Assembly (NCBI GenBank): GCA_016858145.1 | Contig: JAEHOE010000135.1 | Coordinates: 1-64,000, forward strand | Origin: Edaphochlamys debaryana | Taxonomy: Eukaryota; Chlorophyta; Chlorophyceae; Chlamydomonadales | Direction of reading: 5' to 3' | Length of the DNA: 64,000 bases | Part shown: positions 1 through 64,000 of the stretch, piece after piece | Position numbering within the stretch: position 1 is the first letter of the stretch | How the letters are laid out: each line of letters starts with the position of its first letter | Translations under genes and position numbers: made by a program | Notes under the pieces: model-generated | Seen by the model: only the letters and a program-made list of their open reading frames with translations | Told to the model about the DNA's origin: nothing | Database searches by the model: none

Positions 1-3000
1 CTTTGTGCGGAGCCTAGCGAAGACTGGCTGCCGCTTCTTCCGCAGCGCCCTCCCTAGGGCCGTGAGGTAGGGCGCCACCACCACCCCGCTCGCCTCCCGC
101 ACCTCCTTAGCCCGCAGGCGGAACTCCGCCCGCTGTGCGGTCGTCACCCCCAGCACGACGTTCCAGCCCCCCTCACCCTTCCAGCACCGCTGGACTGACG
201 CGCTAAGCTGGCTGGCGCCTGATGGGCCCAGGCCTGACATGTCGCCCGACTTCAGCCGGTCGGCCATCTGGTCCGCTGCCAGCTCACCACCCCCCACCTC
301 ACCACCACCACCCGCACCCACCACCCCCTGCTGCCCGTGACGTGCCGCGACGTTGAGCGCGGTCCAGCCCAGACCGTCCTGGGGGGGGCCGGGGGAAGGG
401 GGACGGTCTGGTTTGTTGTGTGGGGGGGTCGGGGCCGCGGCGAAATCAGCCTTCCCAGATACCGGATGGAGGGCATCCAGTACGAAAGCGGATCTGTCGT
501 GCGGATCTGCCGTGCGCACCTGCAGGTCCACGGGAGCCTGCCCCAGCAGGAGCTCCTTGACCACCTGAGGCAGGGGGCAGGGGAGGGGGGGGTAAACGGA
601 GGGACAGGGGGGACGGGAGGTACAAGGATCAGGGGTTGACGTGAGGGACGAGGCCAGGGTGGCAAGCAGCCTGCTGCGGCTCGCCAGCCCTGTTCTTGAC
701 GTTTCCAAGCGAGCTCTTCTGTGTTCCACCCCCCTCCGCACCCCTGGTCCCCACCCACCCCTCCATGGTCACCCACCTGCACCTCCCCCCCCTGCGCCGC
801 CCAGTGCAGCCGGAAGTGCGGGTTGGCCCCCGCCGCCGCCAGCACCGCCTCCGCCGCCTTGTGCCGCGCATTGAGCGCCGCCACCAGCGCCGTCTCGCCT
901 GGGGCAAAAAGGAGGGGTGGAAACGCAAGGGGGCAGGGGGTAGGGGGCAGGATGGGGGCAGGGGATGCGGGAGGACGGCACGGGGTAGGTGGGGGCAGGG
1001 GGCCAGGGCGGCATGATGTGTATGATAGCGGGGCAGGGGGGGGGCGACCTGGGAGCGGTTGGAGCAGGGGCGGGCGAGACCTAGACCTACTCCCCCCTCC
1101 CTCTCCCCGGGCTCCCGCCCCCCACCCACCCACCCGCTGCATTGCGCCAGTCGATCTTGGCGGAGGCGGCCAGAAGCACCTGGGGGGGGGGGGGGGGTTG
1201 GGGCAGGGCCCGGTGGGGGGGCGGGTGCGGGTTAGGAAGGGGGTGGGAGGGAAGGAACGCATACAGCTGTGGAATGATCAACCACAACACCGCATCGACC
1301 TCCCTCCCCCAGCGAGCCCCCACGGCCCCGCCCCTACCTGGAGGGCCGCCGGGTGGCCGTTGGCCGCCGCCGCGTGCAGTGCCGTGTTGCCGGCCGCATC
1401 GACAGAGTTCACCTCGTCACCCGCCTCGAGGAGCAGCTGGGGGGGGGAGGGGGGGAAGCCTTACAGGGGCGAGGAGGGTTGCAAGGCAACGGGAGGGGTT
1501 TGAGAGAGGACCCAAAGCGAGCCGGCCCCGTCCCTCCCTCCCCCCCCCTACCGAGATGAGGTCCGCCGCCCCGCACAGCCCCGCCAGCACCAGGGGGCTG
1601 CGGCCCTCGGCGTCCCGGTCGGCCACCTGTGGGGGAGGTGGGTGGGCAGGGGGTTGGGGCAGAAGGCAGATGCAGGGCCCGAAGGTGGCGACGGGCCCTG
1701 GAAGGAAGGGCTGAGGTCCTCAAGAGGCTGTACCCACTGCCCACCCCCTGCCTCGTCAACGCCACCCCACGCCACCCCACCCACCCCTAACCCGCTCTAC
1801 CCCACACCCATCCCCCCCCCACCGTGGCCCCCGCCGCCAGCAGTCGGCGTACTGTGTCCGTGAAGCCCCCCGCAGCCGCCAGCAGCAGGGGGGTGGTGCG
1901 ATCGCCCTGGGGGGGGGGGCGGGGGGGGAAGGGAGGAAGAGGGCTGGAGTATGCAGGGACCACCCCCCTGTTCACCAACAGTGTGCTCTACCCTCCTTCT
2001 ACTTCCCCCCTCCCTATTCGCCTCCCCCCTGTTCGAAGGAGTCCCCCTTTCCCTCCTCCCTCCCCCCCAACCCCCAACCCCCCAAACCCACCTCGACCGC
2101 TCTGTCCACCGCCGCCCCCGCCCTCAGCAGCACCTCCACCGTCCCCGTGTGCCCCCCCATGGCCGCCTTCTCCAGGGGGGTCACTCCGAACTCGTCCTCC
2201 AGGTCGGGCGGGGCGCCAAAGCCCAGCAGCTCCGAAACCAGCTGTGTGTTTAGGGGGGGAGGGGGGGAGGGGGGGAGAGAGGGGTGTCGGGGCGCGTGTG
2301 TGTATGGGCTGACAGGCGTTCGTCCTCTAGGAGGGGGGGAGTACCAAAGCCCCCTAGCTACCGCTAGGTGAAGCAGGGACTACCTGCTCAACAGCTCCCC
2401 CTCCGTACTCCCCTTCTCCACCGCACCGTCTCCTCGCGGTCTCCGCGCCCCACCCTCAACAGCCTCAGCCTCTCGCTCCAAACCCCTCCCTCCCTCCGCC
2501 CCCTCCTCTCCTCCCCCACCCCCCCTCCTCCCCCCTCCACCCAGCCCTCCCGCCCCCTCTCCCCCATAACCCCACCTTGGCCCGGCCGTGCTGCGCCGCC
2601 CAGTGCAGGCGGTAGTGCCGCTGCGCCCCCGCCGCCAGCAGCGCCTCCACGGCGGGGATGGCCCGGGCGTTGACCGCCAGGACCAGGGCGGTGGCGCCGG
2701 AGGGGTCGAGCAGCTCCAGGTCAATGTCGCCCTTCTGTGGGGGGAGGAGGGGGGGGGATGGGGGGGGGGGTTGAGAGGGGGGCGGGGGGTTGAGAGGCAG
2801 GGGGGGGGGGGGTTGAGGGATGGGGGTGAGGCATAGGCGCCGGAGGGGTCGGAAAGCAGGTCCAGGTCGATGTCGCCCTTCTGAGGGGGGTAGGGGGAGG
2901 GAAGAGAGGATGGGTGGGGAAAGCCCGCCCCCCCACCATCCAGTTCTTCCCAACTCCCGCTGCTGCTCCCCCTGTCCCGCACACCCGCCGCGGTCCCCGC

Positions 3001-3895
3001 TCCCCCGCCCCCAAACCCCGCGCCCAACCTCCTTCCCGCATCTGCACCCCCCTCTCTCGGCCCCCCCCCCCCTCCTTTCATCCCTCACCTCCAGCGCCCT
3101 CCCCAGCCGCTCCATGTCCCCCGCCGCCACCGCCGCGTGCAGCTCCGTGCCGGCGTACGCAAACGGCAGCGCACCCGGCACGTGGGCCGTACTGACGGGG
3201 GCGGGCCCAGCCGGGCCCAGGCGCTTGATGACGCGGGCCACCACCGCCTGGAAGGCGGCGGCGGGCGCGGCGGCGGCGGCGGCAGGGTTGGCGGCGGTAG
3301 GAGTGGCGGCGGGTGGTGGCGGCGGTGAGGTGGCGGCGGGCTTGGTTGCAGCGAAGGTGGGAGGGTCGACGGCGGCGGTGGCAGCGACGCGGACGGAGGA
3401 GGAGGCAGGCCGTGGCGGCGGCGCCGCCGCCAGGGCGCCGTCAGCGGAGTCGGTCTTGCCCGCGCTAGCGATACGGCTTCCGCTAGCCGGCGGCGGCGGC
3501 AGCGGGTGCGTTTGGCTAGACGGGGGCCGAGCCAGCGGCGGCTTGGGAGCCAGCGTGTTCGCTGCCTTCACCGCCGCCACCGCCGCCGCCGGTGGGTGCG
3601 GCCCCGCCGCCGACAAACCCGGTACGGCGGCGGCGCCCGTGCCGGGGTGGCCTACGGCCAGGATCGTGCTGGATCCTGTCTTAGTCATGGGAAGAGAAGC
3701 AGCTCCCCCAGCAGTGGCAGTGACGGAAGCCGAGGCGGCGCCGCCAGCGGACGGCTTGGCGCCGGCGGCGCGAGGTGCGGCGGCGGCGGGGCCGCCGGCT
3801 GGCGGCGGCGGCGAGGTGGCGGAACGCGCACCATCGGCGGCGGGGGCGCCCCCTCCGCTGCTCCGCTTAGAGCCGATGGGGCTCACTTTGACCAT
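1..3895 (-). CDS. Ankyrin-repeat protein, 3' end outside window
   Basis: Exons in transcript order, on the complement: 3089-3895, 2576-2734, 2092-2241, 1823-1906, 1552-1626, 1338-1436, 1134-1179, 777-898, then an open frame from 564 to the window edge. That last stretch may hide a short in-frame intron ending near 379. Phases agree at every junction, giving about 702 residues so far. The start ATG at 3893-3895 begins MVKVSPIGSK. Residues 1 to about 235 are Ala/Pro/Gly-rich low complexity. Ankyrin units follow, with typical pieces such as ELHAAVAAGDMERL, GVTPLEKAAMGGHTGTVEVL, TPLLLAAAGGFTDTVRRLL, NTALHAAAANGHPAALQ and GWTALNVAARHG. A two-repeat block containing RLHWAAQ occurs twice (exons 2-3 and 8-9), which points to internal duplication. 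Ankyrin repeats bind proteins; the partner and location cannot be read here. No signal peptide or membrane span is seen. The family is sure, the exact function unknown. Confidence 0.8.
2830..2890 (-). repeat. Duplicate of ankyrin exon 2 start and its acceptor
   Basis: On the complement, the sequence from the acceptor through KGDIDLDLLSDPSGA repeats the start of exon 2 (2694-2734, KGDIDLELLDPSGA) about 150 bp upstream of the real junction, inside intron 1. The copy then runs into C-rich non-coding sequence, so it would be a decoy or alternative 3' splice site. Confidence 0.75.
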
Positions 3896-5097
3896 GTTAA
3901 CTTGACTACTCAATTCACTTGAAGACGCAGTAGAATGTTGAGGATTATAGGCAGCCGAGGGCAGTGCTAGCTCGAGGCTGCGCCGCCTCGCCGCAACGGG
4001 GGAGGCGGGCGCACGCTCGCGGGACGGGGGCCTGACGACACGGGGCAGCCCTCCGCGAGGAGAGCCGGGCGCCTGGTCCGCGAAGGAGGAGCGTCGAAGG
4101 CTTCCACTCGCCTGATGATTGCAAATGGAGATCGAGAACGGGACAAACGTTGGTAGCTAGTGCGGGCGCGGGACGACATGCACGTCGTCCTGACAAGCGG
4201 GCCCGCGCGCGCCTCGCGCCCCGTCTCCAGCCCCGTGGCTTACCTCGCTTGTGTTGCCCCTTGCTTCGTGTCGGTAGCTTCCCGAGATGTTCGAGTTGTT
4301 GACAGCGGAGCGTGAGTCCCAAGCCAGCGGGCCTCCCGGGATGGCGTGCGAACGACCGGGCTGAGACTACCTCCAACAAGCAGCCGTGTAGAGCCTGGCA
4401 GCAAGCGCTAGGAGTCCGGTCGTGCTGCCGTCGATGGGGTCTATGCTGTCGGGACGTCGAAATTAGCTTGCGATGGCGTGCTGGGTCAAGTCAAAGTCAG
4501 AGCTGTAAGGTAATCCGATGTGGTTGAAGATATGTTGGCCAAAGTACCACGAGTTCGAGGGTACAATTGTCCCGCACGACTCGCGTGCCGATGAGGATAG
4601 TCCTGTTTCGGCAACGGAGCAGTTGCCTGCGACGCCGCAGATGCGCCCAGGTCCGACACCACTCCGTTTCACGCCTCCTGGCAATTCCAAACACCTTTAT
4701 ATGGCTCTGGCGCGTCCCATATTCGTGCTTGTTGCTTGCCTTGGCACCGAAGCATTACTGAGACCAACTGCCGTGACCCTCCGTGGCGCCGGAACAAAGC
4801 GTCGAGGCCTTGCCTCTGCGGGGACACAAGAGGACGGGCCGAGAGCTCGTAGGTTTGGACGTTTGGACGTTTGGTGCCCAGCACTGAAACGTTAGGGTCC
4901 CCACGTTTGTTCCCCCACCGCATACCCCACCGTGCGTTCCCGCCCCGCCCGCCCCCTGCCCGCCCTCAGCCTGTGTACCGCAACCTCAGCTCCTGCAACC
5001 CCGCCCCACCCATCCCCCCTCTCAGTCCGTCAGTCGCCGAGCCTGGACTGGACTGGCCCATATTCCATACACCTCCGTCCAAGCATGCAACGCCTAC
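3896..5097. other. Intergenic, no gene supported
   Basis: This lies upstream of the ankyrin gene and downstream of the gene at 5098-6788. I see no splice-compatible coding series. A short direct repeat of GTTTGGAC (about 2.6 copies) sits at 4853-4874. The promoter of the ankyrin gene should lie near its left end, but no clear TATA box is visible. Confidence 0.5.
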
Positions 5098-6788
5098 CTA
5101 TCTACCCCTCCGCCAGTCGACAAGCCGGGGACCCAGGGCTGCTGAGAACTGTGCCGTCGTTGACTGCTTTCCCAAGTCCGCTTTAGTTCCGCAACACGCA
5201 CCACTCCCGCTCCGCTCCCGCAGCCCGCAGCCCCCGTAGCCTCGATGTGAGCTGCGCTGCAACTCTAGGGGTAACGCCCCCGTCCCCCTCCACGCGGCTC
5301 CCTGCCCCTTCCCTCCCATCCCACATCTCCCCTCCCCATTCCGCACGCAGTCCCACTCAAGCCCCCTTCTCTCCCCCTCCATGTCTCTCTCCCTCTCTCT
5401 CACCCTCTCCCTCTCTCTCACCCTCTCCCTCTCTCTCACCCTCTCCCTCTCTCTCACCCTCTCCCTCTCTCTCTCCCTCCCTCTCTCCCTCGCTCTCCCG
5501 CCCTCCCTAACTCTCTAGCACACCTCCTGCCCCCCCGGCCTACCTCGCTCATGGCGCTCCGTGCTGCCCACTGGCTGCTGGCGTACCGCGCAGGGGACCA
5601 CCGTGCCCTCCAACCCCGTCCACCCCCTCACCCCAGCACCTCCGCCACCCCCCTCCCCCCCTCGTCCAGGAGCACCGTCACGTCGGACCCCGCTTCGAAC
5701 AGCTCCCGGACCTGGGGGGCAGGAGCAGGGGAGAGGGTGGGGGGAGGGGGCCAAGGGGAGGTGGTGAAGGGCAGTGACGGGCGCGTGCCGCGTCATGTCG
5801 GGTCGGACCCCGCGTCGTACAGCTGCCGGGCCTAGGTGGTGTGAGTGGCAACGGGGCGAAAGGCGAAGGATGGGTCCCGGGTCAATCTGAAGAGTAGGTT
5901 TGAGAGCCAGAATGGAACCGCCCCCCCCCCCCCCCAAGCGACTTGCTTCTGGCCCCTTCCCCCCTCCCGATGCCCCTGAATCCTCGCCCCACCTTGGCAA
6001 CCAGATCCGCGGGGCTATTCCCCGGATCCAAATCCAGCGTGTCCCCATCTGCTGTCATGACGGACAGCACGCTGTCCCCCGCGTCGATGACCTGGAGGGC
6101 AGGGAGGGAGGAGGGGGTCAAAGGATGGAAGGGGAAGAGTGGCCCCGGTTAAGACCATCTATAAGGACCACCATTTCCGGTTTTCGGGAATCAGACCTAG
6201 CCTGCAACCTGCTCCCTAGTCCGCTCCCTTTTTTCACCTCTGTTAAGCCTCCCACCTGCCACTTTTGCCGCTGCTGCTGGGGCGCCCCGGCGCCTGCTCC
6301 AGCAGGCCCTGCGCCCCCCGGCTTCAGGCGCTCCAGGTGCTTGAGAAAGGTCTTCTTGTGCGAGGTGGTGAAGACCGTGAAGGGCATCTTGAGCGCATCC
6401 TCGACCAGCAGCAGCGCGGGCTCGCGCTCCTCCTCCGAGAGAGAGGCGTGGCTGCTCGGGGAAACGGGAGAGGGGGTTTGGCGGGGATGGGTAGATTGAT
6501 GGACGGACACCCGAGGTCGCCGACCCCAACGCGACTGCGGCTCTGCCTGGCAACTGGCCTGTCGCGCCAGCTCCCTTACGCGACCCGTCGCCGGGCACAT
6601 CGTGCGCGCCGACCGGACCTGGAGATGTGGGCTTGCACGGCGCCGAAGAGGTGCGTCTGCGCGCGCTCCGTGAAGCGGTATTCCTGGTTCTTAAACAAGA
6701 ACTTGCGAAGTTTCTCTACTTCTTTCGCGGTTCGGGCGTCGCGGGGCCTCGCCGCGTCGGCTTGGAATTGCGCGCAGCGCTCATCCAT
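5098..6788 (-). CDS. Unknown protein with eIF5A C-terminal-like segment
   Basis: Exons on the complement: 6619-6788, 6256-6451, 5993-6091, 5632-5711, 5544-5577 and, less surely, 5098-5514. Phases fit throughout (331 residues). The start ATG at 6786-6788 begins MDERCAQFQADAAR. Residues 1 to about 110 look helical and charged (EVEKLRKFLFKNQEYRF; ALKMPFTVFTTSHKKTFLK). Residues about 122-180 (QVIDAGDSVLSVMTADGDTL, then VRELFEAGSDVTVLL) follow the spacing of the eIF5A C-terminal OB-fold: VLSxM, an acidic/Gly turn, and an xAGxDVTV strand. The hypusine-bearing N-terminal domain of eIF5A is absent. The last exon encodes RERERV repeats from a CT-rich tandem repeat, so it may instead be 3' UTR. The gene is divergent from the membrane-protein gene at 7444. 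Function is not known; the OB-fold match is a memory-based resemblance. Confidence 0.55.
5380..5490. repeat. CT-rich tandem repeat, about 18-bp unit
   Basis: Four to five copies of a unit close to CCCTCTCCCTCTCTCTCA, degrading into plain CT repeat on the right. On the complement it reads as RERERV repeats in the tentative last exon of the gene at 5098-6788. Confidence 0.85.
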
Positions 6789-7443
6789 TTGCAAGTTATT
6801 CGAACAACAAGATGAATTGGGTGCTCAGGCATGGCTTCGGCGAGGGCAGTCGCTCCTGGGTCCAGCGACGGCGATGCGCTGCGGGGCGCGGCACGAACAC
6901 AGCAGTTTCTCGCCGGGCCCTCCTCAGTCCCGCCTCCCCCCTGCTGGTCCTTGCACGCTGCCCGAGCCCCCATCCGAGGTCTTTGCTAGGCGAATCTTGT
7001 GAGGTAGTGTGGGCTGCGGCGATGGAGAGGATAATGAAGCCTGACGAAGGCTGGAGCGCGGGCGGGTGGGTACGTGGTGCGCGCCTGCGCCCTTCTCAGA
7101 GCACGTGAACGCTGGGGCTGCGCACGGCTCCTGCGAGACTGTGACGCTGCACGAGGGAGGTGGGCCTCGGGGAAGGAAGGGAGGTGGGCCTCGGGGGAAG
7201 ACGCGCGGGAAGCCGCGGGTGCCCGTGGGGGCCCAACGACAGCTGGCACCAGATCGCGGACTGCAAGAGTGAGGTGTGGACACAGGGAGACTGCTAGCTT
7301 AGTGCACACAGAGCTGAAACAACCATACGCGACCCGCTCAATATATATTCATCGTAGAATAAGCCGCAAGCTTGACCGACCTCACTTCGCGCTTGTTACT
7401 CTGTTTCCCACCTGCTCGGGAGCAAAACCTCTGGACAAGCTCC
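6789..7443. promoter_or_regulatory. Divergent intergenic promoter region
   Basis: This 655-bp gap separates two genes transcribed away from each other, so it must hold both promoters. A TATA-like ATATATATT lies at 7341-7349, about 100 bp before the plus-strand ATG at 7444, a fitting position for a core promoter with a short 5' UTR. A 17-bp direct repeat (GGAGGTGGGCCTCGGGG) occurs at 7156-7172 and 7180-7196. No matching TATA is seen for the minus-strand gene. Confidence 0.5.
7341..7349 (+). promoter_or_regulatory. Possible TATA box of the prominin-like gene
   Basis: ATATATATT is an isolated AT-only run in a very GC-rich region, 95 bp upstream of the chosen start codon. Confidence 0.4.
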
Positions 7444-10400
7444 ATGGCTCGCGCAGCCACTCACTTGGCTGTCGCACTGCTGCTCGCCAGCCTCGCGCAA
7501 ACAGCATGGGCAGCCTGCACACCGATACAAATCGGGGCCCAGAATGCCACCTTCTTTCGGAATAATACCGCGTCTATTCGAAACGCTAAGGCAGCGGATG
7601 TCGGCGTGTGGATAAACCTCGAGCAGGAGCTCCAGCAATGCCTGCGCGTGTACCCGCCTCCAAACATCGCGTCGACGGACGTCTGTCCCGACTCATTCTG
7701 GCAGGTCAGTCAGGGCCCCCGGCGGAACTTACCTTCTCGCCGGTTGCATCGTCGCAAACTTTGCGGTTCGGGCCTGGGCTCAGCAGAGCAGCTAAGCGAG
7801 AGAAACTGAAGCGCAGGTCACATGTCGGAAACCGCACAGCCGGGGGGTCGCGCAACACCCATGCCCCCATGCCGGCCGCACAAGTCGGCCTCACGTCGAT
7901 TGGCTGGGCCTGCAAACCCTCCCGCCGCTCCCACCTCTCCCCCCGCTCCAACCCCTCCTCCCCACCCCGCAGTCCTGGAGCCTGCTGCACCCCGCCCCCG
8001 AGTACCACCCCTACACGTGGACCAACGAGGAGTGGCAGGACTATCTGCGGGTGCGCCCTGGGCCCGGGGGGTCCGATTCGGTTGGACGGGGGAGGTGCGA
8101 GAAGCTTCGCGGGCGTTTCGGGGCCCAGCCGGGCCCGAAGCTGAAGGGTAGCTTCCCATCCACGATCTCCAAGGCTGCAAGCCCGGCCAAACTTGGACGC
8201 AACCAACTCCGGCGTCTCTGTTATGACTAATCCCTTATCCGTTGCCGCCTGTGCCAGGGTTACGGCCGGAGGCCGAGGGTAACTGACACCTGCAGAGCAT
8301 GCCTTTATCCCTTACCTCCCTTCCCTAGGACTACCCCCTCAAGGTCGCCTCCTTCTCCATTGTGTGGTTCATTTTGGCCATCATAGGACTGGCGGCTGTG
8401 CTCATCTGGTGAGGAGCGGCTGGCGACAGAGGGACAATTTGTTGGGGACAAGGGGATGGAGAGAGAGGGGGCAGAGCGCAATGGAGAAGAGACGGGGGAG
8501 GCGAGGCGGGCCGTGGGGTGCGGGGTCGAGGCGGACGGCCGGTTGGGAGGGGGCCAGAGGGGGGCTGGGGAACCCTTTGTCCTCCCCAAACCCTAGCTCT
8601 CCCTCCACGTCCCGCCATCAGTGGAGGTGCCTCGCACGGCGCCATACCCCTCCCCCGTCTCCCCTCATCCCTTGCCTTGTCCCCGCCCCCCGGGCCCGCC
8701 CCCCTCACCCTCCCTACCCCCCCCTCCTCTTCCCCCCCGCCCCCCCCCCCCCAGGCGCCTGGTGCAGTGGTGCGTGGGCTGCAGTGCCTCAGGCTGCGGC
8801 GGCCGCTGCCAGAGCCGCGCATGCGCCCGGTGCTGCGGGGTTGGGTCGGAGACGACCAGCTTCCTGGGGGACACCAAGCACGGCTTCTACCTCAAGGCAA
8901 GAGGAGAGGGGACAGGCGAGGGGGGCAGGGGGGGGGGGGCTAGCAATGAAGCCAGGGACACCAAGCACGGCTTCTACCTCAAGGCAAGAGGGCGAGGAGG
9001 ATCTTTCTTCTCGGGGGGTGAAGGAAGACATGTTTGGGGTAGATGAGGGAGAATGGGGGAGCGCTGGGCAGGGGGGGGGCTAGCAATGAAGCCAGGGACA
9101 CCAAGCACGGCTTCTACCTCAAGGCAAGAGGGCGAGGAGGATCTTTCTTCTCGGGGGGTGAAGGAAGACATGTTTGGGGTAGATGAGGGAGAATGGGGGA
9201 GCGCTGTGCTTTCGTCGCCGCAAAGCTTACCGGTCCTTGTTCCCTCTCCCTGCTTCCCTCCTTCCCGTCCCCAGTTCTGGATCCTGATCCTGATCGCCGG
9301 ATCCATATCCATGGTGATCTGGGGCATGCTGGCGCTTGATGCGCAGCTGCTGAACCTGTTCTGGAACACGGTCAAGGTGTGTTGGTTGAAGGGGCGGGGG
9401 TGCATGGGCGCGTCTGGGTCGGTGGGTTTCAGGGAGCACGGGGAAGGGTGTGGCAAGGGGGCTGAACCGCGGGCCTGGGATTTGAGGCGAAGAAGGGGTG
9501 CCGGTTATAAGGTGTGTGCTGTGCTGACCCTATGCTGCGCTGCCCCTCCCCCCCCCCCTCAGGACATTCTGCAGCAAGGCAACGACCTGAGCAGCAGCCT
9601 GGAGGGCATCAAGGTGTGGGGGGGCAGGGTGGGGGGTCGGGGGGGAAGGCGCGGGGGAGGGGGAGGGGAACACCTGGAGTGGAATGGAAGCGGAGAGGGG
9701 GCGGGGTACGGTAGGGGTCGTTATGAGGGGGGAGGGGCTGCGGGGGCCCTGGAGGGACCCTAGGTGGGAGCTGGGACTCCAGGTCTGTGACGGCAGCAGA
9801 GGGCCTGGGGTCTGGGGACCAAGGGGGACAAGGGATTGCGCAGGGCTGGGTGGTTTGTTTCCCCACCTCCAGTGGAGGCACAGCTCCCGGGCACCCAACC
9901 CCCACATGCCCCCTTCCTCACCTTTCGTCACTGTCCACCCCCTCTTGCCACCCGTACGACAGCTCAACATCAACACATCAGTCATGGGTAACGTTACTCA
10001 GCTGCGGCAGGTGGCGGTTACGCTGTTCAGCTCCGAGGCGGTTGACGAGTTCGTACAGGTGGGGCGCGCGAGGGAGGCGGTTGTGCGGGTGCACGCAAGC
10101 CGCCGTACGCCGGCGTCGTACCTGTTTACATGCGAAGCTTAACTGCCCGTCTCGCCCATCCCCATTCTCGGTGCAACGCTGTCCTCCCCGCTTCACAGAA
10201 GGGCGTGGGTTTCGTCATCTCCAACAGGACTGAAGTGGAGGCGTGAGCAGGGGGGGCCCGGACAAGGGAGCGGAGAGGGGATCTCTAGGGCGAGACAAAG
10301 GAACGGGGGCGGGGGGAAGGGGGCTTCTCGACAGCAGCTGGTTGCTGGGAGTGCGGACGAGACAGCTCTGGGTCCAGGAATGGGCCGGGAAGGGGGGGGG

Positions 10401-13400
10401 GGGCGCCACGCGTAGGCATGAGCTCGCCGCTGGGTCCAGGTGTGCCACTGCCTTCAGTGCTTGAGGCGCCTTTCCCATCAACCCCCCACCCATCCTCCAC
10501 CCAGGCTCCTGGCCAACACCACGGCCCTGACGGCGGGGCTCAATGCCACCCTCACGGGGGCGGCCCTGCTGCTGGCGGAGGGGGGCAGGTGCGTGTGAGG
10601 GGGGCGGATGGGCGGATGTGAGGGGGCGGGGGTGGGTGGACGCACCCGCAGGGGGTGGTGTGGCGCATGGGGTGGGGGGAGGTAGGCGTCAGGGCTGCCG
10701 TCCTCCGGCGTTACGTCTCGCCACGCCCCGACCCACATCGCAGCCGCGGCCACAGCCCTCCCTGCTAACCCATCTCCCCCCTTCCTCCCCCCACCCCTTC
10801 TCTCCTCAGCCGCCGCTTGCTCAAGGCCTCCCCCAACTCCAACGTCTCCGCCTCCGCCGCCTCCGCCTCCGCCACCGCGCTCCTGGACCGCCTCGACGAG
10901 CGCATGGGTGCGCTGCGGCTGCTGCCCGCCACCGCCCCCGCCGTGCTGGCGGCGCTGCAGGTGGGGAGGGGTGGGGGAGGGAGGGTGGGGAGGGGAGCGG
11001 AGGGTGGGCATCGGACGGCGCACGCGAGGACGCACCCCCTTCCTGCCGGCCAGCCTCGGCTGTGCGCACGCCTGCCATCCCCCATGCCTCACACCTCCCT
11101 CTCATGTCTGCCCTCCCTCCGCCCCGCCCCATCCGTCAGGACCTGAACGCGTCTGCACGCCTCTTGACGCCTCCTGAGCCGCCCTGCACGGCCAAGTGTG
11201 TGGCCCCAACCGTCCCTCTGACGCCCTACCTAACTGCAACCCTCCCCCCCCTCCCCCCCCCTGTCAGGACCTGAACGCCTCTCTGTCCGCGGTCGCGGGC
11301 TCCGGCCCCTCCGACCCCACGGCCCCCAGTCAGGAGGCCGTGCGGGCGCTGGCGGCGGCGCTGGGGGCCCCCGCGCTGGCCCCCGCCGCACTGCAGGGGG
11401 CGGTGCAGGCGCTGCAGGTGGGAGAAGGGCAGGAGCAGGGGCAGGGGGGACCTGGGGAGGGGGCCGTGGGCTCTAGACTCCTTCCTGCTCACCCTCCCTT
11501 CCTGTCCCCCCTGACCTTTCCCCCCCCTCCCCCCCCCCTGTCAGGACCTGGAGGCTGTCCGCTCGGGGGCTCTGCAGGCGGCGGTGGACGCAGCGCGGCT
11601 GGTGGCATCGGGAGGTGGGGGGGGGGGGGGCCGGGGGGGAGGCGGAGTGGAGTGGGGTGGGTTTCGGCACTTGCGGGGGTGAGGAGGTATTGGGGCACTG
11701 TTGACGATGGGTACCGTGAAGGCCCTCCCTTCCCCCCTCCTTCCCCCCCTCTCACAATTTCCCCCCCCCCGTCCCCCCACCCCCTCTCCTCCCTCGCAGC
11801 CGGCAGCGGCCAGACCCTGACCGCCTCCCCCCCCCCGCCCCCCCTTCCGCTCTCAAGTTTGTACGAAAATCCACCCCCCCCACCCCCCACCCCCTCCTTC
11901 TCTCCTCTCCGCAGCCGGCAGCGGCCAGACCCTGACCGCCTGGCTGGCCTCCAACATACCCCGCATCAGCTCCGCACTGTCGGGGGGTGCGCTGACGGCG
12001 CTGCAGGTGGGGTGGGGGTGCGCTGGTGGCGCTGCAGGTGGGGTGGGGGTGCGCTGGGGTGGAGTGGGGTGGTGGTGATGGTGGGGAAACGGGGTCCGGC
12101 TCATCAGGTGCATCTGCTACAGGAAACCGCATCTCGCCTCCCTACCCCCACTCTCCAACCCCGCTCTCCAACCCCACAGCGTGTGGTCGGGGGGCTGGTG
12201 ACGTCCACAGGCGCCAGCAACTCATCGGTGGGTGGAGCCCGGCCTGGGGGGTGGTGTGGGGCTCGGGCGGGTGGGTGGGCGCTGTTATTATTGCTACGCA
12301 AGGGCATCAGCCGTGAACTCCCATCGGGGCCGTTGGCAAAAGGGGCGGCCGTTGGGTTGGGTCGGTGCGGGTCGGTGGGTGGCGTACTTTTGCCCCGACA
12401 CGGTTCCACCTCATGTGACTGATCTGGTACCTCTTTTGGCGGCTGACCCTTCTGCGTGTGCGCCGTACGCACGCCTGTCGTACAGTTGCTGTACCAGGCG
12501 GCGCAGCTGGTGGACGAGATGGAGCAGTACCTGGCGCTACAGACCAACGGCTCGACCTCTGGATCTGGATCCGGATCCGGGCACCACCGGCGGAGGGCGC
12601 GGGAGCTGCAGGCAGCTGACTTCAACCTGTCGGCCTTCCTGGGGGTGAGGCCGGGCGTGGGATGCGCTTACATAGACCGAGGGGTTGGGTTATCATAGCC
12701 AGCTCACATTGGGGCACTGCAGAATGGACATGAACTCCAGAGTTCAAATGGGACGCAGGTCGCCTCAACATTACGCCCCCCCATCCGCCCTCGTCTGTTC
12801 TCCATCCGCTCTACCCGCCGAGCCCCTTCCGCCCCCTTCCCCCCGCCCCCCAGTCGCTCCTGTCCACCTCGGACGTGCTGCAGCTGCTGGGGGACACCGC
12901 CGACACGTACATGGGGTGAGGGGGGCTGTGGGTCGGGGCTGGGCCTGTAAGGCGCAGGGCAGGTGAGTGGACGGGCTGAGGGCAGAGCCCGGGTGAGGGG
13001 AGGGGACGAAGCGCAGCCCTTGGTTGAATCTGACCTCATCGCTACGCACTGACTTGTTCCTTCGCCGCCCTTCCGCGCAGCACCGTTGCCAACGTCAGCA
13101 CCACCGCCGCCTCCGGCCCGGCCACCGACACCGCCATCACCGGACTCAACTCCACCCTCGCAGCAGTGCTCGTCCTCCAGCCGGCAGTCACGTCATACGA
13201 AAACGGTACGACGTCTGACGTCAGCACATTCCGTAAGGCCGTGTACGGCGGTACGGCGGCCGTGTCGGCCGCGATCCCGGCAGTCAACGCCACGGCGGCT
13301 GACGCGGCGGCGCTGGCGGCGCTGGCGGCCTCGGTCAACGCCAGCGTGGCTCTCGTCCCGTACATCAATACGACGTACTTGGGCAACGTGTACGATAATC

Positions 13401-16400
13401 TGGCGCAGATGAACGTCAGCATCAGTTCGTACGCTTCTGGCGTCTCCAACTACCTGCAGCTCGGCTACTCGGTGCGTGCGCTAGCGTGCCCCGCTTACCT
13501 TGCATGTACCCTCGCCCTTGGACTCAGGCCCCTAGCGCCTGCCCCCCCCCGTCAAGGATCTACCCCCTCTACGCCCCCTCTACGCGAGCCCCACTTCCCC
13601 CACTGCTTCCCCCCTGGAGCCCCCCTGCCCCCCCCATCTCCCCCCCCTTCGGTCCCCCCCCCCCACACACAGGCTTTCAAGAACGAAACGCTGCAGCAGA
13701 TCAGCGCCCGAGTGGCGGAGGCCTCGGCGGAAGTGGTCAACTCGGTAGGGGCGGGATGGTGGGAAGGGGGGAGGGCGAGGGCGAGGGGCGAGGGTGAGGA
13801 GCCCGCCCCCAGCCCGACTTCCCGCGCCGAACTCGCCATGCCCTAACCTGCCTGCCTGATGTCTGCCCGCCCCCCCCACCCTTCTTCCTCCCCCCCCCCC
13901 CCCACCCGTCCCCCCAAACACAGATTAACGATGCCGCCGACACTGTTTCTGGCGCCGCCACCGACGCCACCGGCGCCCTGAACCAGACCATCGCCAAGCT
14001 CAACGTGAGGGGGGGGGCGAAGAGAAAGGGACGGAAGAGGAGAGGCAGGAGGCAAGGAGGCAAGCGGCCTGGGAGACGCGAGCACCTCCCGGTGCCGCGC
14101 TGGGCCAGCTCTCGCCAGCACTCGCCACCAGCTCCCCCCCTGCGACGCCCTCCCCCTCTTCCCCCCGTCCACCCCCGTCCACCCCCACCCCCCCCTCACC
14201 CGCAGGACGACATCCTGGCCACGGGTCACCAGACCTCACCCCCAAGCGTCTCCTCCGCCTCAAACCCCCTTCTGCCCCCCCCCTCCGTCCACCCCATATC
14301 CCCCCCAGGACGACATCCTGGCCACGGGTCAGAACTTCGTTGATGACTGGGAGGACGACTCGCAGCAGGTCACCAACGTGGCGTACGGGGTGAGCGGTTG
14401 GGGGTTGGTTGGGGGTTGGTTGGGTTGGGGGTTGGGGGTTGGTTGGGTTGGGGGTTGGGGGGTGAGCGAATTACATGAGGTTACCAACGTTGATGGATCA
14501 ATGGTGCGGGGCAGGCTGAACCGTCAGCGCCGGGTGAGCGGCCGTACGTTGCGGCGCGCGACTGCACGTGTCCCCCCCGCCCTCCTCTTCCGCTCCCCCC
14601 ATCCCACCCCTATCACCCCCACCCCCTCCCCCCAGATCTGGATGGGCGTGTGGGGCCTGGCCGCCCTGCTCCTCCTGATCCTGGCGGCGGCAGTGCTGCT
14701 CAACTGGCCGGCGGGCTTCGTGGCGACCATGCTGGGCCTGCTCGCCCTGTGTGCCGTCAGCATGGTGAGGGACGGGGGCTGACACTGCTTGGTGGGGGTG
14801 GGCGTGGGGGGAGGGCTGCGGGCTTCGACCCTGGTTCGACCATGCTAGCTGGGGCTGTCACCCTGTGTGTGATCAGCATGTGGAGGAAGGGGAAGGGCCG
14901 GACCCTTGGGGTGCACTGATGGGTGAATGACGAAGAAGCGGGTTCGGGGGTGTTGGGCACCGCGGAAACCGTAAGCAGGTGTAAAGGGTTCGGGGGTGGA
15001 TGGATGTGATGGTGAGGCTGCGGGGTCCGTGATCACACCGTTGGGGCTGTGTGCAGTCAGCAAGTTGAGGGGAAGGCCAAGGGACCCATGGAACGAGACT
15101 AACACAGCTACAGAGACACATCCCCACCTCCACCCCCATATCCCTCATGCCCCATCCTTAATCCCCTCATCCCCCCCCCAAACACACACAACCACACCCC
15201 ACAACCACCCCCCACCCCCCAAGGGCCTGAGCTCCGCCTTCGCCTTTGGCATCGGCGTGTTGGACGACGCATGCAACGGCCTGGAGTCAGCCACGCTGGC
15301 GGAGCTGGTGGACGTGAGTGGGGCTGGGGCGAAGGGGTAGGAGGAGGGGGAGAGGGGGAGGGGGAGGGGGAGTGGAGGGGGATTGGAGGGGCCTGTTCGG
15401 AGCTGAGCTGAAGCTGGCGTCGGATATGGAGCTGCGGGAACAGCGGGTGGGGAAGGGGGAGGGTGGGGAAGGCCGCGACAACGAGCGGGGTGCCCGCGTA
15501 CCCCTGGTCCCTCCCCCCAACCTCAACCCCTTGCCTTCCCCCCCCCCTCCCCCCCTCCCCTCCCCCTGACAGGACAACTCCAAGTGGCAGATCTACCCCG
15601 TGGCGTCGTACTTCCTGTACAACTTCCCCACGGAGGATCAGGCCATATTCGTGAGTTCCGAGGTCTCCAGGGTCCTTGGATTCGGGATCCAAGGCGGATT
15701 AGGCGGCTTGGGGAGGGGGAAGCCCCAGGAGGATGAGGCCGTCCACGTGAGGGGTAGAGGGGTGGAGTGGACGGGCCCTGAGGCAAGACGTGTAGCGGGG
15801 AGGGAGAGCCCCCACGGAAGATCAGACCAGACGCGTGAGATTCAGGGCCCCTTGAGTTTGGGGGTGGGGGCTGAGTCGAGGGGTGTAGCGGGGACGGGGA
15901 GCCCCCACGGTGGGCCATCCGCCTGTGCTGTCCTGACCAGGCGTCCCCCGGTGCGGTTCCCCCTCCCCTGCACCATCAGGCCGCAACGAACGTCGACCCG
16001 CAGTGAGTGTGCGCTGCGTGCGGCGATTCGAGGGGGAGGGTGCGCTGGCTGGGCGTGTGTGTCGGGGGGGGGGGGGGGCGGACGCGTGGGCCGCAGGTCC
16101 TCGTGTATCCCCATGATCCTCCTACCCCCCTATCCCCATGATCCTCCTACCCTCCTATCCCCATTCTCATGTCCGAACCCCCCACCCCCCACCCCACCCC
16201 AGGTTCGTGCGCCAGCTCCTGGGCCGCATGAACGACTCCCTCACAGAGCTCAAGAACACCACCGTGCTGGACGGATCGGTGAGCGCCCGGCCCCTTGGTG
16301 CCTAGGGGTTGCCCACGCCGCCTTCCTGCTCTCCGCGCTTCCTAGCGGCCACTAGCGGTTACTACTACAGCGCTCCCACATAACGCCGCCGTGCTGGACG

Positions 16401-18325
16401 GATCGGAGAACGGCCAGTCCTGCCTCATCGGGTCCGGCCCAAGCAATTCCGGGTCGCTTCAACGGCTGGACCGGGGCCCTCCCTGCTTCTCCCTCCCAGC
16501 GCTTCCTGGCGGCAGCGGTTGCTGCTGGCGGTTACTGGGCGAGGCAGAATGTCAGGGATGGACGAGCAGCACCACCACCATGCCCCCCTCCACCTCCCCC
16601 CCTCCCCCTCCACCCCCTGTCAGGTCGCCAGCCTGGCCTCTGCGCTGCAGGCGCTGGCGGCCTCCACCCTGGACTCTTTTAACATGGCACTGGCGGAGGT
16701 GGGTGGGAGGGAGGGGGGGAAGGGGGGGGGATACTGCTAACAGGCGATTAGGCCCGCCTCGAAAACGCCCAGCAAACCCGCGGGGGGGGGAGGGAGGGAG
16801 GGGGGAGGGAGGGGGGCCAGGGAAGGGGGGGGGGCAGAGAGTGTGTGTGTGTTTCAAGCCTGCCTCATAAACGAAGGCACTGGAGGAGATGGGGGGGGAG
16901 ATTGGTGGCGGGGGCTTGAGGGGGTCTGGGCGTGTGTTGAGGAAGGGGGGCGAGGTGGTGGGGGGCTTGAGGGGTCTGCTGCGAGCAGGTAGGGGGGGGA
17001 AGGGCAAAGCGGACTGACCTCCATGGGTGCACACATGTCGATGCATGCATGGCGATCTGATCAGCCCTGCCCGCCGCCGTACAGGTGTCGTACTCTCAGA
17101 TCAACCCGCTGTACGTGAGCGCCAAGAGCCTGGCGTGCTGTGACGCGGGCGACTTCGCTGTACGGCAATGGTGTGCCATGACGGCAGCAGGTGTGTGTGT
17201 GTGTGCGTTTGTGGGTGTGGGTGGGTGGGTGGGTGGGTGGGTGGGTGGGTGGGTGAGGGGGGTTGGGGGTGTGGGGGGTGAGGGCGAGGGAGACGGGGGA
17301 GCGAGGACAGGAAGCTCGGATTCTTCCTTGGGGCGTTGCGTGTGTGTGTGGGGGGGGTGTTTGAGCCGGAAGCTGGGCGCAGGCTCACCCCGCACCCCGA
17401 CCACCCTCCACACGCATGGATCGCCGCCCCGCCAGGCACCACCCTCCCTTACGCCCCCTCTTGCCTCCCCCCTCCCCCCCTCTTGCCTCCCCCCCTCCCC
17501 CCAGCCTCCCTGGCCTTCGGTGCCTGCATGTTCGCCGCCTACCTGCTCGCCCGCATGGACCTCCTGCCGAGGGACGCCTGCTGCTCCTGCTGCGGCTGCG
17601 CGCTGCGGAGGCCACCGCGGAAGGCGGACCCGGAGGCGGCGGCGCTGGACAAGGCGTGTGTGTGTGGGGGGGAGGTGGGGTCTGTGTGGGAGCTGGGAGA
17701 GGGCAGGGGCGCGTGCATTGTGTGTGCGGCGGGGGGGCTGCGTGGAATGGAAGCGCAGTGGGAGGGCACCGCTACCGCATAAGCCAAGCGGCTCACGCAC
17801 TCTTTCCCCCCACCCCCACCCCCACCGCACCTTCCTCCCCCACCCCGCCCCCCCAGACCGCCGACGCCGCCAACGCCAAGCTGAGGGAGCAGCGCGACGA
17901 AATGGAGGCGGCTGCCGCTGCCGCCGCCGCCGCCAAGAGCATGGCCAAGAAGCACGGCATAGCGCCCACGGCCGCGGCGGCCGCGCAGCCGGCGGGGCCG
18001 GCGGTGGCGGAGGCCGAGGTGCTGCCCACGGGGTTCATGACGGCGGCAGGTGGGGGCAAAATGGGGGGGGAGGAGGGGCGCCGTGAGGTTTATGATAAGT
18101 GCAGGGGGAGTTTGTACACAGGGGGGCTCACGGCTGGGTTCTGGGTGCTGCCTCTTTTGCGTGCGGTCAGCGAACCCCACCACCCCGCATGCCCGCCCTG
18201 ACCCCGTCCACCGTGTCTCCCGCCCGTCCCCAGGGGGTGCCGCCGCCGCTGCCGCCATCTCCGGTGGCGGGGCGGCCGGGGGCGCCTATGCGGCGCCCTC
18301 CGGGCCCACCATGACTAAGGCGTGA
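7444..18325 (+). CDS. Prominin-like five-span membrane glycoprotein
   Basis: Thirty exons: 7444-7704, 7973-8050, 8329-8408, 8755-8896, 9275-9376, 9563-9613, 9963-10058, 10199-10242, 10505-10588, 10810-10960, 11268-11417, 11545-11614, 11915-12006, 12180-12227, 12486-12644, 12854-12915, 13081-13471, 13673-13744, 13924-14004, 14309-14389, 14636-14764, 15224-15313, 15573-15650, 15980-16002, 16203-16278, 16624-16698, 17085-17190, 17505-17653, 17857-18049, 18234-18325. They close in phase to 1101 residues. The ATG at 7444 is chosen because a signal peptide follows (cleavage near TAWA|ACTP). TM1 is at about 118-139, then a Cys-rich cytosolic loop (VQWCVGCSASGCGG..), TM2 about 188-208, a large extracellular loop to about 765 with many NxS/T sites, a TM3-TM4 hairpin about 766-825, a second loop, TM5 about 958-975, a Cys cluster (CCSCCGC) and an Ala-rich tail. 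This order matches prominins; plant PRM1-like fusion proteins share parts of it. Prominins shape membrane protrusions. Ends of exons 4 and 28 look like GC donors. Confidence 0.75.
8868..9206 (+). repeat. Triplicated end of exon 4 with its GC donor
   Basis: The exon end TKHGFYLK plus donor AAG|GCAAGAG occurs at 8896, 8983 and 9123. The last two copies sit in a 127-bp segment repeated nearly perfectly at 8940-9066 and 9080-9206 (140-bp period). All three donors keep phase 0 to the acceptor at 9274. Confidence 0.85.
11131..11295 (+). repeat. Duplicated acceptor and start of exon 11
   Basis: The sequence GTCAGGACCTGAACGC occurs with the exon start at 11140 and again at 11268 (128 bp apart). Only the second leads into a long open frame ending at a good donor, so it was chosen. 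Confidence 0.75.
11790..11945 (+). repeat. Duplicated acceptor and start of exon 13
   Basis: GCAGCCGGCAGCGGCCAGAC plus the following bases (encoding AGSGQTLTA) is present at 11796 and again at 11911, 115 bp apart. The first copy breaks into a C-run; the second continues into the exon. Confidence 0.85.
11990..12060 (+). repeat. Duplicated end and donor of exon 13
   Basis: The exon end GCGCTGCAG followed by donor GTGGGGTGGGG occurs twice (junctions at 12006 and 12037), with a third remnant of GTGCGCTGG just after. Use of the second donor would shift the frame. Confidence 0.75.
14201..14335 (+). repeat. Duplicated acceptor and start of exon 20
   Basis: CAGGACGACATCCTGGCCAC begins at 14203 and again at 14306 (103-bp offset). 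The second copy continues into the coding exon. Confidence 0.8.
14392..14465 (+). repeat. G-rich GGTTGGGG intronic repeat
   Basis: Alternating GGTTGGGG and GGTTGGTTGGG units directly follow the exon 20 donor. The G-runs could form G-quadruplexes on the coding strand (inference). Confidence 0.8.
14735..15075 (+). repeat. Degenerate copies of the exon 21 end in intron 21
   Basis: The exon end CTGTGTGCCGTCAGCATG plus donor ends at 14764. Related but decayed copies (CTGTGTGTGATCAGCATG and CTGTGTGCAGTCAGCAAG) follow near 14863-14880 and 15047-15064. Confidence 0.65.
15620..15845 (+). repeat. Repeated end of exon 23 in its own intron
   Basis: The exon end CACGGAGGATCAGGCC and donor (junction 15650) has decayed relatives near 15727-15750 (GAGGATGAGGCCGTCCAC, then GTGAGG) and near 15813-15838 (CACGGAAGATCAGACC, then GTGAGA). 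Confidence 0.65.
16255..16410 (+). repeat. Partial copy of the exon 25 end
   Basis: CCGTGCTGGACGGATCGG appears at the true donor (junction 16278) and again at 16389-16406, where the following GAGAAC is no longer a donor. Confidence 0.75.
16680..16890 (+). repeat. Partial copy of the exon 26 end
   Basis: The exon end ATGGCACTGGCGGAG before the donor at 16699 has a decayed copy, AAGGCACTGGAGGAG, ending at 16888, where the GT is mutated to AT. Confidence 0.55.
17189..17260 (+). repeat. GT and TGGG microsatellite
   Basis: A run of GT dinucleotides at the exon 27 donor grades into about nine TGGG units (about 17218-17256). It lies in the intron before the last membrane-span exon. Confidence 0.9.
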
Positions 18326-19474
18326 GGGCCCCACCGGGCCTGCCCCTGCGATCACGGGCTGGGCCTGGGGCGCTCCGCTCGGGCCTCGCTGCGGAATGGG
18401 GGGCCGCCCAACCGCCGGGGGCCTTCCGCAGTGGCTCTTGCGTAGGGGCCAGGCCGGCATGAGCTGGGGGGCGGGGGGTGGTGAAGGAGGGCGGCCCGCA
18501 CGCCGTGGAGGCAAGGGGGCCGTGATGAAGCCTTCGCGTGACCCCTTTCGGACGCATGCAACCGTCATGTGTGTGGGCTTTGGGGTACCGGTCGCTGGCA
18601 GCACATGTCCTGGAGCTGTTCTTTTCGTGTGTTTGGTGGGCGGGTGAGTTTCAGTTGCGTACCCCATAGCGGGCAGTGGTGTGTGCAGACCCCACGCCAT
18701 CGGTGAGGGGGGGGGCGTCCAACGCGGGCCGCAGATTGCGGCCTTGGCGGGGGCCGGATCGTGTGTGGATCTTGTGCAAGAGGCGGGGCCGATCTGGTGA
18801 TCTGATGACGGGTTTATTCACAGCAGGCTAGCCTTGCTAGTTTGGATGAGCTGGGTGCCTCCGGGGTCGATGTGAAGCGTGTGTTGCGGCGGGGGACAGA
18901 CACAGGCTGGTCCATACCGGTAGGGTGAGGGGGAAAAACACGTAACGGCAGCAAGCACTATTGCCGAACGCCTGGTGGAGGACGCGGCCCGGGCTCCGTG
19001 GCGGCTAGGGCGTGCGTGGGGACGCTGTGGCTTCAGGAGGTGGGGGCCGCCCCTGTGATCTGGGGTAGAAGACATCAACGAAGCGTAGCGCTTGGTTGAG
19101 GGGCGTAGGGGTGATCAATCTGGGGCCCTTGCGGTCTGGCGTCTGGCATTGCGCCGGGTAAATGTGCTATAGGGAGATGGGGTACTCGTGATAAGGTAAT
19201 CGGCAGGGCAAACGCCTAAGGCCTCGGTGCCTCGCTGGACTGATTCCACGTGGCTAGCTGTGGGACCATGGGTACTGGCTGGCTCGGTTGCTGTGAGCCG
19301 CATTTGCGGTATGTGTTCATTACGGTGGCTACATGTATGTTGAAAACACTACCGGTACGTACTGATACTATGCCGTACGTACTGCTTATTGGGTTTCAGG
19401 AGCACGTCATGCAAAATTGCATGAGAGAAAAACAGCATGGAGCTCCGTGAAGTTGTTGCGGATTTTAATGTGTG
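18326..19474. other. Non-coding gap between membrane-protein gene and satellite
   Basis: This stretch follows the TGA at 18323-18325 and should include the 3' UTR. I found no TGTAA polyadenylation signal of the Chlamydomonas type and no supported gene. Base composition becomes less extreme toward the satellite edge. Confidence 0.5.
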
Positions 19475-22400
19475 AAGTTGACTCCACCACACCCCTTGCG
19501 GCCCTTTCCCGCCCCTGCGGCTAGCCCACGTTTCGGCAGTTGACTGCCGGCACGGCACAGCCCACGGCGCCGCTGCAAGGGGGCAAGGCGGGGGCGGCGT
19601 GGATTTCAGCAGTTGACTCCACCACACCCCTTGCGGCCCTTTCCCGCCCCTGCGGCTCACGTTTCGGCAGTTGACTGCCGGCACGGCACAGCCCACGGCG
19701 CCGCTGCAAGGGGGCAAGGCGGGGGCGGCGTGGATTTCAGCAGTTGACTCCACCACACCCCATGCGGCGCTTTCCCGCCCCTGCGGCTCACGTTTCGGCA
19801 GTTAACTGCCGGCACGGCACAGCCCACGTTTCGGCAGTTGACTGCCGGCACGGCACAGCCCACGGCGCCGCTGCAAGGGGGCAAGGCGGGGGCGGCGTGG
19901 ATTTCCGCAGTTGACTCCACCACACCCCTTGCGGCCCTTTCCCGCCCCTGCGGCTCACGTTTCGGCAGTTGACTGCCGGCACAGCACAGCCCACGGCGCC
20001 GCTGCAAGGGGGCAAGGCGGGGGCGGCGCGGATTTCAGCAGTTGACTCCACCACACCCCTTGCGGCCCTTTCCCGCCCCTGCGGCTCACGTTTCGGCAGT
20101 TGACTGCCGGCATGGCACAGCCCACGGCGCCGCTGCAAGGGGGCAAGGCGGGGGCGGCGTGGATTTCAGCAGTTGACTCCACCACACCCCTTGCGGCCCT
20201 TTCCCGCCCCTGCGGCTCACGTTTCGGCAGTTGACTGCCGGCACGGCACAGCCCACGGCGCCGCTGCAAGGGGGCAAGGCGGGGGCGGCGCGGATTTCAG
20301 CAGTTGACTCCACCACACCCCTTGCGGCGCTTTCCCGCCCCTGCGGCTCACGTTTCGGCAGTTGACTGCCGGCACGGCACAGCCCACGGCGCCGCTGCAA
20401 GGGGGCAAGGCGGGGGCGGCGTGGATTTCAGCAGTTGACTCCACCACACCCCTTGCGGCCCGCTCCCGCCCCTGCGGCTCACGTTTCGGCAGTTGACTGC
20501 CGGCACGGCACAACCCACGGCGCCGCTGCAAGGGGGCAAGGCGGGGGCGGCGTGGATTTCAGCAGTTGACTCCACCACACCCCTTGCGGCCCTTTCCCGC
20601 CCCTTCGGCTAGCTCTCGTTTCGGCAGTTGACTGCCGGCACGGCACAGCCCACGGCGCCGCTGCAAGGGGGCAAGGCGGGGGCGGCGTGGATTTCAGCAG
20701 TTGACTCCACCACACCCCTTGCGGCCCGCTCCCGCCCCTGCGGCTCACGTTTCGGCAGTTGACTGCCGGCACGGCACAACCCACGGCGCCGCTGCAAGGG
20801 GGCAAGGCGGGGGCGGCGCGGATTTCCGCAGTTGACTCCACCACACCCCTTGCGGCCCTTTCCCGCCCCTTCGGCTAGCTCTCGTTTCGGCAGTTGACTG
20901 CCGGCACGGCACAGCCCACGGCGCCGCTGCAAGGGGGCAAGGCGGGGGCGGCGTGGATTTCAGCAGTTGACTCCATCACACCCCTTGCGGCCCTTTCCCG
21001 CCCCTGCGGCTAGCTCACGTTTCGGCAGTTGACTGCCGGCACGGCACAGCCCACGGCGCCGCTGCAAGGGGGCAAGGCGGGGGCGGCGTGGATTTCAGCA
21101 GTTGACTCCACCACACCCCTTGCGGCCCTTTCCCGCCCCTGCGGCTAGCTCACGTTTCAGCAGTTGACTGCCGGCACGGCACAGCCCACGGCGCCGCTGC
21201 AAGGGGGCAAGGCGGGGGCGGCGTGGATTTCCGCAGTTGACTCCACCACACCCCTTGCGGCCCTTTCCCGCCCCTGCGGCTAGCTCACGTTTCAGCAGTT
21301 GACTGCCGGCACGGCACAGCCCACGGCGCCGCTGCAAGGGGGCAAGGCGGGGGCGGCGTGGATTTCAGCAGTTGACTCCACCACACCCCTTGCGGCCCGC
21401 TCCCGCCCCTGCGGCTCACGTTTCGGCAGTTGACTGCCGGCACGGCACAGCCCACGGCGCCGCTGCAAGGGGGCAAGGCGGGGGCGGCGCGGATTTCAGC
21501 AGTTGACTCCACCACACCCCTTGCGGCCCGCTCCCGCCCCTGCGGCTCACGTTTCGGCAGTTGACTGCCGGCACGGCACAGCCCACGGCGCCGCTGCAAG
21601 GGGGCAAGGCGGGGGCGGCGTGGATTTCAGCAGTTGACTCCACCACACCCCTTGCGGCCCTTTCCCGCCCCTTCGGCTAGCTCTCGTTTCGGCAGTTGAC
21701 TGCCGGCACGGCACAGCCCACGGCGCCGCTGCAAGGGGGCAAGGCGGGGGCGGCGTGGATTTCAGCAGTTGACTCCACCACACCCCTTGCGGCCCTTTCC
21801 CGCCCCTGCGGCTAGCTCACGTTTCGGCAGTTGACTGCCGGCACGGCACAGCCCACGGCGCCGCTGCAAGGGGGCAAGGCGGGGGCGGCGTGGATTTCAG
21901 CAGTTGACTCCACCACACCCCTTGCGGCCCGCTCCCGCCCCTGCGGCTCACGTTTCGGCAGTTGACTGCCGGCACGGCACAGCCCACGGCGCCGCTGCAA
22001 GGGGGCAAGGCGGGGGCGGCGTGGATTTCAGCAGTTGACTCCACCACACCCCTTGCGGCCCGCTCCCGCCCCTGCGGCTCACGTTTCGGCAGTTGACTGC
22101 CGGGACGGCACAGCCCACGGCGCCGCTGCAAGGGGGCAAGGCGGGGGCGGCGCGGATTTCAGCAGTTGACTCCACCACACCCCTTGCGGCCCGCTCCCGC
22201 CCCTGCGGCTCACGTTTCGGCAGTTGACTGCCGGCACGGCACAGCCCACGGCGCCGCTGCAAGGGGGCAAGGCGGGGGCGGCGCGGATTTCAGCAGTTGA
22301 CTCCACCACACCCCTTGCGGCCCTTTCCCGCCCCTTCGGCGAGCTCTCGTTTCGGCAGTTGACTGCCGGCACGGCACAGCCCACGGCGCCGCTGCAAGGG

Positions 22401-25400
22401 GGCAAGGCGGGGGCGGCGCGGATTTCAGCAGTTGACTCCACCACACCCCTTGCGGCGCTTTCCCGCCCCTGCGGCTCACGTTTCGGCAGTTGACTGCCGG
22501 GACGGCACAGCCCACGGCGCCGCTGCAAGGGGGCAAGGCGGGGGCGGCGTGGATTTCAGCAGTTGACTCCACCACACCCCTTGCGGCCCGCTCCCGCCCC
22601 TGCGGCTCACGTTTCGGCAGTTGACTGCCGGCACGGCACAGCCCACGGCGCCGCTGCAAGGGGGCAAGGCGGGGGCGGCGCGGATTTCAGCAGTTGACTC
22701 CACCACACCCCTTGCGGCGCTTTCCCGCCCCTGCGGCTCACGTTTCGGCAGTTGACTGCCGGGACGGCACAGCCCACGGCGCCGCTGCAAGGGGGCAAGG
22801 CGGGGGCGGCGCGGATTTCCGCAGTTGACTCCACCACACCCCTTGCGGCCCTTTCCCGCCCCTGCGGATAGCTCTCGTTTCGGCAGTTGACTGCCGGCAC
22901 GGCACAGCCCACGGCGCCGCTGCAAGGGGGCAAGGCGGGGGCGGCGTGGATTTCAGCAGTTGACTCCACCACACCCCTTGCGGCCCTTTCCCGCCCCTGC
23001 GGCTCACGTTTCGGCAGTTGACTGCCGGCACGGCACAGCCCACGGCGCCGCTGCAAGGGGGCAAGGCGGGGGCGGCGTGGATTTCAGCAGTTGACTCCAC
23101 CACACCCCTTGCGGCCCGCTCCCGCCCCTGCGGCTCACGTTTCGGCAGTTGACTGCCGGCACGGCACAGCCCACGGCGCCGCTGCAAGGGGGCAAGGCGG
23201 GGGCGGCGTGGATTTCCGCAGTTGACTCCACCACACCCCTTGCGGCCCTTTCCCGCCCCTGCGGCTCACGTTTCGGCAGTTGACTGCCGGCACGGCACAG
23301 CCCACGGCGCCGCTGCAAGGGGGCAAGGCGGGGGCGGCGCGGATTTCAGCAGTTGACTCCACCACACCCCTTGCGGCCCGCTCCCGCCCCTGCGGCTCAC
23401 GTTTCGGCAGTTGACTGCCGGCACGGCACAGCCCACGGCGCCGCTGCAAGGGGGCAAGGCGGGGGCGGCGTGGATTTCAGCAGTTGACTCCACCACACCC
23501 CTTGCGGCCCTTTCCCGCCCCTGCGGCTCACGTTTCGGCAGTTGACTGCCGGCACGGCACAGCCCACGGCGCCGCTGCAAGGGGGCAAGGCGGGGGCGGC
23601 GCGGATTTCAGCAGTTGACTCCACCACACCCCTTGCGGCCCTTTCCCGCCCCTGCGGCTCACGTTTCGGCAGTTGACTGCCGGCACGGCACAGCCCACGG
23701 CGCCGCTGCAAGGGGGCAAGGCGGGGGCGGCGCGGATTTCAGCAGTTGACTCCACCACACCCCTTGCGGCCCGCTCCCGCCCCTGCGGCTCACGTTTCGG
23801 CAGTTGACTGCCGGCACGGCACAGCCCACGGCGCCGCTGCAAGGGGGCAAGGCGGGGGCGGCGTGGATTTCAGCAGTTGACTCCACCACACCCCTTGCGG
23901 CCCGCTCCCGCCCCTGCGGCTCACGTTTCGGCAGTTGACTGCCGGCACGGCACAGCCCACGGCGCCGCTGCAAGGGGGCAAGGCGGGGGCGGCGCGGATT
24001 TCCGCAGTTGACTCCACCACACCCCTTGCGGCGCTTTCCCGCCCCTGCGGCTAGCTCTCGTTTCGGCAGTTGACTGCCGGCACGGCACAGCCCACGGCGC
24101 CGCTGCAAGGGGGCAAGGCGGGGGCGGCGTGGATTTCAGCAGTAAACTCCACCACACCCCTTGCGGCCCGCTCCCGCCCCTGCGGCTCACGTTTCGGCAG
24201 TTGACTGCCGGCACGGCACAGCCCACGGCGCCGCTGCAAGGGGGCAAGGCGGGGGCGGCGCGGATTTCAGCAGTTGACTCCACCACACCCCTTGCGGCCC
24301 GCTCCCGCCCCTGCGGCTCACGTTTCGGCAGTTGACTGCCGGCACGGCACAGCCCACGGCGCCGCTGCAAGGGGGCAAGGCGGGGGCGGCGCGGATTTCA
24401 GCAGTTGACTCCACCACACCCCTTGCGACGCTTTCCCGCCCCTGCGGCTCACGTTTCGGCAGTTGACTGCCGGCACGGCACAGCCCACGGCGCCGCTGCA
24501 AGGGGGCAAGGCGGGGGCGGCGTGGATTTCAGCAGTTGACTCCACCACACCCCTTGCGGCCCTTTCCCGCCCCTGCGGCTCACGTTTCGGCAGTTGACTG
24601 CCGGCACGGCACAGCCCACGGCGCCGCTGCAAGGGGGCAAGGCGGGGGCGGCGCGGATTTCAGCAGTTGACTCCACCACACCCCTTGCGGCCCGCTCCCG
24701 CCCCTGCGGCTCACGTTTCGGCAGTTGACTGCCGGCACGGCACAGCCCACGGCGCCGCTGCAAGGGGGCAAGGCGGGGGCGGCGTGGATTTCAGCAGTTG
24801 ACTCCACCACACCCCTTGCGGCCCGCTCCCGCCCCTGCGGCTCACGTTTCGGCAGTTGACTGCCGGCACGGCACAGCCCACGGCGCCGCTGCAAGGGGGC
24901 AAGGCGGGGGCGGCGCGGATTTCAGCAGTTGACTCCACCACACCCCTTGCGGCCCGCTCCCGCCCCTGCGGCTCACGTTTCGGCAGTTGACTGCCGGCAC
25001 GGCACAGCCCACGGCGCCGCTGCAAGGGGGCAAGGCGGGGGCGGCGTGGATTTCAGCAGTTGACTCCACCACACCCCTTGCGGCCCGCTCCCGCCCCTGC
25101 GGCTCACGTTTCGGCAGTTGACTGCCGGCACGGCACAACCCACGGCGCCGCTGCAAGGGGGCAAGGCGGGGGCGGCGTGGATTTCAGCAGTTGACTCCAC
25201 CACACCCCTTGCGGCCCGCTCCCGCCCCTTCGGCTAGCTCTCGTTTCGGCAGTTGACTGCCGGCACGGCACAGCCCACGGCGCCGCTGCAAGGGGGCAAG
25301 GCGGGGGCGGCGTGGATTTCAGCAGTTGACTCCACCACACCCCTTGCGGCCCTTTCCCGCCCCTGCGGCTAGCTCACGTTTCGGCAGTTGACTGCCGGCA

Positions 25401-28400
25401 CGGCACAGCCCACGGCGCCGCTGCAAGGGGGCAAGGCGGGGGCGGCGTGGATTTCAGCAGTTGACTCCACCACACCCCTTGCGGCCCGCTCCCGCCCCTG
25501 CGGCTCACGTTTCGGCAGTTGACTGCCGGCACGGCACAGCCCACGGCGCCGCTGCAAGGGGGCAAGGCGGGGGCGGCGCGGATTTCAGCAGTTGACTCCA
25601 CCACACACCCCTTGCGGCCCGCTCCCGCCCCTGCGGCTCACGTTTCGGCAGTTGACTGCCGGCACGGCACAGCCCACGGCGCCGCTGCAAGGGGGCAAGG
25701 CGGGGGCGGCGTGGATTTCAGCAGTTGACTCCACCACACCCCTTGCGGCCCTTTCCCGCCCCTTCGGCTAGCTCTCGTTTCGGCAGTTGACTGCCGGCAC
25801 GGCACAGCCCACGGCGCCGCTGCAAGGGGGCAAGGCGGGGGCGGCGCGGATTTCCGCAGTTGACTCCACCACACCCCTTGCGGCCCTTTCCCGCCCCTGC
25901 GGCTAGCTCTCGTTTCGGCAGTTGACTGCCGGCACGGCACAGCCCACGGCGCCGCTGCAAGGGGGCAAGGCGGGGGCGGCGTGGATTTCAGCAGTTGACT
26001 CCACCACACCCCTTGCGGCCCTTTCCCGCCCCTGCGGCTAGCTCACGTTTCGGCAGTTGACTGCCGGCACGGCACAGCCCACGGCGCCGCTGCAAGGGGG
26101 CAAGGCGGGGGCGGCGTGGATTTCAGCAGTTGACTCCACCACACCCCTTGCGGCCCGCTCCCGCCCCTGCGGCTCACGTTTCGGCAGTTGACTGCCGGCA
26201 CGGCACAGCCCACGGCGCCGCTGCAAGGGGGCAAGGCGGGGGCGGCGCGGATTTCAGCAGTTGACTCCACCACACCCCTTGCGGCCCGCTCCCGCCCCTG
26301 CGGCTCACGTTTCGGCAGTTGACTGCCGGCACGGCACAGCCCACGGCGCCGCTGCAAGGGGGCAAGGCGGGGGCGGCGTGGATTTCAGCAGTTGACTCCA
26401 CCACACCCCTTGCGGCCCTTTCCCGCCCCTTCGGCTAGCTCTCGTTTCGGCAGTTGACTGCCGGCACGGCACAGCCCACGGCGCCGCTGCAAGGGGGCAA
26501 GGCGGGGGCGGCGTGGATTTCAGCAGTTGACTCCACCACACCCCTTGCGGCCCTTTCCCGCCCCTTCGGCTAGCTCTCGTTTCGGCAGTTGACTGCCGGC
26601 ACGGCACAGCCCACGGCGCCGCTGCAAGGGGGCAAGGCGGGGGCGGCGTGGATTTCAGCAGTTGACTCCACCACACCCCTTGCGGCCCGCTCCCGCCCCT
26701 GCGGCTCACGTTTCGGCAGTTGACTGCCGGCACGGCACAGCCCACGGCGCCGCTGCAAGGGGGCAAGGCGGGGGCGGCGTGGATTTCAGCAGTTGACTCC
26801 ACCACACCCCTTGCGGCCCTTTCCCGCCCCTGCGGCTCACGTTTCGGCAGTTGACTGCCGGCACGGCACAGCCCACGGCGCCGCTGCAAGGGGGCAAGGC
26901 GGGGGCGGCGTGGATTTCAGCAGTTGACTCCACCACACCCCTTGCGGCGCTTTCCCGCCCCTGCGGCTCACGTTTCGGCAGTTGACTGCCGGCACGGCAC
27001 AGCCCACGGCGCCGCTGCAAGGGGGCAAGGCGGGGGCGGCGTGGATTTCAGCAGTTGACTCCACCACACCCCTTGCGGCCCGCTCCCGCCCCTGCGGCTC
27101 ACGTTTCGGCAGTTGACTGCCGGCACGGCACAGCCCACGGCGCCGCTGCAAGGGGGCAAGGCGGGGGCGGCGTGGATTTCAGCAGTTGACTCCACCACAC
27201 CCCTTGCGGCGCTTTCCCGCCCCTGCGGCTCACGTTTCGGCAGTTGACTGCCGGCACGGCACAGCCCACGGCGCCGCTGCAAGGGGGCAAGGCGGGGGCG
27301 GCGTGGATTTCAGCAGTTGACTCCACCACACCCCTTGCGGCCCGCTCCCGCCCCTGCGGCTCACGTTTCGGCAGTTGACTGCCGGCACGGCACAGCCCAC
27401 GGCGCCGCTGCAAGGGGGCAAGGCGGGGGCGGCGCGGATTTCAGCAGTTGACTCCACCACACCCCTTGCGGCGCTTTCCCGCCCCTGCGGCTCACGTTTC
27501 GGCAGTTGACTGCCGGCACGGCACAGCCCACGGCGCCGCTGCAAGGGGGCAAGGCGGGGGCGGCGCGGATTTCAGCAGTTGACTCCACCACACCCCTTGC
27601 GGCGCTTTCCCGCCCCTGCGGCTCACGTTTCGGCAGTTGACTGCCGGCACGGCACAGCCCACGGCGCCGCTGCAAGGGGGCAAGGCGGGGGCGGCGTGGA
27701 TTTCAGCAGTTGACTCCACCACACCCCTTGCGGCCCGCTTCCCGCCCCTGCGGCTCACGTTTCGGCAGTTGACTGCCGGCACGGCACAGCCCACGGCGCC
27801 GCTGCAAGGGGGCAAGGCGGGGGCGGCGTGGATTTCAGCAGTTGACTCCACCACACCCCTTGCGGCCCTTTCCCGCCCCTTCGGCTAGCTCTCGTTTCGG
27901 CAGTTGACTGCCGGCACGGCACAGCCCACGGCGCCGCTGCAAGGGGGCAAGGCGGGGGCGGCGTGGATTTCAGCAGTTGACTCCACCACACCCCTTGCGG
28001 CCCTTTCCCGCCCCTGCGGCTAGCTCACGTTTCGGCAGTTGACTGCCGGCACGGCACAGCCCACGGCGCCGCTGCAAGGGGGCAAGGCGGGGGCGGCGTG
28101 GATTTCAGCAGTTGACTCCACCACACCCCTTGCGGCCCTTTCCCGCCCCTGCGGCTCACGTTTCGGCAGTTGACTGCCGGCACGGCACAGCCCACGGCGC
28201 CGCTGCAAGGGGGCAAGGCGGGGGCGGCGTGGATTTCAGCAGTTGACTCCACCACACCCCTTGCGGCCCGCTCCCGCCCCTGCGGCTCACGTTTCGGCAG
28301 TTGACTGCCGGCACGGCACAGCCCACGGCGCCGCTGCAAGGGGGCAAGGCGGGGGCGGCGTGGATTTCAGCAGTTGACTCCACCACACCCCTTGCGGCCC

Positions 28401-31400
28401 TTTCCCGCCCCTTCGGCTCACGTTTCGGCAGTTGACTGCCGGCACGGCACAGCCCACGGCGCCGCTGCAAGGGGGCAAGGCGGGGGCGGCGCGGATTTCA
28501 GCAGTTGACTCCACCACACCCCTTGCGGCCCGCGCCCGCCCCTGCGGCTAGCTCTCGTTTCGGCAGTTGACTGCCGGCACGGCACAGCCCACGGCGCCGC
28601 TGCAAGGGGGCAAGGCGGGGGCGGCGTGGATTTCAGCAGTTGACTCCACCACACCCCTTGCGGCCCTTTCCCGCCCCTGCGGCTAGCTCACGTTTCAGCA
28701 GTTGACTGCCGGCACGGCACAGCCCACGGCGCCGCTGCAAGGGGGCAAGGCGGGGGCGGCGTGGATTTCCGCAGTTGACTCCACCACACCCCTTGCGGCC
28801 CTTTCCCGCCCCTGCGGCTAGCTCACGTTTCAGCAGTTGACTGCCGGCACGGCACAGCCCACGGCGCCGCTGCAAGGGGGCAAGGCGGGGGCGGCGTGGA
28901 TTTCAGCAGTTGACTCCACCACACCCCTTGCGGCCCGCTCCCGCCCCTGCGGCTCACGTTTCGGCAGTTGACTGCCGGCACGGCACAGCCCACGGCGCCG
29001 CTGCAAGGGGGCAAGGCGGGGGCGGCGCGGATTTCAGCAGTTGACTCCACCACACCCCTTGCGGCCCGCTCCCGCCCCTGCGGCTCACGTTTCGGCAGTT
29101 GACTGCCGGCACGGCACAGCCCACGGCGCCGCTGCAAGGGGGCAAGGCGGGGGCGGCGCGGATTTCAGCAGTTGACTCCACCACACCCCTTGCGGCGCTT
29201 TCCCGCCCCTGCGGCTCACGTTTCGGCAGTTGACTGCCGGCACGGCACAGCCCACGGCGCCGCTGCAAGGGGGCAAGGCGGGGGCGGCGCGGATTTCAGC
29301 AGTTGACTCCACCACACCCCTTGCGGCCCTTTCCCGCCCCTTCGGCTAGCTCTCGTTTCGGCAGTTGACTGCCGGCACGGCACAGCCCACGGCGCCGCTG
29401 CAAGGGGGCAAGGCGGGGGCGGCGTGGATTTCAGCAGTTGACTCCACCACACCCCTTGCGGCCCTTTCCCGCCCCTGCGGCTAGCTCACGTTTCGGCAGT
29501 TGACTGCCGGCACGGCACAGCCCACGGCGCCGCTGCAAGGGGGCAAGGCGGGGGCGGCGTGGATTTCAGCAGTTGACTCCACCACACCCCTTGCGGCCCG
29601 CTCCCGCCCCTGCGGCTCACGTTTCGGCAGTTGACTGCCGGCACGGCACAGCCCACGGCGCCGCTGCAAGGGGGCAAGGCGGGGGCGGCGTGGATTTCAG
29701 CAGTTGACTCCACCACACCCCTTGCGGCCCTTTCCCGCCCCTGCGGCTCACGTTTCGGCAGTTGACTGCCGGGACGGCACAGCCCACGGCGCCGCTGCAA
29801 GGGGGCAAGGCGGGGGCGGCGCGGATTTCAGCAGTTGACTCCACCACACCCCTTGCGGCGCTTTCCCGCCCCTGCGGCTCACGTTTCGGCAGTTGACTGC
29901 CGGCACGGCACAGCCCACGGCGCCGCTGCAAGGGGGCAAGGCGGGGGCGGCGCGGATTTCAGCAGTTGACTCCACCACACCCCTTGCGGCGCTTTCCCGC
30001 CCCTGCGGCTCACGTTTCGGCAGTTGACTGCCGGCACGGCACAACCCACGGCGCCGCTGCAAGGGGGCAAGGCGGGGGCGGCGTGGATTTCAGCAGTTGA
30101 CTCCACCACACCCCTTGCGGCCCTTTCCCGCCCCTTCGGCTAGCTCACGTTTCGGCAGTTGACTGCCGGCACGGCACAGCCCACGGCGCCGCTGCAAGGG
30201 GGCAAGGCGGGGGCGGCGTGGATTTCAGCAGTTGACTCCACCACACCCCTTGCGGCCCGCTCCCGCCCCTGCGGCTCACGTTTCGGCAGTTGACTGCCGG
30301 CACGGCACAGCCCACGGCGCCGCTGCAAGGGGGCAAGGCGGGGGCGGCGCGGATTTCAGCAGTTGACTCCACCACACCCCTTGCGGCGCTTTCCCGCCCC
30401 TGCGGCTCACGTTTCGGCAGTTGACTGCCGGCACGGCACAGCCCACGGCGCCGCTGCAAGGGGGCAAGGCGGGGGCGGCGCGGATTTCAGCAGTTGACTC
30501 CACCACACCCCTTGCGGCGCTTTCCCGCCCCTTCGGCGAGCTCTCGTTTCGGCAGTTGACTGCCGGCACGGCACAGCCCACGGCGCCGCTGCAAGGGGGC
30601 AAGGCGGGGGCGGCGCGGATTTCAGCAGTTGACTCCACCACACCCCTTGCGGCGCTTTCCCGCCCCTGCGGCTCACGTTTCGGCAGTTGACTGCCGGCAC
30701 GGCACAGCCCACGGCGCCGCTGCAAGGGGGCAAGGCGGGGGCGGCGTGGATTTCAGCAGTTGACTCCACCACACCCCTTGCGGCCCGCTCCCGCCCCTGC
30801 GGCTCACGTTTCGGCAGTTGACTGCCGGCACGGCACAGCCCACGGCGCCGCTGCAAGGGGGCAAGGCGGGGGCGGCGCGGATTTCAGCAGTTGACTCCAC
30901 CACACCCCTTGCGGCCGCTTCCCGCCCCTGCGGCTAGCTCACGTTTCGGCAGTTGACTGCCGGCACGGCACAGCCCACGGCGCCGCTGCAAGGGGGCAAG
31001 GCGGGGGCGGCGTGGATTTCAGCAGTTGACTCCACCACACCCCTTGCGGCCCGCTCCCGCCCCTGCGGCTCACGTTTCGGCAGTTGACTGCCGGCACGGC
31101 ACAGCCCACGGCGCCGCTGCAAGGGGGCAAGGCGGGGGCGGCGCGGATTTCAGCAGTTGACTCCACCACACCCCTTGCGGCCGCTTCCCGCCCCTGCGGC
31201 TCACGTTTCGGCAGTTGACTGCCGGGCACGGCACAGCCCACGGCGCCGCTGCAAGGGGGCAAGGCGGGGGCGGCGCGGATTTCAGCAGTTGACTCCACCA
31301 CACCCCTTGCGGCGCTTTCCCGCCCCTCGGCGAGCTCTACGTTTCGGCAGTTGACTGCCGGCACGGCACAGCCCACGGCGCCGCTGCAAGGGGGCAAGGC

Positions 31401-34400
31401 GGGGGCGGCGCGGATTTCAGCAGTTGACTCCACCACACCCCTTGCGGCCGCTTTCCCGCCCCTGCGGCTCACGTTTCGGCAGTTGACTGCCGGCACGGCA
31501 CAGCCCACGGCGCCGCTGCAAGGGGGCAAGGCGGGGGCGGCGTGGATTTCAGCAGTTGACTCCACCACACCCCTTGCGGCCCGCTCCCGCCCCTGCGGCT
31601 CACGTTTCGGCAGTTGACTGCCGGCACGGCACAGCCCACGGCGCCGCTGCAAGGGGGCAAGGCGGGGGCGGCGTGGATTTCAGCAGTTGACTCCACCACA
31701 CCCCTTGCGGCCGCTTTCCCGCCCCTGCGGCTCACGTTTCGGCAGTTGACTGCCGGCACGGCACAGCCCACGGCGCCGCTGCAAGGGGGCAAGGCGGGGG
31801 CGGCGCGGATTTCAGCAGTTGACTCCACCACACCCCTTGCGGCCGCTTTCCCGCCCCTTCGGCGGCTCACGTTTCGGCAGTTGACTGCCGGCACGGCACA
31901 GCCCACGGCGCCGCTGCAAGGGGGCAAGGCGGGGGCGGCGTGGATTTCAGCAGTTGACTCCACCACACCCCTTGCGGCCCGCTCCCGCCCCTGCGGCTCA
32001 CGTTTCGGCAGTTGACTGCCGGCACGGCACAGCCCACGGCGCCGCTGCAAGGGGGCAAGGCGGGGGCGGCGCGGATTTCAGCAGTTGACTCCACCACACC
32101 CCTTGCGGCCGCTTTCCCGCCCCTCGGCGAGCTCATCGTTTCGGCAGTTGACTGCCGGCACGGCACAGCCCACGGCGCCGCTGCAAGGGGGCAAGGCGGG
32201 GGCGGCGCGGATTTCAGCAGTTGACTCCACCACACCCCTTGCGGCCGCTTCCCGCCCCTGCGGCTCACGTTTCGGCAGTTGACTGCCGGCACGGCACAGC
32301 CCACGGCGCCGCTGCAAGGGGGCAAGGCGGGGGCGGCGTGGATTTCAGCAGTTGACTCCACCACACCCCTTGCGGCCCGCTCCCGCCCCTGCGGCTCACG
32401 TTTCGGCAGTTGACTGCCGGCACGGCACAGCCCACGGCGCCGCTGCAAGGGGGCAAGGCGGGGGCGGCGCGGATTTCAGCAGTTGACTCCACCACACCCC
32501 TTGCGGCCCTCTCCCGCCCCTGCGGCTCACGTTTCGGCAGTTGACTGCCGGCACGGCACAGCCCACGGCGCCGCTGCAAGGGGGCAAGGCGGGGGCGGCG
32601 TGGATTTCAGCAGTTGACTCCACCACACCCCTTGCGGCCCGCTCCCGCCCCTGCGGCTCACGTTTCGGCAGTTGACTGCCGGCACGGCACAGCCCACGGC
32701 GCCGCTGCAAGGGGGCAAGGCGGGGGCGGCGCGGATTTCAGCAGTTGACTCCACCACACCCCTTGCGGCCGCTTCCCGCCCCTGCGGCTCACGTTTCGGC
32801 AGTTGACTGCCGGCACGGCACAGCCCACGGCGCCGCTGCAAGGGGGCAAGGCGGGGGCGGCGCGGATTTCAGCAGTTGACTCCACCACACCCCTTGCGGC
32901 CGCTTCCCGCCCCTCGGCGAGCTCACGTTTCGGCAGTTGACTGCCGGCACGGCACAGCCCACGGCGCCGCTGCAAGGGGGCAAGGCGGGGGCGGCGCGGA
33001 TTTCAGCAGTTGACTCCACCACACCCCTTGCGGCCGCTTTCCCGCCCCTGCGGCTCACGTTTCGGCAGTTGACTGCCGGCACGGCACAGCCCACGGCGCC
33101 GCTGCAAGGGGGCAAGGCGGGGGCGGCGTGGATTTCAGCAGTTGACTCCACCACACCCCTTGCGGCCCGCTCCCGCCCCTGCGGCTCACGTTTCGGCAGT
33201 TGACTGCCGGCACGGCACAGCCCACGGCGCCGCTGCAAGGGGGCAAGGCGGGGGCGGCGTGGATTTCAGCAGTTGACTCCACCACACCCCTTGCGGCCGC
33301 TTCTCCCGCCCCTGCGGCTCACGTTTCGGCAGTTGACTGCCGGCACGGCACAGCCCACGGCGCCGCTGCAAGGGGGCAAGGCGGGGGCGGCGTGGATTTC
33401 AGCAGTTGACTCCACCACACCCCTTGCGGCCCGCTTCCCGCCCCTTCGGCGAGCTCACGTTTCGGCAGTTGACTGCCGGCACGGCACAGCCCACGGCGCC
33501 GCTGCAAGGGGGCAAGGCGGGGGCGGCGCGGATTTCAGCAGTTGACTCCACCACACCCCTTGCGGCCGCTTCCCGCCCCTGCGGCTCACGTTTCGGCAGT
33601 TGACTGCCGGCACGGCACAGCCCACGGCGCCGCTGCAAGGGGGCAAGGCGGGGGCGGCGTGGATTTCAGCAGTTGACTCCACCACACCCCTTGCGGCCGC
33701 TTTCCCGCCCCTGCGGCTCACGTTTCGGCAGTTGACTGCCGGCACGGCACAGCCCACGGCGCCGCTGCAAGGGGGCAAGGCGGGGGCGGCGTGGATTTCA
33801 GCAGTTGACTCCACCACACCCCTTGCGGCCGCTTCCCGCCCCTGCGGCTCACGTTTCGGCAGTTGACTGCCGGCACGGCACAGCCCACGGCGCCGCTGCA
33901 AGGGGGCAAGGCGGGGGCGGCGTGGATTTCAGCAGTTGACTCCACCACACCCCTTGCGGCCCTCTCCCGCCCCTGCGGCTCACGTTTCGGCAGTTGACTG
34001 CCGGCACGGCACAGCCCACGGCGCCGCTGCAAGGGGGCAAGGCGGGGGCGGCGCGGATTTCAGCAGTTGACTCCACCACACCCCTTGCGGCCCTTCCCGC
34101 CCCTGCGGCTCACGTTTCGGCAGTTGACTGCCGGCACGGCACAGCCCACGGCGCCGCTGCAAGGGGGCAAGGCGGGGGCGGCGTGGATTTCAGCAGTTGA
34201 CTCCACCACACCCCTTGCGGCCCTCTCCCGCCCCTGCGGCTCACGTTTCGGCAGTTGACTGCCGGCACGGCACAGCCCACGGCGCCGCTGCAAGGGGGCA
34301 AGGCGGGGGCGGCGTGGATTTCAGCAGTTGACTCCACCACACCCCTTGCGGCCCGCTCCCGCCCCTGCGGCTCACGTTTCGGCAGTTGACTGCCGGCACG

Positions 34401-36727
34401 GCACAGCCCACGGCGCCGCTGCAAGGGGGCAAGGCGGGGGCGGCGTGGATTTCCGCAGTTGACTCCACCACACCCCTTGCGGCCCGCTCCCGCCCCTGCG
34501 GCTCACGTTTCGGCAGTTGACTGCCGGCACGGCACAGCCCACGGCGCCGCTGCAAGGGGGCAAGGCGGGGGCGGCGCTGGATTTCAGCAGTTGACTCCAC
34601 CACACCCCTTGCGGCCCTCTCCCGCCCCTGCGGCTCACGTTTCGGCAGTTGACTGCCGGCACGGCACAGCCCACGGCGCCGCTGCAAGGGGGCAAGGCGG
34701 GGGCGGCGCGGATTTCAGCAGTTGACTCCACCACACCCCTTGCGGCCCTCTCCCGCCCCTGCGGCTCACGTTTCGGCAGTTGACTGCCGGCACGGCACAG
34801 CCCACGGCGCCGCTGCAAGGGGGCAAGGCGGGGGCGGCGTGGATTTCAGCAGTTGACTCCACCACACCCCTTGCGGCCCTCTCCCGCCCCTGCGGCTCAC
34901 GTTTCGGCAGTTGACTGCCGGCACGGCACAGCCCACGGCGCCGCTGCAAGGGGGCAAGGCGGGGGCGGCGTGGATTTCAGCAGTTGACTCCACCACACCC
35001 CTTGCGGCCCGCTCCCGCCCCTGCGGCTCACGTTTCGGCAGTTGACTGCCGGCACGGCACAGCCCACGGCGCCGCTGCAAGGGGGCAAGGCGGGGGCGGC
35101 GCGGATTTCAGCAGTTGACTCCACCACACCCCTTGCGGCGCTTTCCCGCCCCTGCGGCTCACGTTTCGGCAGTTGACTGCCGGCACGGCACAGCCCACGG
35201 CGCCGCTGCAAGGGGGCAAGGCGGGGGCGGCGTGGATTTCAGCAGTTGACTCCACCACACCCCTTGCGGCCCTCTCCCGCCCCTGCGGCTCACGTTTCGG
35301 CAGTTGACTGCCGGCACGGCACAGCCCACGGCGCCGCTGCAAGGGGGCAAGGCGGGGGCGGCGTGGATTTCAGCAGTTGACTCCACCACACCCCTTGCGG
35401 CCCTTTCCCGCCCCGGCTAGCTCACGTTTCGGCAGTTGACTGCCGGCACGGCACAGCCCACGGCGCCGCTGCAAGGGGGCAAGGCGGGGGCGGCGTGGAT
35501 TTCAGCAGTTGACTCCACCACACCCCTTGCGGCCCTCTCCCGCCCCTGCGGCTCACGTTTCGGCAGTTGACTGCCGGCACGGCACAGCCCACGGCGCCGC
35601 TGCAAGGGGGCAAGGCGGGGGCGGCGTGGATTTCAGCAGTTGACTCCACCACACCCCTTGCGGCCCTCTCCCGCCCCTGCGGCTCACGTTTCGGCAGTTG
35701 ACTGCCGGCACGGCACAGCCCACGGCGCCGCTGCAAGGGGGCAAGGCGGGGGCGGCGTGGATTTCAGCAGTTGACTCCACCACACCCCTTGCGGCCCTCT
35801 CCCGCCCCTGCGGCTCACGTTTCGGCAGTTGACTGCCGGCACGGCACAGCCCACGGCGCCGCTGCAAGGGGGCAAGGCGGGGGCGGCGTGGATTTCAGCA
35901 GTTGACTCCACCACACCCCTTGCGGCCCTCTCCCGCCCCTGCGGCTCACGTTTCGGCAGTTGACTGCCGGCACGGCACAGCCCACGGCGCCGCTGCAAGG
36001 GGGCAAGGCGGGGGCGGCGCGGATTTCAGCAGTTGACTCCACCACACCCCTTGCGGCCCTTTCCCGCCCCATGCGGCTCACGTTTCGGCAGTTGACTGCC
36101 GGCACGGCACAGCCCACGGCGCCGCTGCAAGGGGGCAAGGCGGGGGCGGCGTGGATTTCAGCAGTTGACTCCACCACACCCCTTGCGGCCCTCTCCCGCC
36201 CCTGCGGCTCACGTTTCGGCAGTTGACTGCCGGCACGGCACAGCCCACGGCGCCGCTGCAAGGGGGCAAGGCGGGGGCGGCGTGGATTTCAGCAGTTGAC
36301 TCCACCACACCCCTTGCGGCCGCTTTCCCGCCCCTGCGGCTCACGTTTCGGCAGTTGACTGCCGGCACGGCACAGCCCACGGCGCCGCTGCAAGGGGGCA
36401 AGGCGGGGGCGGCGTGGATTTCAGCAGTTGACTCCACCACACCCCTTGCGGCCCGCTCCCGCCCCTGCGGCTCACGTTTCGGCAGTTGACTGCCGGCACG
36501 GCACAGCCCACGGCGCCGCTGCAAGGGGGCAAGGCGGGGGCGGCGCGGATTTCAGCAGTTGACTCCACCACACCCCTTGCGGCCCTCTCCCGCCCCTGCG
36601 GCTCACGTTTCGGCAGTTGACTGCCGGCACGGCACAGCCCACGGCGCCGCTGCAAGGGGGCAAGGCGGGGGCGGCGCGGATTTCAGCAGTTGACTCCACC
36701 ACACCCCTTGCGGCCCTTTCCCGCCCC

Positions 36728-37580
36728 AGCGGCTAGCTCACGTTTCGGCAGTTGACTGCCGGCACGGCACAGCCCACGGCGCCGCTGCAAGGGGGCAAGG
36801 CGGGGTCGGCGTGGATTTCCGCAGTTGACTCCACCACACCCCTTGCGGCCCTCTCCCGCCCCTGCGGCTCACGTTTCGGCAGTTGACTGCCGGCACGGCA
36901 CAGCCCACGGCGCCGCTGCAAGGGGGCAAGGCGGGGGCGGCGTGGATTTCAGCAGTTGACTCCACCACACCCCTTGCGGCGCCTTTCCCGCCCCTGCGGC
37001 TCACGTTTCGGCAGTTGACTGCCGGCACGGCACAGCCCACGGCGCCGCTGCAAGGGGGCAAGGCGGGGGCGGCGTGGATTTCAGCAGTTGACTCCACCAC
37101 ACCCCTTGCGGCCCGCTCCCGCCCCTGCGGCTCACGTTTCGGCAGTTGACTGCCGGCACGGCACAGCCCACGGCGCCGCTGCAAGGGGGCAAGGCGGGGG
37201 CGGCGCGGATTTCAGCAGTTGACTCCACCACACCCCTTGCGGCCCTCTCCCGCCCCTGCGGCTCACGTTTCGGCAGTTGACTGCCGGCACGGCACAGCCC
37301 ACGGCGCCGCTGCAAGGGGGCAAGGCGGGGGCGGCGCGGATTTCAGCAGTTGACTCCACCACACCCCTTGCGGCCCTTTCCCGCCCCAGCGGCTAGCTCA
37401 CGTTTCGGCAGTTGACTGCCGGCACGGCACAGCCCACGGCGCCGCTGCAAGGGGGCAAGGCGGGGTCGGCGTGGATTTCAGCAGTTGACTCCACCACACC
37501 CCTTGCGGCCCTCTCCCGCCCCTGCGGCTCACGTTCCGGCAGTTGACTGCCGGCACGGCACAGCCCACGGCGCCGCTGCA
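36728..37580. repeat. 660-bp higher-order repeat inside the satellite
   Basis: Private variants recur at exactly 660 bp (five units): CCCCAGCGGCTAGC at 36725 and 37385, and GGGGTCGGCG at 36803 and 37463. This marks a block duplication of five monomers. Confidence 0.8.
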
Positions 37581-39630
37581 AGGGGGCAAGGCGGGGGCGG
37601 CGTGGATTTCAGCAGTTGACTCCACCACACCCCTTGCGGCCCTCTCCCGCCCCTGCGGCTCACGTTTCGGCAGTTGACTGCCGGCACAGCACAGCCCACG
37701 GCGCCGCTGCAAGGGGGCAAGGCGGGGTCGGCGTGGATTTCAGCAGTTGACTCCACCACACCCCTTGCGGCCCGCTCCCGCCCCTGCGGCTCACGTTTCG
37801 GCAGTTGACTGCCGGCACGGCACAGCCCACGGCGCCGCTGCAAGGGGGCAAGGCGGGGGCGGCGTGGATTTCAGCAGTTGACTCCACCACACCCCTTGCG
37901 GCCCTCTCCCGCCCCAGCGGCTAGCTCACGTTTCGGCAGTTGACTGCCGGCACAGCACAGCCCACGGCGCCGCTGCAAGGGGGCAAGGCGGGGTCGGCGT
38001 GGATTTCAGCAGTTGACTCCACCACACCCCTTGCGGCCCGCTCCCGCCCCTGCGGCTCACGTTCCGGCAGTTGACTGCCGGCACGGCACAGCCCACGGCG
38101 CCGCTGCAAGGGGGCAAGGCGGGGGCGGCGTGGATTTCAGCAGTTGACTCCACCACACCCCTTGCGGCCCTCTCCCGCCCCAGCGGCTAGCTCACGTTTC
38201 GGCAGTTGACTGCCGGCACGGCACAGCCCACGGCGCCGCTGCAAGGGGGCAAGGCGGGGGCGGCGTGGATTTCAGCAGTTGACTCCACCACACCCCTTGC
38301 GGCCCTCTCCCGCCCCTGCGGCTCACGTTCCGGCAGTTGACTGCCGGCACGGCACAGCCCACGGCGCCGCTGCAAGGGGGCAAGGCGGGGTCGGCGTGGA
38401 TTTCAGCAGTTGACTCCACCACACCCCTTGCGGCCCTCTCCCGCCCCTGCGGCTCACGTTTCGGCAGTTGACTGCCGGCACGGCACAGCCCACGGCGCCG
38501 CTGCAAGGGGGCAAGGCGGGGTCGGCGTGGATTTCAGCAGTTGACTCCACCACACCCCTTGCGGCCCTCTCCCGCCCCTGCGGCTCACGTTCCGGCAGTT
38601 GACTGCCGGCACGGCACAGCCCACGGCGCCGCTGCAAGGGGGCAAGGCGGGGGCGGCGTGGATTTCAGCAGTTGACTCCACCACACCCCTTGCGGCCCTC
38701 TCCCGCCCCTGCGGCTCACGTTTCGGCAGTTGACTGCCGGCACAGCACAGCCCACGGCGCCGCTGCAAGGGGGCAAGGCGGGGTCGGCGTGGATTTCAGC
38801 AGTTGACTCCACCACACCCCTTGCGGCCCTCTCCCGCCCCTGCGGCTCACGTTTCGGCAGTTGACTGCCGGCACGGCACAGCCCACGGCGCCGCTGCAAG
38901 GGGGCAAGGCGGGGGCGGCGCGGATTTCAGCAGTTGACTCCACCACACCCCTTGCGGCCCTCTCCCGCCCCAGCGGCTAGCTCACGTTTCGGCAGTTGAC
39001 TGCCGGCACGGCACAGCCCACGGCGCCGCTGCAAGGGGGCAAGGCGGGGGCGGCGTGGATTTCAGCAGTTGACTCCACCACACCCCTTGCGGCCCTCTCC
39101 CGCCCCTGCGGCTCACGTTCCGGCAGTTGACTGCCGGCACGGCACAGCCCACGGCGCCGCTGCAAGGGGGCAAGGCGGGGGCGGCGTGGATTTCAGCAGT
39201 TGACTCCACCACACCCCTTGCGGCCCTCTCCCGCCCCTGCGGCTCACGTTTCGGCAGTTGACTGCCGGCACAGCACAGCCCACGGCGCCGCTGCAAGGGG
39301 GCAAGGCGGGGTCGGCGTGGATTTCAGCAGTTGACTCCACCACACCCCTTGCGGCCCGCTCCCGCCCCTGCGGCTCACGTTTCGGCAGTTGACTGCCGGC
39401 ACGGCACAGCCCACGGCGCCGCTGCAAGGGGGCAAGGCGGGGGCGGCGTGGATTTCAGCAGTTGACTCCACCACACCCCTTGCGGCCCTCTCCCGCCCCT
39501 GCGGCTCACGTTTCGGCAGTTGACTGCCGGCACGGCACAGCCCACGGCGCCGCTGCAAGGGGGCAAGGCGGGGGCGGCGCGGATTTCAGCAGTTGACTCC
39601 ACCACACCCCTTGCGGCCCTTTCCCGCCCC

Positions 39631-42600
39631 AGCGGCTAGCTCACGTTTCGGCAGTTGACTGCCGGCACGGCACAGCCCACGGCGCCGCTGCAAGGGGGCA
39701 AGGCGGGGGCGGCGTGGATTTCAGCAGTTGACTCCACCACACCCCTTGCGGCCCTCTCCCGCCCCTGCGGCTCACGTTCCGGCAGTTGACTGCCGGCACG
39801 GCACAGCCCACGGCGCCGCTGCAAGGGGGCAAGGCGGGGGCGGCGTGGATTTCAGCAGTTGACTCCACCACACCCCTTGCGGCCCTCTCCCGCCCCTGCG
39901 GCTCACGTTTCGGCAGTTGACTGCCGGCACGGCACAGCCCACGGCGCCGCTGCAAGGGGGCAAGGCGGGGGCGGCGCGGATTTCAGCAGTTGACTCCACC
40001 ACACCCCTTGCGGCCCGCTCCCGCCCCTGCGGCTCACGTTTCGGCAGTTGACTGCCGGCACGGCACAGCCCACGGCGCCGCTGCAAGGGGGCAAGGCGGG
40101 GGCGGCGCGGATTTCAGCAGTTGACTCCACCACACCCCTTGCGGCCCGCTCCCGCCCCTGCGGCTCACGTTTCGGCAGTTGACTGCCGGCACGGCACAGC
40201 CCACGGCGCCGCTGCAAGGGGGCAAGGCGGGGGCGGCGTGGATTTCAGCAGTTGACTCCACCACACCCCTTGCGGCCCTCTCCCGCCCCTGCGGCTCACG
40301 TTTCGGCAGTTGACTGCCGGCACAGCACAGCCCACGGCGCCGCTGCAAGGGGGCAAGGCGGGGGCGGCGTGGATTTCAGCAGTTGACTCCACCACACCCC
40401 TTGCGGCCCGCTCCCGCCCCTGCGGCTCACGTTTCGGCAGTTGACTGCCGGCACAGCACAGCCCACGGCGCCGCTGCAAGGGGGCAAGGCGGGGGCGGCG
40501 CGGATTTCAGCAGTTGACTCCACCACACCCCTTGCGGCCCGCTCCCGCCCCTGCGGCTCACGTTTCGGCAGTTGACTGCCGGCACGGCACAGCCCACGGC
40601 GCCGCTGCAAGGGGGCAAGGCGGGGGCGGCGTGGATTTCAGCAGTTGACTCCACCACACCCCTTGCGGCCCTCTCCCGCCCCTGCGGCTCACGTTTCGGC
40701 AGTTGACTGCCGGCACAGCACAGCCCACGGCGCCGCTGCAAGGGGGCAAGGCGGGGTCGGCGTGGATTTCAGCAGTTGACTCCACCACACCCCTTGCGGC
40801 CCGCTCCCGCCCCTGCGGCTCACGTTTCGGCAGTTGACTGCCGGCACGGCACAGCCCACGGCGCCGCTGCAAGGGGGCAAGGCGGGGGCGGCGTGGATTT
40901 CAGCAGTTGACTCCACCACACCCCTTGCGGCCCTCTCCCGCCCCTGCGGCTCACGTTTCGGCAGTTGACTGCCGGCACGGCACAGCCCACGGCGCCGCTG
41001 CAAGGGGGCAAGGCGGGGGCGGCGTGGATTTCAGCAGTTGACTCCACCACACCCCTTGCGGCCCTCTCCCGCCCCTGCGGCTCACGTTTCGGCAGTTGAC
41101 TGCCGGCACGGCACAGCCCACGGCGCCGATGCAAGGGGGCAAGGCGGGGGCGGCGTGGATTTCAGCAGTTGACTCCACCACACCCCTTGCGGCCCTCTCC
41201 CGCCCCTGCGGCTCACGTTTCGGCAGTCGACTGCCGGCACGGCACAGCCCACGGCGCCGCTGCAAGGGGGCAAGGCGGGGGCAGCGTGGATTTCAGCAGT
41301 TGACTCCACCACACCCGTTGCGGCCCTTTCCCGCCCCAGCGGCTAGCTCACGTTTCGGCAGTTGACTGCCGGCACGGCACAGCCCACGGCGCCGCTGCAA
41401 GGGGGCAAGGCGGGGGCGGCGCGGATTTCCGCAGTTGACTCCACCACACCCCTTGCGGCCCGCTCCCGCCCCTGCGGCTCACGTTCCGGCAGTTGACTGC
41501 CGGCACGGCACAGCCCACGGCGCCGCTGCAAGGGGGCAAGGCGGGGGCGGCGTGGATTTCAGCAGTTGACTCCACCACACCCCTTGCGGCCCTCTCCCGC
41601 CCCTGCGGCTCACGTTTCGGCAGTTGACTGCCGGCACGGCACAGCCCACGGCGCCGATGCAAGGGGGCAAGGCGGGGGCGGCGCGGATTTCAGCAGTTGA
41701 CTCCACCACACCCCTTGCGGCCCTCTCCCGCCCCTGCGGCTCACGTTTCGGCAGTTGACTGCCGGCACGGCACAGCCCACGGCGCCGCTGCAAGGGGGCA
41801 AGGCGGGGGCGGCGTGGATTTCAGCAGTTGACTCCACCACACCCCTTGCGGCCCTTTCCCGCCCCAGCGGCTAGCTCACGTTTCGGCAGTTGACTGCCGG
41901 CACGGCACAGCCCACGGCGCCGCTGCAAGGGGGCAAGGCGGGGGCGGCGTGGATTTCAGCAGTTGACTCCACCACACCCCTTGCGGCCCTCTCCCGCCCC
42001 TGCGGCTCACGTTCCGGCAGTTGACTGCCGGCACGGCACAGCCCACGGCGCCGCTGCAAGGGGGCAAGGCGGGGGCGGCGTGGATTTCAGCAGTTGACTC
42101 CACCACACCCCTTGCGGCCCTCTCCCGCCCCTGCGGCTCACGTTTCGGCAGTTGACTGCCGGCACGGCACAGCCCACGGCGCCGCTGCAAGGGGGCAAGG
42201 CGGGGGCGGCGCGGATTTCAGCAGTTGACTCCACCACACCCCTTGCGGCCCGCTCCCGCCCCTGCGGCTCACGTTTCGGCAGTTGACTGCCGGCACGGCA
42301 CAGCCCACGGCGCCGCTGCAAGGGGGCAAGGCGGGGGCGGCGCGGATTTCAGCAGTTGACTCCACCACACCCCTTGCGGCCCGCTCCCGCCCCTGCGGCT
42401 CACGTTTCGGCAGTTGACTGCCGGCACGGCACAGCCCACGGCGCCGCTGCAAGGGGGCAAGGCGGGGGCGGCGTGGATTTCAGCAGTTGACTCCACCACA
42501 CCCCTTGCGGCCCTCTCCCGCCCCTGCGGCTCACGTTTCGGCAGTTGACTGCCGGCACAGCACAGCCCACGGCGCCGCTGCAAGGGGGCAAGGCGGGGGC

Positions 42601-43970
42601 GGCGTGGATTTCAGCAGTTGACTCCACCACACCCCTTGCGGCCCGCTCCCGCCCCTGCGGCTCACGTTTCGGCAGTTGACTGCCGGCACGGCACAGCCCA
42701 CGGCGCCGCTGCAAGGGGGCAAGGCGGGGGCGGCGTGGATTTCAGCAGTTGACTCCACCACACCCCTTGCGGCCCTCTCCCGCCCCTGCGGCTCACGTTT
42801 CGGCAGTTGACTGCCGGCACAGCACAGCCCACGGCGCCGCTGCAAGGGGGCAAGGCGGGGTCGGCGTGGATTTCAGCAGTTGACTCCACCACACCCCTTG
42901 CGGCCCGCTCCCGCCCCTGCGGCTCACGTTTCGGCAGTTGACTGCCGGCACGGCACAGCCCACGGCGCCGCTGCAAGGGGGCAAGGCGGGGGCGGCGTGG
43001 ATTTCAGCAGTTGACTCCACCACACCCCTTGCGGCCCTCTCCCGCCCCTGCGGCTCACGTTTCGGCAGTTGACTGCCGGCACGGCACAGCCCACGGCGCC
43101 GCTGCAAGGGGGCAAGGCGGGGGCGGCGTGGATTTCAGCAGTTGACTCCACCACACCCCTTGCGGCCCTCTCCCGCCCCTGCGGCTCACGTTTCGGCAGT
43201 TGACTGCCGGCACGGCACAGCCCACGGCGCCGATGCAAGGGGGCAAGGCGGGGGCGGCGTGGATTTCAGCAGTTGACTCCACCACACCCCTTGCGGCCCT
43301 CTCCCGCCCCTGCGGCTCACGTTTCGGCAGTCGACTGCCGGCACGGCACAGCCCACGGCGCCGCTGCAAGGGGGCAAGGCGGGGGCGGCGTGGATTTCAG
43401 CAGTTGACTCCACCACACCCGTTGCGGCCCTTTCCCGCCCCAGCGGCTAGCTCACGTTTCGGCAGTTGACTGCCGGCACGGCACAGCCCACGGCGCCGCT
43501 GCAAGGGGGCAAGGCGGGGGCGGCGCGGATTTCCGCAGTTGACTCCACCACACCCCTTGCGGCCCGCTCCCGCCCCTGCGGCTCACGTTCCGGCAGTTGA
43601 CTGCCGGCACGGCACAGCCCACGGCGCCGCTGCAAGGGGGCAAGGCGGGGGCGGCGTGGATTTCAGCAGTTGACTCCACCACACCCCTTGCGGCCCTCTC
43701 CCGCCCCTGCGGCTCACGTTTCGGCAGTTGACTGCCGGCACGGCACAGCCCACGGCGCCGATGCAAGGGGGCAAGGCGGGGGCGGCGCGGATTTCAGCAG
43801 TTGACTCCACCACACCCCTTGCGGCCCTCTCCCGCCCCTGCGGCTCACGTTTCGGCAGTTGACTGCCGGCACGGCACAGCCCACGGCGCCGCTGCAAGGG
43901 GGCAAGGCGGGGGCGGCGTGGATTTCAGCAGTTGACTCCACCACACCCCTTGCGGCCCTCTCCCGCCCCT
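39631..43970. repeat. Tandem 2.1-2.2 kb higher-order repeat in the satellite
   Basis: Two adjacent blocks, about 39631-41865 and 41866-43970, share rare variants in order. At an offset of 2104 bp these are GCCGATGCAAG (41129/43233 and 41657/43761), CAGTCGACTG (41228/43332) and ACCCGTTGCG (41317/43421). Left of about 40450 the offset is 2235, exactly one monomer more. Block A carries two successive units with GCACAGCACAG (40321, 40452) where block B has one (42556). Confidence 0.9.
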
Positions 43971-44624
43971 GCGGCTCACGTTTCGGCAGTTGACTGCCGG
44001 CACAGCACAGACCACGGCGCCGCTGCAAGGGGGCAAGGCGGGGGCGGCGTGGATTTCAGCAGTTGACTCCACCACACCCCTTGCGGCCCGCTCCCGCCCC
44101 TGCGGCTCACGTTTCGGCAGTTGACTGCCGGCACGGCACAGCCCACGGCGCCGCTGCAAGGGGGCAAGGCGGGGGCGGCGTGGATTTCAGCAGTTGACTC
44201 CACCACACCCCTTGCGGCCCTCTCCCGCCCCTGCGGCTCACGTTTCGGCAGTTGACTGCCGGCACGGCACAGCCCACGGCGCCGCTGCAAGGGGGCAAGG
44301 CGGGGGCGGCGTGGATTTCAGCAGTTGACTCCACCACACCCCTTGCGGCCCTCTCCCGCCCCTGCGGCTCACGTTTCGGCAGTTGACTGCCGGCACGGCA
44401 CAGCCCACGGCGCCGCTGCAAGGGGGCAAGGCGGGGGCGGCGTGGATTTCAGCAGTTGACTCCACCACACCCCTTGCGGCCCTCTCCCGCCCCTGCGGCT
44501 CACGTTTCGGCAGTTGACTGCCGGCACAGCACAGCCCACGGCGCCGCTGCAAGGGGGCAAGGCGGGGTCGGCGTGGATTTCAGCAGTTGACTCCACCACA
44601 CCCCTTGCGGCCCGCTCCCGCCCC

Positions 44625-45571
44625 TTACACACAACCATTACCTCAACAGGCCTCCACCCGCGATGTGCCCACGCACAGTGCAGAGCCACTGCGCCCACGA
44701 ACCTGGTGGCCCCTGTCGTCGTGCCTCGTCGCGATGCCCCTGGGGGGATGGCGGCGGGCCCGTGCGGGGACGGCACGCGGCCCCAAGCTGTCACACCGAC
44801 CCACGCTGGTACCTCGCTGGTAGTAGTTTTAAGAAGTCACCTGCCGGGCCCCCCGCGGCAGAAACCCACCATCGGGCGTGGCCTGGGGAGGTGGGGTCTG
44901 GCGGCGGGTGACTCGGCTCTAAACCGGGCGCCGACCGGTATCGAGCTAGGGTTTTGCATTCTTCCGATTTGCATTCTACTTCTCAACTGGATGATTGTTT
45001 CTTGTGTGTCTTGTTTCGCTACGTTTAGAGGTCTGCCGCATGTCGCAAGCGCGCCGAGAGAGGTCGCGGTTCTGCGATGTCGCAGCCTCCTTCTCGTTTG
45101 CTGTTGCTTGCATCACTTGCGAAGTCAATTATATTGTGTTGCAATGCCCTCAAATGGCTCGCATGGTGCAGTGGTCAGCTCTCGCGATGGCATGGGGCAC
45201 GTTGCGTGCACGAACCCGCCCCTCTCCCCCCTCCCCCCGCCGCCGCCCTGCCCACTCCCAGGCAGCTTCACTGATACATCCTCAGGAGCGTTCCAGATCG
45301 CTGCAGGTGCGCCTGAGCTTGTCGGCGGGGGCTCGCTGCCAAGTTGGTATTGCCGTGTGTGCCCCAACCCGGGGTGGGGCACACAGCCATCAATGCAACG
45401 CGCAGCACGCCACGAGGGGGCAGTCCAGTAAGCGGGTGTTGCCCGCGATGCATGGGGCAAGCCGACTCGGGCAGGTCTCAGCCCCTTCCCTGCCTTTGGG
45501 AAGCCATCCTTGACAGTCTATTGCTAGCTGTTCATCCATGCATGTCAGTTGCTTGCGGGGGCTCCCCCGCC
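44625..45571. other. Unique sequence right of the satellite, no gene supported
   Basis: Open frames here lack splice-consistent partners and recognisable domains. A perfect hairpin occurs at 45356-45385: arms TGTGTGCCCCA and TGGGGCACACA with an 8-base loop. The last eight bases (45564-45571) are the left target duplication of the MITE. Confidence 0.5.
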
Positions 45572-45962
45572 CAGGGTTGCATAATACGGCAGCCCCCGGG
45601 GCCAATACGCGTATTAATACGCAATACGGCCCCCCTCCTCGCTAATACGGCTTAATACGGCTCTAAGACGGCGGCGCCCAGCCGTATTAATGCGGCAGCG
45701 TACGGTATTAATGCGCTCCGCGTTCACGTAGAAGCGCAGGGAACGCGTAGGGCATCGGTTATGGCGGAACTGACGGCTGAGCTGCCGACCGACGCACCCC
45801 AGCACCCTAGCACCCCAGCACCCCCCCCCCCCCGCCGCCGGCCCCCGGCTGCCCGGCCGGTACCCCCGCGCCGCATGCCGTATTAATACGGCAGCGAGAG
45901 GCCGTATCCGTATTAATACGTATCCGTATCAATACGGGGACTGATACGTATTGGCAACCCTG
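45572..45962. mobile_element. hAT-type MITE, non-autonomous, 391 bp
   Basis: The left end CAGGGTTGCATAATACGG matches the inverted right end (complement CAGGGTTGCCAATACG) apart from one mismatch and one inserted base. The 8-bp direct repeat CCCCCGCC flanks it at 45564-45571 and 45963-45970. CAGGG ends with an 8-bp duplication are the signature of hAT superfamily insertions. The interior is packed with AATACGG/CCGTATT motifs on both strands near both ends and encodes no protein. A clean target duplication and near-matching ends suggest a fairly recent insertion, moved in trans by an unseen transposase. Confidence 0.85.
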
Positions 45963-45970
45963 CCCCCGCC

Positions 45971-47051
45971 CCTTCATGGTTGGGGTGCGTGTTCACTAGA
46001 GAGAGGGCACGGAGAGGGCATGGGTACTCCAGGCAGCAGTACACCGCTAAAACATCATTGCATCTCTTGTGAGGATCGATCAGTCCACTTTGAGTTCCCC
46101 ATGCACTTTCAACGCCCCTCGCCCCCACCCAGCCCAGCCGCCCTTCTAAAGGCCCTCCTACTATAGCTAGCCTCCATTCCCCTGCTCCGCTGCATATATA
46201 TACATCAGCCACTGCTATGAGCCCCATGCCACCAGTACCCTCTTATCATCGCCGCAGCCTCACAATCTGACACAACTCCTTGACCAACAGATAGAAAGCA
46301 CGCTCATGTCCGTAGCTGATACCGCCACAGCTCACATGAAAGGAAAGAGCCTGGACGCCCGCCGTTGCGTAACCTTGCTAGCAACACACAAAGCCATCAT
46401 CAGTCCACCCATCAAGCACACTACTAGTACTAGAGGAAATTCAGACGAGAACAGATAGAGAGCGGCACCACCTAACAATGTTACTCGCGTCGAGCACCCT
46501 GTGCATAGCATGAGAAACTCAACTCCGATCTAAGGTCATGGGCGCGGGTTCCGGTACGCTGTGGGGAAGGGGCCCCGTGCGTGGAGCGAGACCTGAAGCT
46601 GGGGGGCTAGACCTATCTCCCGACGGGATGGCCCTATGACCCCATGGAGGCTATGATCCAGCCACCACGCCCGGCCTCCTGTTTCACACGGCCCCCATCC
46701 ATACCGCTGCGTCGCCTCCTGGGTCGCAGCATTGGGACTGCCCGGCGGAGGCCAACGTCAGCTCCTCCTCGCCGTCCAAAAGAGCACCTGTCGACCGCGC
46801 TTTTGTGCTGACCCACATGTTGAGGGGCATGCATCACGGAATGACTTCCCCTGCAGTGGCGGAAGGGGCATGGGGACGATGCGGAGCTAGGAACGCCCAT
46901 GTAGGACTGGTAAGGCAGGGCGGCGGAGAACGCGGTGGGAACTGAAGCCCCTGTAATCCATGGCTGCGCTTGCACAGCGGCTGTCGCCGGCCCCACTCGC
47001 AGGCGTTTGATTGCGCAGCGCAGTTTATCCGTCCCACCCCTCTGTCGACAG
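45971..47051. other. Less GC-rich intergenic DNA, no gene supported
   Basis: This lies downstream of the secreted-protein gene (47052-56146). The part nearest the gene (about 46930-47051) resembles the sequence after the paralog (about 57630-57690), so the duplication extended past the stop codon. I see no coding series. Confidence 0.5.
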
Positions 47052-50000
47052 TCAGTCCGTCCCGCCCCTCCCTCTGCCGCCCTCTGCCCTCAAGACTTAA
47101 GAACCCGGGTTCCTAACCATACATCCATCAATTCGGATTGAAAGATCCTTCCACGGACTCACTGTACGTCCGCGCCTTGATGCACGCCTGGATGGGGAGG
47201 GGGGAGGGGGAGAAAGGGGCACGTGGCAAGATCAGTGACTCTAGTGATGCAGGGATGGGATGGAGGTGTGCCTGCAACGAGGGCCCAGGCCCGAGTAGCC
47301 TACGTGAAAGGCTTGAAGGGGGAACGGGACAGCCAGCCACAACACTACTCCCAGCCCAGCCACTTGCCTCAAAAGAGTCTCCTAGGTCGGGTCGAGGCTG
47401 TGTAATGCCGTTAGGGCCCTGAAATATCTGGTTGTTGATGTAGCATTGGAGCTGATTGTTCGGGTTGCCGTCAGGAATGCCGTTTAGAGTGTGCCTGGTG
47501 GAGGGAACACCGAAACGCACCATATCAGGTATCAGCAGAACCGAGCTTCTTGCTTCGTTCTCGTGGCTTTCTCTTATCTAAGGTCCAACTCCCAAGCAAG
47601 GCAGGGACTCACTGGCACGTGGGGTCCGCATTGCACAATGAAAGGCAGGTGTCTCGGGTAGAAGAAGAGCTGAAACCAGTGTTAGCCCCCTGAATGTCCC
47701 TACGCGCGGGAGGGGGGCAGGGCATGCTTGGTGGGGTTCCGGCGTGAGTGCCCGGCGGATGCGGCCATGGATGTGGTGGGATGGTTATCCTGCCCTGCTC
47801 CCTTAACCTCCAAGTGGGTCACGCACGGTTTCGGACAAGCCACGAGCTGCCCACGGATGAACAAGCCCCCGGGACTGATGAAGCGCCCCGAGACACTCCC
47901 AGGCAGTGCCATCTAGTGACGACGACGCGGGCTGCTCACCAGCCCTTGACGCAGTAGTAGTTGCCGTAGTTCGGGCGGCTGAAGCAGGTGGTGAGGCTTG
48001 GATTCAGGCCGTTGGTGCCGTTGGCCCCCGCAAGACCGTTGCTTCGAAGCGCGCCTATCAAGGGGTAGGGTAGGTGGTGTGCAGGGGCGTCAACGAGGTA
48101 AGAAAGTAGCGCGCGGTGGGCTCCTTGGCAATGGGTACGTAGCGGGGGAGCGCTGGACATGCCCACAAAGCCAACCTGCGTCTCGCCATGACTCACACGT
48201 CATGCCCATGCTGTCGTACACGCTGAACTCGCAGCTGCCCATGCCCCCGCAGAGCTGCTGGCAGTCGTCCACGCTCTCAACCGCCGCCACAGTCTGGACC
48301 GTGTCTCCCTTGAGCTCGGTGCCAGAGAGGCACACGTCCAGGAGGCCTGGCGGGTGGGGGGCGTGAGGGTTGCGGGGCGGGGGATCAGGAGGGTGCGTGG
48401 GATGGCACCATGCAGAATGAAGCAAGTAAGGTGGCATGAAAGAGGGCTCGCGCGTTTTTAGGATAGAGCGCCATAACTGACGGCCCGCCCTCATGAACGC
48501 ATCATGACGCATCATGACAGCAGTAACTGTAGTGCCCTGCTTGTCGGCCAAGCTTGCCCGGCGCAGCCCTGCCTTCCCACAAACACTCACGGTAGTTGTC
48601 GCAGACCGTTTTGCACCAGCCGTCGTACAGGCCCGGGGAGCACGGTGGGCACACCACGTTACTCATGGCCCCCGAGGGCACGGCATCTGTGTCGCAGAAA
48701 CCCCAGGCGCAGTTCGCTCCGTTGAAGGACAGACACTCGACCGAGCCCTGTATCAGCGGGTTGCGGCGAGCGAGCATCTGGTTGCCAGAGGCTGCATCGT
48801 AGAAGCAGTCAAAGCCCAGGTCCCGGTACGTGAGGGAGGCTGCACGGGTACGACAGGGGAGAGATCGACTTAAGGCGGAGGAAATTGCAAGCGGTCTGGA
48901 GAGAGAGTGCCCCAGGGAAAGAGATGGGACAGCAAGCGCCCTCGCCCTCCAACTCCAGGTGAGACCTGCAGCTCTCATCCCCACCGGGTTCTCACGTGTT
49001 TGCTCGCAGACTTGATAGCACCAGCCGTTGTAACTGTAATCCACGGCCGAACACTGCATGGGGCAGACCTGCGGTCTGTTGGGCCCCGTTGGGGGCGCGT
49101 CGAGTTCGGAACACAGGCCCCAGTGGCAGTCCCAGTCATTGTTTGAAAAGCACTCCGGCTGGTTGGTGATTCGGTTAACGCGCGCCGGCAGCGAAGACGC
49201 AAGTATTCCGTCGGGGTAGTACGCGCCCCCAGCGGTGAAGACACAGCGGTAGTTGTAGGCCTCGCGGAGGTTGGCCGCTGCGTGCATGCCGGCATGGGTG
49301 CGGTGTAGCATGCTAGAGGGAAGGAGGAACTCAAGGCCCCAGCTCCAGCCGTCCTGCAAAAACCCATGCACGGACCTACCTGGCAGCGCCGATGGGGGAG
49401 GGCTGGGAGGCGGCGCGGGCCTGGGTGGCAGCGGCGGGGGCGGGACGCTGCTGATCCCCAGGACCACGGGGCACGCATTGTCGAGCGCCGTCGGGTAGCC
49501 GGTGACGTTGTGGGATATGCTGCAGCCCCGCCTGGACGACACCACCGCCCGCTGCCCGCCCTCGCCCAGGCACACCCAGTCCTTGATTCCGTCGGCGTCT
49601 GGGGCAGAGATTGAATCGTGCCAGAGGGGCAGGCAGGAGAGCTTGGATTGCTGGGTCGATGTCGACGGAAAAGGGGGCACAGAACCCCCGCGGCTTGCGA
49701 TGACTCAAGAGTCACGCCCCAAGCGCCAAGCGGCTTCCTGGCTGGCCCATCTTTGCCCGCCCGTCCCAGCCACTCACTGCAGTCAACGCTCAGTATGCGC
49801 CCCTCGCCGCAGAGGGAGCCCGAGGGGAAGGGGCAGGAGCCTGCAGGCGCGTGGACAGCGGATGGAGACCGATGTTAGCGGCACCACTTGGAGCGCGCAG
49901 CACGCTCAGAGCGAGTGAGAACTGAGTGCTGACCCACTCTGAATCGACCCAAGCGCACGTCACCCCTTCGGAAAGTACGCACTAAGCCCTTATACCCCTG

Positions 50001-53000
50001 AATTGCTCACCCTTTGCGGTGAGGGGCGGGCAGTAGGCGTCGGCCCTGCTCAGAGCGCAGCCCAGCCCCGAGCGGACCACCCGCAGGCTGCTGCGGTCGT
50101 CCCTCAGGAGGCAGGCCAGGTCCTTGACGCCGTCAGCGTCTGCGGAAGGAGGGTTCCGGGTCAATTATTGAGAGCTCTGGCCATGGAGGTCAGATGGCAG
50201 ACGCATATCAAAAGGATTGATTTGTTAAGGGGAGAGCAGGTGAGGGGTTGCTCAAGGCCAACTCAACTCAACTCAAGGCCACCGGCATTGGACACCTGAG
50301 AACGAAGTGAGGATGCGCAGCGGAAGCACGCTGCAAGCCCGCGGACGCAGAGGCCCCGCAGTGCCCTCGGCCGGCTCGACTGTGGCACCCACCGCAGTCC
50401 AGCTGCATGACCTCCCCGCCGGAGCACCAGTCGCCCGCTGGCTTGGCGCACATGCTCTTGAACACGGCCGGGCACGCGGACGTTGGGGCGTCGGGGTAGC
50501 CCGTGTCCGAGTCCGCCGTGCTGCACGCCAGGGAGGCGAGCGCCACGCCCCGTGCCCCGGTGGTGTCAAAGAGGACAGAGTCGAGAACACCGTCGCCGTC
50601 TGGAGGGCCGCCGTGTATAGGAGAGGGGGGTGCCTCAGGAGGGGAATGGAGTTGACGCTTTGAGTGAGGGTCAAAGCGTGGGCAAGGCATGTTCAGGCCC
50701 TCTGACCTATCTACAACAGAAACCCAGGTGTCAGGATGACCCACGCACAAACCTTTCTCTATTATCCGCTTGCTCGCCCCTCGCTAGCCTCGCTGGCTTC
50801 CCCCCTCAAGTGGCAGATTCAGACCCCCTGGCGCACGACAGAAACCTAAAACGCGTCAGGTCAACCCAGCCACGGACACACCGCAGTCAACTTGAAGCCG
50901 TGTCTCCCCGGCGACACCCTTGGTCCACTTCCCACATTCCATGGGTGGCGCTGCAGGGATTCCAGGGTGATCAGGGGGTGGAGGACGTGGCGTGTCAGCG
51001 GTGCAAGCCAGCGTTCTCAGTGGATCCCTCGAGCGGGGTGGCGATCCCGTGGCTCCCGCCGTCCTTCACCCCCGGCCGAAGCACGCTCACTGTAAACGCG
51101 GGCTTGAATGCAGGTCTCAAACGTGGGGCCCAGGTCGCTCCGGTACTCTGTGGCTCCGTTGGGGCCCGTGAACATGGCCGCCCTCAGGATGCAGTCCGAA
51201 TTTCCGGCAGCCGTCACAAGGACAAACCTGTTGGAGGAAACGGCAGAAGAGCTGTCAAAAGAGAAGCCCCAAAATACGAAGAGCCCCAGCCAAGAATTTC
51301 TATGGTGTTGTGATGACCCGCCCTACCCCGCCTACCCCGCCCCCACGGCTCACTGGCAGCCGAACGCGTAGGACTCGTCACAGAACCCCAGGCAGGAGCT
51401 CTTGTCCGCCACAGACACGTATGCAAAGTCGCCGCCCTGGATGTTCCTGCCGGCGGCAGTGCAGGGCAGGGACGGAGTCAAAACTGGACCGTATCATACT
51501 GCCGTACGTACCCAGCCGCACACGTCAAACAAGCCTCATCCTCTCTCTAGATACGCCGGCGGAGGCCCCTCACCAGCCCTTGATGCAGTAGTAGTTTCCA
51601 TAGTTGGGTCTGCTGAAGCAGGTCGTGGAGGACGCATCTGCGGTGTTGCCTCCCGTTGCGTTGGCGCTGATGGCATTTCGACGCAGCGAGCCTAGGGCAA
51701 GGGTGGGTGGGGTGCATGGGGTTGGTTGAGCGGACTGGGTTGCTCGAAGAGCACACCAGGGCTGGGGTTAGATGCGGCGTCGAATCCCATGCGGCGGCGG
51801 CGAGACCCTTGCTGCTGCTCATCATCAGCGGATCACACCAAGCTATCTAGCTTTTGGGAGGTACACCCCGCCCAGCAAGAAGCTCACATGTTCCCGAGCT
51901 GCCCTGCTGCTTGAAGACGCTAAACTCGCACGAAGCGTTCTTGTTGCACGCCGCCTGACATGCTGTTACGTTCAAGCTGGTAGCAGCGAAGGTGGGCTGG
52001 ATAGCCTCGCCCCGAATGTCAACACCGGGAAGGCACACGAGGCTGCCGCCACCTGCGGTAGCAGGGCACCAGAGGGTTCGAAGGGGCTTGTTGGGAGACG
52101 ACAAGCGAAGGACATGGGGGCAGCAGGGATGTGACACCGCAAGCTAGCACGCAAGGGGCCTGCTGGCTGCGTGCTCAATCGCATCAATTATCCCACAATA
52201 ATCCCGTCCTGCCCCGACCCAGCAAGCGCGCAGCAGCCCCACGCACCTCCACGCCTCCAGCCGAACCGGGGAGCATAGGCCTCCTGTATGCGCTTGAGGT
52301 CCGTGACGCTCAGCGCCCGGTTGTACACCAGGACCGCACCCAGCATGGTACGGCTCTTTGGCGTAACCGTACACTTGGAGGTCCCCACAGTCAGGCGGTC
52401 AGCACCAATCGAGATGCGGGCCTGATCCTCAAAAGCCTCACGCAGAGCAATTCCGCCGGTGGCGCTACCGTAGTAGTACGCCCCCGAGGTGCCGCCCTTC
52501 CGCCTGACAAAGGCGTGCAGGGTCCACCCCGGCTCCACGGGCACAGGCTTGGTGGTGTGGAAGGCATTGAACCAGGAGTGCGTTCCGGAAATAAAGGCCT
52601 CCCGAGTGCCAAACACCAGACCGCTAGTGCTCTGGTTCTGGCCGGCTCCAGAGCAGCTGAGCTCAGCTACCAGGTAGTTTGCGGTCCAGTCAGTGAGGTC
52701 AGTCTTGAGTGACTGAATCACAACAATGGTAAAGGGCGCTTCAGGATCCGTGTTCCAGTTCCGGAGGTCCTTCGTCATGACCCCGGCAACCGACGTCAGA
52801 TCCAAGATCTGGTTACTGTCGTACGTGGCGTAACCGTTGCCATCCACATCCTCCAACGCTAGAGTGGCGTCTATGGCAGGGCCAAACTGAGGGTAGGGAA
52901 GGAAAAGGAGCACACGGTGAGGTAGCCGTGGTTTGAGGGCCAATCGACTATTGTCGAGCGAGTACCAAGACGTCAAGCTTCAGTTCCCACCATACACCAC

Positions 53001-56000
53001 GTCCCGCCCGCACCAGCATGTCCCTCCAGGCGGTTGCCTGGGTGCTGTCCTGGCGGGACACCAGGACGTTTCTGGCTGAGTCAAAATAGGCGCACTCAGG
53101 GCGCAGGTCGGCCGGGAGAGCCGTGGCGGCGGCGGCTGCGTGTAGGGGTGTCAAGAGGGAGAGGCGCGCGGCAGTGTGAGGAGGGCACGAGAGGTAGGGG
53201 TGCGTGCCGGCGGCCTTTGCAAACGTCTTAGCGGCAAGACGTAGGGACCCTAACCACACGGTAACTGTCCAGAGGGTACGGTAACTGAGTGCACGCACTG
53301 ACCGTTCGTGCCGGAGATGAACGGCGAGGGGGGCGGGGTGGGCGGGGCAGGTGGAGGGGATGGCGGTACGGGTGGGAACGGCACCGGCGGTGAGGGAGGC
53401 GGAGGCGGGCTGGGTGGAGGGCTGGGGGGCGGGCTAGGGGGTGGGCTGGGCGGTGGGCTGGGGGGTGGGCTGGGCGGCGGGCTCGGGGGCGGCGGGGGTG
53501 ACGGCACGTTGCAGCATGCGATTAACAGTCCGTTCAGTGCCGTGTCGTCCCCGCCGCAGCATTCGAAGCGGATCTGTCAGAGGGAGGGGCGAGACAGGCG
53601 CAGCGCAAGGCCAGGCCTTGGTCATATGCACCGTGCTAGCGCGCGCACCCATGTGCGCTCACAGCTGTGTCGTACAGCACACCCCAATGCTTCGAACCCC
53701 GCCCTCTTCCCGCCAAACCTACCTGCATTCCGCAGATGAACTGGCCCCAGTTGCAGAATTTCCATCTCACCCAGCTGCGGGGACGGAATGGAAGCGATAT
53801 GGTGCCGGGTTATTACATGGAAGGCAAGCAGTTATCAGGGCGACAGCATGCAGGCTCGGACCGCACACAGCATGCCGTTAGCAAACACACCGCCCGCACA
53901 GACACCAACTGCCAAGCAGCAAGCTTGCGCCTGTGTCACGTCGCTCGCTTAACATCAGCCGCTTCCCCCATCACGCCCGCCCGCACAGACTCACTCTCCA
54001 TAGTAGCCGTTGTGCGGCGCTAGTATGGTGCCATCACTACAGTACAGCTGCACGCTGTTGCCCGCCGTGTCGTCCCCTCCGCCCTGGTCCCCCTCCAATC
54101 GGAAGTTGGCGCCAATGGCATAGCTGTGCGGGGAGGAGGGGCCAGGGAGGAAGGAGAGGAGGAACGTGGGAACCAGTCAGATAATGGCGGGCGCGAGGAG
54201 GTGGAGTGGGGTACGGCGGAGGGCGGGGGTGTGGGGATGGCGGTTGACATGAGTGAGGGGGAGTGACGTGCGCGCAAGGGGAGCTTCCCATGAGAGGCAG
54301 CAGAGCCACGTCGGCATGGCACCGCAGGGCGCATCAGCTTGGCGGCGCACGGAGTGCATGTTGGGCTTGTTTGGGCCGGCGGGCCCCGTCCAACCAACAG
54401 CGCTGCCCGACCAAACACCTCAAAGCGGAGCACGAGTGAGCTCCGTCCGTCCCACCTGACCGCTGACTGCCTCACACGCGCGCGTGTCCAGCCCCCCAAC
54501 CAATATCCACCCGCGCGTCGTCGCCCACGACTCACGAGCCGTATGGGCAGTACGCCATGCCGCTCCAGTCGCCCCAGATGCCCCCCTCCACCAGAACGGT
54601 TGTGCTGGTTGAGGGGTCGTCCGAGCAGGCCACGTTGATGCCTGCGACCAGGACACCGGGTGCGAGAGGTAGGGTTTCCAGTTTCAGGGAGAGGGTTGCT
54701 TGGGGCGGCGGGGTGGGGGGCGCGCGGGGGGTGGGGGGCGCGCGCCCGATGACCCCAGTGATCCGAGCTGGGAGGGCACGCACAGCGCTCCCCTGGAGGT
54801 GTCCTTACCGTTGAGGGCGGTGTCGTCACCCCTGGAGGCCGCACAGAGGGCAGCCAGGGAGCGAGAGAGAGGGGCATGCACGTTGGGGCGGGGACTCGAG
54901 CCACAAATGCCAACAAGCGGGGGCTTGCCAGCTAGAGAGCGAGGTCAGCTCCGCTCCCCCACATACGGTCAAGTTAAACCCACAGGCTCGCCGCGCGCTC
55001 ACCCGCCCTGCTCCGGCTCAATCCTCAGCTGCAGCCCAGTAATGTACGACGGCTGGCCCGTGATGGCAGACGTGCAGTATTGCCAGCCTTTCCAGTCGCC
55101 CCTGGATGGGCGGGGCGCACAGAAGGTATTGGCAAGCAAGCGCCCGCCTGCGTTCCAGGCAGGTATCGTCCAGCTGGCAGCGCAAGGAGGACCCCAGAAG
55201 CCCGCTCCTGCGCCCTCGGCAGTCCCTGTCTGAGCCAAGCCGGCTCATCATACACGCCCGGCCCACATACGCAGGTAGACAGTTGACCCCAGCGACCCCG
55301 CGCGCGCGCTCTGACGCACCAGAAGCCGTTAGCAACCGTGTAGATGTCCTTGAAGGAGTCGGTGGGAACTGCGCCAGATAGAGGGAGGCGAGGGGGGAGA
55401 AGGTGGGGCGGCACGGACCGACGGCTCAGGGGAGAAGGGGGTAGGAAGGAACGTGTGGATACGAAATGGACTTCAGGAGGAGTTACGTGTAACTCAGCCC
55501 TGTCACACACCCGCACCGGGCTCCTTGATGGCTCCCTCCATCCCATCCCCGCCCTTCAAATCTGCCGAACCCCCTAGGCAAGAACACCTCTGGCCAGAAT
55601 ACGACCCTGTGACCTCCTCACCGCCCATTCTCTGCCTTCTGCCGGGGGGGTGTCCGGCGGACCCGGACGGCGGCACACTGCGGTGCGTGGCCCTTCCCCC
55701 GTTGCCCCTGCCGCCCTGCAAGCCAGCCCTCCGCTGCCCGCCCCCGTGCGGACCCTTCGACTCGAGTGACCGTGCTGACCCCTTCGCGTGACACAAAGTG
55801 ACCCCCTGCGCATATCGCATCGTCTACTTCGCTCTCGGCCACCGCTGCCGTCGCAAGCCGACGCTGCTGACACGAGGCGGTTATGGCGCACACGCGAACG
55901 GGGACGGACCGACTTTTACTCGCCATCGCAGCTGCCGATGCGCCCTTTGTAACCACGCCCACGTCAATGGGGCGCCAGCGCGCAGGGCGCAGCAGTTCGC

Positions 56001-56146
56001 TCGCAGGTCCGTCACTTGCTCATGGCTGGCGCAGGCCTCCGCTTCTGTGTATGATCCCTAGAATAATGACTCTCATACTCACCGTAAGCATCGGTGGTCG
56101 TCCAGAGCCAGAGCAGGAGCACGTTGAGAAGAAGGATGTTCCGCAT
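47052..56146 (-). CDS. Secreted VMO-I / SPPP / LamG / PAN matrix protein
   Basis: Twenty-seven exons on the complement: 56083-56146, 55320-55368, 55003-55101, 54809-54831, 54536-54641, 53995-54123, 53723-53774, 53303-53573, 53014-53135, 52247-52886, 51888-52052, 51574-51691, 51354-51446, 51091-51227, 50882-50950, 50393-50599, 50011-50139, 49778-49840, 49380-49598, 48996-49277, 48591-48839, 48197-48346, 47940-48054, 47613-47699, 47368-47494, 47163-47187, 47052-47095. All phases fit: 1277 residues. A signal peptide (MRNILLLNVLLLWLW) leads. Residues about 22-195 show the VMO-I pattern: GDW/GEW turns, three GDDTA-type loops, paired Cys. A Ser-Pro-Pro-Pro spacer (about 196-250) follows, then a LamG-like domain (306-518). 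The rest is Cys-rich: PAN-like module (519-689), three DC[DN]xDGxxD cassettes (690-918), a pair of ECF/ECL Cys domains (919-1095), and a second PAN-like module (1096-1255). Likely a cell-wall or matrix adhesin. The exon 25 donor is GC. Confidence 0.85.
51574..52720. other. Probable gene-conversion tract, left partner
   Basis: From exon 12 through two introns to the middle of exon 10, this copy is almost identical to 62226-63365, introns included. Introns elsewhere in the two genes are clearly diverged. Identity falls off inside exon 10 at about 52720-52740. Confidence 0.7.
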
Positions 56147-57687
56147 CCCGAGCCTCCTCGGCTTCGCGCTCCTTTCGCTTGTAGCACTATCGAAGGAGTC
56201 CAGCATTCTTAGCTGCTACCAACAAGAGGCAGGCGTGCGTTCAAAACTCTGCGCTCCGCAAAGGCGCGGGCGTCGCGGCAGCTGCTGTACACATGTTGGA
56301 GAGCGCTCGAGAATAAAAGCTGTCAGGAATGCAGTGCACACACTATCGGGTGCCGGTTTTGCCAGCGGGTTGGAGCACTGGCCGACGCGTACGAGCTCGC
56401 AGTCGTTGGCGAGCCGGCTGGTCGCGTCAAGTCGCCCGTGCCAACCGGCAGGATGGATGTGGGTCCAACCGCAAGGAGGACAAGCGGGCGTAAGAGAGAC
56501 GGCGCGCCGTGACGGTGCAGGTGACACGCCCCTTCGACCTGTCTCCTACCTCTCGCTCGCTCCATCTATCCCCCGCCGCGGTGGCCGCCACGCTCGACAC
56601 CACACCACACATACAAGCCCAGCGTGGCGTTACTCCTAGCCTGTCCTAAGCGACCAACAGGCCCCCTAGCCGAGCGGGGCCGGTGCTGTGGTTGCTAAAC
56701 GCCACTTCACGGCTCTAACCCAGTCGCACATTGCATCGCGCCTTATCCCGCCCCCTTCTACTCCTTCCTCCACACACCCCAAGCGTCTCCGCCCCCTCCT
56801 GTTCCCCCCCTCACCTCGTCACCTCACCTCCCCACACTCCCTCGTGCTGCAAGGACTACACTGCATTAACAATATCCATAAATAAAATTACCCCCATCGG
56901 ACTTGCAATGACATCCCCAACAACAGAGGCCTGTGGAAAGGCCACATCAACATACCATTCAATTGACTTCCACATGCCCGCCACCAGCTGCAGCCGGCAG
57001 CAGATAGGGGGTGCATGACATGCGCGCCGGCCAATGACAACAACAGCGGCGAACCGAAGAGCCTGCCGAGCATGCAAGCAACCCCCCCGCGCTTCATACG
57101 ATACGAGGACGGAGCCGTCAACTGTGATACGAAATGAATCTCACTGCCCCGATCCTACCTCGTCCTGCACCAGGGACGAAGCCAGAGATAGATACTAAAC
57201 TGTACGGCATGTAAACCCAGGCCTAGTCCTACCTTTCCGAGGGCATGAACTTCAATACACTGGCATGGGCACGCCACTCAGGGGTTGCCCAGCTTCGGGG
57301 CTTGTTCTCCTAGGATGGCACCTCACAGACTACGATGCGGGACTGCCTTACCACACATTGTACGTAAACCTGCTGTCACTTGCTGATCTCCGCCGCCTGG
57401 GGCTGGCGTGCCTGTGGTCTTCCAGGTGAGTGCCTTCCCACCGCTTGGCGTGCGACCGGGACGTTCGGTTGGGGTCATCACGGAGTGGGCTCGACTGTGG
57501 TGGTGTGAAGGGCATCAGGGCGGTGAGCGGCTGGGAGAGCGCTAAGGAGGCATGTGAGGATACGCTGTGGACAATGTATGGAGCCTCTGTACGCCCAGCC
57601 ACTTGTCAGAATGGCGGAGAATGAACGCTGTACAATTTGGGAACCCCTGTAACCCATGGGCGTGCTCGATCGCCCAACACTGCCGAG
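56147..57687. other. Intergenic between tandem paralogs, no gene supported
   Basis: It contains the promoter of the gene starting at 56146 and the 3' flank of the paralog ending at 57688. No clear TATA box in the correct orientation and no coding series were seen. The AT-richer part near 56860-56960 holds nothing recognisable. Confidence 0.5.
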
Positions 57688-60600
57688 TCAGTCCGTCCCG
57701 CCCCTCCCTCTGCCGCCCTCGGCCCTAGAGACTGTAAAACCGGGGGTCCTACCCATGCATCCATCAATCCTTTCACACACTCACTGTACGTCCGCGCCTT
57801 GATGCACGCCTGGGGATGGTTAATGGGAGAAGGGGAACAGGGGGAAGGGGGGCCATGGGTGTGTGGGGGGGGCGAAGGGGGTGGCCGAGGAGGTACAGCT
57901 GCTGAGCGCGGGCTTGGGCCACGCATGCATGCCTTAATTGCGGTTCCCGGTCCTCCCTCCCCGTTAGCCGCATCGCGTTGTTGCTTCTGTGTGAGTAGGG
58001 TATGGATTTATGAGACCCAGGGAGACTCAGAGGGGCTCCAGGCAGGCCCGCACTTGCCTCGAAGGAGTCCCCCAGGTCGGGTCGGGGCTGCGTAGCGCCG
58101 TTGGGCCCCAGGAACATCTGGTTGTTCGTGTAGCACTGGTACTCGCCGGTGCCCCCATTGTAAAGGCCGTTGAGCGTGTGCCTGTGGAGGGATGGCCAAG
58201 GCAACACCAAACGGATTAGCCAGTGGCTGGCTTATCTTCACACTCCTTTGCAGGGCGGGGAGGTCTCGCTCAGTTGCTTCCCTCTACGCCCCCTACGCCT
58301 GACACCCAAGCGAGAGGCTTACTGGCACGTGGGGTCCGTGTTACACATGGCCAGGCACGTGTCCCGGACAGAGGGGGACATGAACTGGATGTTGGCGGCC
58401 TTGATGTCCCTGCATGGGTGGCAAGATGAAACGGGGTGAGAGAGTTGTGGTGGAGGCAATGAACGGGCATGGCAGGTTTGACCATGGATTGCGCTTTCAA
58501 GGTGCGTGCTGCACTTCGTCGGCTGCCATGACAAGTGCGGTGCCACCGGAATCCCGGGCATGCTTCCTGAGAACGACGCGGGCTGCTCACCAGCCCTTGA
58601 CGCAGTAGTAGTTGCCGTAGTTCGGGCGGCTGAAGCAGGTCGTGAGGCTCGGGCTCAGGCCGTTGGTGCCGTTGACCCCCGCAAGACCGTTGCGCCGAAG
58701 CGTGCCTGTCAACGGGCAATAGGCGGGGATTTGGGGTTGCGAGCTCCCGGGTTCCCTCAGCATGCATATGCGTAGATCTCTGGACACGCCAACAAAGCCA
58801 ACGCCGCCGTCCCGCCATGACTCACACGTCATGCCCGTGCTGTCGTACACGCTGAACTCGCAGCTGCCCACGCCCCCGCAGAGCTGCTGACAGTCCTCCA
58901 CGCTCTCAACCGCAGCCACAGTCTGGACGGTGTCCCCCTTGAGCTCGGTGCCAGAGAGGCACACGTCCAGGGGGCCTGGCGGGTGGGGGTGTGGGGAGAC
59001 CGGGGCTGAGTCGCAAAAGCAAGGAAGGCATGCATGATAGGAGGCCCCAACAGATATCTCGAGGCATTTATCTTGCCGAGCGCCGGGCGGCGCAACCAAC
59101 GAGGGGGCCACAGCGCAGGCCGCTAGGACGGAAGAGCAAAGGCCATGTGAGATGCAAAAACAGTCAGCCCCCGCCAAAGCCCAAGGAGTGCTGCTTAGGC
59201 CACTTTATTCATGAACCTATGGTGGAACGCGTCCCCCTTGGTATTTGGGCCACATGACAGGTACCCCACAACGAACCACTTTACTCACGGTAGTAATCGC
59301 AGACCGTTTTGCACCAGCTGTTACCCATGCCCGGGGAGCATGGCTGGCACACCACGTTGTTCATAGGCCCCGAGGGCACGGCATCCGCACTGCAGAAACC
59401 CCAGGCGCAGTCGGCTCCGTTGAAGGACAGACACTCGACCACGCCGTTGATCAGGGGGTTGCGGCGAGCCAGTAGCTGGTTGCCAGCGGCTGGAACGTAG
59501 AAGCAGTCAAAGCCCAGGTCCCGGTACGTGAGGGCGGCTGCACGGGTAAGACAGGGAATAGATCGAGTTAAGGCAGGGGGAATTGCCAGTGGTCTGGAAA
59601 GCCCCAACGGAAGGACGGATGGACAGCCGCCGCGCGCCACCCTTCACATCGCTCCGGAAATGGGAGCTGGCACTCTACTCCCACGCCCCCTTTGCTTACG
59701 TGTTTGCTCGCAGACTTTATAGCACCATTGACTGTAACCGACACTGTAGTCTATGGCCGAGCATTGATATGGGCAAATCTGCGGTCTGTTGGGCCCCGTT
59801 GGGGGCGCGTCGAGCTCTGAACATAGGCCCCAGTGGCAGTCCCAGTCATTGTTCGAAAAGCACTCCGGCTGGTTGGTGATTCGGTTGACGCGCGCCGGCA
59901 GCGAAGACGCCAGTATTCCGTTGGGGTAGTACGCGCCCCCAGCGGTGAAGACACAGCGGTAGTTGTAGGCCTGACGGAGGGTGGCACCTGCATGCCGGCA
60001 GGAGGGGAGGTGGATGGGCGCGGCATTTAAGAAGGAAGGGGGTTTCCCGCTCTACTTCGCAAAGCTAGCGCTCCCGGACGTCCCCTAACGGGACCGCCCT
60101 CCCGCTAGCTAGGCAGCCCCAGCAGCCGTTCCGAACCCGCCAGGGACACACCTGGCAGTGCCAATGGGGGTACTGGAGGTGGCCGGGGAGGCGGCGCGGG
60201 CCTGGGTGGCAGGGGCGGGCGCGGCACGCTGCTGATCCCCAGCACCACTGGGCACGCGTTGTCGAGCGCCGTCGGGTAACCGGTGATGTTGTGGGATATG
60301 CTGCAGCCCCGCCTGGACGACACCACAGCCCGCTGCCCGCCCTCGCCCAGGCAGACCCAGTCCTTGATTCCGTCGGCGTCTGGGGCATGCGGGAGGGATG
60401 GGCAGAGAGTGAACAGCGCAAGATGCAGGAGGCATGCACACGTTGCTGGGTCAATGTCAGAGAGTGGGCACAGAACCTACCCCCGCCGGTTGCGGTGACT
60501 CAAGAGTCACGCCCCAAGCACCAAGCGGCTTCCTTGCTGGCCCATCTTCATCACCCGTCCCAGCCACTCACTGCAGTCAACGCTCAGTATGCGCCCCCCG

Positions 60601-63600
60601 CCGCAGAGGGAGCCCGAGGGGAAGGGGCAGGAGCCTGCGGGCGTGCGTGCGGGCAGCAGATAGGGACCAACGTCAGGCGAAGCTGGGGCTAAGGCACCGA
60701 AGCGACGATGCCCACCCATTGCTCACCCTTTGCTGTGAGGGGAGGGCAGTAGGCGTCGGCCCTGCTCAGAGCGCAGCCCAGCCCCGAGCGGACCACCCGC
60801 AGGCTGCTGCGGTCGTCCCTCAGGAGGCAGGCCAGGTCCTTGACGCCGTCAGCGTCTGAACGGTTGGGGGGCAGATGCGATGGGGTTGGTGTTGCAATCT
60901 ATCGAGAGCGCTTGGAGAGAGGCGTCTCTACTACGGTGGATGGAGCAAGGACGGCTAAGAAGGATAGGCGTGCCCCCCCGTCGATCGCCCCATGTCACCG
61001 AAAACCAAGCAAGGGCACAGAACACCGAACAAGTCAGGGTGCCCAACAACCCTGGGAGCATGCTGCAAGCCCGCAAACGCAGCGGCCCCGCAGTGCCCCC
61101 GCCCCGCTCGAGGCTGACATACACCCACCGCAGTCCAGCTGCATGACCTCCCCGCCGGAGCACCAGTCGCCCGCCGGCTTGGCGCACATGCTCTTGAACA
61201 CGGCCGGGCACGCGGACGTTGGGGCGTCGGGATAGCCCGTGTCCGAGTCCGCCGTGCTGCACGCCAGGGAGGCGAGCGCCACGCCCCGCGCTCCGGTGGT
61301 GTCAAAGAGGACGGAGTCGAGGACGCCGTCGCCGTCTGGAGGGCCGCCATGTATAGGAGAGGGGGGTGCCTCAGAGATGTGGAGTGTGGGTATAACGGCA
61401 TGGTGAGGCTTTTGCTGGGGCTCGCTCAGGAACAGAAACCCTGCGTGCCCGCATCAGCATGACCCACGCACCGCAGTCAACTTGAAGCCGTGTCTCTCCG
61501 GCGACACCCTTCGTCCACTTCCCACACTCCATGGGAGGTGCTGCACGCAGGGGTCGCAGAAGAATTGAGCAGTGGGTGGATGACGATGCAAGCCTTCTCA
61601 GTGGATCGCTTAGATCGCTGGACCGTGGGGTGTTTCATTCATTTCCCAGCAACGATCAGGGGACATAATTCTATGTTAGAGGACAGAGGGTAAGGGGCGC
61701 CCACTTACCGTAAACGCGCGCCTTTATGCACGTCTCAAACGTCGGGCCCAGGTCGCCAGGGGGTGCTGTGGATCCGTGCGGGCCCGTGAACATGGCAGTC
61801 CTCAAGATGCAGTCCGGGTACCCGGCAGCCGTCACCAGGACAAACCTGTCGAAACGAGGCAGAGCAGGAGCAGGCAGCGGTCAGAAGCTACCCCGCCCGT
61901 CAAAACCTCCGAAGCAAGGGCTGAGAGCCCCACGAGTGCATGCCTGATTATGTGCTGCGATAAGTATGCCCGGCGTCTCACTGGCAGCCGAACGCGTAGG
62001 ATTCGTCACAGAACCCCAGGCAGGAGCTCTTGTCCGCCACAGATACGTATCCAGTGTCGCCACCCTGGATGTTCCTGCCGGGGATTAGGGGGGCAAAGAC
62101 AGGATCATCTCGTCTGTCATTTATGTACCCTCCGCCTTTGACAGCCGCACCCGTCAGAGGGCCCCATCATCTCTCTAGACGCGCGCGCGAGCCCCTCACT
62201 ACCCATCTTCGTTTAAGCCCCTCACCAGCCCTTGATGCAGTAGTAGTTTCCATAGTTGGGCCTGCTGAAGCAGGTGGTGGAGGACGCATCTGCGGTGTTG
62301 CCTCCCGTTGCGTTTGCGCTGATGGCATTCCGGCGGAGCGAGCCTAGGGCAAGGGTGGGTGGGGCGCATGGGGTTGGTTGAGCGGACTGGGTTGCTCGAA
62401 GAGCACACCAGGGCTGGGGTTAGATGCGGCGTCAAATCCCATGCGGCGGCGGCGAGACCCTTGCTGCTGCTCATCATCAGCGGATCACACCAAGCTAGCT
62501 TTTGGGAGGTAGGTACACCCCGCCCAGCAAGCTCACATGTTCCCGAGCTGCCTTGCTGCTTAAAGACGCTAAACTCGCACGAAGCGTTCTTGTTGCACGC
62601 CGCCTGACATGCTGTTACGTTCAAGCTGGTAGCAGCGAAGGTGGGCTGGATAGCCTCGCCCCGAATGTCAACACCGGGAAGGCACACGAGGCTGCCGCCA
62701 CCTGCGGTAGCAGGGCACCAGAGGGTTCGAAGGGGCTTGTTGGGAGACGACAAGCGAAGGACATGGGGGCAGCAGGGATGTGACACCGCAAGCTAGCACG
62801 CAAGGGGCCTGCTGGCTGCGTGCTCAATTCATCGATTAACCCACAATAATCCCGTCCTGCCCCAACCCGGCAAGCACGCAGCAGCCCCACGCACCTCCAC
62901 GCCTCCAGCCGAACCGGGGAGCATAGGCCTCCTGTATGCGCTTGAGGTCCGTGACGCTCAGCGCCCGGTTGTACACCAGGACCGCACCCAGCATGGTACG
63001 GCTCTTTGGCGTAACCGTACACTTGGAGGTCCCCACAGTCAGGCGGTCAGCACCAATCGAGATGCGGGCCTGATCCTCAAAAGCCTCACGCAAAGCAATA
63101 CCGCCGGTGGCGCTCCCATAGTAGTATGCCCCCGAGGTGCCGCCCTTCCGCCTGACGAAGGCGTGCAGGGCCCACCCCGGCTCCACGGGCACAGGCTTGG
63201 TGGTGTGGAAGGCGTTGAACCAGGAGTGCGTTCCGGAAATAAAGGCCTCCCGAGTGCCAAACACCAGACCGCTAGTGCTCTGGTTCTGGCCGGCTCCAGA
63301 GCAGCTGAGCTCAGCCACCAGGTAGTTTGCGGTCCAGTCGATCAGGTCAGTCTTGAGTGACTGAATCACAACAATAGTGAATGGTGCTGTGGGGTCTGTG
63401 CTCCAGTTCCGCAGGTCCCTCGTGTTGACCCCGGCAACCGCCGTGAGATCCAAGATCTGGTTACTGTCGTACGTGGCGTAACCGGTGCCATCCACGTCCT
63501 CTAGCGCCAGGGTTGCGTCTATGGCAGGGCCAAACTGAGGGCAGGGGAGTCAAGGGATGGGAGTAGACAAGACAGTGAGGGACGCTCCTCCATCCGGCAC

Positions 63601-64000
63601 AGCGCGTGGTTTGCGAGCCAATCGGGTACTGCCTATCTACATCATGCTTCAGGTGCCACCATACAAGCAATGTCCCACGCCTCGAGCCTGAGGTCTGATC
63701 AATGTCCCACGTCCCGCCCGCACCTGCATGTCCCTCCAGGCGGTTGCCTGGCTGCCGTCCACACGGGACACTAGGACGTTTCTGGCTGAGTCAAAGTAGG
63801 CGCACTCGGGCCGCAGGTCGGCCGGGAGAGCCGTGGCGGCGGCTGTGGGGGGTCAAGGGCGGGGCAGGGCACTTTGCGATTCAAAGGGGGCGGGCGGGGC
63901 GGCAGTGCGTGTGCGAAGGCCGCAACAGGGGTGCTTGCGGGTGGCCTTCGCGACCAGCTAGCCCGGCCCCATCGAGCCTAACCATCCCAAAACGGTACGG
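57688..64000 (-). CDS. Tandem paralog of the VMO-I/LamG/PAN gene, 5' truncated
   Basis: Nineteen exons in the window, on the complement: 63724-63842, 62895-63534, 62537-62701, 62226-62343, 61982-62074, 61709-61845, 61472-61540, 61129-61335, 60727-60855, 60572-60634, 60152-60379, 59700-59987, 59289-59537, 58826-58975, 58591-58705, 58323-58409, 58058-58181, 57785-57809, 57688-57731. Exon order, phases and most lengths equal those of the gene at 47052-56146. Differences are whole codons: 119 against 122, 228 against 219, 288 against 282 and 124 against 127 nt. The part seen starts in the segment before the LamG-like domain and runs to the same C-terminal tail (RAEGGRGRGGTD). Signal peptide, VMO-I and Ser/Pro parts should lie beyond 64000. 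The GC donor before the CIKARTY exon is conserved. No frameshift or early stop was found, so both copies look functional. Confidence 0.85.
62226..63365. other. Probable gene-conversion tract, right partner
   Basis: The matching segment in the paralog; differences from 51574-52720 are a few substitutions and indels of 3-5 bases near the exon 11 donor. Confidence 0.7.

What the first reader, a model, noticed from the sequence alone, without database searches (positions are those of the whole stretch)
47052..56146. Algal secreted protein joining VMO-I, SPPP spacer, LamG and PAN-like modules
The spliced model closes at 1277 residues. It joins a fold known from egg vitelline membranes (VMO-I: repeated GDW and GDDTALNG motifs) to a volvocine-type Ser-Pro spacer, a LamG-like lectin domain and Cys-rich PAN-like modules. 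I know of no described protein with this order. Carbohydrate- and protein-binding domains around a rigid Hyp-rich rod suggest a cell-wall, mating or matrix adhesin (inference).
Basis: partly seen in the sequence, partly recalled or inferred. Interest (0 to 1): 0.75.

Follow-up and report, generated by a model that had tools for sequence, protein, structure and literature searches.

The report
Algal mosaic of shuffled secreted domains
A single-celled green alga carries a gene family for secreted proteins built from sugar-binding-type modules and stiff proline-rich rods, and the gene joints look as if modules were swapped the way animals built their matrix proteins.

Summary
A 27-exon, 1277-residue model at 56146..47052 (minus strand) closes, and the order VMO-I, SPPP rod, LamG-like, PAN is real. 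The genome is Edaphochlamys debaryana; the gene is deposited as hypothetical protein HYH03_016097 (1229 aa). In that copy all 27 exons can be placed in order, phases kept (88.8% identity, dN/dS 0.28), while most introns have diverged: one gene. VMO-I is unambiguous (1VMO, E 1e-28). LamG has no direct Pfam hit; homologues and a low-to-modest-confidence fold support it. The LamG-PAN-PAN-DxDG cassette has at least 25 close genomic copies with exchanged ends; I found it only in E. debaryana. The new point: every intron that falls at a module border is phase 1 (8 of 8), and 10 of 10 whole module exons checked at three other loci are class 1-1, proline rods included: the mark of animal-type exon shuffling, in a unicellular green alga. 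Likely role: multivalent sugar-binding wall or matrix protein (inferred; no expression or binding data). The phase evidence is post hoc and not genome-wide.

The parts
56083..56146 (-). exon 1: signal peptide (MRNILLLNVLLLWLWTTTDAY), ends in a phase 1 intron; an in-frame ATG lies upstream at 56206
   Evidence: highest 19-residue hydropathy (1.53) at residue 4
53508..55368 (-). exons 2-8 (first part): VMO-I (VOMI) domain, residues 36-195, three internal repeats
   Evidence: Pfam PF03762 E 6e-33; 1VMO E 1.1e-28
53310..53507 (-). exon 8 (second part): SPPP/PPSP rod, residues 197-262, same exon as the end of VOMI
   Evidence: same joint exon at C35, C78 and C101
52247..53135 (-). exons 9-10: LamG-like (ConA-type) domain, residues about 265-518, flanked by phase 1 introns
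51091..52052 (-). exons 11-14: first PAN/apple pair, residues about 519-689, six Cys each
49450..50950 (-). exons 15-19: three Cys-rich repeats each with a DxDxDGxxD or DxNxDGxxD loop; exons 15-19 all phase 1 to phase 1
49380..49449 (-). end of exon 19: second short proline-rich rod
48996..49277 (-). exon 20: Cys-rich module 1 (8 Cys, no Pfam match at E up to 1), one symmetrical 1-1 exon
48591..48839 (-). exon 21: Cys-rich module 2 (8 Cys), one symmetrical 1-1 exon
47163..48346 (-). exons 22-26: second PAN/apple pair, six Cys each; intron 25 is GC-AG
   Evidence: 13 of 14 residues shared with the tandem copy
57688..64000 (-). part of a tandem paralogue of the same architecture (its exons 9-27 and the end of its intron 8; exons 1-8 lie beyond the window, to C135:67051)

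Best explanation
The gene encodes a secreted mosaic protein: a VMO-I beta-prism head on a stiff proline (probably hydroxyproline) rod, then a LamG-like jelly roll, two apple domains, three calcium-loop-like repeats, a second short rod, two Cys-rich modules and two more apple domains. Most likely it works outside the cell as a multivalent binder of glycans or glycoproteins, cross-linking or coating the cell wall or its mucilage, with rods spacing the heads and calcium and disulfides stiffening them. It is one of at least 25 copies of a cassette whose N- and C-terminal modules were exchanged at phase 1 introns (exon shuffling), probably under selection for different binding partners. Shown: gene structure by comparison, domain homology, constraint, family size, different ends, intron phases as read. 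Inferred: location, ligands, calcium, role, and shuffling as the route.
Against: No transcript, protein, localisation or binding data were available. VOMI here is acidic (pI 4.1) whereas chicken VMO1 is cationic (PMC9363672), so its heparin and antibacterial traits cannot be carried over. LamG itself has no Pfam hit, 4 of 4 close paralogues scanned have none and the C. schloesseri one is below cut-off (12.2 bits); the model of P0027 has mean pLDDT 45.7, with 10-residue means of 26-39 in the first part of the domain and 33-81 in the rest. The deep branches of the family tree are unresolved: starred branches force only 1-2 changes per group. Several module borders (VOMI/rod, DxDG/rod, PANa/PANb) carry no intron in this gene. 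Borders were chosen after seeing the phases, and there is no genome-wide background. Three of the 25 distant-or-close loci tallied for ends were fetched only as short pieces, so absence of a module rests on a search threshold.
Confidence: 0.6

Rival explanations
1. A recognition or defence lectin family: the swapped ends recognise microbes or their polysaccharides, as suggested for the expanded SRCR/C-type-lectin genes of the same alga.
For: Family found only in this species, multi-copy, with different ends; chicken VMO1 inhibits Listeria (PMC4904793, passages); the most expanded orthogroup of this alga is SRCR/CTL, 16 genes, with immunity or chemoreception suggested for such genes (PMC8226300, passages).
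Against: Acidic VOMI; strong constraint rather than fast change in LamG and DxDG (dN/dS 0.15 and 0.05); proline rods are typical of volvocine wall proteins (recalled).
Confidence: 0.25
2. A mating or agglutination protein of gametes.
For: Hyp-rich rod with heads resembles agglutinin design (recalled); the sequenced strain is mating type minus and mating pairs exist (PMC8226300, passages).
Against: 25 copies on many contigs; no sex link and no similarity to agglutinins was tested.
Confidence: 0.07
3. Module borders are phase 1 only because linkers rich in glycine and proline offer G|G proto-splice sites in that phase; modules were joined by other routes, or once in a common ancestor.
For: Patthy's own account ties phase 1 to glycine linkers and signal-peptide ends (PMC8001218, passages); the window is GC-rich; the paralogues inherit their joints together.
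Against: Introns inside modules of the same gene are mostly phase 2 or 0: 11 of 14, or 11 of 18 if the DxDG joints count as inside; the same module types sit beside other neighbours with phase 1 flanks.
Confidence: 0.3
4. Artefact: neighbouring genes wrongly joined.
For: No transcripts here; large gene; the deposited model differs in exon 8 and at the end.
Against: VOMI end and SPPP rod share one exon at 5 of 5 VOMI-LamG loci looked at, of 7; the tandem copy repeats the whole order; the deposited protein joins the same modules.
Confidence: 0.03

Closest known systems
[quoted passage not shown] Pfam VOMI)
   Same: Full-length sequence homology of the head domain, three repeats
   Different: VMO-I is a single small cationic domain; here it is acidic and one of some ten modules
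HYH03_016097 and E. debaryana paralogues (deposited as hypothetical, Apple domain-containing or uncharacterized proteins)
   Same: It is this gene and its family
   Different: The listings of searches showed no description of this architecture or of module exchange; the supplementary tables of PMC8226300 could not be searched and may list the family. The deposited model lacks the start of the rod
Gonium pectorale VOMI proteins (e.g. GPECTOR_9g467, P0042), a deltaproteobacterial one (P0033) and unnamed P0056
   Same: VOMI joined to other modules
   Different: Titles name EF-hand or RICIN domains; P0056 has Pfam PAN; none matches the LamG, DxDG or PAN domains of the window at E 1e-3
Chlamydomonas schloesseri HYH02_003080 (P0018)
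   Same: LamG-like domain, 26% identical, next to proline rods
   Different: With SRCR, WSC and pherophorin domains
Animal exon-shuffled matrix proteins with class 1-1 modules
   Same: Secreted mosaics, phase 1 introns at the signal peptide and module borders
   Different: Green alga, single-celled; proline rods and VOMI/DxDG as modules

Membership tests
VMO-I / VOMI | Pfam gathering score over the whole profile | tested here: met
   114.7 bits, profile 7-167 of 167
VMO-I / VOMI | homology to solved VMO-I | tested here: met
   1VMO E 1.1e-28 over chain residues 4-162
VMO-I / VOMI | carbohydrate binding | not testable with these tools
   reported for chicken VMO1 (passages)
Laminin G / ConA-like | Pfam match of the window domain | tested here: not met
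   no LamG hit at E up to 1, so called LamG-like and not filed as Laminin_G_3
Laminin G / ConA-like | homology to domains that do match Pfam | tested here: met
   5 distant exons, 34-39% identity, E 2e-25 to 6e-29; of 3 scanned 2 pass PF13385 at 29.1 and 30.4 bits against 27.6 and one has no hit
Laminin G / ConA-like | jelly-roll fold | tested here: inconclusive
PAN / apple | Pfam score over cut-off | tested here: met
   PF00024 38.2 bits, two stretches; PF14295 26.1, just under its cut-off of 27
PAN / apple | six Cys per domain | tested here: met
   6 in each of 4 domains with borders set at the tandem joint (an earlier cut split pair 2 as 7 and 5)
PAN / apple | apple fold | tested here: met
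   Foldseek apple domains from E 4.9e-6 on paralogue P0005, region pLDDT 52-79 in a model otherwise poor
Pherophorins | DUF3707 domain | tested here: not met
   no hit at E up to 1
Hydroxyproline-rich glycoproteins | signal peptide and SPPP/PPSP repeats | tested here: met
   residues 197-262; hydropathy
Hydroxyproline-rich glycoproteins | hydroxylated, glycosylated prolines | not testable with these tools
   needs protein
Class 1-1 exon-shuffled mosaics | phase 1 introns on both sides of modules | tested here: met
   8 of 8 introns at borders in the gene; 10 of 10 whole exons elsewhere
Class 1-1 exon-shuffled mosaics | same module in different genes and neighbours | tested here: met
   DxDG with proline rods at C193; Cys-rich or WSC-like C-ends after the same cassette; the order DxDG, LamG, PAN along C179 may span more than one gene
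Class 1-1 exon-shuffled mosaics | genome-wide excess at domain borders | not tested
   no file of this genome and no annotation available

The most novel reading that the evidence does not exclude
A unicellular green alga has independently run animal-style class 1-1 exon shuffling, using lectin-like, apple and calcium-loop modules and even proline rods as symmetrical exons, to make a diversified set of secreted recognition or matrix proteins; exon shuffling is then neither confined to Metazoa nor dependent on multicellularity.
Probability: 0.45. Interest if true: 0.82.

Novelty: new variant of a known kind. Interest (0 to 1): 0.62.

Why it matters
A 2021 review asks why exon shuffling is restricted to Metazoa and links it to animal multicellularity (PMC8001218, passages). 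A single-celled relative of Volvox whose secreted mosaics carry the same class 1-1 signature would make that question directly testable: the volvocine algae span unicellular to multicellular forms, with several genomes assembled (PMC8226300, passages). It also gives a concrete set of exchanged sugar-binding-type heads for wall or microbe recognition in an alga with mating pairs in culture.

Tried and rejected
Gene joining: rejected on exon 8 and the tandem copy. My first dynamic-programming model (25 exons, 1175 codons with stop) kept spurious exons and missed exons 7, 8, 15 and 24; a hand model checked by phase and homology replaced it. The first homology search was swamped by SPPP words (20 hits, 11 outside the family, 8 of these 11 without a BLASTP alignment), so I repeated it without the rod (18 hits, 17 E. 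debaryana, 16 with LamG and DxDG, 15 of them also with PAN; 1 outside, DxDG only). Both scored only about 8000 candidates within a length window, so 'only in E. debaryana' is limited by that. Structure: the first job resolved only the PAN pair (mean pLDDT 37.9); the second gave LamG at low to modest confidence. Neurotoxin binding domains, sialidases and arabinanases in the fold lists share a jelly roll; no functional link is drawn. A cationic antimicrobial reading of VOMI was weakened by pI 4.1. NCBIfam gave nothing for 3 proteins. The listings of paper searches showed nothing on algal VMO-I, volvocine PAN, predators of this alga or laminin G in Chlamydomonas walls; one search gave animal VMO-I papers. 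In PMC11015965 the terms PAN, LamG, laminin and apple domain were not found. I did not read any paper beyond the passages shown.

Counts to qualify: of five distant LamG loci fetched I read three for the 3' border (3 of 3 phase 1) and one for the 5' border (phase 1). In C179 the PANb exon starts in phase 1 but ends in phase 2, being split inside the domain. The 11th row (LamG 5' exon) has an improvised end, so only its entry phase counts. Of the 10 exons counted, one (C172 DxDG plus rod) is homologous to exon 19 of the window gene and so not independent, and 6 of 10 are also open in another frame; the frame was set by the module. Exon borders outside the window were read by eye from splice sites. 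End modules were assigned to the 25 loci by position of search matches; I fetched stretches of 8 kb or more (or the window) for 6 of the 25. The tree used LamG exons only and at least three rows are partial.

Full report
What is there. The window lies in a 141.9 Mb genome whose deposited proteins identify it as Edaphochlamys debaryana; the gene is HYH03_016097, a hypothetical protein. Of 26 introns 25 are GT-AG and one is GC-AG.

One gene, not two. The sharpest test came from the genome itself. A second copy of the whole gene lies directly upstream, C135:67051..57688, partly inside the window. All 27 exons can be placed there in order and in the same phases, with the same GC-AG intron; exons 2, 4 and 27 were placed by eye, and its start codon is a different, upstream ATG. 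The proteins are 88.8% identical over 1274 aligned residues; dN is 0.071 and dS 0.254 (ratio 0.28). The DxDG repeats (0.05), LamG (0.15) and first PAN pair (0.16) are strongly constrained, as is the SPPP rod (0.04); VOMI (0.39) and the Cys-rich pair (0.35) less so; the signal peptide is free (1.30). Of 26 introns 22 are 46-75% alike in forced alignments; introns 9-11 and 26 are 78-97% alike, and introns 10 and 11 (97 and 94%) suggest recent gene conversion there. The end of VOMI and the SPPP rod share one exon at five of five loci looked at, so that fusion does not depend on splicing. The deposited protein drops the end of VOMI and start of the rod, though VOMI aligns to the end of its profile with them.

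A family with exchanged ends. At least 25 LamG exons at 60% identity or more lie in the genome. VOMI precedes 7 of them, the Cys-rich modules follow 8, WSC-like modules follow 9, and 8 have neither C-end at the thresholds used. VOMI and the Cys-rich pair together, the full architecture of the finding, occur only in the tandem pair. Deposited relatives show the same core with different ends (with truncations that may be annotation errors). On a LamG tree the N-end needs at least 3 changes and the C-end 5, but the deep branches are unresolved. In a database of 5.8 billion proteins the cassette appeared only in E. debaryana. Of 70 proteins returned by three searches, none from outside E. debaryana matched more than one module type of the window gene at E 1e-3. 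Gonium and C. schloesseri were present as hits for single modules, a rough control that volvocine proteomes are in the database.

Intron phase, the unexpected part. In this gene all 8 introns that fall at module borders, including the one after the signal peptide, are phase 1, against 7 of 18 others (p 0.004). If the joints between DxDG repeats count as borders it is 12 of 12 against 3 of 14 (p 0.00005); with the two outer borders left out it is 6 of 6 against 9 of 20 (p 0.02). I then looked elsewhere. At C172 the two WSC-like modules that stand in place of the Cys-rich pair are each one symmetrical 1-1 exon attached at the matching phase 1 joint. At C193, where searches list no LamG or PAN match, six consecutive exons (DxDG, rod, DxDG, DxDG, rod, DxDG) are all 1-1. 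At C179 a PAN module is one 1-1 exon. In total 10 of 10 whole exons are 1-1. Distant LamG copies also have phase 1 at the border (3 of 3 read at the 3' end, 1 of 1 at the 5' end). The two PAN pairs of the window gene share internal phases 1, 2, 2, as expected if the block was copied whole.

What this suggests. Class 1-1 modules in secreted mosaics are the mark of animal exon shuffling; a 2021 review asks why the process is restricted to Metazoa (PMC8001218, passages only), and a 2012 review notes the phase 1 preference of mobile animal domains against a general phase 0 excess (PMC3488318, passages). The searches I made (listings only, open-licence papers only) showed no title on it in volvocine algae. 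The caution is that glycine-rich linkers favour phase 1 by themselves, that I chose borders after seeing phases, that paralogues share their joints by descent, and that no genome-wide count was possible.

Function. VMO1 of hens is reported to bind ovomucin, heparin and N-acetylglucosamine oligomers, and its main role is uncertain (PMC9363672, PMC4904793, passages). By anatomy I favour a multivalent glycan or glycoprotein binder in the wall or mucilage; microbial recognition is the main rival, in keeping with the expanded SRCR/C-type-lectin genes of this alga (PMC8226300, passages). That volvocine wall proteins carry arabinosylated hydroxyproline is recalled; with an arabinanase domain among the best fold matches it makes wall glycans a natural first ligand to test, no more.

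Noticed in passing
window 19476-44625: A 25 kb satellite array, 131-base unit, about 190 copies at 96% match.
   Followed up: no
window 57688-64000 and on to C135:67051: Tandem paralogue of the finding, same architecture; no separate near-identical entry appeared among the protein hits, so it may be missing or broken in the deposited annotation.
   Followed up: yes
G000:C107:150620-176961: Array of VOMI exons with proline rods and no close LamG match in between; deposited as HYH03_014566 and 014567, whose long repeated models look like merged genes.
   Followed up: partly
G000:C91, C179, C157, C298, C11: A second, distant LamG family; along C179 the order on one strand is DxDG, LamG, PAN, different from the window gene, though perhaps more than one gene.
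   Followed up: partly
L045 (G000:C193:149650-152000): Gene stretch built of DxDG and proline-rod exons, six of six symmetrical 1-1.
   Followed up: partly
G000:C102:80807-98789; C29:870311 and 883064; C246:17338 and 56524: Identical or near-identical family copies, direct (C102 about every 8.6-8.9 kb, C29) or inverted (C246): recent segmental duplication.
   Followed up: no
window introns 10-11 (52246-51692): 97 and 94% identical to the tandem copy while most other introns are 46-75%: likely gene conversion.
   Followed up: no
P0019 (source lgn): Protein with Pfam PF05548 (gametolysin family, name recalled), proline rods and a PAN pair related to this one: a link between this PAN module and wall-lysing enzymes.
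   Followed up: no
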